Assembly (NCBI RefSeq): GCF_006716095.1 | Contig: NZ_VFOK01000001.1 | Location: 1,705,375-1,769,374, forward strand | Reading direction: 5' to 3' | From: Barrientosiimonas humi | GTDB lineage: Bacteria > Actinomycetota > Actinomycetes > Actinomycetales > Dermatophilaceae | Length of the DNA: 64,000 nucleotides | Shown: positions 1 through 64,000 of the stretch, one piece after another | Layout of the letters: each line of letters opens with the position of its first letter | Position numbering within the stretch: position 1 is the first letter of the stretch | Made by a program: the position numbers and the translations under genes | Notes under the pieces: generated by a model | Seen by the model: the letters and a program-made list of their open reading frames with translations, nothing else | What the model was told of the DNA's origin: nothing | The model's database searches: none

Positions 1-480
1 CGAGGTGTAGAGCACGACCAGCAGCCAGATGTTGTCGAGCAGGTTGACCTGCTGGGCGAACAGGTAGACCGGGAGCAGGCCCGCGACCACCGGCAGGAAC
101 TTGGTCGACAGGAAGAAGAAGAGCACGTCGCTCCACCGCTTCACCGGCTTGATCGACAGGGCGTACGCCGCCGGCAGCGCGAGCACGAGCACCAGGATCG
201 TCGAGACGACGCTCGCGGTGAGCGAGTTCAGCAGCGGCGGCCACGGGCCGGCGTCGAAGAACGCGCGGTACCCCTCGAGGCTGAGCGGTGCTGCGAACCG
301 GGGCGGGTTGGACGCGGCGTCGGTCTCGCTGTGGAAGGAGGTGAGCACCATCCACGCCACGGGGAGCACGAACAGGATGCCGACCATCCAGGCGAGGCCG
401 GTGAGCAGCAGGCCCGAGCGTGGCCTGCGGCCGGCGGCCCGGGAGTCGGGGCCCTTCTGGGCCTCGGCGACGGTGGTCAT
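1..480 (-). CDS. Carbohydrate ABC transporter permease, MalG type (3' end cut off by window)
   Basis: The start ATG lies at 480 and the frame runs without a stop off the left edge (160 codons seen). The visible protein has a short basic cytoplasmic N-terminus, a first membrane segment with the sequence GILFVLPVAWMVLTS, a periplasmic region with the family-typical S-L-x-G-Y-x-x-F block, and a second hydrophobic segment followed by the start of the permease core. This is the order seen in MalG-type sugar permeases. Its ATG overlaps the stop of the MalF-type permease by one base (TGATG), so the two are co-translated. It should pair with that permease to import a sugar captured by the lipoprotein at 1412-2797. 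No ATPase is visible; these actinobacterial systems often share one (MsiK). Substrate unknown. Confidence 0.9.
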   Translation of the reverse strand, partial: MTTVAEAQKGPDSRAAGRRPRSGLLLTGLAWMVGILFVLPVAWMVLTSFHSETDAASNPPRFAAPLSLEGYRAFFDAGPWPPLLNSLTASVVSTILVLVLALPAAYALSIKPVKRWSDVLFFFLSTKFLPVVAGLLPVYLFAQQVNLLDNIWLLVVLYTS

Positions 481-1415
481 CACGACTCCTCTCGGAACAG
501 GCTGAGCACCGTGCGCAGCGCGAAGGTCGCGATGACGATGGTGCCCAGCACGACCACGACGCCGGCGGCCGAGGCCCGGCCGTAGTCGTGGGCGGTGTAG
601 AAGGTCTGGTAGATGAAGTACGGCAGGTTCGCGGTCCCGAGCCCGCCCGAGGTGATCGTGAAGACCGCGTCGAAGTTCTGCACCACGTAGATCGCGCCGA
701 GCAGCCCGGACAGCTCGATGTAGGGCCGCAGGTGCGGCAGCGTCATGTGGGTGAAGATCTGCCACGGCGAGGCGCCGTCGATGCGGGCCGCCTCGACGAC
801 GTCCATCGGGCGGCTCTGCAGCCCCGCCAGCAGGATGAGCATCATGAACGGGGTCCACTGCCACACCAGCGAGGCGACGATCGCGATCAGCGGGTTGTTC
901 GTGATCCAGTCCGGCTGCGGCGCGTCGTCGCCGAGGACCGTCCGCAGCAGCCCGTTGAACAGGCCGTACTCGGGGTTGTAGAGCGCGTGCTTCCACAGCA
1001 GCGCGGCCGCGACGGGCACCACGAGGAACGGCGTGATCATCATGGTGCGCACCACTCCCCGACCGCGGAACCTGCGGTCCAGCAGCAGCGCGATGCCGAG
1101 GCCGAGCAGCAGCGAGAACAGCACGACCGACGCGGTGAGCACGATCGTCACGAGGATCGCCCGGCGTGCGCTCACGTCGGTCAGCACGGCCGCGAAGTTG
1201 CTGAAGCCGGCGAACCCGCGCTCGTCGGGGTAGTAGGCGTTCCAGTTCATGAACGACACGAACAGGGTGACCAGGAACGGCAGCTGGGTCACGACGATCA
1301 GGAACACCAGCGCCGGCAGCAGCGGGGCGCGCCTGGCCCAGCCGCCGGCCCGGGCCAGCGCGGGACTGGTCTGCGGACGCTCGGTAGTCGGACGCTCGTC
1401 GACGGCGGCGCTCAT
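480..1415 (-). CDS. Carbohydrate ABC transporter permease, MalF type
   Basis: A 311-residue integral membrane protein of the sugar ABC permease (MalF/UgpA) family. Six hydrophobic segments are recognisable, starting with LLPALVFLIVVTQLPFLV near residue 35. The EAA loop contacting the ATPase is visible as EAARIDGASPWQIFTHMTLP about two thirds along. A long periplasmic stretch after the first segment (NWNAYYPDERGFAGFSNF) is normal for the family. The start ATG overlaps the stop of the upstream binding-protein gene by 3 bases (ATGA), and its own stop overlaps the next permease start. Together these form a binding protein-permease-permease operon, probably controlled by the divergent SorC-type regulator. 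Sugar not predictable. Confidence 0.93.
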   Translation of the reverse strand: MSAAVDERPTTERPQTSPALARAGGWARRAPLLPALVFLIVVTQLPFLVTLFVSFMNWNAYYPDERGFAGFSNFAAVLTDVSARRAILVTIVLTASVVLFSLLLGLGIALLLDRRFRGRGVVRTMMITPFLVVPVAAALLWKHALYNPEYGLFNGLLRTVLGDDAPQPDWITNNPLIAIVASLVWQWTPFMMLILLAGLQSRPMDVVEAARIDGASPWQIFTHMTLPHLRPYIELSGLLGAIYVVQNFDAVFTITSGGLGTANLPYFIYQTFYTAHDYGRASAAGVVVVLGTIVIATFALRTVLSLFREES

Positions 1416-2797
1416 CCTCGCTCCCCCTCTCGGTAGGGACGGGCCACGTCGTCGGCCAGCTGCTGGCCGAGGTCGAGGGCGTCGCCCACGCTGGTCTTGC
1501 CGGCGATCGCCGAGCTGACCTCCTGGCTGACCTGGGTGCCGAGGTCGGGGAACTCGGGGATGCCGACGAACTGGATGCCCGGTGCGGGTCGTGGCTGCAG
1601 ACCCGGGTTCGTGGGCATCGCCGTCTCGATGGCCTTCTTGGTGGCCGGGGCGAAGGCGCCGGCCGCCTGCAGGTAGCGCGGGTCGGCGTACGTCGAGGCG
1701 CGCTTGCCGGCCGGGACGCTGGACCAGCCGATGCGCTCGCCGACGAGCTGCTCGTACCGCTTGGAGCTGGCCCAGGAGACGAACTTCCAGGCCTGGTCCT
1801 TCTTGGTGCTGGCCTGCTCGATGGCCCACGCCCAGGTGTAGAGCCAGCCCGAGCTCTTGGTGCGCATGACCGGGGCGGGGGCATAGCCGATCTTGCCCTT
1901 GACCGGCGATCCCGCGGCCTCGAGCGAGCCGGCGCCGGAGGTGGCGTCGTACCACATCGCGACGTTGCCCTGGGTGAGGTTGTTGAGGCACTCGGTGAAG
2001 CCGGCCTGCGGCGCCCCGGACTGGCCGTGCTTGCGGACCAGGTCGACGTAGAAGGAGGTGGCCCGGGTGAACGCCGGCGCGTCGACCTGCGGTCGCCAGT
2101 CCTGGTCGAACCAGGTGCCGCCGAAGGTGTTGACGACGGTGGTGAGCGGGGCGAACAGCTGCCCCCAGCCGGGCTGCCCGCGCAGGCAGATGCCGCGCAT
2201 GCCGGGCTGGGCGCCGTCGACCTTGGCCGCGATGTCGGCGACCTGGGTCCAGGTCGGGTTGGCCGGCATCGTGATGCCCTTCGCCGCGAGCACGTCCTTG
2301 CGGTACATGAGGAAGGAGGACTCGCCGTAGAACGGCTGCCCGTAGACCTTCCCGTCGACGCTGAGCGCGGTGCGCATCGGCCCGAGGATGTCCTGCTGGT
2401 CGAAGCCGGGGTCCTTCGCGAGGAAGGAGTCCATCGGGGCGACCCAGCCGCTCTTGGCGTAGATCGGGATCTCGAAGTTGCTCAGGGTCGCGACGTCGTA
2501 CTGCCCCGACTGGCTGGAGAACTCCTGGCTGGCCTTGTCGCGCAGGTCGTTCTCGGGCAGCACGGTGAAGCGCACCCGGATGCCGGTCTCGCGGGTGAAC
2601 TGCGGCGCCAGGCGCTGCAGGTCGACCATCTGCGGGTTGTTGACCATCAGCACGTTGATCGTGTCGGCGCCACCACCGCCGACCGACCCGCCCCAGCCGG
2701 CACACCCGGCCAGCGTCAGGACTGCCGCGCCGGTCATGGCCACCGCCCTGGTGGTGCGGCCTGCTGCGCTGCGTCCGCCCGCTGCTCTGCGTCGCAC
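1412..2797 (-). CDS. Extracellular solute-binding lipoprotein of the sugar ABC transporter
   Basis: A 461-residue family 1 extracellular solute-binding protein. The N-terminus carries a twin-basic stretch, a hydrophobic core and a lipobox LAGC (Cys about residue 32), so it should be lipid-anchored outside the membrane. The mature part begins with INVLMVNNPQMVDLQRLAPQF and has the alternating alpha/beta pattern and late Trp-rich region (WLYTWAWAI) typical of sugar binders. Start GTG at 2797 is supported by GAGGG six bases upstream. It is the first gene of a three-gene transport operon and lies divergent from the regulator at 2944. The bound sugar cannot be inferred from sequence. Confidence 0.92.
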   Translation of the reverse strand: MRRRAAGGRSAAGRTTRAVAMTGAAVLTLAGCAGWGGSVGGGGADTINVLMVNNPQMVDLQRLAPQFTRETGIRVRFTVLPENDLRDKASQEFSSQSGQYDVATLSNFEIPIYAKSGWVAPMDSFLAKDPGFDQQDILGPMRTALSVDGKVYGQPFYGESSFLMYRKDVLAAKGITMPANPTWTQVADIAAKVDGAQPGMRGICLRGQPGWGQLFAPLTTVVNTFGGTWFDQDWRPQVDAPAFTRATSFYVDLVRKHGQSGAPQAGFTECLNNLTQGNVAMWYDATSGAGSLEAAGSPVKGKIGYAPAPVMRTKSSGWLYTWAWAIEQASTKKDQAWKFVSWASSKRYEQLVGERIGWSSVPAGKRASTYADPRYLQAAGAFAPATKKAIETAMPTNPGLQPRPAPGIQFVGIPEFPDLGTQVSQEVSSAIAGKTSVGDALDLGQQLADDVARPYREGERG

Positions 2798-2829
2798 GGA
2801 AAACCCTCGCTCTCCGACGTGCGGCTCAT

Positions 2830-2862
2830 GTGCTCATTTGAGCACCCGTCTGCACATCTGAG
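2830..2862. promoter_or_regulatory. Candidate SorC/DeoR operator: two direct half-similar sites
   Basis: In the divergent gap, GTGCTCA-TT-TGAGCAC (2830-2845) is a perfect inverted repeat with a 2-base centre. A related sequence, TGCACATCTGAG, starts at 2851, exactly 20 bases after TGCTCATTTGAG at 2831 (10 of 12 positions identical). Two sites two helical turns apart between a regulator and its likely target operon suit a tetrameric SorC-type repressor. Binding by the adjacent regulator is inferred. Confidence 0.6.
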
Positions 2863-2943
2863 GTAGTGTGGCAGACATCACCCGCGACCGGAAGGATTCG
2901 CGGGCAGGAGTTCTCGACCACCCGAGCGAAGACGAGGTGCCGC

Positions 2944-3930
2944 ATGCCGCGGTCGGACCGCAGCCCCAGCGACCAGCGGCTGATCACGACCGTGGCGCGG
3001 CGCTACTACCTCGACGACGAGTCGAAGGTGCAGATCGCGAGCGACCTCGGCATCAGCCGGTTCAAGGTGGCGCGGCTGCTCGACGAGGCGCGGGCCACCG
3101 GGGTGGTGCGCATCGAGATCGCCCCCGAGGCCGGGTCCGACGAGGCGCGGGGCGACCGGCTGGCGAGCGCGCTGGGGCTGACCCGCGCCGTGGTCGTCGA
3201 CCTGTCGCTCGTCGGGAGCAGGGGCGAGGCGGCCGACCCGCGCGCCCGGCGACGCGAGCTCGGCCGGGTGGCCGCGCACGTGCTGCACCAGGCCATCGGC
3301 CCGCAGGACGTGCTGGGGCTGCCGTCCTCGCGCACCGTCGCGGCGATGATGCCCGAGCTGCGCGACCTGCCGCGCGTGCCGGTCGTACAGCTCAGCGGCG
3401 CGCTGGCCCTGGACAGCGACGAGGTCACCTCGGTCGACGTGGTGCGCGACGCCGCGCGGGTCAGCGGCGGGCCGGCGCACCAGTTCTACGCGCCGCTGGT
3501 CGCGACCGACCGGGCCAGCGCCCGCATGCTGCGCCGCCAGCCGAGCATCGCCGACACCTTCGCGAAGATCCCCGAGGTGACGGTCGCGGTCGTCGGGGTG
3601 GGCGCCTGGGCGCCCGGCGAGTCCACGCTGTACGCCCTCGCCACCGACGCCGAGCACCGCGCCCTGAGCCGGGCCGGTGCGGTGGGCGAGATCAGCGGCG
3701 CGTTCTTCGACGCCGACGGCGCCGCGGTGCACGCCGGCATCGCCGACCGGGTCATCTCGGTCGGCACCGACCAGCTGCGCGCGATCCCCGACGTCATCGG
3801 CATCGCGCTCGGCCCCGCCCGCACCGAGGTGGTGCGCGCGGCCGCCGGCGCCGGCCTCGTCGACTCGCTGGTGTGCGACGTGGAGCTCGCCGACGCACTC
3901 CTTGACGGGGCGGGCGAACCCACGGGATAG
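2944..3930 (+). CDS. SorC/DeoR-like sugar-sensing transcriptional regulator
   Basis: A 328-residue SorC-family regulator. Residues about 8-60 form the winged helix-turn-helix ([20 protein letters not shown], then [20 protein letters not shown]). The rest is the large sugar-phosphate-binding domain with the family's glycine-rich [13 protein letters not shown] and the [20 protein letters not shown] block. ATG 2944 is chosen over an upstream in-frame GTG at 2866 because homology begins here and GAGG lies about ten bases upstream. It is divergent from the sugar ABC transporter, so that operon is its probable target, with a phosphorylated sugar as probable inducer. Its stop overlaps the -10-like element of lpdA. 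Confidence 0.9.
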
Positions 3931-3933
3931 GCT
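3928..3933 (+). promoter_or_regulatory. -10-like element of lpdA (leaderless start)
   Basis: TAGGCT, then seven bases, then the GTG start of lpdA. Transcription would begin at or next to the start codon. No Shine-Dalgarno sequence is present. Confidence 0.5.
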
Positions 3934-3940
3934 CGGCCTC

Positions 3941-5344
3941 GTGGCTGATCACTTTGACGTCGTCGTGCTCGGTGCCGGTCCTGGGGGTTACGTCGCGGCG
4001 ATCCGCGCGTCCCAGCTGGGTCTGAAGACCGCGGTCATCGAGAAGAAGTACTGGGGCGGGGTGTGCCTCAACGTCGGTTGCATCCCCAGCAAGGCGCTGA
4101 TCAAGAACGCCGAGATCGCGCACACGCTGCTGCACGAGAAGGACAAGTACGGCATCGAGGGCGACGCGACGATGTCGTACGCCCCGGCGCACAAGCGCAG
4201 CCGTCAGGTCAGCGAGGGCATCGTCAAGGGTGTCCACTTCCTCATGCGCAAGAACAAGATCACCGAGATCGACGGGTGGGGCACCTTCACCGACCCCAGG
4301 ACGATCCAGGTCGAGCTCAACGACGGCGGCCAGCAGACGGTCACCGCCGACAACGTGATCATCGCGACCGGCGCGGTCACCCGGATGCTCCCCGGCGTCG
4401 AGGTGTCCGACAACGTCGTGACCTACGAGGAGCAGATCCTCGACCCCGAGCTGCCGAAGTCGATCATCATCGCTGGCTCCGGCGCGATCGGCGTCGAGTT
4501 CGCGTACGTCATGAGCAACTACGGCGTCGACGTCACCATCGTGGAGTTCCTCGACCGGATGGTGCCCACCGAGGACGCCGACGTGTCCAAGGAGCTGCTC
4601 AAGCAGTACAAGAAGCTCGGCATCAAGGTCATGCTCGGCACCAAGGTCGAGTCGGTCGAGGACACCGGTTCCGGGGTCAAGGTCAGCGTCTCCCCCGCCG
4701 ACGGCAAGGGCGAGGGCCAGGTGCTCGAGGCCGACAAGCTGCTCTCGGCGATCGGCTTCGCGCCCCGCCTCGAGGGCTACGGCCTCGACAAGATCGGCGT
4801 CGCCACGACCGACCGCGGCGCCATCGAGATCGACGACTACCTGCGCACCAACGTCGACGGCGTCTACGCCATCGGCGACTGCACCGGCAAGCTGATGCTC
4901 GCGCACGTGGCCGAGGCCCAGGGCGTCGTCGCGGCCGAGACGATCGGCGGCGCCGAGACCATGCCGGTCGACTACGACATGGTGCCGCGGGCGACCTACT
5001 GCCACCCGCAGATCGCCTCGTTCGGCTACACCGAGCAGCAGGCCAAGGACAAGGGCTACGACGTCAAGACGGCTTCGTTCCCGTTCAGCGCCAACGGCAA
5101 GGCGATGGGGCTCGGCGACACCGTCGGGTTCGCCAAGGTCGTCGCCGACGCGACGCACAACGAGATCCTCGGCGCCCACCTCATCGGGCCCGACGTCACC
5201 GAGCTGCTGCCGGTGCTGACGACCGCGCAGAAGTGGGACCTCACGGCTGACGAGGTCGCGCGCAACGTCTTCGCGCACCCGACGCTGTCCGAGGCGGTCA
5301 AGGAGGCCGTCGAGGGCATCGCCGGCCACATGATCAACCTCTGA
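3941..5344 (+). CDS. lpdA: Dihydrolipoyl dehydrogenase (E3)
   Basis: A 467-residue flavoprotein that reoxidises dihydrolipoyl groups of 2-oxoacid dehydrogenase complexes, passing electrons to NAD+. Visible motifs: FAD-binding [10 protein letters not shown] at residues 11-20; the redox disulfide in [16 protein letters not shown] (Cys42, Cys47); the NAD-binding [17 protein letters not shown]; the second FAD motif [17 protein letters not shown]; and the C-terminal catalytic [11 protein letters not shown]. Length is normal. GTG at 3941 is used because the protein aligns from [11 protein letters not shown] and a -10-like TAGGCT lies seven bases upstream. It stands alone here, about 47 kb from aceE, with which it should cooperate. 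Confidence 0.97.
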
Positions 5345-5364
5345 TCCGCCGCTCCGCACGCGTC

Positions 5365-6279
5365 GTGACCGCCCCGCGCACCGCCTTCGTGCTGGGTGGT
5401 GGCGGCATCCTCGGCGCCACCCAGATCGGGATGCTGCGCGCGCTCCTCGAGCGTGACCTTCGCCCCGACCTCGTGCTCGGCACGAGCATCGGCGCGGTCA
5501 ACGGGGCGTTCCTCGCGGCCGACCCGACGCTCGCGGGGCTCACCCGGCTGAGCGGCGTCTGGGCCGACCTGGCCGGCGGGGCGCCCGCGCTCGCCGGACG
5601 CGAGCCCGCCGCCGCGCGGGGTCGCCGGCTCACCCGCCCGAGGACGTCGGCGAGCGACGGGGAGACTGCGGCGGACGTACGGCGGGAGCGGCGGGGTCGG
5701 TCGCGTCGCCCGGGACGGCGGGTGCCGATGCACCTGTATCCGCCGGGCCGGTTCCTGCGGATGCTGCGCCACCACCTGCCCGTCGAGGAGTTCGGTGAGC
5801 TCGCGGTGCCCTTCCAGTGCGTCGCGGCCAGCGTGGAGCGGTCGGTGGCCCACTGGTTCTCCGCCGGGCCGATCGCGCCCGCGGTGCTGGCCTCCTGCGC
5901 GGTGCCCGGCATCTTCCCGCCGATCCAGGTCGGCGACGAGCACTTCCTCGACGGCGGGCTCGTGCACTCGATCCCCGTGGGCCGCGCGGTGGCCCTGGGC
6001 GCCGAGCGCATCTTCGTGCTGCACGTCGGACGGGTCGAGCAGCCGCTGGAGGTGCCGCGCTGGCCGTGGGAGGTCGCGCAGGTGACGTTCGAGATCGCGC
6101 GGCGGCACCGCTACGTCGAGGAGATGGCCTCGCTGCCCGACGACGTCGAGGTGCATGCGCTGCCCAGCGGCGCCGACGACGCCCCGACCGTCTCGTTCCT
6201 GCACGCCAACGAGCGCTACGTCTCGCGCCGGGTCGAGGCGGCCTACGACGCGGCAGGTCGATACCTGGACCGGCGATGA
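5365..6279 (+). CDS. Patatin-like phospholipase family protein
   Basis: A 304-residue member of the patatin/RssA acyl-hydrolase family. It has the glycine-rich oxyanion loop GGGGILGATQIG near residue 11, the nucleophile elbow GTSIG (Ser about residue 41) and the DGG motif (FLDGGLVHSIPVG) supplying the catalytic Asp. All parts of the Ser-Asp dyad are therefore present. A basic insert of about 35 residues (RRLTRPRTSASDGETA) lies between the elbow and the second half and looks disordered. Its stop overlaps the start of the next gene, a PlsC-like acyltransferase, by 4 bases, so the two probably act together in membrane lipid turnover. Physiological substrate unknown. Confidence 0.9.
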   Translation: MTAPRTAFVLGGGGILGATQIGMLRALLERDLRPDLVLGTSIGAVNGAFLAADPTLAGLTRLSGVWADLAGGAPALAGREPAAARGRRLTRPRTSASDGETAADVRRERRGRSRRPGRRVPMHLYPPGRFLRMLRHHLPVEEFGELAVPFQCVAASVERSVAHWFSAGPIAPAVLASCAVPGIFPPIQVGDEHFLDGGLVHSIPVGRAVALGAERIFVLHVGRVEQPLEVPRWPWEVAQVTFEIARRHRYVEEMASLPDDVEVHALPSGADDAPTVSFLHANERYVSRRVEAAYDAAGRYLDRR

Positions 6280-7316
6280 GCGTGCCGGTCCCGCCCCTGG
6301 TCGTGCGCCGGGTGCTGCGGGACCCGCTGTGGCCGGTGCTCCTCGGGGCACTCGCGCTGCTGCTCGGGCTGCTGGCCCTGCCCCTGCTGGTGCTCGAGCC
6401 GTGGCGCCGGCGCAACCGGGCGCTGCGGCTGGTCCGGCTGGCGATCGCCGGCATCGCGGCCGACCTCGGCATCCTGCTCGGCTGCTGGTGGCTGTGGCTG
6501 CGTCACCCGCCGTGGCGCCGCGACCCGGTCGCCTGGCGCGAGCAGCACACGGCGCTGCTGGACCACCGGCTCACGACGGTGCTGCAGGTGGCCGAGCGCA
6601 CCGTCGGGCTGCAGCTGCGCACGGACATCCCGCCGGTGGTCGCGCGCACGCCGCACCCGCTGCTGGTGCTGTCGCGGCACATCGGCTCCGGCGACTCGCT
6701 GCTGGTCGCCTACCTGGTTGCGCACACCTTCGGCCGCACGCCCCGGGTGATGCTCAAGCGGTTCCTGCTGTGGGACGCCGCCGCCGACCTGCTGCTCAAC
6801 CGGCTGGGGTCCTACTTCCTGCCGCCGCGCCGGGTCAACGTCGCCGAGCGCGACCGCCGGCTCGAGGCGTTCGCCCGCTCGCTGGACGCCCACGACGCGC
6901 TGATCCTGTTCCCCGAGGGCGGCAACTGGTCGCCCCGGCGGCACGCCGCGTCGATCGAGTGGGCCGAGCAGAACGGCAACCCGGCGCTGCAGGAGTGGAT
7001 CCGCGACCACCCGCGGGTGCTGGTGCCGCGGGCCAAGGGCACCCAGCAGATGCTCGAGGACAGCCCCGACCTGGTGCCGGTGATCATCGCCCACCACGGC
7101 CTGGACCGCACCGGCAGCCTCGGCCAGATCTGGCGGGCGGTGCCGCTGGCGCACCCGGTCGACGTGGTCGTACGCGTCGTCGACCGGCCGCGCAGCAGCG
7201 ACCTGGAGGTGGTCGACCTGTGGCTGCGCGAGCACTGGTCGCAGATCGACCGGTGGGCCGGCGAGCTCGCGGCCGCCGTGGGTGAGCAGCCGCCACCCCC
7301 GTCGCGCCTGGACTGA
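6276..7316 (+). CDS. PlsC-like lysophospholipid acyltransferase family protein
   Basis: A 346-residue membrane-bound acyltransferase. Two N-terminal hydrophobic segments (from PLWPVLLGALALLLGLLALP) precede the catalytic core. The HX4D motif appears as SRHIGSGDSLL, and the substrate-binding FPEG block as LILFPEGGNWSPRRH. The ATG at 6276 overlaps the patatin stop (ATGA), indicating coupled translation. The pair may deacylate and reacylate phospholipids at the inner membrane. It is longer than a minimal PlsC, with a C-terminal extension rich in Val, Asp and Arg. The exact acyl acceptor cannot be read from sequence. Confidence 0.87.
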   Translation: MSVPVPPLVVRRVLRDPLWPVLLGALALLLGLLALPLLVLEPWRRRNRALRLVRLAIAGIAADLGILLGCWWLWLRHPPWRRDPVAWREQHTALLDHRLTTVLQVAERTVGLQLRTDIPPVVARTPHPLLVLSRHIGSGDSLLVAYLVAHTFGRTPRVMLKRFLLWDAAADLLLNRLGSYFLPPRRVNVAERDRRLEAFARSLDAHDALILFPEGGNWSPRRHAASIEWAEQNGNPALQEWIRDHPRVLVPRAKGTQQMLEDSPDLVPVIIAHHGLDRTGSLGQIWRAVPLAHPVDVVVRVVDRPRSSDLEVVDLWLREHWSQIDRWAGELAAAVGEQPPPPSRLD

Positions 7317-7340
7317 CGTCTCGCCCGGGGGCGCACGTTT

Positions 7341-7615
7341 CCCCCGATATCGGCGCGTGATGACGACCTGGAGCCCCGACCCACCGTCACAACCCCCGGT
7401 ATCGGCGCTTGACGACGCCCCCGCGCCCCGACCCACCGTCACAACCCCCGATATCGGCGCTTGACGACGCCCCCGCGCCCCGACCCACCGTCACAACCCC
7501 CGATATCGGCGCTTGACGACGCCCCCGCGCCCCGACCCACCGTCACAACCCCCGATATCGGCGCTTGACGACGGCCCTGCGCCCTGACCCACCGTCACCA
7601 CCGCCGATATCGGGG
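7341..7615. repeat. 52-bp tandem repeat array, six copies, each with a GATATC palindrome
   Basis: GATATCGG (GGTATCGG in copy 2) recurs at 7346, 7398, 7450, 7502, 7554 and 7606, always exactly 52 bases apart. The units starting at 7398, 7450 and 7502 are almost identical; the outer copies have drifted. Each holds the 10-bp palindrome CCGATATCGG followed by GCGCTTGACGAC and a C-rich stretch. The array fills the 337-base gap between two convergent genes. No gene is seen in it. Confidence 0.95.
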
Positions 7616-7653
7616 TTTGTCGGGCCGGGGTACGCGCGTGCCGCGTGGCCGGG

Positions 7654-9954
7654 TCAGGCGCGGCGCAGGGCGCGGAAGCTGCGCAGCCGCAGGCTGTTCA
7701 GCACCACGAACACCGACGAGAAAGCCATGGCGGCGCCGGCGAGCATCGGGTTGAGCAGACCCAGCGCGGCGACCGGGAGGGCGGCCACGTTGTAGGCGAA
7801 CGCCCAGAACATGTTGCCCTTGATCGTCGACAGGGTGCGCCGCGACAGCCGGATGGCGTCGACCGCGGTCGCGAGGTCGCCGCTGACCAGGGTGAGGTCG
7901 CTGGCCTCGATCGCGACGTCGGTTCCGGTGCCCATCGCGAGGCCCAGGTCGGCCTGGGCGAGGGCGGCCGCGTCGTTGACGCCGTCCCCGACCATCGCGA
8001 CGACGCGCCCCTGGTCCTGCAGCCGGCGCACGACGTCGACCTTGTCCTGCGGGAGCACCTCGGCGATCACCTCGTCGATGCCGACCTCGTCGGCGACCGA
8101 CCGGGCGACGAGCTCCTGGTCGCCGGTGAGCAGGATGGGCCGCAGCCCCAGCTGCTTGAGGTCGGCGACCGCCTGCGCCGAGGTCGGCTTGACCGCGTCG
8201 GCGACCGCGACCGCTCCCCGCGCCCGGCCGTCCCAGCCGACGAGCACGACGGTCTCGCCGCGCCGCTGGGCCTCGTCGACGTCGGCGGCCAGCGCCTCGG
8301 GGACCGTCATGCCCTGCTGCTCCAGCAGGCTGGGTCGGCCGACGAGAACCGTTGTGGCAGAGCCGGATTCGCTGTCGGAGCTGACGGCTCCGGCGACACC
8401 GAGCCCGGCGTGGTTGGTGAAGTCGTCGACCGGGGGCAGCGCACCGTGGCGTGCGGCCGCCTTGGCGACGGCCTGCGCCACGGGGTGCTCCGAGGCGGAC
8501 TCCACTGCCCCCGCGAGACGCAGCACCTGGTCGGGCGACTCGTCGGGAGCAGCCAGCACCTGGCGTACGGCCATCGCACCGGTGGTCACGGTGCCCGTCT
8601 TGTCGAGCACGACCGTGTCGACGGTGCGGGTGGCCTCGAGGGCCTCGGGGCCCTTGATGAGGATGCCCAGCTGCGCGCCGCGGCCGGTGCCGACCATGAG
8701 CGCGGTGGGCGTCGCGAGCCCGAGGGCGCACGGGCAGGCGATGATCAGCACCGCGACCGCCGCCGTGAACGCCGCGGACGCGCCGGCACCGATCAGCAGC
8801 CAGACGACCAGGGTGCCGAGCGCGAGCAGCAGCACCAGCGGCACGAAGACCGAGGAGATGCGGTCGGCGAGGCGCTGCACCGGGGCCTTGCCGGTCTGGG
8901 CGTCCTCGACGAGCTTGGCCATCTGGGCCAGCTGGGTGTCGGAGCCGACGCGGGTGGCGCGGACCACGAGTCGGCCGGAGGCGTTGACGGTCGCGCCGAC
9001 GACGGTGTCGCCCGCGGCCACCTCGACCGGCACCGACTCGCCGGTGAGCATCGACAGGTCGACCGCGGAGCGGCCGCTGACCACCTCGCCGTCGGTGGCG
9101 ATCTTCTCGCCCGGGCGCACGACGAAACGGTCGCCGACCGCGAGGTCGGCCACCGGGATGCGCTCCTCGCGCTCGGCGCCGGCCGGCCCGCGCAGCACCG
9201 CGACGTCCTTGGCGCCGAGGTCGAGCAGCGCCCGCAGCGCCGCCCCGGCCGCCCGCTTGGAGCGCGCCTCGATGTAGCGGCCGAGCAGGATGAACGTGGT
9301 GACGCCCGCGGCCGCCTCGAGGTAGATGTTGGACAGTCCCTCGCCGCGCTGCACGGTGAGCTCGAACGGGTGCTTCATGCCGGGCATGCCGGCGTGACCG
9401 AAGAACAGGGCGACGACCGACCAGGACAGGGCCGCGAGCGTACCGATCGACACCAGGGTGTCCATGGTGAAGGCCCCATGCCGCAGGTTGGTCCACGCGG
9501 CCCGGTGGAACGGCCAGGCGCCCCAGACCACGACGGGCGCGGCCAGGGTCAGCGACAGCCACTGCCAGTTGTCGAACTGGAGGGCCGGGACCATCGCCAT
9601 GAGGATCACCGGGACGCTGAGCGCGGCGCTGACGAGCACCCGCTGGCGCAGCGTCTGCAGCTCGTGGTCGCGGGCGTCGGGCGCGGCGTCGTCATCCGCG
9701 TCGGCGCGCTCGGTGCGGGGCACTGCGGCCTGGTATCCCGCGGCCTCGACCGTGCGCAGCAGGTCGTCGGTGGAGACGTCGGCGGTGTGCTGGACGGAGG
9801 CCTTCTCGGTGGCGTAGTTGACCGTGGCGGTGACGCCGTCGAGCTTGTTGAGCTTGCGCTCGATGCGGTTCGCGCACGAGGCGCAGGTCATGCCGGTGAT
9901 GTCGAGCTCGACGACGCCGTCGACGCGCGGCTGCTGACCGAGGTCGGTGCTCAT
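7654..9954 (-). CDS. copA: Copper-exporting P1B-type ATPase
   Basis: A 766-residue heavy-metal P-type ATPase. The N-terminal HMA domain holds GMTCASC (Cys24, Cys27). Six to eight membrane segments follow, with the metal-selective CPC in [15 protein letters not shown]. The phosphorylation site DKTGTVTTG, the SEHP nucleotide-binding motif ([12 protein letters not shown]) and the hinge [12 protein letters not shown] are all intact. CPC plus an upstream CsoR gene indicates Cu(I) export to the outside. Start ATG 9954 overlaps the csoR stop by 4 bases. The gene ends 39 bases from the last copy of a tandem repeat array that separates it from a convergent acyltransferase gene. Confidence 0.96.
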
Positions 9955-10253
9955 GAGCGCACCAGCCGACCGATCGCGTCGCTCGCCTCGCGCAGCTTGC
10001 GCTGGGCCTCCTCGTCGTCACCGGCCTTCGCGGCGTCGACGACGCAGTGGCTCAGGTGCTCCTCGAGCAGCCCCAGCGAGACGGCCTGCAGCGCCTTGGT
10101 CATGGCGGACACCTGGGTGAGGATGTCGATGCAGTACTTCTCCTCCTCGACCATCCGCTGCAGACCACGCGCCTGCCCCTCGATGCGCCGCAGCCGCTTG
10201 AGGTAGTCGTCCTTGTTGCCGATGTAGCCGTGCGTGTGCTCGTCCATGCCCAT
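9951..10253 (-). CDS. csoR: Copper-sensing transcriptional repressor CsoR
   Basis: About 100 residues, all-helical DUF156/CsoR family. The Cu(I) ligand set Cys-His-Cys is present: KYCIDILTQ and then LSHCVVDAA. The conserved [18 protein letters not shown] opening is intact. The start is uncertain: ATG 10253 ([10 protein letters not shown]) is chosen because ATG 10265 lies inside the operator. The stop overlaps the copA start (ATGA), so repressor and pump are one operon. Copper binding should release the repressor from the ATACCCC/GGGGTAT palindrome just upstream. Confidence 0.94.
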
Positions 10254-10263
10254 GCCAACCAGC

Positions 10264-10280
10264 ATACCCCCTTGGGGTAT
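10264..10280. promoter_or_regulatory. CsoR operator
   Basis: ATACCCC-CTT-GGGGTAT is a perfect 7-bp inverted repeat with a 3-base centre, of the G-tract type bound by CsoR proteins. It lies immediately upstream of csoR-copA, as expected for autoregulation. Confidence 0.8.
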
Positions 10281-10287
10281 TTCACCC

Positions 10288-10359
10288 CGCATGAAACCCG
10301 GTCACGTGCATCTGACCTCAACGCATCAGGGTCAAACCCACGTAACCCGGTTTCATGCG
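10288..10359. repeat. Long inverted repeat, 21-bp arms
   Basis: Arm 10288-10308 (CGCATGAAACCCGGTCACGTG) and arm 10339-10359 are inverted copies with two mismatches. The 30-base loop holds a nested TGACC...GGTCA pair. It lies between sseB and csoR, both on the minus strand. It could be a small mobile palindromic element or a transcript-processing or termination hairpin. Confidence 0.75.
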
Positions 10360-10381
10360 GAGGTGCGGGGGTGGGGCGTGG

Positions 10382-10414
10382 GTCGTACGGCCGGGGGCGG
10401 GGTGGGCGTACGAC
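10382..10414 (-). terminator. Hairpin downstream of sseB-like gene
   Basis: GTCGTACG (10382-10389) and CGTACGAC (10407-10414) form a perfect 8-bp stem with a GC-rich 17-base loop, six bases past the stop at 10420. No U tract, as is common in high-GC actinobacteria. Confidence 0.5.
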
Positions 10415-10419
10415 TCGGG

Positions 10420-11121
10420 TCAGGCGGGCTGGATGGAGAAGGTGATGCCGTCGATGCGGGCGCGCACCTCGCCGTCCGTGGCGAGGCGTTCGCCGATGCG
10501 GGTCGCGAGCTGCTGCAGCTGCTCGGCGGAGCGGCCGGGCGGCACCGACAGCACGATGCGCAGCAGACCCGGCTCGAGGTCGTCGCCGGACTCGCACACG
10601 GCGGCGCGCACGTCGTCGTCGTCACGCGCGGCCAGCGAGACCGCTTGCTGCACAACAGGATCGGTGTACGCCGGCAGCCACGGCCGATCCTGCGCCAGCG
10701 CCCACACCATGCTGGGCCGCAGGACGAACGGGTGCTCGTCGGCGACGTCGACGACCATCACGTCGCAGCGCTCGGACACGGCGGCCTGGGCGGCCCGGGC
10801 GGCGGTGACGGGCGTGGGCCGGGCGGCGGCGTCCCAGGCCGCGAGGGCCGCGACGCCGGTGAAGACCGGGAGGGCCTGCTGACCGTCGGGGGCGCGCAGG
10901 GTCACCGCGGCCATGTCGGTGCCGGTGTCGTCGCCCTCCCCCGGCGCGGCCACGATCGGCACCAGCAGCCGGGCGGCGGCGATGGCGCGCATGGCGGCCT
11001 GCTCGTCGCCGGAGCGCAGCGCCGCCAGCAGCCGCGGGTCGGTCTCGCCGCTGTCGCCGTCGAAGCCGGTGCCGGACAGGCTGCGCCCGTGCCAGCCCTG
11101 GCCGCCGGAGTCGACGGTCAC
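10420..11121 (-). CDS. SseB family protein at the end of the his operon
   Basis: A 233-residue soluble protein of the SseB N-terminal-domain family, often found after hisA/priA in actinobacteria. Visible are the core [14 protein letters not shown], a middle [22 protein letters not shown] block, and a C-terminal region with [21 protein letters not shown]. No catalytic motif is recognisable and its biochemical role is unknown. GTG 11121 is chosen because it overlaps the priA stop (GTGA), giving tight coupling. It is the last gene of the hisD-to-sseB operon; a hairpin follows the stop. Confidence 0.82.
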
Positions 11122-11852
11122 GGCCGGCCGGCGACGTCGAGCGCGTCGGGCAGGGTGAACGCGTCGCGGTAGAGCGCCGACCCGATGATCGCGCCCTCGA
11201 CCCCCTCGGGCGTCAGCTCGCGCAGCGCGCGGACGTCGTCGAGGGTGGACACGCCGCCGGAGGCGACGACCGGGCGGTCGGTGCGGGCGCAGACGTCGCG
11301 CAGCAGCTGCACGTTGGGGCCCTGCAGCATGCCGTCCTTCGCGACGTCGGTGACGACGTAGCGCGCGCACCCCTCGCGGTCGAGGCGCTCCAGCGTCTCC
11401 CACAGGTCGCCGCCCTCGCGGGTCCAGCCGCGCGCGGCCAGGCGCGTGCCGCGCACGTCCAGACCCACCGCGACGCGGTCGCCGTGGTCGGCGATGATCG
11501 CGGCCGTCCACTCGGGGTTCTCCAGGGCCGCGGTGCCGAGGTTGACCCGGCGGCAGCCGGTGGCCAGCGCGGCCCCGAGCGTGGCGCTGTCGCGGATGCC
11601 GCCGCTCAGCTCGACGTCGATGTCGAGCCGGCGCACGATGCCGGTCAGCAGCTCGGTGTTGTTGCCGCGGCCGAACGCCGCGTCCAGGTCGACGAGGTGG
11701 ATCCACTCCGCCCCCTGGTCCTGCCAGGCCTTCGCGGCCCCCCAGGGGTCGCCGTACTGACCCCCCGTGCCGGCCACGCCCTGCACCAGCTGCACGGCCT
11801 GACCGCCGGACACGTCGACGGCGGGCAACAGCTCGAGTCGCGGTGAGCTCAT
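11118..11852 (-). CDS. priA: Bifunctional phosphoribosyl isomerase A (HisA/TrpF)
   Basis: A 244-residue (beta-alpha)8 barrel. In actinobacteria this enzyme serves both histidine (ProFAR isomerisation) and tryptophan (PRA isomerisation) synthesis. Catalytic aspartates are visible in [18 protein letters not shown] near the N-terminus and in [15 protein letters not shown]. Phosphate-binding loops are [10 protein letters not shown] and [13 protein letters not shown] start ATG at 11852 precedes [14 protein letters not shown]. It follows hisH after a 26-base gap. No trpF is seen in the window, consistent with but not proving the dual role. Confidence 0.95.
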
Positions 11853-11878
11853 CGGATCTCCTTGTCGGACAACGGTTC

Positions 11879-12505
11879 TCACAACCGGTAGAGCCAGGAG
11901 CTCAGCAGCTGAGCACCGGCGTCGCCGGACTTCTCGGGGTGGAACTGGGTGGCGCTGACCGGCCCGTCCTCGACGGCGGCGACGAACCGGCCGCCGTGCT
12001 CGGCCCAGGTGGCCGCCGGCGCACGACCGGCGCGGGTCGGCGCCTCGTCGGCGGCGTAGGAGTGGACGAAGTAGAACCGCTCCTGCTCCAGCCCGGCGAA
12101 CAGGTCGGACCCCTCGGGCGGCGCGACCTGCGACCAGCCCATGTGCGGGACGACCGGGGCCTGCAGCCGGTGGACGGTGCCCGACCAGTGGCCGATGCCC
12201 TGCTCCTGCGGTCCGCTGCTCGGCTCGACCGAGCCCTGGAAGAGCACCTGCATGCCGACGCACACGCCCAGCACCGGCGCGCCCGCCGCGACCCGCTCGC
12301 GCACCAGGCGCAGCCCGTCGACGGCACGCAGGCCCTGCACGCAGGCGTGGAAGTTGCCGACACCGGGGACGTAGAGCCCGTCGGCGCGCAGCACCGCGTC
12401 GGGCTGCGACGTCAGGCTGACCTCGGCGCCCACGCGCTCGAGCATGCGCACGACCGAGCGCACGTTGCCGCTGCCGTAGTCGAGCACCGTCACCCGGCGC
12501 CTCAC
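11879..12505 (-). CDS. hisH: Imidazole glycerol phosphate synthase, glutaminase subunit
   Basis: A 208-residue class I glutamine amidotransferase. It supplies ammonia to HisF to form imidazole glycerol phosphate and AICAR. The catalytic triad is complete: Cys in [12 protein letters not shown], and His-Glu in [11 protein letters not shown]. The oxyanion region [10 protein letters not shown] is present. GTG 12505 overlaps the upstream unknown gene's stop (GTGA). HisF itself is not in this window. Confidence 0.96.
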
Positions 12506-13125
12506 GACTCCTCCCCCAGCTCGACCCGCAGCTCCTGGTCCTCGCGGATGTCGCGGTCGAACCGCTGCACCGCGCGGGCGTCGGGCGTGACCAGCACGGC
12601 CTCCTCCTTGGTGGGTACGCCCGTGCCGGCCAGCAGGTCGCCGCCGGGCAGGGCGAGGGCGGACACGAGCGCGGCCAGCATCGACGGACAGCTGCCGCCG
12701 CGGCGGCGCAGCACGCCGAGCACGCCCTCGCGCTCGGAGTCGGCGAGGCCGGCGACGCCCATCAGGTCGCGCACGGTGGCGGGCTCGTGACCGGGCAGCA
12801 CGAGCGACCCGTGCTCGGACTCCCAAGCGAGCCAACGGGATCCGGACCGCCCGCCGCGCGGGTGGACGACCAGCACGGCGCGCTCGCCCACGACGAAGAA
12901 GCCCATCGCAGACCGCAGCTGGCCCGGGACCGGGCGAGCCGCGAGGACCGAGGTGGCGCCGTCATACGGCGGGGCGGCGGCGGACGGACCCGCAGGCACG
13001 ACGGCGGTCCAGCCGCCGAGCGGGACGACGTATGCGGGCACGGTGCCGCGCCGCAGCCAGCTCCGCGCCTTCGCCGGCGCGGCCTGCAGCAGCAGGAGCC
13101 CGGGAAGCGTCGAGGAGGCGGACAC
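12502..13125 (-). CDS. Conserved hypothetical protein inside the his operon
   Basis: A 207-residue protein between hisB and hisH that I do not recognise as a characterised family. The start GTG 13125 follows the hisB stop by two bases, and its stop overlaps the hisH start (GTGA), so it is translated as part of the operon. The N-terminal half alternates hydrophobic strands ([35 protein letters not shown]). A basic [13 protein letters not shown] stretch follows, and the C-terminal third is acidic ([19 protein letters not shown]). It has no signal peptide, membrane segment or cofactor motif. It may be a scaffold or regulatory factor for histidine synthesis, but that is only positional inference. 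Confidence 0.8.
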
Positions 13126-13127
13126 CG

Positions 13128-13727
13128 TCAGAGGGACCCCTTGGCGCTGGGCACGCCCTGCACCCGGGGGTCGATCGCGACCGCCGCGCGCAGCGCGCGG
13201 GCGAGCGCCTTGAACTGGCACTCGACGATGTGGTGCGGGTCGCGGCCCGCGAGCAGGCGCACGTGCAGCGCCAGCCCCGCGTTGTGCGCGAGGGACTGGA
13301 AGACGTGCTGGGTCATCGAGCCGAAGTAGGTGCCGCCGATGACGGCGTACGCCTGCGCGTCGGGCTCGCCGCTGTGCGCGACGAACGGCCGCCCGGCGAC
13401 GTCGACGACCGCCTGGGCGAGCGCCTCGTCGAGCGGCACCATCGCGTCGCCGAAGCGAGAGATGCCGGCCTTGTCGCCGAGCGCCTCGCGCAGCGCCTGC
13501 CCGAGCACGATCGCGGTGTCCTCGACCGTGTGGTGCCCGTCGACGTCGACGTCGCCGACGGCCTTGACCTGCAGGTCGATCAGGCTGTGCTTGCTGAAGC
13601 TCTCGAGCATGTGGTCGTAGAAGCGCACGCCCGTGGAGACGGAGTACTCCCCCGACCCGTCGAGGTCGAGCGACAGCTCCACGGTGCTCTCCGACGTGCG
13701 TCGGGTGAGCGAGGCCGTCCGGTTCAT
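13128..13727 (-). CDS. hisB: Imidazoleglycerol-phosphate dehydratase
   Basis: A 199-residue monofunctional HisB, catalysing the sixth step of histidine synthesis. The two inverted metal-binding motifs are seen: [17 protein letters not shown] with [14 protein letters not shown] in the first half, and [17 protein letters not shown] with [17 protein letters not shown] in the second, giving the His/Glu set for two Mn ions. No phosphatase domain is attached, as usual outside enterobacteria. ATG 13727 overlaps the hisC stop (ATGA). Confidence 0.97.
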
Positions 13728-14845
13728 GCGGTCTCCTGCTGTCGGTGGTCGGCGACCAGGTCGCCCAGCGCGGTGAGCACGGCGTCGGTCTCGGCGGGGG
13801 TGCCCGCCGTGATCCGCAGGTGGTGCGGGATGCCGACGTCGCGCACGAGCACGCCCCGGTCGAGCAGAGCCTGCCAGGTTCGCGCCGCGTCGGCGAACCC
13901 GCCGACCAGCACGAAGTTGGCGTCGCTCGGCACGGGGTCGAGCCCGAGGTCGCGGGTGCCGGTGACGAGACGGTCGCGCTCGGCCTTGATCGCCTCGACC
14001 ATGCCGAGCAGGGCGCCGGTGTGCTCCAGCGCCGCGCGCGCGGTGGCCTGGGTGACGCTGCTGAGGTGGTACGGCAGCCGCACCAGGCGCAGCAGCTCGG
14101 TGAGCGCGGGGTCGGCGGCGAGGTATCCCAGCCGCACCCCGGCGAACGCGAACGCCTTGCTCATCGTGCGGGTGACGACCAGCCGCTCGCGCCCGGGCAG
14201 CAGGGTGAGCGCGCTCGGCGTGCCGGGCCGGGCGAACTCGGCATAGGCCTCGTCGACGATCACCACGGCGCCCTGCGCCGCGTCGTGCACGGCCTCGACC
14301 ACGTCGAGCCCGAGCGCGGTGCCGGTCGGGTTGTTGGGCGAGGTCAGGAAGACCAGCGCCGGGTCGGCCGCGCGGACCTGCTCGACCGCGGTGGTGACGT
14401 CGAGGTCGTAGGCGCCCGAGGGCGTACCGCGCAGGCCGTCGACCCAGGTCGTGCCGACCGAGCGGGCGATGATCGGGTGCATGGAGTAGGACGGGGTGAA
14501 GCCGAGCGCGACCCGGCCTGGCCCGCCGAAGGCCTGGACCAGGTGCGAGAGCACCTCGTTGCTGCCGTTGGCCGCCCACAGCTGCTCGGTGGCGAGCGGC
14601 TGACCGGTCGTGGCGGTCAGGTAGCCCGCGAGCGCCGCGCGCAGCGCGGTGAACTCACGGTCGGGGTAGCGGTTCAGCGTCGGGGCGACCTCGCCCACCG
14701 CCGCGACGATGGCCTCGACCACCTCGGCCGGCACGGGGTAGGAGCTCTCGTTGGTGTTGAGCGCGACGGGCACGTCGAGCTGCGGGGCGCCGTAGGGCTC
14801 CTGGCCCCGCAGGTCTTCGCGCAGCAGCGCGCGCAGGTCACTCAT
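13724..14845 (-). CDS. hisC: Histidinol-phosphate aminotransferase
   Basis: A 373-residue fold-type I PLP enzyme (class II aminotransferase). The PLP lysine is in [30 protein letters not shown] and [10 protein letters not shown] provide cofactor contacts. The N-terminal [15 protein letters not shown] is typical of HisC. The start ATG 14845 lies inside the 3' end of hisD (8-base overlap), so translation is coupled. It converts imidazole acetol phosphate to histidinol phosphate using glutamate. Confidence 0.96.
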
Positions 14846-16181
14846 CGGCGAAACGCACGGTGACCGCCTGCCCGTGGGCCGGCAGGTCCTCGGCCTCGGC
14901 GAGCGTCACCACCGCGCGGGAGACCTCGCGCAGCGCGTCGCGGGAGTAGTCGACGACGTGGATGCCGCGCAGGAACGACTGCACCGACAGGCCCGAGCTG
15001 TGGCACGCGCAGCCACCCGTGGGCAGCACGTGGTTGGACCCGGCGCAGTAGTCGCCGAGGCTCACCGGGGCGTACGGCCCCACGAAGATCGCGCCGGCGT
15101 TGCGCACCCGCGCGGCGACCGCGGAGGCGTCGCGCGTCTGGATCTCGAGGTGCTCGGCGGCGTAGGCGTCGACCACCCGCAGCCCCGCCTCGACGTCGTC
15201 GACCAGCACGATCGCCGACTGCTCGCCCGCGAGGGAGACGCGGATGCGCTCGCTGTGCTTGGTGGCGGCGACCTGGGCGGTCAGCGCCTCCTCGACGGCG
15301 CCGGCGAGCGCGTCGCTGTCGGTGACCAGCACCGCGGCGGCGAGCTCGTCGTGCTCGGCCTGGCTGATCAGGTCGGCGGCGACGTGGCCGGGGTCGGCGC
15401 TGTCGTCGGCGAGGATCGCGATCTCGGTCGGGCCGGCCTCGGAGTCGATGCCGATCAGGCCCTTGAGCAGCCGCTTGGCCGCGACGACGTAGATGTTGCC
15501 GGGGCCGGTGACGAGGCTGACCGGCTCGCACACGGTGGTGCCGTCGGCCTCGCGGGCGCCGTAGGCGAACATCGCGATCGCCTGGGCGCCGCCGACGGCG
15601 TAGACCTCCTCGACGCCGAGCAGCGCGCAGGCCGCGAGCACGCCCGGGTCGGGGTAGCCCGCGAAGGCCCCGGTGTTGGTGCGCTGCGGCGGGCTGGCCA
15701 CGGCGATCGAGGGGACCTGCGCCTCCTGCGCCGGCACGACGTTCATGACGACGCTGGACAGCAGCGGCGCCTTGCCGCCGGGGACGTAGAGCCCGACCCG
15801 GTCGACCGGCACCCAGCGCTCGGTCACCGTGCCGCCGTCGGCGAGCGTCGTGGTGACGTCGGTGCGGCGCTGGTCGGCGTGGACCGCCCGGGCGCGCTCG
15901 ATGGAGGTCTCCAGCGCGGTGCGTACGTCGGGGTCGAGCTGCTCGAGCGCGCTCGCCAGGAGCTCGGCCGGCACCCGGAGCCGGGTGGGGCGCACGCCGT
16001 CGAACCGCTCGGACAGCTCGCGCAGCGCGTCGGCGCCGCGGTGATGCACCTCGTCGCAGATCGGTCGCACGGCGTCGAGGGCGGCCTCGACGTCGAAAGC
16101 GGCACGGGGCAACGCGTCGCGCAGGCCGCGGGCGTCGAGCGACGCCAGCGCGGGACCGCGCAGGTCGGTACGGCTGATCAC
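14838..16181 (-). CDS. hisD: Histidinol dehydrogenase
   Basis: A 447-residue zinc enzyme oxidising histidinol to histidine with two NAD+. Conserved blocks are visible: [18 protein letters not shown], the [13 protein letters not shown] region, [30 protein letters not shown], the catalytic QAEHDELA, and the metal-binding [17 protein letters not shown]. It is the first gene of a seven-gene operon (hisD, hisC, hisB, unknown, hisH, priA, sseB). The GTG start has TAGACT six bases upstream, so the operon may be leaderless; GGAGGG also lies directly against the GTG. Confidence 0.97.
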
Positions 16182-16187
16182 CCCTCC

Positions 16188-16193
16188 AGTCTA
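16188..16193 (-). promoter_or_regulatory. -10-like element of the his operon
   Basis: On the minus strand TAGACT is followed by six bases (GGAGGG) and the GTG of hisD. The GGAGGG is too close to serve as a normal ribosome binding site. Confidence 0.45.
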
Positions 16194-16253
16194 GGGAGCG
16201 GTGGGAAGTGGCCCCGGCCACGTCTGGTGCCTGGGACGGCGGACGAGGTGGGG

Positions 16254-19200
16254 TCAGTGGCGGGCGGTGCGCGCCCCGGGACCGGGCGGGGTGCCGTAGA
16301 ACACGTCGTCGACGACCGAGCGGGCGTGGCGCGCGCGGCGGCGGTACTCGTCGTGCAGCTGCGGGCCGGAGGCGGGCGGGTAGCCGAGGATGCGGCCGAT
16401 GCCGTCGCCGTCGCGCAGGTCGGACGGCAGCGCGTCGACCGCGCGGCCGCGCCAGAGCACCGAGGCGTTGCGCAGCCGGGTCGCGAACGTCCACGCCTCG
16501 CGCAGCGCCTCGGCCTGCTCGGCGTCGAGCAGCCCCGCCTCGGCCGCGGCGGCCAGCGGGGTCATGGTGCCGGGGTGACGAAGCCCGGGCACCTCGCTCG
16601 CGTGCTGCAGCTGCAGCAGCTGCACGGTCCACTCGACGTCGGAGAGCCCGCCGTGACCCAGCTTGAAGTGGGTCTTGCGGTCGCCGCCGCGCGGGATGCG
16701 CTCGGCCTCCATGCGCGCCTTGAGCGTGCGGATCTGGCGCACGGCCGAGGAGGAGATGCCGCCCTCGGGCCAGCGCAGCGGGTCGATGAGCTCGACCATC
16801 CGCGCACCGAGGTCGCGGTCGCCGGCCACCGGGGTCGCGCGCAGCAGCGCCTGGGCCTCCCACCCCTCGCTCCAGCGGGAGTAGTACGAGCGGTAGGACT
16901 CCAGGCTGCGCACCAGCGGGCCGGACTTGCCCTCGGGCCGCAGCGAGGCGTCGATCTCGAACGCCGGGTCGGGGCCGTTCAGCTTGCCCAGCCGGCTCAG
17001 CTCGGTGACGACGGCGAGGGCGTGCTCCTGGGCGTCCTGGTCGTCGGCGCCGTCGTGCGGCTCGTGCACGAACATCACGTCGGCGTCGCTGCTGTAGCCC
17101 AGCTCGCGACCGCCGAACCGGCCCATGCCGATGACCGCGATCGCGCACGGGGCCGCGCCGTCGCGCTCGGCGGCGACCTGGCGCTCCGCCAGGTCGAGCA
17201 GCACCTGCAGGGTGGCCGCGGTGATCTCGGTGAGCCCCTCCTCGACGGTGTCGAGGTCGATCTCGCCGAGCAGGTCGGCGACCGACACCCGCAGCAGCTC
17301 GGTGCGGCGCACCGCCCGGACGGCGTGCGCCGCGGCCTCGAGGTCGTCGTGGCGGGCGGCAGCGCGCTGCATCTGCTCGGTGATCGCGGCCCGGTCGCGC
17401 GGGCGCAGCGGCTCGGAGCTGCTGAGCAGGCTGACGGCCGACGGCGAGCGCTCGAGCATCGCCGCGGCGTAACGGCTGCGCGCCAGCACCCGGGCGAGCT
17501 GCTCGGCGCCGCTGCCCTCGCGCAGCTGCTTGAGGAACCACGGGCTCGAGCCGAGCTCCTCGCTGATCTTGCGGAAGGCCAGCATACCCGCGTCGGGGTC
17601 GGCCTCCTCGGCGAACCACTGCAGCATCACCGGCAGCAGCGTGCGCTGCATGACCGCACGCCGGCTCACGCCGCTGGTGAGCGCCTCGACGTGCCGGATG
17701 GCACCGCCCGGGTCGCGAAAACCCAACGCTGCCAAGCGATCTCGTGCGTCGTCCAGGCTCAGGCGCGCGTCGTCGTCGTCGAGCCGCGCCACGGCGGACA
17801 GCAGCGGGCGGTAGAACAGCCGCTCGTGCATGCGGCGCACCTCACGGGCCTGCTCGCGCCACAGCCGGGTCACCGCCTCGGCGGAGTCGCTGCGCAGCCC
17901 GACCGACCGGCCCAGCCGCCGCAGGTCGGCCTCGGCCGTGGGCATCAGGTGGGTGCGGCGCATGCGATAGAGCTGGATCCGGTGCTCCAGCACCCGCAGC
18001 CGGCGGTAGGCGTCGTCGAGGTCGTGCGCGTCGGTGCGACCGACGTACCCCCGCTCGGAGAGGGCCTCCAGCGCGGCGAGGGTGCCCCGCATGCGGATGT
18101 TCTCGTCGGTGCGGCCGTGCACCAGCTGCAGCAGCTGCACGCTGAACTCGATGTCGCGCAGCCCGCCCGGGCCGAGCTTGAGCTGGCGCGCGGCCTCGGC
18201 GGGCGGCACGTGCTGCTCGACGCGCCGGCGCATCGCCTGCACGTCCTCGACGAAGTTGTCGCGCCGGGACGCCTGCCAGACCAGCGGACCCACGGCATCG
18301 AGGTACGCCTGCCCCAGCTCGGCGTCGCCGGCCACCGGGCGGGCCTTGAGCAGCGCCTGGAACTCCCACGTCTTGGCCCAGCGGTCGTAGTAGGCGCGGT
18401 GGCTCGCGACGGTGCGCACCAGCGGCCCCTGGGCGCCCTCGGGCCGCAGGTTGGCGTCGACGGTCCACAGGCTCCCCTCCCCCGTGGCCGCGGAGCAGGC
18501 GCGCATCGTGGCGGTCGCGAGCGCGGTGGCGACGGCGAGGGCATCGTCCTCGTCGGCGCCCTCGGCCGGCTCGGCCACGAAGATGACGTCGACGTCGGAG
18601 ATGTAGTTGAGCTCCCGGCCGCCGCACTTGCCCATCCCGATGATCGCGAGCCGGCAGCGGTCGGCGCCCTCGACCTCCTCGCGCGCGATGTGCAGCGCCG
18701 CCTCGAGCGCGGCGGCGGCCAGGTCGGCGAGCGCGGCCGCGACCTGGGGGAACTGCGCCTCGGGGTCGCCGGTGAGGTCGACCGCGGCGATGCGCACCAG
18801 CTGGCGGCGGTAGGCGATGCGCAGCGCGTCGTAGCGCGTGCGGTCGTCGGGCCGGGCGTCGATGTCGGCCTGCAGGGCGGCGGTGAGGGTCTCGGCGTCG
18901 TCGATGCGCGCGTCGAGCAGGTCGTGCCAGTGCTGGGGGTGGCGCACCAGGTGGTCGGTGAGCGCGGTCGACCCGCCGAGCACCTGGACCAGCCGTTCGC
19001 GGCCCGCCCCGTCGTGCAGCAGCAGCCGGCGCAGCTCCTCGACCTCCGACCGCGGCAGCACCTCGGCGAGCCGGACCAGGCCCAGCAGCGCCTGGTCGGG
19101 GTCGGCGACCCGGCCGAGCGCCTCGACCAGCTCGCGCGCGCTGGCGTCGGTGACGTCGCGCACGCCGAGCTCGTCCAGCAGGCCGACGGCCCGGGAGGTG

Positions 19201-19265
19201 TCGGTCAGCCCGGCCCGGGCGAGCGTGCTGGCCTGCCCGTCGTGCCGCTTGGCGCGATCGCTCAC
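16254..19265 (-). CDS. glnE: Bifunctional glutamine synthetase adenylyltransferase/adenylyl-removing enzyme
   Basis: A 1003-residue two-headed nucleotidyltransferase. The first half holds IGMGKCGGRELNYISDVDVIF and the second IGMGRFGGRELGYSSDADVMF, both with the G-x-x-E-L-x-Y-x-S-D-x-D metal-binding signature. These are the de-adenylylation and adenylylation domains linked by a helical regulatory region. Each half is followed by the RLKLGPGG/FKLGHGGLSDVEW type block. GTG 19265 overlaps the glnA2 stop (GTGA), a better start than the long upstream in-frame extension, which overlaps glnA2. It modifies a glutamine synthetase; the neighbour GlnA2 seems to lack the target tyrosine, so the substrate is probably a GlnA1 elsewhere. 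Confidence 0.96.
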   Translation of the reverse strand: MSDRAKRHDGQASTLARAGLTDTSRAVGLLDELGVRDVTDASARELVEALGRVADPDQALLGLVRLAEVLPRSEVEELRRLLLHDGAGRERLVQVLGGSTALTDHLVRHPQHWHDLLDARIDDAETLTAALQADIDARPDDRTRYDALRIAYRRQLVRIAAVDLTGDPEAQFPQVAAALADLAAAALEAALHIAREEVEGADRCRLAIIGMGKCGGRELNYISDVDVIFVAEPAEGADEDDALAVATALATATMRACSAATGEGSLWTVDANLRPEGAQGPLVRTVASHRAYYDRWAKTWEFQALLKARPVAGDAELGQAYLDAVGPLVWQASRRDNFVEDVQAMRRRVEQHVPPAEAARQLKLGPGGLRDIEFSVQLLQLVHGRTDENIRMRGTLAALEALSERGYVGRTDAHDLDDAYRRLRVLEHRIQLYRMRRTHLMPTAEADLRRLGRSVGLRSDSAEAVTRLWREQAREVRRMHERLFYRPLLSAVARLDDDDARLSLDDARDRLAALGFRDPGGAIRHVEALTSGVSRRAVMQRTLLPVMLQWFAEEADPDAGMLAFRKISEELGSSPWFLKQLREGSGAEQLARVLARSRYAAAMLERSPSAVSLLSSSEPLRPRDRAAITEQMQRAAARHDDLEAAAHAVRAVRRTELLRVSVADLLGEIDLDTVEEGLTEITAATLQVLLDLAERQVAAERDGAAPCAIAVIGMGRFGGRELGYSSDADVMFVHEPHDGADDQDAQEHALAVVTELSRLGKLNGPDPAFEIDASLRPEGKSGPLVRSLESYRSYYSRWSEGWEAQALLRATPVAGDRDLGARMVELIDPLRWPEGGISSSAVRQIRTLKARMEAERIPRGGDRKTHFKLGHGGLSDVEWTVQLLQLQHASEVPGLRHPGTMTPLAAAAEAGLLDAEQAEALREAWTFATRLRNASVLWRGRAVDALPSDLRDGDGIGRILGYPPASGPQLHDEYRRRARHARSVVDDVFYGTPPGPGARTARH

Positions 19266-20602
19266 AGCCGCTTGAGGTACTGGTCGAGCTCGAACTGGGT
19301 GACCTGCTCGCGGTAGGCGCTCCACTCGGCCCGCTTGTTGCGCAGGAAGAAGTCGAAGACGTGCTCGCCGAGCGTCTCGGCGACCAGGTCGGAGTCCTCC
19401 ATGATGCGGATCGCCTCGTCGAGGGAGGACGGCAGCGGGTCGATGCCCATGGCGCGCCGCTCGCGGTCGGTGAGCTGCCAGACGTCGTCCTCGGCCTCGG
19501 GCGGCAGCTCGTAGCTCTCCTCGATGCCCTTGAGCCCGGCCGCGAGCAGCACGGCGTAGGCGAGGTAGGGGTTGCACGCGGAGTCGATGGATCGCACCTC
19601 GACGCGCACGCTCTGCTCCTTGCCGGGCTTGTGCATCGGCACGCGCACCATGGCGCTGCGGTTGTTGTGGCCCCAGCACACGTGCGCCGGCGCCTCGCCG
19701 CCGCTCCAGATGCGCTTGTAGGAGTTGACCCACTGGTTGGTCACGGCGCTGATCTCGTTGGCGTGGACCAGCAGGCCGGCGATGAACTGCCGCCCGGTCT
19801 TGGACAGCTGGTAGGGCGCGCCGGCCTCGTAGAACGCGTTGGAGTCGCCGTCGAACAGCGACAGGTGCGTGTGCATCGCCGAACCCGGTTGTCCCACCAG
19901 GGGTTTGGGCATGAACGAGGCGAAGACGCCGCGCTCCAGCGCGGTCTCCTTGACGATCGCGCGGAAGGTCATGACGTTGTCGGCGGTGGACAGGGCGTCG
20001 GCGTAGCGCAGGTCGATCTCGTTCTGTCCGGGGCCGCCCTCGTGGTGGCTGAACTCGACCGAGATGCCCATCTGCTCGAGCCGGGTGATCGCCGCGCGGC
20101 GGAAGTCGTGGGCGGTGCCGTAGGGCACGTGGTCGAAGAAGCCGGCCTCGTCGACGGGCTGGGGCGGGCGTCCGGGCTCGAGGTCGGGCTTGAACAGGTA
20201 GAACTCGATCTCGGGGTGGGTGTAGAAGGTGAACCCCTGCTCCCCCGCCTTACTCATCGCCCGGCGCAGCACGGTGCGCGGGTCGGCCTGGCTCGGGGTG
20301 CCGTCGGGCAACCGGATGTCGGCGAACATGCGCGCGGTCGTCGGCCCGCCCTCGCCGCGCCACGGCAGCACCTGGAAGGTCGCCGCGTCGGGGCGCAGCA
20401 GCATGTCGGCCTCGAACACGCGGGCCAGGCCCTCGATCACGCTGCCGTCGAACCCGATGCCCTCGGCGAAGGCCCCCTCGAGCTCGGCGGGCGCGATGGC
20501 CACCGACTTCAGGGTGCCGAGCACGTCGGTGAACCACACGCGCACGAACCGGATGTCGCGCTCCTCGATGGTGCGCAGGACGAACTCTTGCTGGCGGTCC
20601 AT
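19262..20602 (-). CDS. glnA2: Glutamine synthetase, GlnA2 type (GSI)
   Basis: A 446-residue type I glutamine synthetase, making glutamine from glutamate, ammonia and ATP. Visible blocks: FTDVLGTLKSVAIAPAELE, EGIGFDGSVIEG, the metal-binding HPEIEFYLF, the ATP region FSHHEGGPGQNEIDLRYAD, NQWVNSYKRIW and RVEVRSIDSACNPYLAYAV. Near the C-terminus the family's adenylylation motif N-L-Y-x-L-P is absent (YELPPEAEDD instead), matching the non-adenylylated GlnA2/GSI-alpha group. ATG 20602 is chosen over 20620 because GGAGG lies eight bases before it and it sits one base after the MFS stop. It is followed by glnE in the same operon. Confidence 0.93.
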   Translation of the reverse strand: MDRQQEFVLRTIEERDIRFVRVWFTDVLGTLKSVAIAPAELEGAFAEGIGFDGSVIEGLARVFEADMLLRPDAATFQVLPWRGEGGPTTARMFADIRLPDGTPSQADPRTVLRRAMSKAGEQGFTFYTHPEIEFYLFKPDLEPGRPPQPVDEAGFFDHVPYGTAHDFRRAAITRLEQMGISVEFSHHEGGPGQNEIDLRYADALSTADNVMTFRAIVKETALERGVFASFMPKPLVGQPGSAMHTHLSLFDGDSNAFYEAGAPYQLSKTGRQFIAGLLVHANEISAVTNQWVNSYKRIWSGGEAPAHVCWGHNNRSAMVRVPMHKPGKEQSVRVEVRSIDSACNPYLAYAVLLAAGLKGIEESYELPPEAEDDVWQLTDRERRAMGIDPLPSSLDEAIRIMEDSDLVAETLGEHVFDFFLRNKRAEWSAYREQVTQFELDQYLKRL

Positions 20603-20603
20603 G

Positions 20604-21818
20604 TCACGATCCTCCCGCACGCGTCGGCCGCGGCGCAGGCGGGCGTCCGGTGACGGACGGGACGGACCGCCACAGCACCACCGCGGCCAGCAGCCCGATC
20701 ACCCCCGACGCCGCGATCGCGGCCCCGAGCGAGAGCAGCGCGGTGAAGCCCGACAGCAGCGCCGGGCCGCCGGTGGCGCCGATGTCGGACAGCTCGCGCC
20801 AGATGCCGAGGAACTGCGCCCGGCCCACCGGGGGCGAGAAGTCGGCGCCGAGGGTCATGACCATCCCCGAGCCGATGCCGTTGCCGAAGCCGAGCACGCA
20901 GGAGACGACGGTGAACGCGACGAGGCCGCTGGTGAGCGGCATCGCGAGCAGCGCCAGGCCCATGACGAGCATCGAGGGCACGGTGACCCAGCGCCGGCCG
21001 CGCACGTCCATGACCTTGCCGGCGGGGTAGAACACGAGCATGTCGATGCCGCCCGCGACGCCGTAGACGATCGACGCGGTCTGCGGGGACAGCCCCAGGT
21101 TCTCGGCCCACAGCGGGATGACGACCTGGCGCGAGGCGCGCACCGCGGCGACGAGCATGATGCCGACGCCGACCGTGAGGAAGGTCCGCCGGTGCTCGCT
21201 CAGCACGCCGCGCACCGTGACGGGGGTCGCCGCGGATCCCGTGCTGCGCGAGGGCAGCTCGGGCAGCAGCGCACCCACGAGCCCGGCGACGACGAGCGCG
21301 AGGCCGCAGACGACGTACGCACCCCGCAGGTCGGTGAGCTGGATCGCCGCCGCGCCGAGGAACGGCCCGACGAACACGCCCACGCGCATGACCCCGCCGA
21401 GGGTGGACAGCGCCCGCGCGCGGTAGTGCGCGGGGATCGCCTCGGTGAGGTAGCTCTGTCGGGCGAGCATGAAGACCGAGGCGCTGACCCCGAAGAGCAG
21501 CACGCCGGAGGCGAAGACGGCCAGGCTCGGCGCGAGCGCGCACAGCACCGAGGCGACCACGCCGAGCGCCGCCGCGCCGACGATGGCCCACCGCTCGCCG
21601 AACCGGTGGGTGATGACCGACGCCGGCACGTTGAACAGCAGCGACCCGACGTTGATGAGCATGACCACGGCCGCCGCCATCGGCACGCTGGCACCGAGGT
21701 CGCGCGCGGACAGGGCGACCACCGGGAGGATCGCGCCCTCGCCGAGGCCGAACAGCAGGCTCGGGCCGTACGCCGGGATCGCCAGCCGGCGCAGGTCGAC
21801 AGGGCGGTCGGTGGTCAC
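20604..21818 (-). CDS. MFS transporter
   Basis: A 404-residue major facilitator. About twelve hydrophobic segments are present, with the loop 2-3 signature degraded to ITHRFGERWAIVGA and a second half starting near FLTVGVGIMLVAAVRASRQVV. GTG 21818 is favoured over the TTG at 21827 because TAGGTT lies seven bases upstream of the GTG. The stop is one base from the glnA2 start, so transporter and glutamine synthetase are co-expressed. Position suggests an amino-acid, polyamine or drug substrate, but this is inference. The substrate is unknown. Confidence 0.88.
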   Translation of the reverse strand: MTTDRPVDLRRLAIPAYGPSLLFGLGEGAILPVVALSARDLGASVPMAAAVVMLINVGSLLFNVPASVITHRFGERWAIVGAAALGVVASVLCALAPSLAVFASGVLLFGVSASVFMLARQSYLTEAIPAHYRARALSTLGGVMRVGVFVGPFLGAAAIQLTDLRGAYVVCGLALVVAGLVGALLPELPSRSTGSAATPVTVRGVLSEHRRTFLTVGVGIMLVAAVRASRQVVIPLWAENLGLSPQTASIVYGVAGGIDMLVFYPAGKVMDVRGRRWVTVPSMLVMGLALLAMPLTSGLVAFTVVSCVLGFGNGIGSGMVMTLGADFSPPVGRAQFLGIWRELSDIGATGGPALLSGFTALLSLGAAIAASGVIGLLAAVVLWRSVPSVTGRPPAPRPTRAGGS

Positions 21819-21825
21819 CGTCGCC

Positions 21826-21831
21826 AACCTA
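21826..21831 (-). promoter_or_regulatory. -10-like element of the MFS-glnA2-glnE operon
   Basis: TAGGTT on the minus strand, seven bases ahead of the GTG at 21818. It decides the start choice for the MFS gene. Confidence 0.45.
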
Positions 21832-21863
21832 GCCAGCGGCGACGGGTGCCGATCAGCGGGGCG

Positions 21864-22736
21864 TCACAGCATCCGGCCGTGCACGTCCCAGCCCTCGGTG
21901 GGCACCCGGCTGAGCGCCTTCATCCGGCGGAAGCCGACCGCGTGCCCGGACATCAGGTTGGCGAAGCTCAGCCAGAAGCCGTCCTTGTGCCGGTCGACGG
22001 AGCGCAGGTAGGCGGGGACGTCGACCTGCCGCGCGACGTTCTTGCCGGCGAACAGGGCGACCATGTCCATCGCGTGCTGCGGGGCGTAGTAGGCCCCGAC
22101 CCGGTCGGCGGTGTACTCCTGCGCGCGGCTCAGGCTCGGGGCGAGCCGCAGCAGGGTGAGGACCGGCGTGATGCCCTGGCGCCACAGGTTCACGTGGCCG
22201 CACTTGATGTGCCCGAGCTCGTGGGCGAGCACGAAGCGCAGCGCGCCGGCGTTGCCGTGCACGTAGGCCAGGTCGGCGAGGTCGCTGTAGACCACGACGT
22301 AGCCGCGCTGCAGCTGGCACTTGGCGGCGAAGGCGTTCATCGTGCCGTTGCCGTTGACCATGTACAGCCGCGGGACCTGCGCCATCCGGCCCGGGCCCGC
22401 GCCGAAGCCCATCTGCCGGGCCAGGTCGGCGTAGATGGCCCACAGGTCGGGGAACTGCTCGTCGGTGACCTCGACCCCGTTGGCGATCTGCGTCCAGTAC
22501 ATCCACCGGATGTAGACGAGGCTGAGCACGGGCAGCGCGAGCCCGCCCAGCACGACGATCGACCACTGCGCGAGCTGCACGCCCGAGAGCAGCGCCCCGA
22601 CCGCGCCGATCGCCACGACGGCGGTGAGCCCCACGCCGAGGGCGAGCATCGGCACCTCGGCCCGGTGCCGCAGCTGCGGCACGGTCGGGCCGGTCTCGAC
22701 CGCCCGCGTCCGGTCGTCCTCGATGCGCACGGTCAT
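21864..22736 (-). CDS. M48 family membrane metalloprotease
   Basis: A 290-residue zinc protease of the M48 (HtpX/Oma1-like) family. Two membrane segments near the N-terminus (LALGVGLTAVVAIGAVGALL and IVVLGGLALPVLSLVYI) precede the catalytic domain. The active site HELGHIKCGH is intact (HEXXH), and the third zinc ligand is likely the Glu of SRAQEYTADRVGAYYA. Length is normal. It probably degrades misfolded or damaged membrane proteins at the cytoplasmic face. It stands alone between the MFS operon and a glycosyltransferase operon, both on the same strand. Confidence 0.88.
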   Translation of the reverse strand: MTVRIEDDRTRAVETGPTVPQLRHRAEVPMLALGVGLTAVVAIGAVGALLSGVQLAQWSIVVLGGLALPVLSLVYIRWMYWTQIANGVEVTDEQFPDLWAIYADLARQMGFGAGPGRMAQVPRLYMVNGNGTMNAFAAKCQLQRGYVVVYSDLADLAYVHGNAGALRFVLAHELGHIKCGHVNLWRQGITPVLTLLRLAPSLSRAQEYTADRVGAYYAPQHAMDMVALFAGKNVARQVDVPAYLRSVDRHKDGFWLSFANLMSGHAVGFRRMKALSRVPTEGWDVHGRML

Positions 22737-22753
22737 GGCGCCCCCTCTCGTCG

Positions 22754-22798
22754 ACGGCCGGCCCGGTCTGCGGCCGCACCTGTCGGCCGGCCGGCCGT
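22754..22798 (-). terminator. Hairpin ending the minus-strand glycosyltransferase operon
   Basis: ACGGCCGGCC (22754-22763) and GGCCGGCCGT (22789-22798) are perfect 10-bp arms around a 25-base loop, starting ten bases after the stop at 22808. It lies just before the M48 protease gene. Confidence 0.5.
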
Positions 22799-22807
22799 GG
22801 GCCAACG

Positions 22808-23650
22808 CTAGCGAGGGGTCTCGGCCAGCACCCACCGATTGCGCCCGGCGTCGAGCCGGACGGCTCCGAGGCGCTGCATCTCCAGCAGCCAGCCGAGCAT
22901 CGGGAACTCGCCCCAGCGCTCGTGGAAGAGGTTGGCGTTGCGCACGATCGACGCGGCGTGCTGCACCGGCGGGCGGCTCGTCGGGTGGTGCTGGTGGTAG
23001 GCGACCGCGCCCCCGACCCAGGTCATGCCGCCACCGAGCGCTCGCACCCGCCAGGCCAGGTCGGTGTCCTCGCCGCCGTAGCCGGTATAGGCCTCGTCGA
23101 AGCCGCCGACCTGCTGCCAGGACCCGCGGTCGATCGCGAACGACAGCGACCAGAACAGCCGCAGGTCGGCGCCGTGCACGACCTGGCCGGGCGCCGGGGC
23201 CGGTCGGGCCGGGTGCGGCCGGGAGCGGGCCAGGTCGGAGTCGTCGTACGCCGTCCGCCCCTCGGCGAGCGGGTCCAGGTAGTGCACGACGCCCGACCAC
23301 AGGTGCGCGCGCCGGGTGGGCCGGGCGACCTCGGCATAGCGCGCGAGCAGCTGCGGCGCGGGGAGGCAGTCGACGTCGAGCAGCACCACCACGTCGGCCC
23401 CGCGCTCGAGAACCGTTGCGGCGCCGAGGTTTCGGGCCGCCGCCAGCGGGAGCTCGCGGTCGGCGAGCGGCAGGTGCAAGGTGGTCGCCGAAGGGGCGCC
23501 CTCGACGACCACCTGCTCGACCTCGGGGTCGCCCATGGCGACGACGACGTGCGCGTCGGGCGGCTGCGCCTGCCGCCGCAGGTGCGCCAGCTGCGCGCGC
23601 AGGTGGCGGTGCCGGCCGTGCACCGTCGTCACGAGCCCGATGCGCGTCAC
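22808..23650 (-). CDS. Glycosyltransferase family 2 with galactosyltransferase-like C-terminus
   Basis: A 280-residue GT-A enzyme. It opens with IGLVTTVHGRHRHLRAQLAHL and carries the DXD metal site in VVLLDVDCLPAPQLL. The C-terminal acceptor motif VGGFDEAYTGYGGEDTDLAWR is the glyco_transf_7C pattern shared with galactosyl- and GalNAc-transferases. GTG 23650 overlaps the preceding gene's stop (4 bases). It is the last of four glycosyltransferase genes on this strand. The sugar donor and acceptor are unknown. Confidence 0.88.
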   Translation of the reverse strand: MTRIGLVTTVHGRHRHLRAQLAHLRRQAQPPDAHVVVAMGDPEVEQVVVEGAPSATTLHLPLADRELPLAAARNLGAATVLERGADVVVLLDVDCLPAPQLLARYAEVARPTRRAHLWSGVVHYLDPLAEGRTAYDDSDLARSRPHPARPAPAPGQVVHGADLRLFWSLSFAIDRGSWQQVGGFDEAYTGYGGEDTDLAWRVRALGGGMTWVGGAVAYHQHHPTSRPPVQHAASIVRNANLFHERWGEFPMLGWLLEMQRLGAVRLDAGRNRWVLAETPR

Positions 23651-24642
23651 GGCGCCGCCTCTCCGTGCGCGACCCGCTCGAGCACCTCGGCGGCCCGGGC
23701 TGCGCCGCGGCCGTCGTTCCACAGCAGCCACTTCTCGGCCGGGAGAGCCGTCGCGCGCGCCAGCAGGTCGGGCCAGTCGTGCGGCTGCGGCCAGTCGTCG
23801 AGGGCGACGGCGAGGTCGAGCGTGCGCAGCGCCGCCACCGTCGCCTGCTGCTCGTCGAACGGGCGGGGCTGGGCGATCACCACCGCGGGGCGCTGGGCGG
23901 CGGCCACCTCGGCCACGGCGTTCTGGCCAGCGTGGCAGACCACCACCGCGGCCTCCTGCAGCAGCCGCCACACCTCGTCGCCCGACCGCTCGTCGCGCGA
24001 CCCGTCGGCGAACACCCACCGCCAGCCCGGCGTCGCCTCGCGCGCCGCGCTCAGCTGCGCCGACGGCACCGGCCCGCCGCCGCCCCACAGGCACAGCACC
24101 GTCCGGCTGCCCGGGTCGGCCGACGCGACGGGCCGACCGTCGAAGCGGGACAGCGCCCCGACGTGCGCGGTGCGGGAGAGCACCTCGCGCGGCCACGGCT
24201 CGGGCGCGGCCGCGGGCCACGGGGCGACGAGCGCCTCGGCCACGTCGTAGGCCAGCCGGTGCGGCCGGTCGGACCGGTCGCCCCGCATGGCCATGACCAC
24301 CACCGGCACACCCAGCAGGCGGCCGAGCGCTGCAACCTCGGCGGAGACGTCGACGACCAGGGCGCGCGGGCGTACGTCGGTGACCCAGGTGGCGATGCGC
24401 TGCATCCGGTCGCGAAAACCGTTGTGTTGCAACGGTGCCCAGTGAAGCGCGCCGTACGCCGTCACGTCGCCGTCGGGGCGCGGCTGGTCGTCGCGCGGCA
24501 GCTGGAGCCAGGGGCCGGAGTGCTCCAGCGGGCGGGCCAGGCTGCTGATGCCGGTGACCGGCAGGTCGAGCGCGGCGGCGATGCTCAGCATCCGGTGCAG
24601 GTGCCCCGAGCCCTGGTGGTGCACGTAGTAGCCGATCACCAC
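23647..24642 (-). CDS. MurG/UGT-like glycosyltransferase (GT-B)
   Basis: A 331-residue GT-B enzyme. The N-terminal glycine-rich loop is YYVHHQGSGHLHRMLSIAAAL. The nucleotide-sugar-binding C-terminal half resembles Glyco_tran_28_C: VVVCHAGQNAVAEVAAAQRP, then IAQPRPFDEQQATVAAL. The start is one of two consecutive GTG codons (24642 or 24639), overlapping the upstream gene's end by seven bases. It has no signal peptide or membrane helix, so it should work in the cytoplasm. It is part of the divergent glycan cluster; its product is unknown. Confidence 0.85.
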   Translation of the reverse strand: MVIGYYVHHQGSGHLHRMLSIAAALDLPVTGISSLARPLEHSGPWLQLPRDDQPRPDGDVTAYGALHWAPLQHNGFRDRMQRIATWVTDVRPRALVVDVSAEVAALGRLLGVPVVVMAMRGDRSDRPHRLAYDVAEALVAPWPAAAPEPWPREVLSRTAHVGALSRFDGRPVASADPGSRTVLCLWGGGGPVPSAQLSAAREATPGWRWVFADGSRDERSGDEVWRLLQEAAVVVCHAGQNAVAEVAAAQRPAVVIAQPRPFDEQQATVAALRTLDLAVALDDWPQPHDWPDLLARATALPAEKWLLWNDGRGAARAAEVLERVAHGEAAP

Positions 24643-25703
24643 GCCACCCCCTGGACCACCCTGCGGTAGCAGCGCGCGTGCGACGCGGCGATGTCGCGCT
24701 GCTGGCTGCGGCGCTCACCCTCCGTGGCCTGCCGCCGCTCCTGCGACCGCGCGAGCCCGACCGCCGTGACCAGCTCGTCGACCGCCCGGTCGTCGGTGCC
24801 CTCCGGCCAGTGCAGCAACCGGTGCTGCTGGTGCCAGTAGCCCCGGTCGGAGGCCAGGACCGCGGTGCCGGTGTCGTACGCCGCCTCGACCCAGCCGGAG
24901 TGGCTGCCCCACGCGTAGGGCAGGGCCAGGGCGTCGGCGTCGTCGAGCCAGGCGCGCACCTGCTCCTCGGGCACCCGCCGCTGCAGCGCCTCCACCCGCC
25001 AGCCCGGCTGCTGCGACAGCCGGCAGACCTCCCGGGCGATCTGCCGGTCACGCTCGTCGCGGGGCGCCTGCACGACCGCGAGGTCGAGCACGACGGTGCG
25101 CACGAGCGGCCGGTCGGCCGGCCAGCGCTCGAGCAGCTCCAACGCCTGCAGCACGTGCAGGTTGGCGCGAGCGGCCCGCACGGGCAGCAGGATCCGCGGG
25201 TCGGCGTCGTCGTCGCGGACGGGGTCGCGGGACGGGCCGACGAGGTGCAGCGGGAGCTGGTGCGGGTGCGGCACGACCGTGGCGTGCCGGCCCCACCGGC
25301 GCCGGATCTCGGTGGCGGCCCCGGGGGTCAGGGTCAGCACCTCCCCCGCCGCGTCGGTCACGTCGGCGAGCAACGCGTGGTGCCGGTCCTGGGTGCGCAG
25401 GTGCGGGTTGTCGATGTCGTGGACGGTCACGACCAACGCGATGCCCGAGTCGGCCAACGCCCTGATCCAGCAACGCATCTCGGCGTCCGACAGATGCTCG
25501 TAACCGAAGTGCAGATGGATCACGTCGACGTCGTCGGCGTGCGCCCTGACCCACTCCGGCGACAGTGCCGGCGAGGGCGACCATCCCTGCGCCGGCCTCG
25601 GCTCGCGATCCGTGACGTGCTGCACCCCCCACTCGCCGATGCCGGTCATCACGTGCCGGACGTACGGGTGGTCACCGGGGACGTGGCAGACCCGCAGGCT
25701 CAC
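24636..25703 (-). CDS. GT-B glycosyltransferase
   Basis: A 355-residue glycosyltransferase with GT4-like layout. The N-terminal Rossmann half contains VCHVPGDHPYVRHV, VDVIHLHFGYEHLSD and VVTVHDIDNPHLRTQ. The C-terminal half has ILLPVRAARANLHVLQAL and the acceptor-binding region ALPYAWGSHSGWVEAAYDTG, where the Glu of the family's E-x7-E motif is placed in SGWVEAAYDTG. GTG 25703 overlaps the stop of the preceding GT4 gene (GTGA); the longer frame upstream is a shadow of that gene. Substrate unknown. Confidence 0.82.
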   Translation of the reverse strand: MSLRVCHVPGDHPYVRHVMTGIGEWGVQHVTDREPRPAQGWSPSPALSPEWVRAHADDVDVIHLHFGYEHLSDAEMRCWIRALADSGIALVVTVHDIDNPHLRTQDRHHALLADVTDAAGEVLTLTPGAATEIRRRWGRHATVVPHPHQLPLHLVGPSRDPVRDDDADPRILLPVRAARANLHVLQALELLERWPADRPLVRTVVLDLAVVQAPRDERDRQIAREVCRLSQQPGWRVEALQRRVPEEQVRAWLDDADALALPYAWGSHSGWVEAAYDTGTAVLASDRGYWHQQHRLLHWPEGTDDRAVDELVTAVGLARSQERRQATEGERRSQQRDIAASHARCYRRVVQGVAW

Positions 25704-26791
25704 GCGACGCTCGGGGTGCGCTGACGCACGAGGTGGGCGTACAGCTCGAGGTAGCGCGCGACCATCAGGTCCAGCGACAGGTGCTCCTCGGCGAACGCCC
25801 GCACCCGCGCCCGGGACAGTCGGGTGGCCTCGCGCAGCGCGCCGGAGAGCGCGTCGACGTCGCCGGGCCGCACGAGGCGCCCGACCGCGGGGTCGGTGAG
25901 GGTCTCGGCGATGCCGCCGCAGGCGTACGCCACGACCGGGGTGCCGCACGCCAGCGCCTCGGCGACGACCAGCCCGAACGGCTCCGGCCAGTGCGGCGTC
26001 ACGAGGGCCACCGCGGACCGGCCGACGAGCTCGGCGAGCGCCGGCGCAGCCAGGTGCCCGACGTACGTCGTGCGCGGGCCGAGGAGCGGACGGATCCGCT
26101 CGGCGAAGTAGACCGGGTCGTCGACCGGGCCGGCGAGCCGGATGGCCAGGCCCGCGCGGGCGGCCGCGTGGATCGCGTCGTGCGGCGCCTTCTCGGGCGT
26201 GATGCGACCGGACCAGACGACGTCGTCACCGCCCGGGCCGGGGCGCCACAGCCGCAGGTCGACGCCGTTGGGCACCACGCTCGGCGCGCGGTCCAGGCAC
26301 CAGCTATCAGCGGTCGCCCGGCTGACCGCGGTGACCTCGCCGGCGCGCGCGCCGGCGACCTCGAACGCCGACTCCATCCACGCGATGGGCGGGGTGTGCA
26401 GCGTCGTGACCAGCGGGCAGGGCAGCGTCTCGGCGAGGCTGATCGGGAGGTGGTGCAGGGAGTGGTTGTGCACCACGTCGACGTCGGCGCGGGCCAGCGC
26501 GGTCATCGCCCGCAGGTAGGCGTGGTGCTCGCGCAGGAACCCGGCGGGCGGGGCGTAGCGGTCGCCCAGCGCCAGGTCGGACGGGCTCCACCCGCCCCCG
26601 TCCAGCTCCAGGCCCGGCGTGAGGAAGTCCGAGCCCTCGGGCGCGACCACGAGGGTCTGCACCCCCTCGGCCCGCAGTCCCCGGGCGAGGTTCCAGACCA
26701 TCGCCTCCATGCCGCCGAGGAACGGCCGTCGCAGCGGGTGCCTCGACGGAGCTACCAGGGCTACCCGCAACGGACGACGCGTGATCGCCAT
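25700..26791 (-). CDS. Glycosyltransferase family 4
   Basis: A 363-residue GT4 enzyme, first gene of the minus-strand glycan operon. Visible: GGMEAMVWNLARGLRAEGVQ with donor-half contacts, TTLHTPPIAWMESAF, SVVPNGVDLRLWRPG, VVWSGRITPEKAPHDAI (the conserved G-R-x-x-x-E-K), and the catalytic EPFGLVVAEALACGTPVVA (E-x7-E). ATG 26791 gives MAITRRPLRVALVAPSRHP; an upstream extension lacks homology. It is divergent from a second glycan operon starting at 26967, sharing a 175-base promoter region. It is probably a mannosyl- or glucosyltransferase from family habit only. Confidence 0.9.
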   Translation of the reverse strand: MAITRRPLRVALVAPSRHPLRRPFLGGMEAMVWNLARGLRAEGVQTLVVAPEGSDFLTPGLELDGGGWSPSDLALGDRYAPPAGFLREHHAYLRAMTALARADVDVVHNHSLHHLPISLAETLPCPLVTTLHTPPIAWMESAFEVAGARAGEVTAVSRATADSWCLDRAPSVVPNGVDLRLWRPGPGGDDVVWSGRITPEKAPHDAIHAAARAGLAIRLAGPVDDPVYFAERIRPLLGPRTTYVGHLAAPALAELVGRSAVALVTPHWPEPFGLVVAEALACGTPVVAYACGGIAETLTDPAVGRLVRPGDVDALSGALREATRLSRARVRAFAEEHLSLDLMVARYLELYAHLVRQRTPSVA

Positions 26792-26868
26792 CTGATCTTC
26801 GACTCCTTCGTCTCCTCCGCCGGCGCACACCCACGCACCGGCCCACCTCGGTCAACGTACGGTCGCGG

Positions 26869-26911
26869 GGGCCCCCCTCCCCACACCCCCCCGGAGGTTT
26901 CTGGGGGGCCC
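26869..26911. promoter_or_regulatory. GC-rich inverted repeat in the divergent glycan promoter
   Basis: GGGCCCCCC (26869-26877) and GGGGGGCCC (26903-26911) are perfect 9-bp arms with a 25-base loop rich in C. It lies midway between the two divergent glycosyltransferase operons and could control both, or form an RNA hairpin. Function is inferred from position. Confidence 0.4.
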
Positions 26912-26953
26912 GAAAGCACCCGTGCGGGGGTAGTGACGTCGCCCCGTCTCTCC

Positions 26954-26959
26954 TAGCGT
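26954..26959 (+). promoter_or_regulatory. -10-like element of the plus-strand glycan operon
   Basis: TAGCGT, seven bases, then the ATG at 26967. Confidence 0.45.
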
Positions 26960-26966
26960 CGCAGGT

Positions 26967-27968
26967 ATGGCGCAGACACCGACGTATGTCGTCGTGGGCC
27001 CGCAGGAGCACGGCGTCACGCGCCACGCGCTGGCCCTGGCCGGCGCGGGCGACGCGGTCGTGCGCCGCCTGCCCGCCCACCCGACGGTGGACGCGCTGCT
27101 CGCTGCCGCCGACGGGGCCGGCGCGGTGCACCTGCACCTGACCGACCACCTGCTCGCGGGCTCGCCCGCCGCCGCGGCCGACCTCGTCGAGGCCCTCGCC
27201 GACCGGTGCCGCACCACGCTGACCCTGCACGACGTCCCCCAGCCCGCGGAGGGCGCCGAGCGGTACGCCCGCCGGGCGCGGGCATACGGGCGGATGCGGC
27301 GGGCCGCCGCCGTCTGCGTCGTCGCCAGCGAGCACGAGCGCGAGGCGCTGGAGCGCTGCGGGGACAGCGACACCCCGATCGAGGTCGTGCCGCTGCCGGT
27401 CGAGCGCAGCGTGCACCGGCCCGCCGGGGCGAGCGCCGAAACCCCTTTTGCCGTGGCGGTTCTCGGGTTCGTCTATCCCGGCAAGGGCCACCTCGACGTG
27501 CTCGCGGCGATGCGTGACCTGCCGGCCGAGGTCGGGCTCGACGTGCTGGGCGCGCCCTCCCCCGGCCACGACGGGCTGCTGGACGAGCTGGCCGCCGGGG
27601 CCGCCGAGCAGGGGCGCCGGCTGCGGGTCACCGGTTATGTCGACGACGCCGACCTCGCGGGCGAGCTGACCCGCCCCGTGGTGCCCGTCCTGGCCCACCG
27701 GCACGCGTCGGCGTCGGGCAGCGCCGCCACCTGGATCGGGCACGGCCGGCGGCCGGTGGCGCTCGACGGCGGCTACGCCCGCGAGCTCGCCGCGCGGTAC
27801 CCCTGGGCGGTGACCGTCGTCGACGACCTCGCCGCGGGGATGGCCGCCGCGCTGAGCGGCGAGGTGAGCACCTGGATCGACCCGGGCGACGGGCGTACGG
27901 CCGTCGTCGACACCGCCGAGGCGGCGCGCCTGGAGGCGCTGGCCGTCGGCGAACGGGCGCTGGCATGA
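26967..27968 (+). CDS. GT4-like glycosyltransferase
   Basis: A 333-residue GT-B protein, first gene of the plus-strand glycan operon. The N-terminal half is short and has AVHLHLTDHLLAGSP and LTLHDVPQPAEGAERYARR. The donor half contains IEVVPLPVERSVHRP, VAVLGFVYPGKGHLDVLAAM (G-x-x-x-x-x-K-G as in GT4) and LRVTGYVDDADLAGEL. The usual E-x7-E acceptor motif is not clearly present; instead SASGSAATWIGHGRRPVALD stands there. It may therefore be a divergent or inactive member. Cytoplasmic, no signal. Confidence 0.75.
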   Translation: MAQTPTYVVVGPQEHGVTRHALALAGAGDAVVRRLPAHPTVDALLAAADGAGAVHLHLTDHLLAGSPAAAADLVEALADRCRTTLTLHDVPQPAEGAERYARRARAYGRMRRAAAVCVVASEHEREALERCGDSDTPIEVVPLPVERSVHRPAGASAETPFAVAVLGFVYPGKGHLDVLAAMRDLPAEVGLDVLGAPSPGHDGLLDELAAGAAEQGRRLRVTGYVDDADLAGELTRPVVPVLAHRHASASGSAATWIGHGRRPVALDGGYARELAARYPWAVTVVDDLAAGMAAALSGEVSTWIDPGDGRTAVVDTAEAARLEALAVGERALA

Positions 27969-29194
27969 CCGGTCCCCGCGTGAGCGTCGTCGTCCCGCAC
28001 TACGACGACCCCCAGCGCCTGCGGTGGGTGCTGCAGGCCCTGGAGCAGCAGCGCGGCGCACCTCCGATCGACGTGGTGGTCGCCGACGACGGCTCGCCCG
28101 AGCCGCCCGCGCTGCCCGACGTGCGCCTGCCGGTGCGCCTGGTGCGCCAGGACCGCCAGGGGTTCCGCGCCGCCGCCGCCCGCAACCTCGGGGCGGCGAA
28201 CGCCTGCGGCGACCCGCTGATCTTCCTCGACGGCGACACGCTGCCCGCGCCCGGATTCGTGCGGGCGATGGTCGAGGCGATCGCCCGGCACGAGCGCGGG
28301 CACGGCGTGCTGGCCGTGGGGCGGCGTCGGCACGTGCGCCTCGAGGGGCTGGGCGACGCGCAGATCCTGCACCACCTGGTGCGCGAGCAGGTCCCGGCCG
28401 ACCGTGACCTCGGCAGCCCCGCCTGGCTCACCGGGGGCTACGCCCGCACCCGCAACCTGACCGCGGCCGGTCCCGAGGACTTCCGGCTGGTGATCAGCGC
28501 GGTGCTGGCCACCACCCGGGGACTGTTCGAGCGGATCGGCGGGTTCGACGCGTCGATGGTGGGGTACGGCGGCGAGGACTGGGACCTGGCGTTCCGCGCG
28601 TGGGTGGCCGGCGCCGACCTGGTGCACGCCCCCGACGCGGTCGCCTGGCACGACGGGCCCGACCTGGCCGGTCGCGGCTTCGACATCCGCGACCGCAAGA
28701 ACCTGGAGTCCCTCGCGCTCGCCGACCGGATCCCGCTGCGCTCGGCCCGCCCGCCGGGCGTGCACCACCCGGTGCCGCGGGTGCTGGTGACGCTGCGGCT
28801 CGGGCGCAGCGGAGCCGCCGCCGCGCTGACCTGCGTCGGGGAGCTGCTGCGCGGCGACGACGTCGGCGTCTGGCTCCTCGACCGCGACGAGGTGCCCGGC
28901 CCGCTCCGCCACGACCCGCGCGTGCACGCGGGCTCCCCGCCACCGGCGGCGCTGGCCCGATCGCCCCGACGGGTCGACCTGCGGCAGCCGCTGCTGCTCG
29001 GGCGCACCGTGGACCAGCTGACCGACCTGGAGGTGCCGAACCTGTTGTCCGCCAGGGACGCTCGCGATCTTGCCCGAGGAGTCACCCTGCCTCCCACTCC
29101 CCTGCCCGACGGCATGAGCGTGCTGCACGACGAGCCGTTCCTGGAGCGTCGCTGGGCCGTGGCGGAGGCCGAACGAGGAGCCGTGCCGTGCTGA
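27965..29194 (+). CDS. Glycosyltransferase family 2 with C-terminal extension
   Basis: A 409-residue enzyme whose first 260 residues are a complete GT-A domain: VSVVVPHYDDPQRLRWVLQAL, VVADDGSPEPPALPD, the metal site IFLDGDTLPAPGFVRAM and the C-terminal IGGFDASMVGYGGEDWDLAFR (glyco_transf_7C). The last 150 residues (from VLVTLRLGRSGAAAALTCVGELL) are unlike the core and may bind the acceptor or a partner. The start overlaps the previous stop (ATGA), and the stop overlaps the next gene's start by 7 bases. It is similar in design to the GT2 at 22808. Confidence 0.86.
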   Translation: MTGPRVSVVVPHYDDPQRLRWVLQALEQQRGAPPIDVVVADDGSPEPPALPDVRLPVRLVRQDRQGFRAAAARNLGAANACGDPLIFLDGDTLPAPGFVRAMVEAIARHERGHGVLAVGRRRHVRLEGLGDAQILHHLVREQVPADRDLGSPAWLTGGYARTRNLTAAGPEDFRLVISAVLATTRGLFERIGGFDASMVGYGGEDWDLAFRAWVAGADLVHAPDAVAWHDGPDLAGRGFDIRDRKNLESLALADRIPLRSARPPGVHHPVPRVLVTLRLGRSGAAAALTCVGELLRGDDVGVWLLDRDEVPGPLRHDPRVHAGSPPPAALARSPRRVDLRQPLLLGRTVDQLTDLEVPNLLSARDARDLARGVTLPPTPLPDGMSVLHDEPFLERRWAVAEAERGAVPC

Positions 29195-30255
29195 CCGACA
29201 CCACCACCGACGGGGCCCTGCTCGACCCGTCCGACGACCTCGTCGGCAGGGTCACCCGCTGGGCCGGGGAGGTTACCGAGCTCGACGACCCGGTGGGCGC
29301 GACCCTCGGCCAGCTGCCGGGGCTCGGCCGGGAGGCCCCACGACCGGGCTCGGGCGACACCCTGCGGCTGTTCGACCTGCTCTCGCGGGTGGCGGCGGTC
29401 GACCTGGTCGTCGCGCGCACGGTCGAGCCGCACCTGGACGCGCTGTCGATCCTCGACCAGGCCCCCGAACCCCCGAACCTCGACGCCATCGGTGTCGGGC
29501 CGAGCGCGACCTGGGGCGTCTTCGCGGCCGAGGGCCCGGGCGTGCGCGTCACCGCGACCCGGCGCGGCGACGGCTGGACCGTCAGCGGGCACAAGCCGTG
29601 GAGCTCCCTCGGTCGCCGGCTCACCCACGCGCTGGTCACCGCCTGGACCGGCGAGCGCACCCGCCGGTTGTTCGCCGTGCCGCTGCGCCACGAGGGCGTC
29701 GCGGTCGAGTCGAGCGACCGGTGGATCGCGCGCGGCATGGCCCTGATCCCCTCGGTCGGCATCGACCTGACCGACGTTCCGGCCGTCCCCGTCGGCGAGG
29801 ACGGGTGGTATCTCACGCGGCCCGGCTTCTGGTGGGGCGCGGTCGGGGTGGCGGCGTGCTGGTACGGCGGGGCCACCGCGGTCGCCGAGCTGCTGCACCC
29901 GCGCCCCGGCCGGGAGCCCGACCAGGTGGCCCTGATGCACCTCGGAGAGGCCGACACCGCGCTGTTCGCGGCGCGCACCGCCCTGCAGCACGCCGCGGCG
30001 CAGATCGACGCGAGCGGCCAGGGCGCCGCCGGCCGGTCCACCGAGCTGCTCGCCCGGCGGGTGCGCGGCCTGGTCCGCCAGGTCGGCGACGACGTGCTAG
30101 CCCGCACCTCCCGCGCGACCGGGCCCGGGCCGCTGGTCTCCCAGGAGCGGCACGCCCGCCGGGTCGCCGACCTGCACCTCTACCTGCGCCAGGAGCACGC
30201 CGAGCGGGACGCGGCCGCACTCGGTCAGGCGCTGCAGCAGGACGGTGCGTCATGA
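29188..30255 (+). CDS. Acyl-CoA-dehydrogenase-like flavoprotein in a glycan operon
   Basis: A 355-residue protein resembling acyl-CoA dehydrogenases. The middle beta domain is clear: VRVTATRRGDGWTVSGHKPWSSLGRRLTHALVTAWTG. The C-terminal helical part (ALMHLGEADTALFAARTAL onwards) matches the four-helix bundle. The N-terminal helical domain is shortened and I cannot place the usual catalytic glutamate. GTG 29188 is supported by AGGAG seven bases upstream. Set between glycosyltransferases and a PIG-L deacetylase, it may oxidise a sugar- or lipid-linked intermediate rather than a fatty acyl-CoA. That role is inference. Confidence 0.8.
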   Translation: MLTDTTTDGALLDPSDDLVGRVTRWAGEVTELDDPVGATLGQLPGLGREAPRPGSGDTLRLFDLLSRVAAVDLVVARTVEPHLDALSILDQAPEPPNLDAIGVGPSATWGVFAAEGPGVRVTATRRGDGWTVSGHKPWSSLGRRLTHALVTAWTGERTRRLFAVPLRHEGVAVESSDRWIARGMALIPSVGIDLTDVPAVPVGEDGWYLTRPGFWWGAVGVAACWYGGATAVAELLHPRPGREPDQVALMHLGEADTALFAARTALQHAAAQIDASGQGAAGRSTELLARRVRGLVRQVGDDVLARTSRATGPGPLVSQERHARRVADLHLYLRQEHAERDAAALGQALQQDGAS

Positions 30256-31571
30256 GCTTCCACCACGCGATGCGCGGCACGCCGGAGGCCGACTGGCTGA
30301 CGGCGCTCGAGGACCGTCCGCCACCCGCGTTCGAGCTGCAGCCGGGCACCCGGCTGCTCGTGGTCGTCGCGGCCCACCCCGACGACGAGACGCTCGGCGC
30401 GGGCGGGCTGATCGCGCACGCCCACGGCCGCGGCATCCCGGTCGAGGTGCTGGTGCTGTCCGACGGCGAGGCCTCGCACCCCGACTCCCCCACCCGCACC
30501 CCCGAGGAGCTCGCCGAGATCCGCCGGCGCGAGGTGGCGCACGCCGTGCACGCCCTCGCCCCCGACGTACGTCCTCGGCAGCCGGGCCTGCCCGACGGGC
30601 GCCTCGCCGAGCACGTCGACAGCGCGACCTCGCTGCTGCGCGAGATCGTCGGCGACGTCGGCGTGGGTGCCGTGCTGGCGGCCCCCTGGGAGGGCGACCG
30701 TCACCCCGACCACGAGGCGGCGGCGCAGGCGGCCGAGCGGGTCGCGCGCGAGACCGGGGCGCTGCTGCTGGAGTACCCCGTCTGGGCGTGGCACTGGGGC
30801 CGGCCGCAGGACCTGCCGTGGGACCGGCTGGTCGCCCTGCCGCTGACGGAGGCCGACCACGCGGCCAAGCGCACCGCGCTCGCCCGGCACCGCAGCCAGG
30901 TCGAGCCGCTGTCGGACGAACCCGGCGACGAGTTGCTGCTGAGCGCCGACATGCTGGGCCACTTCGACCGCGGCACAGAGGTTTTCGTCGATCCGGCGGG
31001 AGACGCCACCCGGCCCGTGCTGGAGCGGCTGCACCGCCGCTCGGCCGACCCGTGGGCGGTCGGCGCGAGCGCCTACGAGCACGACAAGCGCGCGGCGACG
31101 CTGGACGCGCTGCCCGCCGGGCGCACCTTCGAGCACGTGCTCGACGCGGGGTGCTCGATCGGCGCGCTGACCGCCGAGCTGGCCGCCCGCGCGCACCGGG
31201 TCACCGCCCTGGACCTGAGCGAGACCGCCGTGGCTGCCGCGCAGCGGCGCCTGGCGGGGCTGGCCCACGTGGACGTACGCACCGCGCGGCTCCCGCAGGA
31301 CTGGCCCGACGGGCGGTTCGACCTGGTGGTCGTCTCGGAGATCGCCTACTTCCTGTCGCCGGAGGAGCTCGACGGGCTCGCCGACCAGGCCCGCGCGGCG
31401 CTGGCGCCCGGCGGACTCGTGCTGGTGTGCAGCTGGCGGCACGAGGTCGACGGCTGGCCCTGGCCCGACGGTCAGGCGGCGCACGCGCACCTGGTGGCGG
31501 CGCTCGGGCTGGAGCCGACCCTGGAGCGCGCCGAGCGCGACTACCGACTCACGGTCCTGGAGGAACGATGA
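30252..31571 (+). CDS. PIG-L deacetylase fused to SAM methyltransferase
   Basis: A 439-residue fusion. Residues about 35-240 are a PIG-L/LmbE zinc deacetylase with AAHPDDETLGAGG (His42, Asp45) and the second motif GDRHPDHEAAAQ. Members remove acetyl groups from N-acetyl sugars such as GlcNAc-inositol. Residues about 270-439 are a class I methyltransferase with motif I LDAGCSIGALTAELA and a NodS-like DLVVVSEIAYFLSPEEL. The parts could deacetylate and then methylate the same amino sugar. The start overlaps the previous stop (ATGA) and its stop overlaps the next start. Located in the cytoplasm, no signal. Confidence 0.9.
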   Translation: MSFHHAMRGTPEADWLTALEDRPPPAFELQPGTRLLVVVAAHPDDETLGAGGLIAHAHGRGIPVEVLVLSDGEASHPDSPTRTPEELAEIRRREVAHAVHALAPDVRPRQPGLPDGRLAEHVDSATSLLREIVGDVGVGAVLAAPWEGDRHPDHEAAAQAAERVARETGALLLEYPVWAWHWGRPQDLPWDRLVALPLTEADHAAKRTALARHRSQVEPLSDEPGDELLLSADMLGHFDRGTEVFVDPAGDATRPVLERLHRRSADPWAVGASAYEHDKRAATLDALPAGRTFEHVLDAGCSIGALTAELAARAHRVTALDLSETAVAAAQRRLAGLAHVDVRTARLPQDWPDGRFDLVVVSEIAYFLSPEELDGLADQARAALAPGGLVLVCSWRHEVDGWPWPDGQAAHAHLVAALGLEPTLERAERDYRLTVLEER

Positions 31572-32449
31572 TCGAGCGACCCGTCATGGGTGTGGTGGTG
31601 CCGGCGCGCGACGAGGAGGCGCTGCTGCCCGAGTGCCTGGAGCACCTGCAGGTCGCCGTCGACGAGCTGCACCGGCGCACGCGCTGGCGCGCCCGCGCGG
31701 TGGTCGTGCTCGACTCGTGCACCGACGGCAGCGCCGGCGCCGTGGCCGCGGCGGCCGGCGTGGAGGCGTTGACGATCAGCGCCGGCAACGTCGGGCTCGC
31801 GCGGGCGGCCGGCGCCGACCACCTGCTGCGCACGGGCGTCGCGGTGTCGTGGCTCGCGTGCACCGACGCCGACTCGCGGGTGCCGCGCAGCTGGCTGTGC
31901 GACCAGGTCGAGGCGCACTCGCTCGGCATCGAGCTCGTGATGGGCAGCGTGCTGCCCGACGCGCGCTCGCTCACGCCGGCGCAGCTGGCCGCGTGGCTCG
32001 CGCGGCACGACCTGGGTGACGGCCACGAGCACGTGTTCGGGGCCAACCTCGGGATCAGCGCCCGCGCCTACGCCCACGTCGGCGGTTTCGCCCCGCTGCC
32101 GCTGCACGAGGACGTCGACCTGGTGCGGCGGGTGCGCGCGGCCGGCTTCGTCTGGCACGCGCGCGGCGGCGACCCGGTGATCACCAGTGCCCGCCGGGTC
32201 GGCCGGGCCGCCGGCGGCTTCGCGACCGACCTGCGGCTGCGCCTCGCCGAGCCGGTGCCGACGGACCGACCGGCGGCGCTGGGGGCCGATGCGCCGCCGG
32301 TGCCTGCTCCGGCGGGTGGGCCTCAGCCGTTGTCGGTGGTGCCGTCGGCGGAGCCGCCCTCCTCCCAGGCGCGGTCCTCCTCGTCCCAGGCCTCGGTGCG
32401 CCTGCGCGCGAGCTCCAGGGCCGACTCGGCCTCCTCGCGGGTCTCGTAG
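31568..32449 (+). CDS. Glycosyltransferase family 2; tail runs antisense over the next gene
   Basis: A 293-residue GT-A protein: MGVVVPARDEEALLPECLEHL, the metal site LACTDADSRVPRSWL, and an acceptor region HVGGFAPLPLHEDVDLVRRV. Homology ends near residue 235. The last 55 residues are Pro/Ser-rich and, over 127 bases, read antisense to the small SPOR-like gene at 32323-32529, so they are probably a run-on tail after loss of an earlier stop. The start overlaps the PIG-L fusion stop (ATGA). It is the last gene of the plus-strand glycan operon. Substrate unknown. Confidence 0.82.
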   Translation: MIERPVMGVVVPARDEEALLPECLEHLQVAVDELHRRTRWRARAVVVLDSCTDGSAGAVAAAAGVEALTISAGNVGLARAAGADHLLRTGVAVSWLACTDADSRVPRSWLCDQVEAHSLGIELVMGSVLPDARSLTPAQLAAWLARHDLGDGHEHVFGANLGISARAYAHVGGFAPLPLHEDVDLVRRVRAAGFVWHARGGDPVITSARRVGRAAGGFATDLRLRLAEPVPTDRPAALGADAPPVPAPAGGPQPLSVVPSAEPPSSQARSSSSQASVRLRASSRADSASSRVS

Positions 32450-32529
32450 GGACCCATCAGCTCGCCCTTGGGCTCGGTCTGACCGTCCTGCTCGACCTGA
32501 CCGGTCGAGACGTTGTACCAGTACGCCAT
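32323..32529 (-). CDS. Small SPOR-like protein
   Basis: A 68-residue acidic protein beginning [16 protein letters not shown], then [20 protein letters not shown]. The pattern G-P-Y-x-T-R-E-E-A-x-x-A-L matches the second half of SPOR domains, which bind bare glycan strands of peptidoglycan, but it is shorter than a full SPOR domain and has no membrane anchor. Similar small proteins sit divergent from map in other actinobacteria, as I recall. Start ATG 32529 lies 103 bases from the map start. Its 3' part is overlapped on the other strand by a glycosyltransferase tail. Role unknown. Confidence 0.8.
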
Positions 32530-32619
32530 CGTCGGCTCCTCCTGTGCGCGTCGTGCTGCGTGCGCTCACGCACGCCCTCTTTCGCCCACTCTATGGGTGG
32601 CCGGTGACAGCGCCCCTCA

Positions 32620-32625
32620 TACACT
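32620..32625 (+). promoter_or_regulatory. -10-like element of map
   Basis: TACACT, seven bases, ATG at 32633. No ribosome binding site is seen. Confidence 0.5.
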
Positions 32626-32632
32626 CGGGCGC

Positions 32633-33493
32633 ATGTCCCAGACCACGGCTGTGCGTCCCGGCCGCGTCGCACCGCGACGCCCTGTGCCCTCGGCCATCGC
32701 CCGCCCGGAGTACGTCGACCGCACCTCTCCCGCCCCGTGGACCGGGCCGGAGGTCAAGGACGCCGGCACCATCGAGCGGATGCGCGTCGCGGGGCGCATC
32801 GCCGCCCAGGCGCTGCAGGCCGCGGGCGCGGCCGTCTCGCCGGGCGTCACCACCGACGAGCTGGACCGGGTCGGCCACGAGTTCCTGCTCGACCACGGCG
32901 CCTACCCCTCGACCCTGGGCTACCGCGGGTTCCCCAAGTCGCTGTGCACCTCGGTCAACGAGGTCATCTGCCACGGCATCCCCGACGACCGCCCGCTGCA
33001 GGACGGAGACATCGTCAAGATCGACATCACCGCCTTCGTCGACGGCGTGCACGGCGACAACTGCGCCACCTTCCTCGTCGGTGAGGTCGCCCCCGAGGTG
33101 CGCGACCTGGTCACCCGCACCGAGGAGGCGATGCACCGCGGCATCAAGGCCGCCCTCCCCGGCCGCGAGGTCAACGTCATCGGGCGGGTCATCGAGCGCT
33201 ACGCCCGCCGGTTCGGCTACGGCGTGGTGCGCGACTACACCGGCCACGGCATCGGCGAGACGTTCCACTCCGGCCTGGTCATCCCGCACTACGACGCCGC
33301 CCCGGCGCACGCCGACGTCATCGAGCCGGGCATGACCTTCACCGTCGAGCCGATGCTCGACCTCGGCACCCCCGACTGGATCATGTGGGACGACGAGTGG
33401 ACCGTTGTCACCGCCGACGGCAGCTGGTCGGCACAGTTCGAGAACACCATCCTGATCACCGAGTCGGGCCCTGAGATCCTCACCCGGCCGTAG
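32633..33493 (+). CDS. map: Type I methionine aminopeptidase
   Basis: A 286-residue metalloprotease removing the initiator methionine. The five metal ligands are present: Asp in [12 protein letters not shown], Asp in [13 protein letters not shown], His in [13 protein letters not shown], Glu in [10 protein letters not shown] and Glu in [11 protein letters not shown]. The substrate His is in [14 protein letters not shown] 40-residue N-terminal extension with a Pro-rich segment ([15 protein letters not shown]) resembles the actinobacterial MetAP1c form, which binds the ribosome through such a linker. The start follows a -10-like TACACT by seven bases. It is followed by ppgK on the same strand. 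Confidence 0.96.
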
Positions 33494-33533
33494 ACGTACA
33501 TCACCCGCAAGACCTGGAGCACGAGGAGAATCC

Positions 33534-34349
33534 ATGGCCAAGGCCAAGCAGTACCCGCTCGGGATCGACATCGGCGGCTCGGGCATCAAGGGTGCGCCGG
33601 TCGACCTCGACAAGGGCGAGTTCGCGAAGGACCGGCTGCGCGTGCCGACGCCGGAGAAGTCCACGCCGGAGGCCGTCGCCGACTGCGTGGTGCAGATCGT
33701 CGAGCACTTCTCCGCCGAGATCGGTGACGAGGCCGTGGGCATCACGATCCCCGGCGTGGTCACCCACGGCGTCGTGCGCACCGCCGCCAACATCGACAAG
33801 TCGTGGACCGACTTCCCGATCGAGGAGGAGCTGGAGAAGCGCCTCGGCCGCAACATCACCGTGCTCAACGACGCCGACGCGGCTGGGCTCGGCGAGTGGC
33901 ACTACGGCGCGGCGAAGAAGTGGACCGAGGGGCTCGTCGTCATGACGACGCTCGGCACCGGGATCGGCAGCGCGCTGCTGAACAACGGTGTGCTCGTGCC
34001 GAACTCGGAGTTCGGCCACCTCGAGATCGACGGGTTCGACGCCGAGAGCAAGGCCTCGTCGCGGGCACGCACCGAGGAGGGGCTGACGTATCCGCAGTGG
34101 GCCGAGCGGCTGCAGCGCTACTACACCGTCGTCGAGAACCTCGTGTGGCCCGACCTGTTCGTCGTGGGCGGCGGGGTGTCCAAGGACGCCGACGAGTACC
34201 TCCCGCTGCTCGACCTGCGCACGCCGATCGTGCCGGCGAAGCTGAAGAACGCCGCGGGCATCGTCGGCGCGGCCCGCACCGCGCACGACCGGGCGGGCAT
34301 GGCCAGCCGCACCGACAAGGGCGCCAAGAAGGGCGGCAAGAAGAAGTAG
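33534..34349 (+). CDS. ppgK: Polyphosphate glucokinase
   Basis: A 271-residue ROK-type kinase that phosphorylates glucose with polyphosphate or ATP. The phosphate-binding motif [17 protein letters not shown] is at the N-terminus. [16 protein letters not shown] carries the catalytic Asp, and [16 protein letters not shown] the second phosphate loop. [10 protein letters not shown] and the following [11 protein letters not shown] are typical of PpgK. A lysine-rich tail ([12 protein letters not shown]) ends the protein and may help bind polyphosphate. GAGGAG eight bases before ATG 33534 is a good ribosome site. It is convergent with the FemX-like gene, sharing a hairpin at the stops. Confidence 0.96.
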
Positions 34350-34361
34350 CCCCGGGCTACT
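34345..34361. terminator. Shared hairpin over both stop codons (ppgK/femX-like)
   Basis: AGTAGC (34345-34350) pairs with GCTACT (34356-34361) around CCCGG. The ppgK TAG and the opposing gene's TAG both lie in the stem arms. It would act on transcripts from either side. Confidence 0.5.
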
Positions 34362-35499
34362 GCTTCGCGCGCACCGCCCGGTCCCGCTCGCGCAGCTCGC
34401 GCACCGCGCCCCGGGGGTCGCGCGCGGCCTTCTTGACCGCGGGGAGCCCGCGCTTGAGCCCGGAGCGCACCAGCGGCAGGGCCGTGGCGAACGCGGGGTA
34501 CAGCGGCGACAGCGGCTTCTCCCAGGTGCCGACGAGCAGGTCCTCGTGCTTGGCGAACTGGCGCTTGAAGTCGGAGATGCCGTCGTTGAGCAGCCCGTTG
34601 AAGTCGTACCGCTCGACGCCCTGGGCCTTGACGTGCTTCATGGCGTGGAACTTCAGGCCGTAGTTGAGCCGCAGCTTCATGCCGCGCGGGTTGACCCCGC
34701 CGTAGAGCTCGAAGGCGGTCTCGGCCGACACGACCAGCCACACGAACGCGACGACCTCGTCACCCTCCCAGGCCGCGAGCAGCTGCGACCGCTCGCCCAT
34801 CAGGTCGCGGATGCCGCGGTGGTAGTCGTCGCTGTGCACCGCGAAGTCGGCGCGGCGGGCGGTCTCCCGGTTGATCGCGAGCACCTGCTCCAGGTCGGCG
34901 TCGGTGGTGACCTCGCCGAACCGGACGTTCTCCGCGCGGAACGACTTGCGCACGTTCTGCCGGGTCGAGGACGACAGCTCCTTGAGGATCGTGTCCTCGT
35001 CGCGGGTCAGGTCGACCACGAGCGTGCGCGGGATGAGGCCGGTGCTGGCGGAGCGGCGGAAGCCGGCCGCCTCGACCTGGGCGAGCCAGCCGGTCACCGG
35101 CTTGGCGAGCTCGGCCTCGGCGATGTCGTCGGCCTCGCCCTTGGGCATCGGCGAGAACGGCTCGGGCCAGTCGGGCTCGACGGTCAGCGCCACCGGCCCG
35201 TGCTCGCGGCGCACGTGGTCGGCGAGGGCGGACAGCACGGCGGCGCGGTCACCCTCGGCGGCCTGCGGCCCGCGCGGGACGTACGCCAGCGACCGGAACG
35301 GCGGCGGCAGTCGCCGCAGCAGGACCTGGGCCGAGCCGACCACCCGGTCGCCGTCGCGCACGACGTAGCGGTGGGCGGTCCACTCGTAGCGAGCCTTCAG
35401 CTCGCCCCAGCCCCACAGCTGCAGGGGGTGGCCGCCGGCGTCGTCGACGATGGCGTCCCACTCGGTGCGGTCGAGGACGGGTTCGACGGCAAGGCTCAT
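34357..35499 (-). CDS. FemX/FemAB-like peptidyltransferase
   Basis: A 380-residue member of the FemABX (GNAT-fold) family, which adds amino acids from aminoacyl-tRNA to the peptidoglycan stem. Visible features: GGHPLQLWGWGELKARYEW, RRLPPPFRSLAYVPRGPQ, the helical arm TRQNVRKSFRAENVRFGEV, and the C-terminal ELYGGVNPRGMKLRLNYGLKF with YDFNGLLNDGISDFKRQF, a typical Fem signature. It fits an organism with an interpeptide bridge. The start ATG has TAGCCT seven bases upstream (leaderless type). The amino acid transferred cannot be read. Confidence 0.88.
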   Translation of the reverse strand: MSLAVEPVLDRTEWDAIVDDAGGHPLQLWGWGELKARYEWTAHRYVVRDGDRVVGSAQVLLRRLPPPFRSLAYVPRGPQAAEGDRAAVLSALADHVRREHGPVALTVEPDWPEPFSPMPKGEADDIAEAELAKPVTGWLAQVEAAGFRRSASTGLIPRTLVVDLTRDEDTILKELSSSTRQNVRKSFRAENVRFGEVTTDADLEQVLAINRETARRADFAVHSDDYHRGIRDLMGERSQLLAAWEGDEVVAFVWLVVSAETAFELYGGVNPRGMKLRLNYGLKFHAMKHVKAQGVERYDFNGLLNDGISDFKRQFAKHEDLLVGTWEKPLSPLYPAFATALPLVRSGLKRGLPAVKKAARDPRGAVRELRERDRAVRAKQ

Positions 35500-35506
35500 G
35501 GCCGAA

Positions 35507-35512
35507 AGGCTA
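35507..35512 (-). promoter_or_regulatory. -10-like element of the femX-like gene
   Basis: TAGCCT on the minus strand, seven bases before the ATG at 35499. Confidence 0.45.
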
Positions 35513-35519
35513 TCGACCC

Positions 35520-36176
35520 TCAGCCGGACAGCTCGCGGGGCTGGCGGTCGGCGCCGTCCAGCACCTCGACGCCGCCCTCGAGGCCGAAGTCGCCGAGGTG
35601 CTGGAGGTACATCGCGCGGCCCTGCTCGGCCAGCAGCGCGTCGTGGATCGGGACGATCGCGCGGGTGGGCTCGATCCGGCGGACGAAGTCGAGCGTCTCG
35701 CGGATCGCGCACCAGGGCGCGTTGACCGGCACGCCGAGGTAGTCGACCCGGCCCGGGTCGGCGTCGAGCGCGTCGCCGGGGTGGAACAGGCGTACGCCGT
35801 CGGCCTCGAGCAGCAGACCGACGTTGGGCACGCGGGGCACCCACTGGTGGTTGACGGCGTGCAGCTCGCCGACCGGGGTGACCTCGAGGTCGCCGACCGT
35901 GAACGGCTCCCCGGGCACGGTCACGGTCGCCTCGATGCCGTCGGCCTGCAGCTGCTCGGCGGAGCCGGGGTCGGTGCGCAGCCGCGCGTCGGGGTTGGCG
36001 TCGAGCAGCGCCCGGATGCGCTCGCGGTCGAGGTGGTCGGCGTGCTGGTGGGTGACGAGCACGGCGTCCAGGCCGGTGACGTCGTCGAAGTCGGAGAAGC
36101 TGCCCGGGTCGATCAGCACCGACGTGCCGCCGGTCTCGACGAGCAGGCAGGCGTGCCCCAGATGCGTGAACCTCAT
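35520..36176 (-). CDS. MBL-fold metallo-hydrolase (UlaG-like)
   Basis: A 218-residue metallo-beta-lactamase-fold enzyme. The metal motif H-x-H-x-D-H is VLVTHQHADHLDRERI; a second His is in GELHAVNHQWVPR and a metal Asp in LFHPGDALDADPG. The N-terminal MRFTHLGHACLLVE is typical of the UlaG-like group. ATG 36176 is chosen because homology begins there and TACGTT lies six bases upstream. The specific substrate is unknown; members act on lactones, phosphodiesters or act as nucleases. It runs in the same direction as the FemX-like gene, 20 bases away. Confidence 0.87.
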   Translation of the reverse strand: MRFTHLGHACLLVETGGTSVLIDPGSFSDFDDVTGLDAVLVTHQHADHLDRERIRALLDANPDARLRTDPGSAEQLQADGIEATVTVPGEPFTVGDLEVTPVGELHAVNHQWVPRVPNVGLLLEADGVRLFHPGDALDADPGRVDYLGVPVNAPWCAIRETLDFVRRIEPTRAIVPIHDALLAEQGRAMYLQHLGDFGLEGGVEVLDGADRQPRELSG

Positions 36177-36182
36177 GCCTGC

Positions 36183-36188
36183 AACGTA
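36183..36188 (-). promoter_or_regulatory. -10-like element of the MBL-fold gene
   Basis: TACGTT on the minus strand, six bases before ATG 36176. Confidence 0.45.
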
Positions 36189-36298
36189 GGCCAGCCAAGC
36201 ACGCCGACCAATCCAACCCAGGCCACTCAAGGCTGTGTCGACGATGCCGGGTGGCCGGAGCGTGCGACGGTCACCCGGAGGAGGAGACGCAGCAGAAC

Positions 36299-37792
<1,494 letters not shown>

Positions 37793-37796
<4 letters not shown>

Positions 37797-38974
37797 GCGG
37801 AGGCCGCGGCGCCGTCCGTGGCGTTCCCGGCGCCTGCCCGGTCCGCCCGCACGAAGCGGTAGGCCTGGTAGTCCTCCATCGCCGCCTCGTAGTGGTCGGT
37901 GATCGCCTCGACCATCGGGGTCGTCGACACGTGGACCATGCCGCGGTCGGTGAACTCCTTGACGATGTCGTGGGGGTACTGCCGGTGGCTGAGCCGGTTC
38001 TCCGGCTCGATCGCGAGGATGTTCGGGGCGACCCGGACCATCGCGTCGAACACCGGGGCGGCCTCGACCGGGTGCAGGTGCTCGATGACGGCCATCGTGT
38101 AGATCAGGTCGAACGAGTCGTCCTCGAACCCGGGCAGGATGTCGCCGGCCGGGCCGATGTGCACCTCACGCCCCTCCAGCTGGGGGTACTTCTCGCGCAG
38201 CATCTTCACGGCGTGCGGGCTGATCTCGATGCCGGCGACCTCGGGGTAGCCGTTGTCGTGCAGGTAGGCGATGTTGCGGCCCACGTTGCAGCCGACCTCG
38301 AGGATCTTGCTGTCGCCGTCGAGGTCCTTGATCAGCCGGTGCAGCGCGCGGCTGCGGTGGACCGGGCCGAGGTAGGCCTGCGGGGTGTTGCCGTGCGGCA
38401 GCGGCTGGCGCCAGAAGTCGTGCAGCGTCGACTGCGCCTCCATGCGGCGCAGCACCGAGATCGTCTCCTTCTCGGCGCCCTCGACGGGGTGCTCGGAGCG
38501 ACCGGTGAAGCCGGCCTGCTCGAGCAGGCTGGTGCTGACGGTGACCTGCTCCTGCGGCTGGACGAGCACGACGGTGCTCGCGACCCGGGCGACGTGCCCG
38601 AGCAGCTCGCGGTCGAAGTCGGCGTCGGGCCCGCGGGTGGCCACGACCACGCGGAACTGGTCGTCGCCGAACGTGGCCAGCGCGGACGCGTCGGTGGTGG
38701 TCGTGATGGTGGAGAACCCGCGGGTGCGCAGCTCGGAGGCCACCCGCTCGACCTCGTCACCGAGCACGAGGATGCTGCTGGTCTTGGGCAGCGTGAAGTC
38801 GAACTCGGCGGTGATCGCCTTGGCGATCGGGTCTGCGGGCGGGGGCGGGGGCGGGCTCGACGTGGCGGGGGCGGCTCCGACGCCGACCTTGCGGGCGCGC
38901 AGGGTGTCGCGCACGGCCCGCGCCCCGGGGACCCGTCGAGCGACCTTCTTGAGGGTGTTCTTGGGTTCGGCCAT
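37793..38974 (-). CDS. Class I SAM-dependent methyltransferase with N-terminal domain
   Basis: A 393-residue protein. The last 200 residues are a methyltransferase: motif I ILEVGCNVGRNIAYLHD, VAGIEISPHAVKMLREKYP and DSFDLIYTMAVIEHLHPVE. The first half holds a Lys/Arg-rich start, a run of six prolines near residue 45, and a Rossmann-like domain (SILVLGDEVERVASELRTRG; VVVATRGPDADFDRELLG) that looks like a degenerate second methyltransferase fold. ATG 38974 (MAEPKNTLKK) is chosen; a TTG at 38986 is possible. Substrate unknown; glycan or small-molecule methylation is a guess. Confidence 0.82.
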
Positions 38975-39019
38975 CGCGCCAGTCAAGCATGCGGCCCTGT
39001 CCCGCGCTGAGGGCGCACT

Positions 39020-39036
39020 GGACTCGGGCTGAGTCC
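39020..39036 (-). terminator. Hairpin after the lipoprotein gene
   Basis: GGACTC (39020-39025), loop GGGCT, GAGTCC (39031-39036), about 24 bases past the lipoprotein stop at 39060. Confidence 0.45.
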
Positions 39037-39059
39037 GCGCTCCTTCGGGGCCGCTGGTC

Positions 39060-39545
39060 TCAGGTGGTGGGCCGCACGGGGATGCTCGCGCTGGGCGCCC
39101 CGATGCGCTGGAACGTCACCGAGACCCGGTCGCCGTCGACCGAGACGACGCGCGCCTCGTAGCTCACCCGCTCCCCGTCGACCGTCGCCGAGCACCCGGA
39201 GTCGGCACCGACGTACCGCGGGATCGGGGTGCACCGCAGCGTGTCGGCCCGGCTGCCCGGGGCCGTCTTGCGCAGGTGCGCCTCCAGCTGCCGCGCGACC
39301 TGCGAGCCCGGCGCAGTCCCGGCCCGGCGGGGCGGCGTGGACGCGGACCCGGTGGGGTCGCCGGGGTCGCCGGTCGCGCTGCGCTGGCTGGGGTCGCTGG
39401 TCTCGGACGGCTTGGTCGGCGAGGGCGACGTGCTGGACGGGGCCGGCGCGGACGTACTCCCGCCCGGCTCGCCTCCCCCGCCCCCGTTGCCGCACCCGGT
39501 CACGGTGAGCGCGACCAGCGCGCCCAGTGCTGCCGCCCTGCGCAT
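39060..39545 (-). CDS. Small secreted lipoprotein
   Basis: A 161-residue protein with a signal peptide MRRAAALGALVALTVTGCG; the lipobox Cys is about residue 18. A low-complexity Ser/Pro/Thr linker of about 50 residues leads to a small C-terminal domain with two cysteines (LRCTPIPRYVGADSGCSATVDG) that could form a disulfide. The fold resembles DUF4333-type extracytoplasmic domains, but I am not certain. ATG 39545 is preferred because the signal peptide begins there. Function unknown. Confidence 0.78.
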   Translation of the reverse strand: MRRAAALGALVALTVTGCGNGGGGGEPGGSTSAPAPSSTSPSPTKPSETSDPSQRSATGDPGDPTGSASTPPRRAGTAPGSQVARQLEAHLRKTAPGSRADTLRCTPIPRYVGADSGCSATVDGERVSYEARVVSVDGDRVSVTFQRIGAPSASIPVRPTT

Positions 39546-39611
39546 GGCTCTCGCCCCTTCCGTCGCTGGTCCGACCGTACGCCGCCCGCCCGGGAGAACC
39601 CTGCGCGGCGA

Positions 39612-39673
39612 CTCTTCGTTGGGGCGCCTGGTGCACCAGTCCCAGGTGGTGCACGACCTGCCCCAACGAAGAG
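39612..39673. repeat. Imperfect long palindrome between two lipoprotein genes
   Basis: CTCTTCGTTGGGGC (39612-39625) is inverted at 39660-39673. A further 7-bp pair TGCACCA/TGGTGCA sits inside at 39632-39638 and 39647-39653. Outer flanks also pair weakly (GCGCGG/CCACGCG). It could end transcription of the gene at 39715 or be a small repeated element. Confidence 0.65.
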
Positions 39674-39714
39674 GGGCCACGCGGAGTCCCCGGCATCGCA
39701 TCCCGCGTCAGGCG

Positions 39715-40305
39715 TCAGCTCACCTGCCAGGTGATGGGGGTTGCTCCGATGGCGGTGTACGTCAGCTTGTCCGCAGCCGCGCCCTTGTCGATTCCCAAGT
39801 AGACCCAGCCTTGCCGGCACTGACCCGGCGGCACTGTGTTGAGTCCATCCGGGAAGAGCGGGCGCGGAAAGGGGTCGGTGAAGCTGGAGTCAGGCGTCTG
39901 GAAGGCGATCCCGTCGGCCGTCGACGCCTCCCAGCCGACCCACGACGCCTCCACGGGAACGCTCAGTGCACAGATCTTGGCCTGGATGCGAGCCCACTGC
40001 TGCCCTGCCTTAAGACCGAGGAACTCCTGGTCCTCGTACGTCACGGTCACGGACGGTTCGAACTTCAGCGCGGTGATACTGAACTCGTCCTCGACGGTCG
40101 CCTCGGTCCCTAACGGCAGCGCCTGTCCGTCGTACGAGGTCGTCGCTGCGTCCGGTGCCGGGGGCGTGTCGGCTGCGTCCGCGCCTGCGTTGGGCGGGGA
40201 GGCAGTGACGGTCACCGTGACGGTTGACGGACTGGAGCTTCCTCCAGCGCACGACGCCAACATCATGACTGCGAGAACACTTGCGACTGCTACCGAACTC
40301 TTCAT
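39715..40305 (-). CDS. Lipoprotein with an Ig-like (DUF4352-like) domain
   Basis: A 196-residue protein with a clean lipoprotein signal MKSSVAVASVLAVMMLASC (Cys about residue 19) and a Ser/Thr/Val linker. The mature domain starts GTEATVEDEFSITALKFEPSV, has EFLGLKAGQQWARIQAKICAL and ends in PPGQCRQGWVYLGIDKG. A beta-rich extracellular domain of about 120 residues in which two Cys may pair is similar in layout to DUF4352 proteins. Codon choice looks less extreme in GC than neighbours. ATG 40305 is used; upstream in-frame sequence is not signal-like. Function unknown. Confidence 0.75.
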   Translation of the reverse strand: MKSSVAVASVLAVMMLASCAGGSSSPSTVTVTVTASPPNAGADAADTPPAPDAATTSYDGQALPLGTEATVEDEFSITALKFEPSVTVTYEDQEFLGLKAGQQWARIQAKICALSVPVEASWVGWEASTADGIAFQTPDSSFTDPFPRPLFPDGLNTVPPGQCRQGWVYLGIDKGAAADKLTYTAIGATPITWQVS

Positions 40306-40515
40306 GGCCGCGCCCCTTATCGCCGTGAGGCTGACGGTATGACCGACCGCATGACCAGAACGGGTTCGCGACCCGAATTTTCCCGACGAGGGCGTACGCG
40401 CGTCGCCGGCGGTAGGTATGTCGGTTTCACCTGGTGTGGATTCAGGCGTGAAGCGCGGGGAGGCTGCCAACTCAGAACCACGGGGGCTCGGTCACGAGCC
40501 AACACGTCCTCGTGA
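40306..40515. other. Intergenic stretch without recognised features
   Basis: 210 bases upstream of the lipoprotein gene at 39715, probably holding its promoter. I see no convincing gene, RNA or repeat. The stretch is noticeably less GC-rich than core parts of the window. Confidence 0.4.
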
Positions 40516-41091
40516 TCACGGCGAATGCCGCCGGGATGGCAGCGGGGCCTCCTGCTGCCCGCTGGGCGTTCCTGGTGGTGACGGTGGCCCTGACGGCGTG
40601 GGCGGTGTGTTTCTGGGGACGTCCGCGTCTGCGCCCTGACCAACCAGCGTCAGTACAAGGGCCAACATGGCGATCACGGCCCCGACCCCACTCCACGCCG
40701 GGTCCCTGAGGATCGTCAGCACCTTCGCAGCCAGCGTCGGGCTCGCCTCGCGGACCGCCTTCAGCTGCTCCTCCTCCGAGCGCCCTTCCTCGCGCAACTG
40801 GTGGAGTCTTTGCGCGAGCCGACGCGCGACCTCAGCCTCGACGCCAGCCTCGTGAACCGCGCGACTGAGAGCGGACACAACAGCCCGCGTGGTCGGCGGC
40901 CCGCTCCGCACCTCCGAGAGCGCGCCCCCAGACCCGGCGAAGACGCCGTCCAGCACGCGTGCCCAACCGCCGCATCCAGGGCAGGTGATCTGGTTTCCCG
41001 TGAGGTGGACCGTCGCGCCGGGCATGACGTCGATGAGGTCCGTGACGAACGCGACCCCGCAGCTCCCACAGACCGCCGGCAGACCACTCAC
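40516..41091 (-). CDS. Zinc-ribbon membrane-anchored hypothetical protein
   Basis: A 191-residue protein I do not recognise. The N-terminus has two CxxC pairs, AVCGSCGVAF and ITCPGCGGWARV, making a likely zinc ribbon. A charged helical region (EAEVARRLAQRLHQLREEGR) follows, then one membrane helix WSGVGAVIAMLALVLTLVGQ near residue 150 and a Pro/Ser-rich tail. GTG 41091 is supported by GGGAGG four to five bases upstream. It lies beside the RNase P RNA gene in a stretch whose composition differs from the rest. It could be a sensor or an island gene; no function is assigned. Confidence 0.72.
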   Translation of the reverse strand: MSGLPAVCGSCGVAFVTDLIDVMPGATVHLTGNQITCPGCGGWARVLDGVFAGSGGALSEVRSGPPTTRAVVSALSRAVHEAGVEAEVARRLAQRLHQLREEGRSEEEQLKAVREASPTLAAKVLTILRDPAWSGVGAVIAMLALVLTLVGQGADADVPRNTPPTPSGPPSPPGTPSGQQEAPLPSRRHSP

Positions 41092-41303
41092 GGGCCCTCC
41101 CCTGATCGCATGCGCAGAGGCTAGCCGGGCGCGGGCGTACAAGCTGTGCGGGAGCCAAGACTTTGGCCCGTCTCAGCGCGAAACGCCGCCCCCTGGTCCG
41201 TGTGAGGTCCGTGTCGAACGCAGCAGAACACGCCGATTCGCAAAGCGCGCTTCGATGCGCTTCCCTAGTTCAGCGGCCTGATTCCCGCCAGCTCCCCGCC
41301 CGG
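41092..41303. other. Gap between zinc-ribbon gene and rnpB
   Basis: 212 bases with no gene I can support. The sequence near 41200-41290 is AT-richer than the surroundings and may be a remnant of inserted DNA. Confidence 0.35.
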
Positions 41304-41686
41304 CAGTGGATGAGCCGGTCGATACGCCGGGTTCTGTCGCCGCGCACGGTTGCCCACGCGCGGCTGGCGACCATCCATCTAGGACGACTGTTGCCAGTCG
41401 CCTCCAGCGGTCTACCCGCATGCTCGGGCGGGCCGCCCTCGAACGCATGCTGTCCGACCTTGCTCCGGGTGGGGTTTACCTAGCCGCCCCAGTCGCCTGG
41501 GACGCTGGTGGTCTCTTACACCACCGTTTCACCCTTACCGGGCCGAAGCCCGGCGGTCTGCTCTCTGTGGCACTGTCCCGCGGGTCACCCCGGGTGGCCG
41601 TTAGCCACCACCCTGCCCTTCGGAGCCCGGACGTTCCTCGGCACGGACGGATCCGTGACGCGGCCGCCTGACCGGCTCATCCACCG
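41304..41686 (-). ncRNA. rnpB: RNase P RNA, type A
   Basis: About 380 bases. On the minus strand the closing helix P1 is formed by GATGAGCCGGTC at 41681-41670 (5' side) and GACCGGCTCATC at 41320-41309 (3' side). Conserved catalytic regions are found in order: GAGGAACGTCCGGGCTCC (41639-41622), GGGTGAAACGGTGGTGTAAG followed by AGACCACCAGC in the middle, and ACAGAACCCGGC (from 41337) near the 3' end. This is the universal RNase P RNA arrangement, and helix P4 can form. It is the ribozyme that trims tRNA 5' leaders. Exact ends are uncertain by a few bases. Confidence 0.95.
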
Positions 41687-41692
41687 GTGGGC

Positions 41693-41699
41693 CATCCTA
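41693..41699. promoter_or_regulatory. Overlapping divergent -10 elements (rnpB minus, cds1-like plus)
   Basis: CATCCT (41693-41698) lies seven bases before the GTG at 41706. Read on the other strand, TAGGAT (41699-41694) lies about eight bases before the rnpB 5' end. Five base pairs are shared by the two elements. Confidence 0.45.
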
Positions 41700-41705
41700 G
41701 GTCCC

Positions 41706-42797
41706 GTGCAGCCCGTCCGCGATGTGACCGCCTCCGCCCCTGTCGACCGCAGCTGGACCCAGGAGGCCGTGCGCCGGCTGCTCGCCGACGCGAACCGCTC
41801 GGCGGACACGCACCTGCACAAGGTCAACCTGCCCGCCGGGTGGGACGTCGACCTCTACCTCAAGGACGAGTCCACCCACCCGACCGGCAGCCTGAAGCAC
41901 CGGCTGGCGCGCTCGCTGTTCCTCTACGGCATCTGCAACGGCTGGATCGGCCCGGGCACCACGGTCACCGAGGCCTCCAGCGGCTCCACCGCCATCAGCG
42001 AGGCGCACATCGCGCGGCTGCTCGACCTGCCGTTCATCGCCGTCATGGCCCGCTCCACCAGCCCCGAGAAGGTCGCGCTGATCGAGGCCGAGGGCGGGCG
42101 CTGCCACCTGGTCGACGACCCCTCGGCGGTCTACGACGAGGCGCGGCGGCTCGCCGAGGAGACCGACGGGCACTACATGGACCAGTTCACCTACGCCGAG
42201 CGCGCCACCGACTGGCGGGGCAACAACAACATCGCCGAGTCGATCTTCGACCAGCTCGCCCTGGAGCGGCACCCGGTGCCGGAGTGGATCGTGGTCGGAG
42301 CCGGCACCGGCGGCACCAGCGCGACGATCGGGCGGTTCACCCGATACCGCGGCCTGGACACCCGGCTCGCCGTGGTCGACCCCGAGGGGTCGGCGTTCCT
42401 GAAGTCGTTCGCCGGCGAGGGCGGCACCGGCGCGGGGTCGCGCATCGAGGGCATCGGGCGGCCCCGCGTGGAGCCGTCGTTCGTCCCGCAGGTCGTCGAC
42501 CGGATGCTCGGCGTGCCCGACGCCGCATCGGTCGCGGCGATGCGATTCCTGAAGAGCCGCACCGGGATCCGCGGCGGCGCCTCCACCGGCACGAACCTCT
42601 ACGGCGCGCTGCTGCTCGCCTGCGAGATGCAGTCTGCGGGGCGCGCCGGCAGCATCGTGACGCTGGTCAACGACCACACCGAGCGGTACTGCCAGACGGC
42701 CGACGCCGACGCGTGGGTCGAGCAGCAGGGCCTGGACCTCGAGCCGTACGACCGGGTCCTGGCGCGCGCCTGGGACGACGGCGTCTGGGGCGGCTGA
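41706..42797 (+). CDS. Cds1-like cysteine desulfhydrase / PLP-dependent cysteine synthase family
   Basis: A 363-residue fold-type II PLP enzyme. The PLP lysine is in [34 protein letters not shown] binds the substrate, and [15 protein letters not shown] holds the cofactor phosphate. The [16 protein letters not shown] opening and [14 protein letters not shown] match mycobacterial Cds1 (Rv3684), an L-cysteine desulfhydrase releasing sulfide, pyruvate and ammonia. GTG 41706 is used; CATCCT lies seven bases upstream. It is convergent with the RNB ribonuclease gene and shares a stop-codon hairpin. Confidence 0.88.
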
Positions 42798-42813
42798 GCC
42801 GCGTCGCTCAGCC
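42792..42813. terminator. Shared hairpin over both stop codons (cds1-like/RNB)
   Basis: GGCTGAGC (42792-42799) and GCTCAGCC (42806-42813) make a perfect 8-bp stem with a 6-base loop. Both convergent TGA stops sit in the arms. Confidence 0.65.
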
Positions 42814-44253
42814 CTTCGCGAGCTCGAACGTCACCGTGCGTGCCGCGATGTCCGCGGCGACGACCGTGACCTGCACGGTCGAGCCCAGCTCGGCCTGACC
42901 CTGGCAGGTCGCGACGACGGGGAGGTCGACCAGCTGCACCTGCAGCTTCCCCTTGTCGCGCTGCTCGACCACGACTGCCGCGAAGGTCTGCCCGACCTTG
43001 TCGCTGAGGATCGCGGCCTCGACGGCGTCGGCGCTGCCGCGCTCGACCTTGCCCGCGATCGTGTCGCTCGCCTTCATCAGCTCCGGCAGCGTCGGGAGCG
43101 CCTCGCGCACCCACCCCGGCACCTCACGACCGTTCGCCACCGACTCGCAGATCACCAGCCCGAACCGGTCGACCAGCCGCCGCAGCGGCGCGGTGACATG
43201 GGCGTACGCCGCGGCCACCGCCGCCTGCTCGACCTGCTCCGGCGTGCTGCCGTCGAACGGGGTGTATCCGGCGCCGCGGAACAGCGACGTCGCCGCATAG
43301 ATCAGCGCCAGGTGCTGGCCGTCGGTGCGCTCCAGAGTGCGCAGGAACTCGCCGTACGGCACGCCCTCCTCCCACGGCACCCCCAGCGCCTTCGCCTGGC
43401 GCCGGAACCGGGCGATCGCCTGCTCGTCGGCGGGCGGCATGGTGCGCAGGATGCCGACCTTGGCCTGCAGCATCAGGTCGGCCGCGGCCATGCCGGTCAT
43501 CAGCGAGATCTGGGCGTTCCAGTCCTCGCTCGCGACCGGAGGGCGCAGGTGCATCCGGTAGGAGCCGTCGACGAGGGTGACCTCCTGCTCGGGCATCGGC
43601 AGCGACGCACCGCCACGGGCCCGCTCCAGCGCGATCCGCTTCTCGCCGATCTCCTTCAGCAGCGCGAAGCTCTCGCGTGGCGAGCCACCGTCGACCTCGG
43701 CCTGCACCTGCTCGTAGTCGAACCGCTCGGTGCTGCGCACCTGCGCGCGGTAGACCGTGGCGGAGGCGACCTCGCCCTGCGCGTCGAGCTCGAAGTCCCA
43801 GACGTACGCCGGGCGCACCTGGCCCGGCAGCAGGCTCCCCGCCTCCTCGCTGAGCACCGCCGGGTGCAGCGGGATGCGCATGTCGGGGAAGTACATCGTC
43901 TGGCCGCGGCGCCGCGTCTCAGCGTCCAGCGGACCGCCCGGAGTGACGAACGCGGGGACGTCGGCGATGGCGTACCGCACCCGGTATCCCTGGCCCGCCC
44001 GCTCCAGGAACATCGCCTGGTCGAGGTCCCGCGCGCTCGGCGGGTCGATGGTGAAGAACGGCACCGCGGTCTCGTCGCGCTCGGGCAGCGCCAGCTCGGC
44101 GATCGCGCGCTCGGCGTCGGCCACCGCCTCGGGCGGATAGGTCTCGCTGAGCCCCAGCTCCTCGCGCAGCGCCTGGAACGACTGCTCCAGCGGTCCGCGC
44201 TGCTCCGGCGATCCGGGAGTGGCCTGCGGGGCGACGATCGGTCGTTTCGGCAT
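42808..44253 (-). CDS. RNB-domain ribonuclease, RNase II/R-like
   Basis: A 481-residue RNB-family exoribonuclease. The catalytic metal region reads FFTIDPPSARDLDQAMF. Asp70, Asp76 and Asp78 are present, but the fourth Asp of the usual D-x-D-D is Gln79. RNB helical blocks YAIADVPAFVTPGG, GQTMYFPDMRIPLHP and HVTAPLRRLVDRFGLVI follow. A short beta-rich tail replaces a full S1 domain, and N-terminal cold-shock domains are missing, so it is shorter than RNase R. ATG 44253 follows TAGGGT by seven bases. Activity may be reduced or altered. Confidence 0.88.
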   Translation of the reverse strand: MPKRPIVAPQATPGSPEQRGPLEQSFQALREELGLSETYPPEAVADAERAIAELALPERDETAVPFFTIDPPSARDLDQAMFLERAGQGYRVRYAIADVPAFVTPGGPLDAETRRRGQTMYFPDMRIPLHPAVLSEEAGSLLPGQVRPAYVWDFELDAQGEVASATVYRAQVRSTERFDYEQVQAEVDGGSPRESFALLKEIGEKRIALERARGGASLPMPEQEVTLVDGSYRMHLRPPVASEDWNAQISLMTGMAAADLMLQAKVGILRTMPPADEQAIARFRRQAKALGVPWEEGVPYGEFLRTLERTDGQHLALIYAATSLFRGAGYTPFDGSTPEQVEQAAVAAAYAHVTAPLRRLVDRFGLVICESVANGREVPGWVREALPTLPELMKASDTIAGKVERGSADAVEAAILSDKVGQTFAAVVVEQRDKGKLQVQLVDLPVVATCQGQAELGSTVQVTVVAADIAARTVTFELAKG

Positions 44254-44260
44254 GTCCCAC

Positions 44261-44266
44261 ACCCTA
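44261..44266 (-). promoter_or_regulatory. -10-like element of the RNB gene
   Basis: TAGGGT on the minus strand, seven bases before ATG 44253. Confidence 0.45.
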
Positions 44267-44336
44267 GGCACCGCGCCGCCCGCGTCGGCGCAAGCCCATG
44301 ACCCGGCCCAGCCTGCGCCACCCATGACGTCCCCTC

Positions 44337-44342
44337 TAACCT
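44337..44342 (+). promoter_or_regulatory. -10-like element of yaaA
   Basis: TAACCT, six bases, then GTG 44349; a leaderless arrangement. Confidence 0.45.
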
Positions 44343-44348
44343 CGCGAC

Positions 44349-45104
44349 GTGCTCATCCTGCTCCCGCCCTCGCAGACCAAGCAGACCCGCCCGCGCGGCC
44401 GCCCGGTCGACCTGGAGCGGTTGTCCTTCCCCGAGCTCACCGACACCCGTCGCCGGGTCGCCGACGCGCTGGCTGCGACCAGCGAGAAGCCTGACGCCGC
44501 AACGAGACTCGGCGTCAGCGCCAACCTCGTCGAGGAGATCGCGCGCAACACGCGCCTGACCTCGGCTCCGGCGCTGCCCGCCCAGGACCTCTACACCGGG
44601 GTGCTCTACGACGCGCTCGACGTCGGCTCGCTCGACGCCGCGGCACTGCGCCGCGCGCGACGCTGGGTGGTCGTGGTCTCCGCGCTCTACGGCGCCGTCC
44701 GGCTGCGCGACCGGGTCGCGCCCTACCGCGCGTCGATGGCGGTCAACCTCGAGGGTGTCGGGCCGCTCGCGAGCGCCTGGCGTCCCGAGCTGGCGCGCGT
44801 CCTGCCCGAGGCCGCCGGCCGCGGGGTGGTCGTGGACTGCCGCTCCTCGACGTACGTCGCCGCCTGGGCTCCCGAGGAGGAGCTGGCTCGTCGCTGGGTC
44901 CAGATCCGCGTGCCGGGGGCGACCCACATGGCCAAGCACACCCGGGGGCTGGTCACCCGGGCGCTGTGCGAGGCCGGGGTCGACGCCCGCACCCCCGCGC
45001 GGCTGGCCGAGGTGCTCGAACCGGGCTTCGAGGTCGCACTGCACGAACCGGCCCGCGCCGGTCGCCCCTGGATCCTCGACACCACCGCGCGCACGACGCC
45101 GTGA
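44349..45104 (+). CDS. yaaA: YaaA-family peroxide-stress protein
   Basis: A 251-residue protein of the YaaA/DUF328 family, which in E. coli lowers free iron and DNA damage during peroxide stress. The signature opening LILLPPSQTKQTRPRG is intact, with GVLYDALDVGSL, VVSALYGAVRLRDRVAPYR and VDCRSSTYVAAW further on, and the basic MAKHTRGLVTRAL block that contacts DNA. GTG 44349 is used with a -10-like TAACCT six bases ahead. Its stop overlaps the start of the permease gene (GTGA), so the two are one operon. Confidence 0.9.
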   Translation: MLILLPPSQTKQTRPRGRPVDLERLSFPELTDTRRRVADALAATSEKPDAATRLGVSANLVEEIARNTRLTSAPALPAQDLYTGVLYDALDVGSLDAAALRRARRWVVVVSALYGAVRLRDRVAPYRASMAVNLEGVGPLASAWRPELARVLPEAAGRGVVVDCRSSTYVAAWAPEEELARRWVQIRVPGATHMAKHTRGLVTRALCEAGVDARTPARLAEVLEPGFEVALHEPARAGRPWILDTTARTTP

Positions 45105-46183
45105 CCGCCCTGGCGACGGAGGCGGCCGGGCGGGTGCTCCCCGTCCTGCTCTTCCTGCTCGCCATCACCGTCGTGGCCGAGATCGCAACGCTCGCAGGCG
45201 TGTTCGATGTCGCCGCACACCGGGCGGCACGGGCCGGGCGCGGCCGGACCTGGCTGCTGTGGCTGCTCGTCGTCGTGCTGTCCACGGTCAGCACCGTCCT
45301 GCTCAGTCTCGACACGACCGCGGTGCTCCTCACCCCCGTCGTGATCGCCGTCGCCCGCCAGCTGCGCCTGCCGGCGCTGCCGTTCGCCATGACGACGGTG
45401 TGGCTGGCCAACACCGCCTCGCTGCTCCTCCCGGTCTCCAACCTCACGAACCTGCTGGCGCTGCACCGCTTCCAGGAGCTCGGGCTCGGCACCCACGAGT
45501 ACCTCGCGCTGGCCTGGGCGCCGGCGCTGGCGGCGGTGGTCGCGACCGTGGTGGCGCTCGCGGTGCTCTTCCGCCACGAGCTGTCCGGGCGCTACGCCCT
45601 CGCCCCGCCCGCCGGGGAGCACGACCGGTGGCTCCTGGCCGGCAGCACCGGCGTGCTGGTCGCGCTCGCCGCCGCGGTGGTGGCCGGGGTGCCACCGGCG
45701 GCGGCCGCCACGGCCGCGGCGGTCGCACTCGTGGTGCTGACGGCGTGGCGCGACGCTGCCCTGCTCCCCCAGGTGCAGCTGCCCTGGCGGATGATCGGGC
45801 TCACCGGCGTCCTGCTGCTCCTCGTCCTGGTCGTGGCGCAGACCGCTCCGGTGGAGACGCTCACCCGGCACCTGTCCGACGCGCCCCTGTGGCAGGTGCC
45901 GGCGGTCGCCGCGCTCCTCGCCAACGGGGTCAACAACCTTCCCGCCTACCTCGCGCTCGAGCCCGCGCTCGACCACGACCCGACCCGGCTGATGGCGCTG
46001 CTGATCGGCACCAACGTCGGCCCGCTGATCACCCTGCACGCCTCGCTGGCGACGCTGCTGTGGCGCGACCGCTGCCGCCGCGCCGGCGTGGTGGTCGAGG
46101 CTCGCGCGTTCGCCGCCCGTTCGGCCCTGGTCGTGGGTCTAGCCGTCGCGAGCGCGACCGCCGCTCTGCTGCTGCGGACCTGA
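45101..46183 (+). CDS. SLC13/ArsB-type ion permease
   Basis: A 360-residue membrane protein with about ten hydrophobic segments. The repeated family motifs are VLLSLDTTAVLLTPVVIAVA in the first half and AALLANGVNNLPAYLALEPA in the second, matching the ArsB/NhaD (ion transporter) superfamily. GTG 45101 overlaps the yaaA stop (4 bases). It could export arsenite or move Na+ or dicarboxylates; no arsR or arsC is nearby, so the ion is not predictable. It is convergent with the cation diffusion facilitator. Confidence 0.85.
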   Translation: MTALATEAAGRVLPVLLFLLAITVVAEIATLAGVFDVAAHRAARAGRGRTWLLWLLVVVLSTVSTVLLSLDTTAVLLTPVVIAVARQLRLPALPFAMTTVWLANTASLLLPVSNLTNLLALHRFQELGLGTHEYLALAWAPALAAVVATVVALAVLFRHELSGRYALAPPAGEHDRWLLAGSTGVLVALAAAVVAGVPPAAAATAAAVALVVLTAWRDAALLPQVQLPWRMIGLTGVLLLLVLVVAQTAPVETLTRHLSDAPLWQVPAVAALLANGVNNLPAYLALEPALDHDPTRLMALLIGTNVGPLITLHASLATLLWRDRCRRAGVVVEARAFAARSALVVGLAVASATAALLLRT

Positions 46184-46212
46184 GGCGCCGCGACCTGCGC
46201 GGGCAGCCTCAG
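46180..46212. terminator. Shared hairpin over both stop codons (permease/CDF)
   Basis: CTGAGGC (46180-46186) and GCCTCAG (46206-46212) pair perfectly. The loop can pair further (GCCGCG with CGCGGGC, one bulge). Both convergent TGA stops are inside the arms. Confidence 0.65.
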
Positions 46213-47180
46213 GGGCGCGGCGGGCGCGGCAGCGCGGGCATCCCCGGCGTCGACAGCGTGAGCACCGCCTGGTCGACGAACTGCACCGCGGTGAGCTCCT
46301 GCTCCACCCGGTTGACCACGGCAGCGACCTCGTCCTCCGACCGGTTGCCGGTGAGGTCGACCGCCGCGATGAGCAGCACCCGCGCCGGCCCGACGAACTC
46401 GGGGTGGACGAACGTGACCTTCTCGATCTCGGGGTTGTCGTACAGCGCGCGCAGCATGTTCTCGCGCACCGCCGGCAGCACCGGCTGACCGACGAGGAAG
46501 TCGAGGTTGCGGCGGATCAGGAAGACCGCCATCACCCCGAGCAGCAGGCCGACCGCGATCGAGCCGAGCGCGTCGTAGACCGGGTCGCCGGTGATCTGGT
46601 GCAGCGCCAGCCCGGCACCGGCGAGCAGCAGACCGATCAGCGCCGAGGCGTCCTCGACGAACACCGCGCGCAGCGTGGGGTTGGAGGTGCGCTCGATGAA
46701 CCGCAGCGGGCGCAGCCCCATCTTCGCCCCGTCGGTGCGCGCCTGCCGCACCGCCTGCCGGAACGAGGTGCCCTCGAGCACGAACGCGATGGCGAGCACG
46801 ACGTACGCGACGAGGTAGTCGGTGTCGCCCGTCTCCGGCGCGTCCAGCGACGTGATGCCGTGCCACACCGACACGCCGGCACCGGCGACGAACAGGCCGA
46901 ACGCCGCGAACATCGACCAGACGTACGCCGCCCGCCCGTAGCCGTACGGGTGCAGCTTGTCGCTCGGCCGCTGGGAGGTCCGCTCGGCGATGAGCAGGAA
47001 GACCTCGTTGCCGGTGTCGGCCCAGGAGTGCGCGGCCTCGGCGACCATCGAGGCCGACCCGGTGATCAGGGCGGCGACCGACTTGGCGACCGCGATCAGC
47101 GCGTTGGCGGCGAGCGCCACGAGCACCGTCAGCAGGCTGGCCGGCTTCGGCGCGGCGGCCGCCGCGGCCTGGTCAGGCAT
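46209..47180 (-). CDS. Cation diffusion facilitator (zinc/iron efflux)
   Basis: A 323-residue CDF-family antiporter. Six membrane segments are visible. The transport site lies in SMVAEAAHSWADTGNEVFLL (His and Asp of the HxxxD type) in segment 2, and VFVEDASALIGLLLAGAGL in segment 5 (ED in place of the usual HxxxD). LHPYGYGRAAYVWSMF is the typical inter-helix loop. A C-terminal cytoplasmic domain (VTFVHPEFVGPARVLLIAAV) completes it. The start overlaps the RNase H gene's end by 8 bases. It likely exports Zn2+, Fe2+ or Mn2+. Confidence 0.9.
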   Translation of the reverse strand: MPDQAAAAAAPKPASLLTVLVALAANALIAVAKSVAALITGSASMVAEAAHSWADTGNEVFLLIAERTSQRPSDKLHPYGYGRAAYVWSMFAAFGLFVAGAGVSVWHGITSLDAPETGDTDYLVAYVVLAIAFVLEGTSFRQAVRQARTDGAKMGLRPLRFIERTSNPTLRAVFVEDASALIGLLLAGAGLALHQITGDPVYDALGSIAVGLLLGVMAVFLIRRNLDFLVGQPVLPAVRENMLRALYDNPEIEKVTFVHPEFVGPARVLLIAAVDLTGNRSEDEVAAVVNRVEQELTAVQFVDQAVLTLSTPGMPALPRPPRP

Positions 47181-48381
47181 CCCCGTGGTGGTGCGTGTCG
47201 TTGGTGAACGCGACCGACATGACGCCGTCGGCCCAGACCTCGACGCCGGTCAGCGAGGCCGGCGCCGCCGCCAGGCGCCAGGAGCGCTCGGTCGTGAGGC
47301 CGAGCACGTGCTGCAGCACGACCATGATGGGTTTGCGGTGCGTGGCGACCACGACGGTGCCGCCAGGCCCGGCGAGCTCGACCGCCCGCTCGAACGCCGC
47401 GACCACCCGCTCGGCCAGCTGCCCGTGCGACTCGCCGCCCTCGACCGAGAAGTCGTCCTCGACGCGCATCTGCTGCAGCTGCTCGGGGAAGGCCGTGACC
47501 AGGTCGCGCATGCTCATGCCGTCCCAGTGACCGAACGCCTGCTCGTCCCAGTCGGCGTCGACGGTGGTGGGCACGCCGAGCGCGTCGGCGACGGCACCAC
47601 CGGTCTCCTTGGCCCGCGCGAGCGAGGACGTCACGACGTGCACGCCGTCGACGCCCGCGACCCGCTCGGCCACGCCCTGCGCCGCCCGCTTCGCCTGCGC
47701 GACGCCGCGCTCGCTGAGGCTCGGGTCGGCGCCGCCGCGGCCGTCGAGGCGCCCCTGCTCGGTGAACGACGTGACGCCGTGCCGCACGAGCAGGATGCGC
47801 GCCGGCTTCCCGGCGTCCGGCGGGCTCGCCGGGCTCTCGTCGGTCGAGAGCACCACCTGCTCGGCGACCTCGACCACGGCCGGTTCGGCGGGCGGGGAGT
47901 CGCTCGAGTCCGCTTGTGCCCCCACCGATCCCGACGTACGCCAGTGGTCGCGTCGGACGGTCTCGCCGTCCATCCCGTCGTTGGACAACGCGTCGGCCAC
48001 CGCGTTGTCGGCGCGCGGGATCCAGGCGTAGTCCACGCTCCCGCCGGCCTGCTCGATCCGGGTCGCGAGCTCGCGCGCCTCGATCGCGAGCCGGCGCATG
48101 TCGGCGTGCTTGATCTTCCACCGGCCGGCCATCTGCTCCACGACCAGCTTGGAGTCCATCCGCACCTCGACGTCGGCGCCGGGCTCGATCTCCAGCACCG
48201 CCTCGAGGCCGGCGATCAGGCCGGAGTACTCCGCGACGTTGTTGCTCGCCTTCCCCAGCGGCGCGGCCCGCTCGGCGAGCAGGTCACCGGTCTGCAGGTC
48301 GCGCACCACCGCGCCGTAGCCGGCCACCCCCGGGTTGCCCCGCGAGCCGCCGTCGGCCTCGACGCCCAGCCGGCGGCTCAC
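47173..48381 (-). CDS. Bifunctional RNase HI / acid phosphatase
   Basis: A 402-residue fusion as in Rv2228c. Residues 1-130 form RNase HI: Asp in GVEADGGSRGNPG, Glu in NNVAEYSGLIAGLE, Asp in VRMDSKLVVEQM and Asp in DNAVADALSN. An acidic linker follows, then at about residue 200 a histidine phosphatase: LLVRHGVTSFTEQGRLDG (RHG), SSLARAKETGGAVADAL and TVVVATHRKPIMVVL (second His). The phosphatase may act on alpha-ribazole phosphate (CobC-like), the RNase on RNA:DNA hybrids. GTG 48381 overlaps the upstream stop (GTGA). Confidence 0.93.
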   Translation of the reverse strand: MSRRLGVEADGGSRGNPGVAGYGAVVRDLQTGDLLAERAAPLGKASNNVAEYSGLIAGLEAVLEIEPGADVEVRMDSKLVVEQMAGRWKIKHADMRRLAIEARELATRIEQAGGSVDYAWIPRADNAVADALSNDGMDGETVRRDHWRTSGSVGAQADSSDSPPAEPAVVEVAEQVVLSTDESPASPPDAGKPARILLVRHGVTSFTEQGRLDGRGGADPSLSERGVAQAKRAAQGVAERVAGVDGVHVVTSSLARAKETGGAVADALGVPTTVDADWDEQAFGHWDGMSMRDLVTAFPEQLQQMRVEDDFSVEGGESHGQLAERVVAAFERAVELAGPGGTVVVATHRKPIMVVLQHVLGLTTERSWRLAAAPASLTGVEVWADGVMSVAFTNDTHHHGDA

Positions 48382-49118
48382 AGCCCCGACTCGGCCGTGC
48401 GCACCAGGATGCGACCGCACTCCTCGTGCCGCAGCACCTCGTCCTCGGGCGCGTTGCGGATCGCCGTGAGGTCGGCCGGCGTGAGCTCCAGGTGGCAGCC
48501 GTCGCAGCGGCGCTGCAGCAGCGCGGCCGCCCCGACCCCGCCGTGCTGGGCCCGCACCCGCTCGTAGAGCCCCAGCAGGTCCTCGCCCAGACCCGGCGCC
48601 AGCTGCTCGCGGTCGCGCTGCACCTGCGAGCGCTCGCGCTCGATCTCCTGCAGCGCCTCGTCACGCTCGGCGCCGAGGTCGCGCACGTCGCCCTCGGCGT
48701 CGGACAGCGACGTCTCCTTCACGCCCAGGTCCGCGCGCAGCGACTCGGCACGCTCCATGACCTCCAGCTCGACGTCCTCCAGCTCGGACTGCCGCCGGGC
48801 CAGCGCCTGCTGCTCGTGCTGCATCGCCTGCAGCTCCTTGGCGCTGCCCTGGCCGCTGTCGAGGCGCTGGGTGTTGCGCGCGGCGCGGTCACGCACCAGC
48901 TGCACGTCCTGGTCGGCCTTGCTGATCTCGCGGTCGACGTCGCCGACAGCGGTGCGCGCGAGCACGACCTCCTCCTCCAGCGACGAGCGACGCTTCTCGG
49001 CGTCGGCGAGCCGGGTCAGCACCGGCATGGTGCGCTCGCGGTGGGCGAGCTGGTCGAGCCGCGTGTCGAGCTTCTGCAGGTCGAGCAGACGCCACTGGCG
49101 GGTCAGGTCGGCTTTCAG
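48378..49118 (-). CDS. Coiled-coil zinc-ribbon protein, probable CTG start
   Basis: A 246-residue protein of the CT398/C4 zinc-ribbon family. Residues 10-190 are one long charged coiled coil (RLADAEKRRSSLEEEVVLAR, LQAMQHEQQALARRQSELED). The C-terminus has RRCDGCHLELTPADL and LRHEECGRILVR, four Cys for one zinc. Homologues begin M-K-A-D; here LKADLTRQWRLLDLQ begins with CTG at 49118, with GGAGG six bases upstream and a 4-base CTGA overlap with the Nif3 stop. It is commonly next to Nif3 and RNase H genes; proposed to bind nucleic acid, role unproven. Confidence 0.86.
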   Translation of the reverse strand: MKADLTRQWRLLDLQKLDTRLDQLAHRERTMPVLTRLADAEKRRSSLEEEVVLARTAVGDVDREISKADQDVQLVRDRAARNTQRLDSGQGSAKELQAMQHEQQALARRQSELEDVELEVMERAESLRADLGVKETSLSDAEGDVRDLGAERDEALQEIERERSQVQRDREQLAPGLGEDLLGLYERVRAQHGGVGAAALLQRRCDGCHLELTPADLTAIRNAPEDEVLRHEECGRILVRTAESGL

Positions 49119-49996
49119 CGGGGGCCTCCGGTCTGGTCGTCTCGGGTCGTCCGGGGATCGCCGCTCGGCACGAGGAAGTCCCACGGGTCGGTGCGGCGCT
49201 GCGACACCTCGATCTCCACGCTATCCGCCGCGGCGCCGAGCGCACCGGCGATCCGCTCACGGGCGCCCTCCAGCCACAGCCACTCGGTGGCCCAGTGGCC
49301 GGCGTCGATCAGGAACGGCGTCCCGCCCCGGGCCTCCTCCCGCGCCTCGAGCGCGGGGTGGTGGCGCAGGTCGGCGGTGACGTAGACGTCCGCCCCGCTC
49401 GCGCGTACGGCGTCGAAGGCACCGTCGCCCGCGCCCCCGTGCACCGCCACCCGCCGCACGGTCGCGTCGGGGTCGCCGGCAACGCGCAGACCCACCGGCG
49501 CGGCCGGGAGCCGTCCGGCGAGCTGCTCGGCAAAAGCCTTGAGGCTCAACGGTTCTCGCAAGTCACCCACGATGCCCAGCGGCTGGTCGTCCTCGTACGT
49601 CAGCGGCTCGCCGGCCACGACGCCCGCGGCGTCGGCGAGGGCGTGGTTCACCCCCGGGTCGGCCACGTCGGCGTTGGTGTGCGCGACGTACAGCGCCAGG
49701 TCGGCCACCACGAGCGCCGTCACCGCCGCGCCCTTGGCCGAGGTCGTCGCCACCGAGTGCACGCCGCGGAGCAGCAGCGGGTGGTGGGTGATCAGCAGGT
49801 CGACGCCGGCCGCGCGGGCGTCCTCGATGACCGCCAGGGTCGGGTCGACCGCGAGCATGATGCGCTGCACCGGCTGCTCCGGGTCGCCGCTCACCAGACC
49901 CACCTGGTCCCACGACTGGGCGGTCTGCTGCGGGTAGAGCTGGTCCAGGACGGCCACGACGTCCGCGAGCCGAGGGTCAACGGGCGGGGTGTTCAC
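49115..49996 (-). CDS. Nif3-like dinuclear metal-centre protein
   Basis: A 293-residue Nif3/YbgI (NGG1-interacting factor 3) protein. Metal-binding pieces are LLITHHPLLLRGVHSV near residue 65, VAHTNADVADPGVNHALAD, and the C-terminal IDAGHWATEWLWLEGARERI (His and Glu). It forms hexameric rings with two metals per subunit. Its role is debated; a GTP cyclohydrolase-like activity has been proposed. GTG 49996 lies two bases from the 3' end of a tRNA-Val, so tRNA processing would leave an almost leaderless mRNA. No ribosome site is seen. Confidence 0.92.
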   Translation of the reverse strand: MNTPPVDPRLADVVAVLDQLYPQQTAQSWDQVGLVSGDPEQPVQRIMLAVDPTLAVIEDARAAGVDLLITHHPLLLRGVHSVATTSAKGAAVTALVVADLALYVAHTNADVADPGVNHALADAAGVVAGEPLTYEDDQPLGIVGDLREPLSLKAFAEQLAGRLPAAPVGLRVAGDPDATVRRVAVHGGAGDGAFDAVRASGADVYVTADLRHHPALEAREEARGGTPFLIDAGHWATEWLWLEGARERIAGALGAAADSVEIEVSQRRTDPWDFLVPSGDPRTTRDDQTGGPR

Positions 49997-49997
49997 G

Positions 49998-50070
49998 TGG
50001 GCCCGGCCGGGATCGAACCGACGACCTACGCGGTGTAAACGCGGCGCTCTACCAGCTGAGCTACAGGCCC
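49998..50070 (-). tRNA. tRNA-Val (anticodon TAC)
   Basis: 73 bases from 50070 to 49998. Acceptor GGGCCTG/CGGGCCC, D stem GCTC/GAGC, anticodon loop TTTACAC (TAC, reading GUA and related Val codons), T arm GTCGG-TTCGATC-CCGGC, discriminator A. The 27:43 position is a C-U mismatch. CCA is not encoded. It is immediately upstream of and likely cotranscribed with the Nif3 gene. Confidence 0.95.
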
Positions 50071-50081
50071 TGGACGTTCTT

Positions 50082-50214
50082 TGTCGCATCTCCTCCTCCG
50101 GCCGGGCTCGCAGGCTCACCCGGTCGGCATCGTCGTTGCGACGTTCAGTCTCTGTCGCAGCTCCTCCTCCGCCCGGGCTCGCAGGCTCACCCGGTCGGCA
50201 TCGTCGTTGCGACG
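50082..50214. repeat. Two 62-bp direct repeats, 71 bases apart
   Basis: Units 50082-50143 and 50153-50214 both run from TGTCGCA to GTTGCGACG, nearly identical. Each has GTCGCA near its start and TGCGAC near its end, so each can fold on itself. The shared core is GCTCGCAGGCTCACCCGGTC. They lie directly upstream of the tRNA-Val gene on its 5' side. A partial relative is at 63389-63424. Confidence 0.85.
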
Positions 50215-50255
50215 CCGTGGATCCTACGCACTCGCCGGACCCAGGACGAACTTGC

Positions 50256-50957
50256 TCAGTCCGTCGGCACGGCGGACTGATCGACGCAGAGCACTCCCCG
50301 GTTGCCGTCCTGGTCGGCGATCACGGTGAGACCGTCGCTGTCGTCGACGACCGTGCCGCCCGCGGCGACGGCGGCGTCGATGCGCGACCGCGCGGTCTCG
50401 GGCGCGACGTAGACCTCGACGTGGAACCGCGCGTCCGCCGACCCGCCCTCCTCGAGGTCGCCGAACCACAGGTTGGGCACCCGCCCGGTGGCGTCGCGCA
50501 CCTCCTCGCCCGGCGTCCCCCTCCCCTGGGCGTCGGCGTCGCCGGTCAGCAGCGCCGCCCAGACCGGGGCGACGGTCGCGGCGGCGGCCGTGTCGAGCCC
50601 GAGCTCGGCCTCGCTCACCGCGGCCGGGTCGGGCGCCAGCCCCTGGTCGGCGGCGAGCTGAGAGATGCGCCGGGCGAGGTCGACGTCCTGCTGGGTCACC
50701 CACTCGACGACGTGCTCGGTGCCGTCGTCCGCGCGGTAGACCGCGTCGTCGCTGACCAGCTCCAGGTCGACGTGCCCCGGGCCCATCGCGACCTTCGGGT
50801 GGTGGCCCACCGTGTCGCCGACCTTGCCCACCGCCGCGAGGAACCGGACACCGGTCCCGAAGTCGGCGACGAGATACCGCGCGTGCAGACCCTGCGCCAG
50901 CTTGCGCCAGTCGGCGAGGCCGGCGGCCGCGATCTGTTCACCCCGAAGCAGGTCCAT
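50256..50957 (-). CDS. Pterin-4a-carbinolamine dehydratase-like / VOC-domain fusion
   Basis: A 233-residue protein. The first half matches the PCD/DCoH fold: LADWRKLAQGLHARYLVADF, the HHP site in DTVGHHPKVAMGPG and VTQQDVDLARRISQLAADQG. The second half (about 120-233) is a glyoxalase-like VOC domain: LWFGDLEEGGSADARFHVEV, a short-helix core and TVIADQDGNRGVLCVDQ. It may recycle a pterin or be a repurposed binding protein; no aromatic hydroxylase is nearby. ATG 50957 has TAGCGT seven bases upstream. It is not cotranscribed with AhpE, which ends 91 bases before it on the same strand. Confidence 0.8.
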   Translation of the reverse strand: MDLLRGEQIAAAGLADWRKLAQGLHARYLVADFGTGVRFLAAVGKVGDTVGHHPKVAMGPGHVDLELVSDDAVYRADDGTEHVVEWVTQQDVDLARRISQLAADQGLAPDPAAVSEAELGLDTAAAATVAPVWAALLTGDADAQGRGTPGEEVRDATGRVPNLWFGDLEEGGSADARFHVEVYVAPETARSRIDAAVAAGGTVVDDSDGLTVIADQDGNRGVLCVDQSAVPTD

Positions 50958-50964
50958 GGCCTCG

Positions 50965-50970
50965 ACGCTA
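50965..50970 (-). promoter_or_regulatory. -10-like element of the PCD/VOC gene
   Basis: TAGCGT on the minus strand, seven bases before ATG 50957. Confidence 0.45.
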
Positions 50971-51047
50971 GCGGCGCCGACCGCCCCGGCGCGCCGGATT
51001 GGCGAGGCTCCCGGCGAGGCGCAAGAACGGCGCGGAGCCGCCGGGGC

Positions 51048-51506
51048 CTACTGCAGCGCCTGCTCGAACGAGGCGAGGTCGCGAGCCTCGCCCGGCCCGT
51101 TGACCAGCGACCACCGGACCGTGCCGTCGGTGCCGATCAGGAACGTGCCGCGGATGGCCATCCCGGCCGCGTCGTCGAACACGCCGTACGCCTGCGCCAC
51201 CTGGCCGTGCGGCCAGAAGTCGGACAGCAGCGGGAAGTCGTACCCCTCCTGGTCGGCCCAGGCCTTGAGCGAGAACATCGGGTCGCAGGAGATCGCGACC
51301 GTCTGCACCCGGTCGTTGCTGAACCGGGTGAGGTCGTCGCGCACCGAGCACAGCTCGCCGGTGCAGATGCCGGAGAAGGCGAACGGGTAGAAGACCAGCA
51401 GCACGGCGCGCTCGGCGCGCAGGTCGCGCAGCGAGGTCTCCTGGCCGAACTGGTCCTTGAGCGTGAAGTCGGGCGCGCTCGCGCCCACGGTGACCGGCTC
51501 GCTCAT
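51048..51506 (-). CDS. ahpE: Peroxiredoxin, AhpE type
   Basis: A 152-residue thiol peroxidase. The peroxidatic Cys48 is in FYPFAFSGICTGELCSV, with the family's P-x-x-x-(S/T)-x-x-C pattern, and a second Cys is at 53. The conserved Arg is probably in GMAIRGTFLIG. Start ATG 51506 overlaps the DUF3052 stop (ATGA), so the two are co-translated. It reduces hydroperoxides, probably with mycoredoxin or thioredoxin as donor. The DUF3052-ahpE pair is divergent from aceE, the arrangement I recall from other actinobacteria. Confidence 0.93.
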   Translation of the reverse strand: MSEPVTVGASAPDFTLKDQFGQETSLRDLRAERAVLLVFYPFAFSGICTGELCSVRDDLTRFSNDRVQTVAISCDPMFSLKAWADQEGYDFPLLSDFWPHGQVAQAYGVFDDAAGMAIRGTFLIGTDGTVRWSLVNGPGEARDLASFEQALQ

Positions 51507-51946
51507 CGCTGCTTCGCCGCCCCGCCCTGGACCAGCTTGGTGCCGATCCACTCCTCGCCCGCCTTGCTGGAGGAGGAGGCGTTGAGCCCGGCGGTCTGCG
51601 CGGCTTCCTGGATGTCGCTGGCGTCGACGTGGTCGGGGTGCCCCGCCCGCGGCACCAGCAGGGCGATGAACCCCTTGTCGGCCAGCCCGGCGAGCGCGTC
51701 GACGCAGTCGTCGATCAGGTCGCCGTCGCCGTCGCGCCACCACAGCAGCACGGCGTCGACGACGCCGTCGTAGTCCTCGTCCTCCAGCGGCGAGCCGACG
51801 GCGTCCTCGATCTCCTCGCGCAGCGCCTCGTCGACGTCCTCGTCCCAGCCGAGCTCCTGCACCACCTGGCCCTCGGCGAACCCCAGCCGTGCGGCCGTGG
51901 CTGTGCGGTTGCCGTCGCCGGCGGATCCGTTCCCTTCCTCGGTCAT
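51503..51946 (-). CDS. DUF3052 domain protein
   Basis: A 147-residue acidic protein of the actinobacterial DUF3052 family. Core: TAARLGFAEGQVVQELGWDE, LREEIEDAVGSPLEDEDYDG, VVDAVLLWWRDGDGDLIDD and ALAGLADKGFIALLVPRAGH, ending in the basic SSSSKAGEEWIGTKLVQGG. No enzyme motif, signal or membrane segment is present. It is coupled to ahpE by a 4-base overlap and divergent from aceE. Function is unknown; position suggests a link to pyruvate metabolism or redox defence. Confidence 0.9.
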   Translation of the reverse strand: MTEEGNGSAGDGNRTATAARLGFAEGQVVQELGWDEDVDEALREEIEDAVGSPLEDEDYDGVVDAVLLWWRDGDGDLIDDCVDALAGLADKGFIALLVPRAGHPDHVDASDIQEAAQTAGLNASSSSKAGEEWIGTKLVQGGAAKQR

Positions 51947-52011
51947 GGGTCAGTAGTCCACTAGGAACTCCGCGCCATTGCAACTAGCGGACAGCGCGCG
52001 AGCGCGCGTCG

Positions 52012-52026
52012 GATGGTCGGACCATC
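52012..52026. promoter_or_regulatory. PdhR/GntR-type palindrome upstream of aceE
   Basis: GATGGTC-G-GACCATC is a perfect 7-bp inverted repeat. Its core TGGTcggACCA fits the TGGT-N3-ACCA consensus of PdhR/FadR-type GntR regulators. It lies between DUF3052 and aceE, 110 bases before the aceE start. No such regulator gene is in the window. Confidence 0.55.
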
Positions 52027-52135
52027 GTGCGGACCGTCGTTCCGAGTACTGGTTAGTAACGGGACCCGATTTCACCAGCACCAGGCCGGGGAGCAGACTG
52101 ATCTTTCGTAGGAGCGTCAGAGAGGACGTACGACT

Positions 52136-54888
<2,753 letters not shown>

Positions 54889-54889
<1 letters not shown>

Positions 54890-55920
54890 TGCGGGGCCGG
54901 CGTGAGGCCGGGGAGGACCTCACGCCGGAGGACCTGATCACGGTCGAGCTCGGGCGTGCCCGCAGAAGCGACCCCGGGTACGACGAGGGCGCGGTCGACG
55001 ACCTGCTCGACGACGTCGTGGCCGCGATGCGCGAGGGCAGCCTCACCCCCGGGCAGCTCGCCCGGTGGCGGCAACGGCTGGAGCCGGTGACCCGGCGGCT
55101 TCGTCCCGGCTACGACCGGGGTCAGGTCGACGCGCTGCTCGACCGGCTGCACACGCAGCTCGCCGCGCCGACCCCGCCCGCCGGCGCGCCGACGGCCCCG
55201 GGGCCGAGCGGTGCCGGCATCGGCAACGATCAGGAGGCGGTGGCGCAGCAGTACGCCCGCGAGGACCGCCTCGAGACGCGCCGCAGCGTCTGGCGCGGCA
55301 CGGCCGACGGCACCGACCCGGTGGCGGTGGCGGTCGAGGCGCTCGCCGCGGCGGCGCCGCGCGACCTGCTCGAGATCGGTTGCGGCACCGGCGAGTTCGC
55401 TTCGCGCGTGGCCGCGCGCCTGCCTGGCGCACGGCTCGTCGCGACCGACCAGTCACCCCGCATGGTCGAGCTCGCCGCCCAGCGCGGGCTCGACGCGCGC
55501 CCGGTCGACGCGAGCGAGCTGCCGTTCGGCGACGACGCCTTCGACGCGGTCGCCGCGATGTGGATGCTCTACCACGTGCCCGACCTGGACCGGACGCTCG
55601 CGCAGGTGCGGCGGGTGCTGCGCCCGGACGGGGTGCTGATCGCCATGACGAACGGCGACGGGCACCTCGCCGACCTGCTGACCGCCGCCGGCGGCGAGCC
55701 GATCCGCACCCAGTTCAGCCGCGAGAACGGCGCCACCACGCTGCGGCGCCACTTCGCGCACGTCGAGCAGATCGACTTCGACACCCGCGCGGTCTTCCCC
55801 GACCACGGCGCCGCCCAGGCCTACCTCGCAACGTTCGACCCCGCCCTCGCCGAGCAGCTCCCGCCGTTCGCCGGCGAGGCCGAGTTCGCCGGCGCCGCAA
55901 CGCTGTTCATCGCCACCTGA
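54889..55920 (+). CDS. DivIVA-like repeats fused to SAM methyltransferase
   Basis: A 343-residue protein. The N-terminus has two copies of a DivIVA-type segment: RRSDPGYDEGAVDDLLDDVV (about residue 26) and RRLRPGYDRGQVDALLDRLH (about residue 65), each matching x-R-G-Y-d-x-x-x-V-D-x-x-L-D. After a Pro/Ala linker, residues 120-343 form a methyltransferase: LLEIGCGTGEFASRVAARL, DASELPFGDDAFDAVAAMWM and RRVLRPDGVLIAMTNGD. ATG 54889 overlaps the aceE TGA (TGATG); GTG 54886 is also possible. Translation is coupled to aceE. Acceptor and localisation unknown. Confidence 0.82.
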
Positions 55921-55925
55921 CCCAC

Positions 55926-55973
55926 GCTGGTCGAGTGCCGGCGAGGCGCTGGCCGAGCCGGTGTATCGAGACC
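55926..55973. repeat. Dispersed REP-like palindromic element
   Basis: GCTGGTCGAG...CGGTGTATCGAGACC is a form of a repeat often met in actinobacterial intergenic regions. Inner arms CCGGC/GCCGG flank GAGGCGCTGGCC. It fills the 63-base gap between convergent genes and may act as a terminator. Confidence 0.55.
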
Positions 55974-55983
55974 CCTCGGCGCC

Positions 55984-56718
55984 CTACGGAAGCAGCGCGC
56001 TGACCACCGCGGCGAGGATCACCGTGTTGAACACGAACGCGATGAGCCCGTGCACGGTGATGGTGCGGCGCATCTGCGTCGAGGTGACGTCGACGTCCGT
56101 GGTGCCGAACGTCGTACTCACCGCCACCGAGAAATAGATGTAGTCGCTCCAGTCGGTCGCCTGCGCGCTCGGCTTGTCGCCGGGGAAGTTCAGCCCCTGG
56201 CCGTCGGTGAGCGCGTCGTCGGCGTGGTAGGCGACGGCGAACGCGATGAGGATCGCGACCCACGACACGACGATCATGCCGACGCCGATGGCGACCCGCG
56301 CCCAGGTGGGCAGCTCGGAGTGCCCGGCGCCCCGCGGCAGCCACAGCACCGCGACGAACAGCGCCGCCGCGCTGATGAAGATCGAGAACCCCGGGCCCGG
56401 CGCCGTGCCGAGCAGGTATCGCTGCACCCGGGTGCCCCGCCCGCTGCGCGTCGCCCAGTGGCGGACGGCAGCGGGCGTGGCCCGGGAGAACACGACCACG
56501 GAGACCGCGACGTAGACGAGCAGGTAGGCCAGCAGGATCAGGACCACCCGGTCCAGCACGGCCGCGAGGCGGGTGTCACCGGAGTCGATGAGGGCGACCG
56601 CGAGCACACCCACGACGAGCGCGACCGCGCCGGCCACCCCCGCCCGCCACGTCTCCTGGAGCCACTTCTCCCCGCCGAGGGTCTCCCGGTCGTCGGTCTT
56701 CCGGTCGTCGTCTGCCAA
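55984..56718 (-). CDS. DUF1345 membrane protein
   Basis: A 244-residue integral membrane protein of the DUF1345 family, with six hydrophobic segments (from AGVAGAVALVVGVLAVALI). The family signature near the C-terminus is DYIYFSVAVSTTFGTTDVDV followed by RRTITVHGLIAFVFNTVIL, resembling a potassium-channel pore and helix. That likeness is suggestive only. Start is TTG 56718 (MADDDRKTDD); no ATG or GTG is available nearby, and the preceding gene's stop lies 6 bases upstream, so translation may be coupled. Function unknown. Confidence 0.84.
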   Translation of the reverse strand: MADDDRKTDDRETLGGEKWLQETWRAGVAGAVALVVGVLAVALIDSGDTRLAAVLDRVVLILLAYLLVYVAVSVVVFSRATPAAVRHWATRSGRGTRVQRYLLGTAPGPGFSIFISAAALFVAVLWLPRGAGHSELPTWARVAIGVGMIVVSWVAILIAFAVAYHADDALTDGQGLNFPGDKPSAQATDWSDYIYFSVAVSTTFGTTDVDVTSTQMRRTITVHGLIAFVFNTVILAAVVSALLP

Positions 56719-56724
56719 CGCGGG

Positions 56725-57852
56725 TCAGCCGCGCCAGGTGTCGCGCGCGACGACGGCCACGTCGGGGTTGTCGCTGAAGATGCCGTCGATGCCGGCGTCG
56801 TAGAGGCGGTGCAGCAGGTCCATGACACGACCGTAGTCGTTCGGGTCGGCGCCGATGCGGTAGTCGGTCGGCAGGAACTGGTTCTCGGCGCGGACGGTGT
56901 AGGGGCACACCTCCAGCCCGACGGCGTGGGCGTTCTTCACCAGGGCGGTCTCGGCGCCCAGCGTGCCGTCGCTGTTGCGGGCGATGACCTGCGACCAGTC
57001 GGGTCCGAGCCCGTCGATCTGGTCGGCGTACGTCCGCAGCCCGGCCGGCGACAGCAGCTCGGCGTAGGTGCGGTCGTCGGCGTACGGCGTGCCGCTGGCC
57101 GAGGTCAGGAACACCAGCGGCGCCTTCACCTTCATCTTCGAACGCATCATCAGCAGGTTCGTCAGCTCGAACGACTGGATGCGGATGGCGGCGTTCTTGT
57201 TGTTCAGGCCGTAGCGCTGCACCAGCGGGACCAGGCGCTCCTCGAGCGGCAGCCCGATCTCGCGGAAGTACGTCGGGTGCTTGGTCTCGGGGTAGACACC
57301 GATCTCGCGGCCGAGGTCGAGGCTGAGCTGCTTGCGCAGCTTCAGCACCTCCTCGAACGTCGGCACCTGCCAGAGGCCGTCGTAGATGGTGTTCTCCTGG
57401 CGCACCTGCGGCAGCCGCTCGACCGCGCGCAGGGTGCGCAGCTCGGCGAGGGTGAAGTCCTCGACGAACCAGCCGGTGGTCGCGACCCCGTCGAGGGTCT
57501 TGGTCGTGCGGCGCGCGGCGAAGTCGGGACGCTCGGACACGTCGGTCGTGCCGCTGATCTCCGGCTCGTGCCGGCACACGAGCACCCCGTCCTTGGTGAT
57601 GACCAGGTCGGGCTCGATGAAGTCGGCACCCATGTGCGCGGCGAGGGTGTAGGAGGCGAGCGTGTGCTCCGGGCGATAGCCGGAGGCACCGCGGTGACCC
57701 ACGACGTACGGCGTGGGGAGGCTGCGGCGCCCGCGCCCGCGCGACCGCGAGGCGGCGGGGGCGGCGCTGCTGGCGCTGACGGGAAGGACGGTGGCGGCGG
57801 CTGCGGTGGCACCCACCAGTGCGGTGAAGGAACGACGATCCATGACGGTCAT
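56725..57852 (-). CDS. glpQ: Tat-exported glycerophosphodiester phosphodiesterase
   Basis: A 375-residue GDPD-family enzyme splitting glycerophosphodiesters to glycerol-3-phosphate and an alcohol. The N-terminus carries a twin-arginine signal DRRSFTALVGATAAAATVLP ending near SSAAPA. The barrel begins VVGHRGASGYRPEHTLASY (His-Arg catalytic), with the metal Glu-Asp in DFIEPDLVITKDGVLVCRHE. It ends IDGIFSDNPDVAVVARD. The length fits periplasmic GlpQ. ATG 57852 is used; ATG 57843 is an alternative. It precedes the DUF1345 gene by 6 bases on the same strand. Confidence 0.92.
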   Translation of the reverse strand: MTVMDRRSFTALVGATAAAATVLPVSASSAAPAASRSRGRGRRSLPTPYVVGHRGASGYRPEHTLASYTLAAHMGADFIEPDLVITKDGVLVCRHEPEISGTTDVSERPDFAARRTTKTLDGVATTGWFVEDFTLAELRTLRAVERLPQVRQENTIYDGLWQVPTFEEVLKLRKQLSLDLGREIGVYPETKHPTYFREIGLPLEERLVPLVQRYGLNNKNAAIRIQSFELTNLLMMRSKMKVKAPLVFLTSASGTPYADDRTYAELLSPAGLRTYADQIDGLGPDWSQVIARNSDGTLGAETALVKNAHAVGLEVCPYTVRAENQFLPTDYRIGADPNDYGRVMDLLHRLYDAGIDGIFSDNPDVAVVARDTWRG

Positions 57853-57969
57853 CACACCGCACCCGCGACCTCGCGCGGTGGACAGCGGGTGGACTTCCCG
57901 GGACGAGCGGATGGCCGCTCGGCGGCGCCCGCACTCCCGGGACTGTGCAGGTCCTACAAACGACGGACG

Positions 57970-57975
57970 TACGCT
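57970..57975 (+). promoter_or_regulatory. -10-like element of fasR
   Basis: TACGCT, six bases, then ATG 57982; a leaderless arrangement. Confidence 0.5.
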
Positions 57976-57981
57976 GGCGGC

Positions 57982-59166
57982 ATGCCCGGCACCCGCCGCC
58001 CGCGCGGCACGACCGCGACCCGTCGTCGCCTCGAGCGCAACGCGGGGCAGCTGGCCACCTCGGCCGTGCAACGGATGGACGCGCAGCACGAGTGGTACCG
58101 CGAGCTCAGCGCCGAGGACCGCAGCTGGGTCGGGCTGGTCGCCCAGGCGGGCATCGCGTCGTTCATCGCGTGGTACCGCGACCCGACGTCGACCCCGGCC
58201 GACATCGTCGACGTGTTCGGCACCGCGCCGCGCGAGCTGACCCGCTCGATCAGCCTGCGCCGCACGCTGGACTTGGTGCGCACGGTGATCGAGGAGATGG
58301 AGTCCCAGGTCGAGCGCATCGCCGCGCCCGGCGAGGGCGAGGAGCTGCGCACGGCGGTGCTGCACTACTCCCGCGAGATCGCGTTCGGGGCCGCCCAGGT
58401 CTATGCCCAGGCGGCCGAGACGCGCGGCGCCTGGGACGCGCGGCTGGAGTCGCTCGTGGTCGACGCGGTGCTGCGCGGAGAGGCCGACGACTCGCTGCAG
58501 TCACGGGTCGCGGCGCTCGGCTGGGACCGGGTGACCGCGGTGTCGGTGGCGGCCGGCGAGGCGCCGCAGGGCGGCAGCGCGGCGGTCGTCGACGCGCTGC
58601 GCTCGGCCGCCGCCGACCGGGGCATCGAGTGCCTCGCGGCCGTGCAGGGCCACCGCCTCGTCGCCGTGCTCGGGCAGGTCGAGGACCCGGTGCGCACCGT
58701 CACCGACCTCGCCGACCACTGGGGGCAGGGGCCGATCGTCGTCGGCCCCCGCGTCCCGCACGTCTTCGCGGCCGGACGCTCGGCCCGTTCGGCCCTGTCC
58801 GGTCTTGATGCGGCCCGCGCCTGGCCCGAGGCGCCACGGCCGTGCAGCGGGGCCGAGCTGCTCGGCGAACGGGCGCTGGCCGGTGACGAGCGCGCCCGTC
58901 GCGCCCTCGCCGAGCGCGTCCACCGTCCGCTCGCGAGCAGCGCGCAGCTGCTCGAGACGGCCAGGGCCTACCTCGCCTCCGGCAGCCTCGAGGCCACCGC
59001 CCGCACGCTGTACGTCCACCCCAACACCGTCCGCTACCGGCTCGGCCGGATCACCGACGAGACCGGGTACGACCTCACCGACGGCCACGACGCCTTCACC
59101 GTGCGCATCGCCCTGGCCGTGGCGCTGCTGGACGCCCCGCGGCAGTGGCGCCGCCGTACGACCTGA
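57982..59166 (+). CDS. fasR: PucR-type regulator of fatty-acid synthesis
   Basis: A 394-residue regulator of the FasR type known in Streptomyces. The N-terminal 200 residues are helical (SWVGLVAQAGIASFIAWYRD, DIVDVFGTAPRELTRSISLR). A nucleotide-cyclase-like middle follows. The C-terminus is the PucR helix-turn-helix: RAYLASGSLEATARTLYVHP then NTVRYRLGRITDETGYDLTD. It lies directly upstream of fabD-fabH-acpP-fabF, whose transcription the Streptomyces homologue activates. ATG 57982 is supported by TACGCT six bases upstream; the frame upstream of it is an antisense shadow. Confidence 0.9.
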   Translation: MPGTRRPRGTTATRRRLERNAGQLATSAVQRMDAQHEWYRELSAEDRSWVGLVAQAGIASFIAWYRDPTSTPADIVDVFGTAPRELTRSISLRRTLDLVRTVIEEMESQVERIAAPGEGEELRTAVLHYSREIAFGAAQVYAQAAETRGAWDARLESLVVDAVLRGEADDSLQSRVAALGWDRVTAVSVAAGEAPQGGSAAVVDALRSAAADRGIECLAAVQGHRLVAVLGQVEDPVRTVTDLADHWGQGPIVVGPRVPHVFAAGRSARSALSGLDAARAWPEAPRPCSGAELLGERALAGDERARRALAERVHRPLASSAQLLETARAYLASGSLEATARTLYVHPNTVRYRLGRITDETGYDLTDGHDAFTVRIALAVALLDAPRQWRRRTT

Positions 59167-59199
59167 CGCGGCACGCTCGTGCGCGCCGCCGCCGCACCC

Positions 59200-59565
59200 C
59201 CCGCCGGTCCTCCGCCGAAACGTGCGCTCCACCGCACCCGCCAGCGGTCCTCCGCCACCCCGTGCGCGCCGCCACCGCACGCCTCAGCGGTCCTCTGCCG
59301 AAACGTGCGCCCCACCGCACCCGCCAGCGGTCCTCCGCCACCCCGTGCGGCCCCGTCCCTCACGCCCTCGCGGTCCTCCGCCGAACCGTGCGCCCCCGGT
59401 CCCTCACGCCCTCGCGGTCCTCCGCCGCCCCGTGCGCCCCACCGCACCCGCCAGCGGTCCTCCGCCACCCCGTGCGCACCGCCACCTCACGCCCTCGCGG
59501 TCCTCTGCTGAACCGTGCGCTCCACCGCGCCCCTCAGCGGTCCTCCGCCACACCGTGCACGCCGC
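59200..59565. repeat. Tandem array, nine units alternating about 40 and 43 bp
   Basis: GGTCCTC(C/T) recurs at 59206, 59246, 59289, 59329, 59372, 59416, 59456, 59499 and 59539. Spacings are 40, 43, 40, 43, 44, 40, 43, 40, so the true period is about 83 bases made of two modules. Each unit reads GCGGTCCTCYGCC, then a variable triplet, then CGTGCG and a C/A-rich spacer. Confidence 0.9.
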
Positions 59566-59607
59566 GCGGTCGACCTACGCCGGCGTACGCTCTCGCCGGC
59601 TTCGCAT

Positions 59608-59626
59608 TTTGGAGGAAACCTCCAAA
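59608..59626. promoter_or_regulatory. 19-bp palindrome upstream of fabD, candidate FasR site
   Basis: TTTGGAGG-AAA-CCTCCAAA is a perfect 8-bp inverted repeat, AT-rich against its surroundings, 66 bases before the fabD start. Position suggests the FasR operator. Binding is inferred. Confidence 0.6.
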
Positions 59627-59679
59627 TCTGGCGGGCGAGCGTCGTGGGAGAAGACCGCGCGCGGCGGGGCCCGCTGGGG

Positions 59680-59685
59680 CAGGCT
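59680..59685 (+). promoter_or_regulatory. -10-like element of fabD
   Basis: CAGGCT, six bases (GGAGGT), then GTG 59692. GGAGG is only one base from the start codon, too close for normal ribosome binding. Confidence 0.4.
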
Positions 59686-59691
59686 GGAGGT

Positions 59692-60621
59692 GTGCTCGCG
59701 ATCGTCAGCCCTGGACAGGGCTCCCAGTCCCCCGGCTTCCTCGCCCCCTGGCTCGAGCTGCCCGGGGTGGCCGACCGCCTGGCCGCGCTGAGCGACGCGG
59801 CGGGACTGGACCTGCAGGCGCACGGCACCACCTCCGACGCCGAGACCATCAAGGACACCGCGGTCGCCCAGCCGCTCATCGTCGCGGCCGGCCTGCTGGC
59901 GCTCCCCGAGCTCGACGCGATCGGCTCGTCCGGGGCCCTCGCCGGGCACTCGGTCGGCGAGGTCACCGCCGCCGCCGCGGCGGGCGTGCTCGACGACGCG
60001 CAGGCGATGCGGTTCGTGAGCGTGCGCGGGCGCGCCATGGCCGAGGCCGCTGCGGCCACCCCCACGGGGATGGCGGCCGTCCTCGGCGGTGACCCCGACG
60101 ACGTCGCGGCCACGCTCGAGCGGCACGGCCTCACCCCGGCCAACATGAACGGCGCCGGCCAGGTCGTCGCCGCCGGCACGCTCGACCAGCTGCAGGCCCT
60201 GCAGGGCGACCCTCCGGCGAAGGCTCGGGTCATCCCGCTGCAGGTGGCGGGCGCGTTCCACACCGAGCACATGGCGCCGGCCGTGCAGACCCTGCGCGCC
60301 GAGGCCGACGCCATCCAGCCCGGCAGCCCCACGGTGACCCTGATCAGCAACGCCGACGGCGCGGTCGTGGCCGACGGGGCCGAGGTGCTGCGCCGCCTGG
60401 TCTCCCAGGTCAGCAACCCGGTGCGCTGGGACCTGTGCATGGAGCAACTGCAGCAGCTCGGCGTCACGGGCCTCATCGAGCTGCCGCCGGCGGGCACCCT
60501 CGTCGGCCTGGCCAAGCGCGGCCTGCGCGGCGTCGAGACGCTCGCGCTCAAGACTCCCGACGACCTCGAGACCGCGCGGCGGATGGTCGCCGAGCACGGC
60601 TCGACCACCGAAGACCACTGA
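59692..60621 (+). CDS. fabD: Malonyl-CoA:ACP acyltransferase
   Basis: A 309-residue transferase that loads malonyl groups from CoA onto acyl carrier protein, the entry to FAS-II elongation. The opening SPGQGSQSPGFL and the nucleophile GHSVGE (Ser87) are intact. The catalytic His is in VAGAFHTEHMAPAV, and the substrate-contacting Gln in the SPGQG loop. GTG 59692 is used because homology starts there. It is first of fabD-fabH-acpP-fabF, all on one strand with short gaps, and preceded by a probable FasR operator. Confidence 0.97.
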   Translation: MLAIVSPGQGSQSPGFLAPWLELPGVADRLAALSDAAGLDLQAHGTTSDAETIKDTAVAQPLIVAAGLLALPELDAIGSSGALAGHSVGEVTAAAAAGVLDDAQAMRFVSVRGRAMAEAAAATPTGMAAVLGGDPDDVAATLERHGLTPANMNGAGQVVAAGTLDQLQALQGDPPAKARVIPLQVAGAFHTEHMAPAVQTLRAEADAIQPGSPTVTLISNADGAVVADGAEVLRRLVSQVSNPVRWDLCMEQLQQLGVTGLIELPPAGTLVGLAKRGLRGVETLALKTPDDLETARRMVAEHGSTTEDH

Positions 60622-60635
60622 GGAGCGGACCCCGA

Positions 60636-61712
60636 ATGAGCCTCTCTCCCAAGGGAACCGGCACGATCACCTCCCCCGCCGGCGCGCGTCACGCGCGCAT
60701 CAGCGGCGTCGGCGGATACCGCCCCGAACGGGTGATCACCAACGAGGAGGTCTGCACCTGGATCGACTCCTCCGACCAGTGGATCCGCGAGCGCTCGGGC
60801 ATCGTGACCCGCCGCTGGGCGCGCGAGGACGAGTCGGTCGTCGACATGGCCGAGGCGGCCGCCGGGCCGGCCCTGCAGATGGCCGGGATCTCCCCCGAGC
60901 AGATCGGCGCGGTCATCTGCGCGACGGTCACCCACCCGTTCGCCACGCCGGCCGCCGCCCCGCTGCTCGCGACGCGCCTGGGTGCCAACGGCGTACCCGC
61001 CTTCGACATCTCGGCCGCGTGCGCGGGCTACTGCTACGCGATCTCGCTCGCGAGCGACATGGTGCGCGGCGGGTCGGCCGAGCACGTCCTGGTCGTCGGC
61101 GTCGAGAAGCTGTCCAGCGTCACCGACACCTCCGACCGCGGCACCGCGTTCATCTTCGGCGACGGCGCCGGCGCCACCGTGGTGAGCCCCTCCGACGAGC
61201 CGGGCATCGGCCCGACCGTGTGGGGCTCCGACGGCGAGAAGTGGTCGACGATCCAGCAGCGGCTCGGCTGGGACGAGATCCTGCGCCGCTGGGAGGCCGA
61301 GGACGCCGGCCAGACCGTCGACTGGTCCGACGCCCAGGCCCACGACGCCCGCTCGGCGAGCACCCTGGCGATGGCCGGGCAGTCGGTCTTCCGCTGGGCC
61401 GTGTGGGGCATGGCGCCGGTCGCGCAGCAGGCCATCGACAAGGCCGGCATCACCGCCGCCGACCTCGACGCGTTCATCCCGCACCAGGCGAACATGCGTA
61501 TCGTCGACGCGATGGTGAAGCAGCTCGGCCTCCCCGAGGACATCCCGGTCGCGCGCGACATCGCCGAGACCGGCAACACCTCGGCCGCGTCCGTGCCGCT
61601 CGCGACCGAGCGGATGCTGCGCGAGGGCGAGGCGCCGCGCGGCGGGCTCGCCCTGCAGATCGGCTTCGGTGCCGGGCTGGTCTACGCAGCCCAGGTCGTA
61701 CGCCTGCCCTAG
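60636..61712 (+). CDS. fabH: Beta-ketoacyl-ACP synthase III
   Basis: A 358-residue thiolase-fold enzyme that condenses an acyl-CoA starter with malonyl-ACP. Catalytic Cys129 is in FDISAACAGYCYAISL, His in FIPHQANMRIVDAM and Asn in AETGNTSAASVPLA. The N-terminal ISGVGGYRPERVITNEEV is typical. ATG 60636 has GAGGAG about ten bases upstream, 14 bases after fabD. In actinobacteria the starter is usually branched-chain acyl-CoA. A loop insertion (LGWDEILRRWEAEDAGQTVD) is longer than in E. coli FabH. Confidence 0.96.
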   Translation: MSLSPKGTGTITSPAGARHARISGVGGYRPERVITNEEVCTWIDSSDQWIRERSGIVTRRWAREDESVVDMAEAAAGPALQMAGISPEQIGAVICATVTHPFATPAAAPLLATRLGANGVPAFDISAACAGYCYAISLASDMVRGGSAEHVLVVGVEKLSSVTDTSDRGTAFIFGDGAGATVVSPSDEPGIGPTVWGSDGEKWSTIQQRLGWDEILRRWEAEDAGQTVDWSDAQAHDARSASTLAMAGQSVFRWAVWGMAPVAQQAIDKAGITAADLDAFIPHQANMRIVDAMVKQLGLPEDIPVARDIAETGNTSAASVPLATERMLREGEAPRGGLALQIGFGAGLVYAAQVVRLP

Positions 61713-61782
61713 CTCTCCCGTCGGCCCGGCGGGTTGAAAACCGGGTCAGCCCAAGGAAGTTCGAATCCAGGAGGTAACCCCC

Positions 61783-62031
61783 ATGGCCATGAGCGACCAG
61801 GAGATCCAGGCCGGTCTCGCCGAGATCATCAACGAGGAGACCGGGCTCGACGCCGAGGCCGTCCAGCCGGACAAGTCGTTCACCGAGGACCTCGACATCG
61901 ACTCGCTGTCGATGATGACGATCGTCGTGAACGCCGAGGAGAAGTTCGACGTGCGCATCCCCGACGACGAGGTCAAGAACCTCAGCACCGTCGGTGACGC
62001 CGTCGCCTTCATCAAGAACGCCCAGGGCTGA
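61783..62031 (+). CDS. acpP: Acyl carrier protein
   Basis: An 82-residue acidic carrier. The 4'-phosphopantetheine site is Ser41 in FTEDLDIDSLSMMTIVV. Helix boundaries match ACP (QEIQAGLAEIINEETGLD and DDEVKNLSTVGDAVAFI). A strong ribosome site GGAGG lies eight bases before ATG 61783, suiting high expression. A second in-frame ATG two codons on is possible. It sits between fabH and fabF, the usual FAS-II order in actinobacteria. Confidence 0.97.
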   Translation: MAMSDQEIQAGLAEIINEETGLDAEAVQPDKSFTEDLDIDSLSMMTIVVNAEEKFDVRIPDDEVKNLSTVGDAVAFIKNAQG

Positions 62032-62128
62032 CCGACGTCGGGCGGGCACCCAGGAGCCTCGGGTGCCCGCCCGCGCACGGCCCTCCCCAGCACCGCCTGC
62101 CCGCACCACCTCACAGGAGCCCGCACCC

Positions 62129-63373
62129 ATGACCGCTGAGAAGCGCATCGTCGTCACCGGCCTCGGCGCGACCACCCCGATCGGGGGCACCGCCACGGAG
62201 ACCTGGGACGCGCTGCTCGCCGGCACCTCCGGCGCCCGCACGCTCGAACAGGACTGGGTGCAGCAGTACGACCTGCCCGTGCACTTCGCCGCGAGCATCA
62301 AGCAGGACCCGGCCGAGGTGCTCAAGCGCGTCGAGACCCGTCGGATGGACCCGTCGGCGCAGTACGCCATGATCGCCTCGCGCGAGGCGTGGGCCGACGC
62401 GGGCGCGCCCGAGGTCGAGCCGGAGCGCCTCGGCGTCGCCATCGGCACCGGCATCGGCGGGGTGCACACCCTGCTCGACCAGTACGACGTGCTCAAGGAG
62501 AAGGGCCCGCGCCGGGTCTATCCGCTGACCGTGCCGATGCTGATGCCCAACACCGCCTCCGGCAACGTCTCGCTGGAGCTCGGCGCCCGTGCGGGTGCGC
62601 ACACCACCGTGTCGGCGTGCTCGTCCGGCGCCGAGGCCATGGGCTACGCCGCCGAGATGATCCGCCAGGGCCGCGCCGACGTCATGGTCACCGGCGGCAC
62701 CGAGGCCGCGATCCACCCGCTGACCGTCGCGGGCTTCGCCGCGATGCAGGCGCTGTCGACCCGCAACGACGACCCGGCCGGGGCCTCGCGCCCCTACGCC
62801 GCCGACCGTGACGGGTTCGTCATGGGCGAGGGCGCGGGCGTGATCGTGCTGGAGAGCTACGAGCACGCCACGGCCCGCGGCGCCACGATCTATGCCGAGC
62901 TGGCGAGCATCGGGATGTCCTCGGACGCGTACCACATCACCGCGGGAGAGCCCGAGGGCGCGGGTGCCTCGCGCGCCATGCTCGAGGCGATCGAGCGCGC
63001 CGGTCTCCAGCCCGCCGACATCGCGCACATCAACGCCCACGCGACCTCCACCCCGGTCGGCGACATCGCCGAGACCAACGCGATCCGGCGCGCGTTCGGC
63101 GGCACCGCCGACGACATCGCGGTGACCGCCACCAAGTCGATGACCGGCCACCTGCTCGGTGCGGCCGGCGCGCTCGAGACGGTGCTGACGATCCAGACGG
63201 TGCAGCAGCGGCTCATCCCGGCGACGATCAACCTCGAGCAGCAGGACCCCGAGATCCCGCTCGACGTCGTCACCGGCGAGCACCGCCCGCTCCCCGACGG
63301 CGACGTGGCGGCGCTGAACAACTCCTTCGGCTTCGGCGGCCACAACGTCGCCCTGGTGATCAAGAGCGTCTGA
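62129..63373 (+). CDS. fabF: Beta-ketoacyl-ACP synthase II
   Basis: A 414-residue condensing enzyme elongating acyl-ACP. Cys164 is in HTTVSACSSGAEAMGYA; catalytic His residues are in HINAHATSTPVGDIAE and MTGHLLGAAGALE; Lys in TATKSMTGH. The C-terminal NNSFGFGGHNVALVIK is standard. ATG 62129 with AGGAG eleven bases upstream is chosen over an in-frame extension through the acpP 3' end. It completes the fabD-fabH-acpP-fabF set. Confidence 0.97.
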   Translation: MTAEKRIVVTGLGATTPIGGTATETWDALLAGTSGARTLEQDWVQQYDLPVHFAASIKQDPAEVLKRVETRRMDPSAQYAMIASREAWADAGAPEVEPERLGVAIGTGIGGVHTLLDQYDVLKEKGPRRVYPLTVPMLMPNTASGNVSLELGARAGAHTTVSACSSGAEAMGYAAEMIRQGRADVMVTGGTEAAIHPLTVAGFAAMQALSTRNDDPAGASRPYAADRDGFVMGEGAGVIVLESYEHATARGATIYAELASIGMSSDAYHITAGEPEGAGASRAMLEAIERAGLQPADIAHINAHATSTPVGDIAETNAIRRAFGGTADDIAVTATKSMTGHLLGAAGALETVLTIQTVQQRLIPATINLEQQDPEIPLDVVTGEHRPLPDGDVAALNNSFGFGGHNVALVIKSV

Positions 63374-63437
63374 CCTTCTCGGTCCAGGCTCCTCCTCCAG
63401 TCGCCCGGCATCGTCGCCGAGACGCGGGGCTGCTCTT

Positions 63438-63462
63438 CCGCATTTCGTTCACCGGGGAACGA
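63438..63462. repeat. First CCGCATTTCGTTC repeat unit
   Basis: CCGCATTTCGTTC, six bases, GAACGA: a partial copy of the full hairpin at 63500, 62 bases away. Confidence 0.6.
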
Positions 63463-63499
63463 TCTGTACGCCCGCGCCCCGGAATCCCGCGGGTCACCT

Positions 63500-63531
63500 C
63501 CGCATTTCGTTCACTCGGGAACGAAGTGCGG
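63500..63531. terminator. Hairpin between fabF and DUF3145
   Basis: CCGCATTTCGTTC (63500-63512) and GAACGAAGTGCGG (63519-63531) pair at 12 of 13 positions with a 6-base loop. It could stop transcripts from either side; no U tract. Confidence 0.55.
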
Positions 63532-63574
63532 AGTCCTGGGGCGCCTGGCCCGAGCCCGCGGCCCGGACGGGCGG

Positions 63575-64000
63575 TCAGCTCACGCGGTGCAGCCAGCGCA
63601 CGGTGGCGCCGTCGCCGGCGCACCGGAACGGCTCGAGCTCCTGGTCCCACGCGGTACCGAGCAGGTCGGCCATCTCGACGCGGAACGCCTCGGGGTCTCC
63701 CGCGCTCGCGGCCAGCGCCGACCGCAGGCGGTCCTCGTTGACGACGGCGTCGCCGCTCGCCGAGGTCCACGTGTGGTGGATGCCGAGGTCAGGGGTGTGC
63801 GCCCACCGGCTGCCGTCACAGCCCGGGCTCGGTTCCTCGGTCACCTCGTAGCGCAGGTGCTCCCAGCCGCGCAGCGCACTCGCCAGCCGCGCGCCGGTGC
63901 CCGGCTCGGCGGTCCACGCCAGCTCCCCGCGCACCATCCCCGGTGCGATGGGTTGCTTGGTCCACTCCAGACGTACGGGCGTCTCGAGGATCGACTCCAG
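63575..64000 (-). CDS. DUF3145 protein (5' end beyond window)
   Basis: The visible 141 codons belong to the actinobacterial DUF3145 family: ETPVRLEWTKQPIAPGMVRG, TGARLASALRGWEHLRYEVT, GSRWAHTPDLGIHHTW, LLGTAWDQELEPFRCAGDG and the terminal VRWLHRVS. The frame is open to the window edge, and homologues start about 20-25 residues further upstream, so the true start lies past 64000. No catalytic motif, signal peptide or membrane segment is visible. Gene neighbourhood with FAS-II is common in this phylum. Function unknown. Confidence 0.88.
   Translation of the reverse strand: MESILETPVRLEWTKQPIAPGMVRGELAWTAEPGTGARLASALRGWEHLRYEVTEEPSPGCDGSRWAHTPDLGIHHTWTSASGDAVVNEDRLRSALAASAGDPEAFRVEMADLLGTAWDQELEPFRCAGDGATVRWLHRVS

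Follow-up and report, generated by a model that had tools for sequence, protein, structure and literature searches.

A conserved three-gene unit of predicted amino-sugar chemistry beside a separable set of six glycosyltransferase genes in Barrientosiimonas humi

Closest described systems

The rhizobial Nod-factor core (NodC, NodB, NodS) brings together a GT2 glycosyltransferase, an N-deacetylase and a NodS-type methyltransferase. In the mycothiol and bacillithiol pathways, a glycosyltransferase (MshA/BshA) is followed by a PIG-L/LmbE deacetylase (MshB/BshB) and a ligase, which act on a small glycoside. GlcN-lipids are known PIG-L substrates, and both N-methylation and KijD3-type N-oxidation are found on antibiotic sugars.

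The locus described here lies in a window of 64,000 nucleotides (the whole stretch of DNA analysed) and comprises nine genes, a to i. Its last three genes encode an ACAD-fold flavoprotein (g), a PIG-L deacetylase fused to a NodS-like methyltransferase (h) and a small GT2 (i), and are best read, from their family and motif matches, as resembling Nod-factor or mycothiol/bacillithiol chemistry while belonging to neither. The unit shares its GT2, deacetylase and NodS-type methyltransferase with the Nod-factor core, but its deacetylase is of the PIG-L type and the flavoprotein is an addition. It shares the pairing of a glycosyltransferase with a PIG-L/LmbE deacetylase with the mycothiol and bacillithiol pathways, whereas the core glycosyltransferase there is a GT4, a cysteine ligase is present there and absent among the nine genes, and methylation and flavin oxidation are added here. 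KijD3, DnmZ and nitrososynthase have the ACAD fold of g, and N-oxygenases of the KijD3/DnmZ type would act on the amine freed by h.

Curated models place the genes outside these pathways. The Pfam tables for the nine genes contain no NodA, NodB or NodC model, i has no NodC match in NCBIfam, and the NodC model reaches just 15.6 of the required 550 bits on f. Neither a nor h attains the NCBIfam cut-offs of the MshA/BshA and MshB/BshB equivalogs (a: BshA 44.7 vs 273.7, MshA 40.4 vs 462.5 bits; h: BshB2 50.1 vs 195.25, BshB1 48 vs 182.5, MshB 22.2 vs 224.35 bits). As h also falls below the NodS equivalog (63 vs 300 bits), orthology to NodS or to BshB/MshB is excluded. The preliminary description knew of no named pathway with this gene set, and none was found in the literature, which was searched with limited terms that an operon under other gene names could escape, subscription journals and supplements lying outside the search. 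It is proposed here, as a reading judged about evenly balanced between right and wrong, that g-h-i forms a conserved cytosolic pathway of amino-sugar modification, linked to stress and extended by a-f in this lineage.

Organisation of the locus

The nine open reading frames (22808-32449) are intact, with no internal stops and a GC3 of 0.94-0.97, and the cluster is single copy in its own genome. They form two divergent operons, one on the minus strand (a-d, 22808-26791) and one on the plus strand (e-i, 26967-32449). Adjacent genes overlap by 4 (a/b), 7 (b/c) and 4 bases (c/d) in the former and by 4 (e/f), 7 (f/g), 4 (g/h) and 4 bases (h/i) in the latter, so the coordinates of all frames and junctions bear out the two outward-running operons described previously. 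The shared promoter that had been placed between them agrees with the divergent layout and the gap, but a consensus scan of 22600-32700 gave no sigma-70-type promoters (and no intrinsic terminators), so that such a promoter is suggested by operon layout only. The glycosyltransferases number seven, as the reasoning of the preliminary description had listed them, and not six as in its title.

Table 1. Features of the nine-gene locus (window coordinates)
Feature	Coordinates	Strand	Length (aa)	Assignment	Basis
d	22808..23650	-	280	GT2 glycosyltransferase	Glyco_transf_7C + Glyco_tranf_2_2
c (P0003)	23647..24642	-	331	MurG-like GT28-type glycosyltransferase	Glyco_tran_28_C 30.2 bits (cut-off 22)
b (P0002)	24636..25703	-	355	GT-B fold glycosyltransferase without Pfam family	structure model
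a	25700..26791	-	363	GT4 glycosyltransferase	Pfam Glyco_transf_4 + Glycos_transf_1 above cut-off
gap	26792..26966	.		gap between divergent operons; putative promoter region	layout
e	26967..27968	+	333	GT4-like protein	Glyco_transf_4 27.7 bits, just under cut-off (28.5)
f	27965..29194	+	409	GT2 glycosyltransferase with C-terminal extension	Glycos_transf_2 59.7 bits
g	29188..30255	+	355 (from GTG 29188)	ACAD-fold flavoprotein without conserved catalytic Glu	fold
h	30252..31571	+	439	PIG-L deacetylase fused to NodS-like methyltransferase	Pfam
i	31568..32449	+		small GT2 with TDAD and ED motifs	Glycos_transf_2 26.2 bits (cut-off 23.3)

Distribution of g-h-i

The three genes g, h and i are one conserved unit. 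Of 80 named loci, 78 carry all three and the other two break off at contig ends; the order g-h-i on one strand is kept in 77 of the 78 complete loci (L120 starts with i). Among 296 genomes of the phylum, 36 have g (E<=1e-25) and 41 have h or one of its halves (E<=1e-30), although genes may have been missed, as these searches scored only 5-7 candidates per genome. Both are present in 35 genomes (about 12% of those sampled) and lie within 4 kb of each other in 35/35, yet the unit has neither a name nor an assigned product in the literature searched. It occurs in many genera and recurs in Actinomycetota (Cellulomonas fimi and strains of Arthrobacter and Nocardioides among them), Deinococcus and Proteobacteria, and Deinococcus, Acinetobacter and Bradyrhizobium plasmids are among the carriers of a set of this type. 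In the eight plasmid loci examined out of 43 matches, an ACAD-family gene, PIG-L, methyltransferase and GT2 stand together in 8/8 by annotation or tblastn (the ACAD-family gene of L026, L029 and L030 by annotation only), and tblastn at 1e-5 matches g in 5/8 and i in 5/8. Deacetylation, methylation and flavin oxidation, earlier called an unusual combination, thus belong to a widespread unit with a GT2 of its own.

Linkage of a-f to g-h-i

The genes a-f are a second, separable unit that has repeatedly settled beside g-h-i in some actinobacteria. In 9 of the 15 genomes with both c and h, the present one included, the two genes are at most 10 kb apart (expected, 0.08; these co-occurrence statistics count related genomes as independent), in several gene orders and on varying strands, and g is present in 13/18 c-positive genomes vs 23/278 others. 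The units also occur apart: across 58 relatives, h is found without c in seven and c without h in five. Among the 22 h-positive relatives, b is missing in 10 and c in 7, which makes a-f dispensable for g-h-i. None of a-f lies near h in 76-77 of the 80 named loci (up to 10 kb per side, less at contig ends). Because each unit occurs alone, the nine genes as one unit and one pathway, in the form put forward in the preliminary description, are rejected. Of the co-occurrence and scattering that it had named as decisive, co-occurrence proved strong for g-h-i and moderate for a-f with g-h-i; scattering in relatives was found in 6/15 genomes with both c and h and not in the other nine.

Such separability is what would be expected of two unrelated operons that are neighbours by chance and have separate functions. 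The relatives that hold h without c or c without h, and the lack of a-f at 77/80 named h loci, favour this explanation. It is nevertheless considered unlikely, given the nine c-h neighbourhoods of varying order and strand against the 0.08 expected, and the overlaps of 4-7 bases that bind e-f-g-h-i in the window.

Glycosyltransferases a-f

For b, no Pfam or NCBIfam family and no match in a PDB sequence search was obtained up to E 0.01. Its structure model, built from three sequences and of moderate-to-low confidence (pLDDT 65.5, sufficient only for "GT-B"), resembles GT4/GT-B enzymes such as BshA, MshA and PimA, which upholds the earlier GT-B label; G266, H268, S269, G270 and E273 are kept in 14/14 sequences. 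The earlier "MurG-like" also stands for c, which passes the Pfam model though its 23.4 bits fall far short of the 250.25 required for the MurG equivalog, so that a MurG orthologue is excluded; its solved relatives are MurG, EspG2 and CalG. Both d (E 1.4e-13) and f (E 7e-40) resemble chondroitin synthase. A WcbI-family protein adjoins the six genes in some relatives. Pfam names WcbI a polysaccharide biosynthesis enzyme, and it is possibly an acyl-transfer protein; it is absent from the window, and a search of the 80 named loci at E 1e-8 did not detect it.

The chondroitin synthase likeness of d and f, the seven glycosyltransferases and the WcbI neighbour with its Pfam name would all suit genes whose target is a polymer of the cell surface (a capsule, a teichoic-acid-like glycan or a glycoprotein) and not a small molecule. 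This is judged improbable. As previously described, Pfam and NCBIfam assign none of the nine genes to a polymerase, flippase or sugar-nucleotide enzyme, nor to an initiating transferase. No polymerase or ligase is named in the nine or in the seven flanking proteins scanned, which include one MFS protein, and the same set lacks the flippase, polymerase and initiating transferase of a Wzx/Wzy or ABC polysaccharide locus. A hydropathy scan found no clear membrane segment in the nine proteins, the highest 19-residue means of 1.74 (c) and 1.62 (a) being marginal against the usual threshold of 1.6. Moreover, g-h-i without nearby a-f is the commoner form (76/80 loci). The lack of a flippase, of a polymerase, of an initiating transferase and of a clear membrane protein is consistent with the earlier suggestion that a small glycoconjugate is likelier than a polysaccharide.

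Deacetylase-methyltransferase h and glycosyltransferase i

Both halves of the fusion described for h are confirmed by Pfam (PIG-L, 85.4 vs 28.2 bits; NodS, 62.7 vs 24 bits), NodS, the best model for the methyltransferase half, having gone unmentioned before. The zinc motif AHPDDE...HxDH of the deacetylase half (H42, D44, D45, D149, H151, H154) is invariant in 20/20 sequences, and the best solved relatives of this half with a named function, by profile search, are diacetylchitobiose deacetylase (4.9e-17), BshB (2.7e-12) and MshB (3.4e-11). Among solved relatives with a named function, NodS (3ofj, 5.4e-28) is nearest to the methyltransferase half, which is also near the N-methyltransferases of phosphoethanolamine (4.7e-17). 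Against an anti-phage library, the only match was a partial one of this half to mad2 (3.6e-19), judged to reflect a methyltransferase domain common to both. In i, the TDAD and ED motifs are invariant in 20/20. Its last ~60 residues are probably extraneous, with no counterpart in 19 homologues and an altered codon-position GC.

Flavoprotein g

The AF2 model of g (pLDDT 93.7) has the ACAD/DszC/KijD3 fold over about 330 of its 355 residues (Z 30-32), from which flavin binding is predicted. Membership of the true ACAD family is rejected: the Pfam middle domain scores 30.5 vs 33.3 bits, and residues 328-341 hold no invariant Glu among 76 sequences, in a register set by hand because the profile alignments do not extend to the glutamate site. 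Position 336 is H in 60 sequences, D in 6, W in 4, Q in 3, E in 2 and Y in 1. Elsewhere, R77, E80 and D84 are kept in 76/76 and H82 in 74/76. Fold scores are alike for dehydrogenases, DszC/TdsC and KijD3 and do not separate dehydrogenase from monooxygenase chemistry. In structure comparisons g matches the KijD3-type 4kcf with Z 30.6 and E 7.4e-13, at about 20% identity. KijD3 ranks high with a 24-sequence profile of g (2.3e-8); with a 76-sequence profile it is unlisted up to E 0.001 and DnmZ comes last of 25 (4.3e-4), so that sequence support for an N-oxygenase is not robust. The flavin-containing monooxygenase 5z8t heads the list, alone or in a tie, with both profiles, and in the larger one the ACAD-type dehydrogenases ColB1, CarC and 2dvl rank directly behind 5gj7/5z8t.

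In Deinococcus, an ACAD-family gene belonging to the set carries a fused domain that annotators call beta-glucosidase elsewhere; the only PDB match of this domain was to a beta-glycosidase at E 0.17. This domain has no relation to the window proteins (BLAST, hhalign), and tblastn against the loci collected matched the two Deinococcus loci alone.

The dehydrogenases in the larger profile and the near full-length ACAD fold could also indicate that g is a true acyl-chain dehydrogenase desaturating an N-acylated or lipid-linked glycan, either Nod-factor-like or a glycolipid, to which the NodS-like methyltransferase and the PIG-L activity on GlcN-lipids would also be suited. Such a product is rather doubtful: no acyltransferase is named among the nine genes (Pfam, NCBIfam), the C-terminal segment of g lacks the conserved Glu, and WcbI is neither in the window nor matched in the named loci. 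The KijD3 match and the sugar modifications known from antibiotics might instead mark a secondary-metabolite cluster that makes an antibiotic with an amino sugar. That is very improbable: the unit is single copy in the genome, it occurs in many genera of several phyla and its neighbours are of the stress type, and Pfam and NCBIfam name no gene for scaffold building or resistance in the nine.

Proposed pathway

For the amino-sugar modification pathway preferred here, the reactions, substrates, step order and product are inferred as follows. The GT2 i, presumed metal-dependent, would take HexNAc from a nucleotide sugar and attach it to a soluble acceptor. Next, h would act twice, its PIG-L half stripping the N-acetyl group and its NodS-like half N-methylating the freed amine. 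The flavoprotein g, which lacks the dehydrogenase glutamate, would oxidise the amino sugar; the nitrogen is a possible site, after the example of KijD3-type sugar N-oxygenases. In this lineage, the six soluble glycosyltransferases a-f probably extend the product to a small hetero-oligosaccharide conjugate, an extension that the WcbI-family protein may join in some relatives. The product would probably serve survival under stress or in stationary phase.

A more specific version, in which the multi-phylum pathway leads to a soluble hexosamine glycoside, N-methylated and N-oxidised (hydroxylamine- or nitrone-like), that protects during drying or stationary phase, is extended by a-f in some actinobacteria and forms a nitrogen-redox counterpart of mycothiol and bacillithiol, is quite improbable, and slightly more so given the absence of KijD3 in the deeper profile search. 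The unit combines N-methylation of the Nod type with PIG-L deacetylation and an ACAD-fold oxidase. Its product, if found, would give a role to many genes that carry no annotation beyond "PIG-L", "acyl-CoA dehydrogenase" or "SAM methyltransferase" and would open one component of survival in the dry state or in stationary phase to testing.

Stress-linked neighbours

Catalase and trehalose genes near g-h-i point to stress survival. In 6 of 22 h-positive genomes a catalase gene is at most 10 kb away from h (expected, 0.14), five of the 22 having no catalase at the threshold used, and trehalose genes adjoin the set in 3 of the 8 plasmid loci examined (L025, L030, L031). Neither gene is among the seven flanking proteins scanned in the window; the catalases of the same genome are at C1:1700411 and 3109667.

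The A. baumannii operon ACICU_02432-02435 matches g-h-i in its four functions and in their order, and proteins from other A. baumannii DNA are homologous to g-h-i at 31-37% identity. Unlike in the window, the deacetylase and methyltransferase are separate genes, and the stretch compared has no a-f match. In PMC5660220, the operon is reported to fall 31-62-fold in colistin-dependent mutants, in which trehalose-6-phosphate synthase/phosphatase and a catalase fall as well. The genes co-regulated there are mostly hypothetical (PMC5660220), and such mutants are an indirect setting for the proposed stress link. The term-matched text of PMC6181384 (desiccation, BfmR) does not mention the operon. In the text available from three papers, the A. 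baumannii/A. nosocomialis operon is listed or drawn and given no function; it is also drawn beside BLUF photoreceptor genes.

Gene organization in the window

The nine genes lie in DNA of ~73% GC within a 3.65-Mb actinobacterial genome (G000). The preliminary description of a divergent cluster holds: the nine ORFs are intact and arranged in two divergent sets, neighbours overlap by 4 or 7 bases, GC3 is 0.94-0.97 across all nine, and none of the nine contains an internal stop. Seven flanking proteins were scanned in all; one flank encodes a glutamine synthetase, an MFS protein and an M48 peptidase, and the other M24 peptidase, ROK-family, FemAB and metallo-beta-lactamase-fold proteins. Downstream of gene d, the minus strand continues with the M48 gene, after a 71-base gap, and the MFS gene; these could be co-transcribed, and the MFS protein could export a product.

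Positions of the genes and of other features in the window and compared loci
Feature	Sequence	Position	Strand	Remark
Genes a-d	window	26791 down to 22808	minus	intact ORFs
Genes e-i	window	26967 to 32449	plus	intact ORFs
MFS transporter and M48 peptidase genes	window	20604-22736	minus	
mad2 model match in h	window	31002-31460	plus	methyltransferase part only
C-terminal ~60 residues of i	window	32258-32449	plus	
WcbI match	G000	C1:3310724		1.6 Mb from cluster
Deinococcus ACAD-family fusion	L032	6794-9043		
Deinococcus ACAD-family fusion	L026	6540-8888		
D. radiodurans DRR11 stretch	L166	11291-15354		

A widespread three-gene unit

The genes g (ACAD-fold flavoprotein), h (PIG-L/methyltransferase fusion) and i (small GT2) are a widespread unit that carries the unusual chemistry. 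A scan of named genomes with an h profile gave 228 confirmed loci; in the best 80 of these, tblastn with the nine proteins finds the full trio g, h, i in 78 and in the order g-h-i on a single strand in 77, whereas any of the other six glycosyltransferase genes, a-f, lie nearby in three (L133, L151, L155). L138 and L155 each lack one trio gene, at a contig end. In a phylum sample of 296 genomes (5-7 candidates scored per genome), g occurs in 36, h or one of its halves in 41, and both in 35, always within 4 kb of each other (35/35; this and the other linkage and co-occurrence figures for c, g and h ignore shared ancestry). The unit also occurs on plasmids. All eight of the 43 plasmid matches that were opened (Acinetobacter soli, two Deinococcus, the actinobacterium Kitasatospora, Bradyrhizobium, Komagataeibacter, Paracoccus and Legionella lytica) combine an ACAD-family gene, PIG-L, a methyltransferase and a GT2; at 1e-5, tblastn matches g in five and i in five, the family being taken elsewhere from annotation or Pfam.

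In D. radiodurans isolate DRR11 (L166), a DEAD/DEAH helicase gene splits the PIG-L gene from the methyltransferase gene, and the annotation of the displayed stretch lists no GT2. The g-h-i set on a contig assigned to Stenotrophomonas maltophilia P13 (L163) resembles the actinobacterial ones, its h being fused (38% identity), and may reflect contamination or transfer.

A separable set of glycosyltransferases

The reading of all nine genes as one unit fails, as most loci hold g-h-i without a-f, and a-f also occur together without g-h-i (e.g. L072, L075, L076, L077, L079). The predicted combination of deacetylation, methylation and flavin oxidation, described as unusual for the whole cluster, belongs to g-h-i, a widespread unit. 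Genes a-f are a separable partner, and look like two sub-blocks, a-c-d and b-e-f. Of 58 genomes (G000 and its relatives), 22 carry h and 20 carry c; every one of the 17 genomes with b also has c. Five relatives (L034, L046, L047, L048, L050) have a-c-d adjoining g-h-i in a stretch without b, e or f, and three (L036, L043, L049) have all nine genes together.

The neighbourhood co-occurrence expected of the cluster is strong for g-h-i and moderate for a-f with g-h-i: c and h lie within 10 kb in 9 of the 15 genomes with both (chance expectation ~0.08, shared ancestry ignored). In the phylum sample, with 5-7 candidates scored per genome and ancestry again ignored, g is present in 13/18 c-positive versus 23/278 other genomes. 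Strands as well as gene order vary among loci joining c and h: in coordinate order, L047 reads a-c-d-g-h-i, L050 g-h-i-a-c-d and L043 e-f-b-d-c-a-i-h-g. Such repeated re-association speaks for a shared function more strongly than one inherited cluster would. A WcbI-family gene (PF18588) stands beside the sextet or trio in L049, L052 and L079 by Pfam and in L071, L072 and L080 by eye; G000 has a single match, far from the cluster.

Predicted activities

Family models place a in GT4, e in GT4 (weakly), d, f and i in GT2, and c with the GT28 C-terminal domain. None matches b, whose structural model, of moderate confidence, resembles GT-B enzymes (e.g. BshA, MshA, PimA). A hydropathy scan finds a clear membrane segment in none of the nine proteins, with marginal values for a (1.62) and c (1.74). 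The TDAD and ED motifs of i are invariant (20/20 sequences). Its final ~60 residues have a counterpart in 0/19 aligned homologues, and the codon-position GC pattern shifts across them, as if a natural stop or the frame had been lost.

Both halves of h match Pfam, PIG-L at 85.4 bits and, as best model for the methyltransferase, NodS at 62.7 bits (cut-off 24). NodS N-methylates deacetylated glucosamine in Nod factors. The zinc motif is complete in 20/20 sequences. Among solved proteins, the deacetylase half is closest to TT1542 (4.8e-20), followed by diacetylchitobiose deacetylases, BshB and MshB, and the methyltransferase half to 4isc (1.6e-60), a methyltransferase without stated function; NodS scores 5.4e-28. 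The natural reading of these matches is a fused enzyme that would first free an amine and then methylate the same amine, on a glycoside that i would supply. The mad2 anti-phage model also matches h (3.6e-19).

The fold of g is that of an ACAD (predicted structure excellent, pLDDT 93.7), and its ACAD middle-domain score, 30.5 bits, falls under the Pfam cut-off of 33.3. A 24-sequence profile matches 5z8t (named as a flavin-containing monooxygenase), KijD3, ACADs, DszC and DnmZ (6e-9 to 5e-5). With 76 sequences, 5gj7/5z8t remain top, dehydrogenases come next, DnmZ is last and KijD3 is unlisted, which weakens the KijD3 link. Across the 76 aligned sequences, the C-terminal segment where dehydrogenases hold their glutamate has no invariant Glu; residue 336, where we place that site, is His in 60/76 and Glu in 2/76. 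R77, E80, D84, Y332 and Q335 are invariant and H82 and H337 nearly so, suggesting an active site that differs from that of dehydrogenases. Although fold and sequence are both indecisive, oxidation of an amino sugar by g, possibly as N-oxygenation, is therefore favoured over acyl-CoA dehydrogenation. In the two Deinococcus fusions, a 400-residue domain matching no Pfam family precedes the ACAD-family protein; some other plasmid records annotate this domain as beta-glucosidase, and in further ones it lies inside glycosyltransferase-annotated proteins, which again ties the ACAD-family gene to glycans.

Relation to known systems

The small glycoconjugate first proposed as product remains plausible. 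The g-h-i unit resembles the logic of Nod factors and of mycothiol/bacillithiol, yet fails family-model tests for membership of each. In the full texts covered by a literature search, no name or product for g-h-i was found, in line with the initial remark, which knew of no named pathway with the set.

A. baumannii 2021CK-01407 carries homologues of g, both h halves and i, ordered as in the window, with an ORF read as BLUF-like further along. The A. baumannii record L165 (NZ_CP104448.1), which holds the quartet and this ORF, is listed as a plasmid yet chromosome-sized (4.09 Mb). By gene order and annotation, rather than ACICU sequence, we equate the quartet with the ACICU_02432-02435 operon (glycosyltransferase, SAM methyltransferase, LmbE, acyl-CoA dehydrogenase-related). 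PMC5660220 reports a 31- to 62-fold drop in expression of this operon in two mutants that depend on colistin, alongside trehalose-6-phosphate synthase and phosphatase, a catalase and many hypothetical genes. Like genes adjoin BLUF photoreceptor genes in the available portions of PMC9020721 and PMC6240043, which give no function.

Stress genes also recur beside the unit. Of the 22 h-positive genomes, 17 have a catalase match, and six of these, G000 not included, place a catalase gene no more than 10 kb from h, where the number of catalase copies and the size of the genomes predict 0.14. Trehalose genes adjoin the unit in three of the eight opened plasmid loci (A. soli, Paracoccus, L. lytica), and catalase (Paracoccus) and spore photoproduct lyase (Kitasatospora) are also close. 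Long catalase genes occur near the trio or sextet in L036, L040, L046, L049, L050, L051 and L082. A zinc alcohol dehydrogenase gene recurs nearby in L034 and six other loci, and a LuxR-type regulator gene in L034 and four others, one of each confirmed by Pfam.
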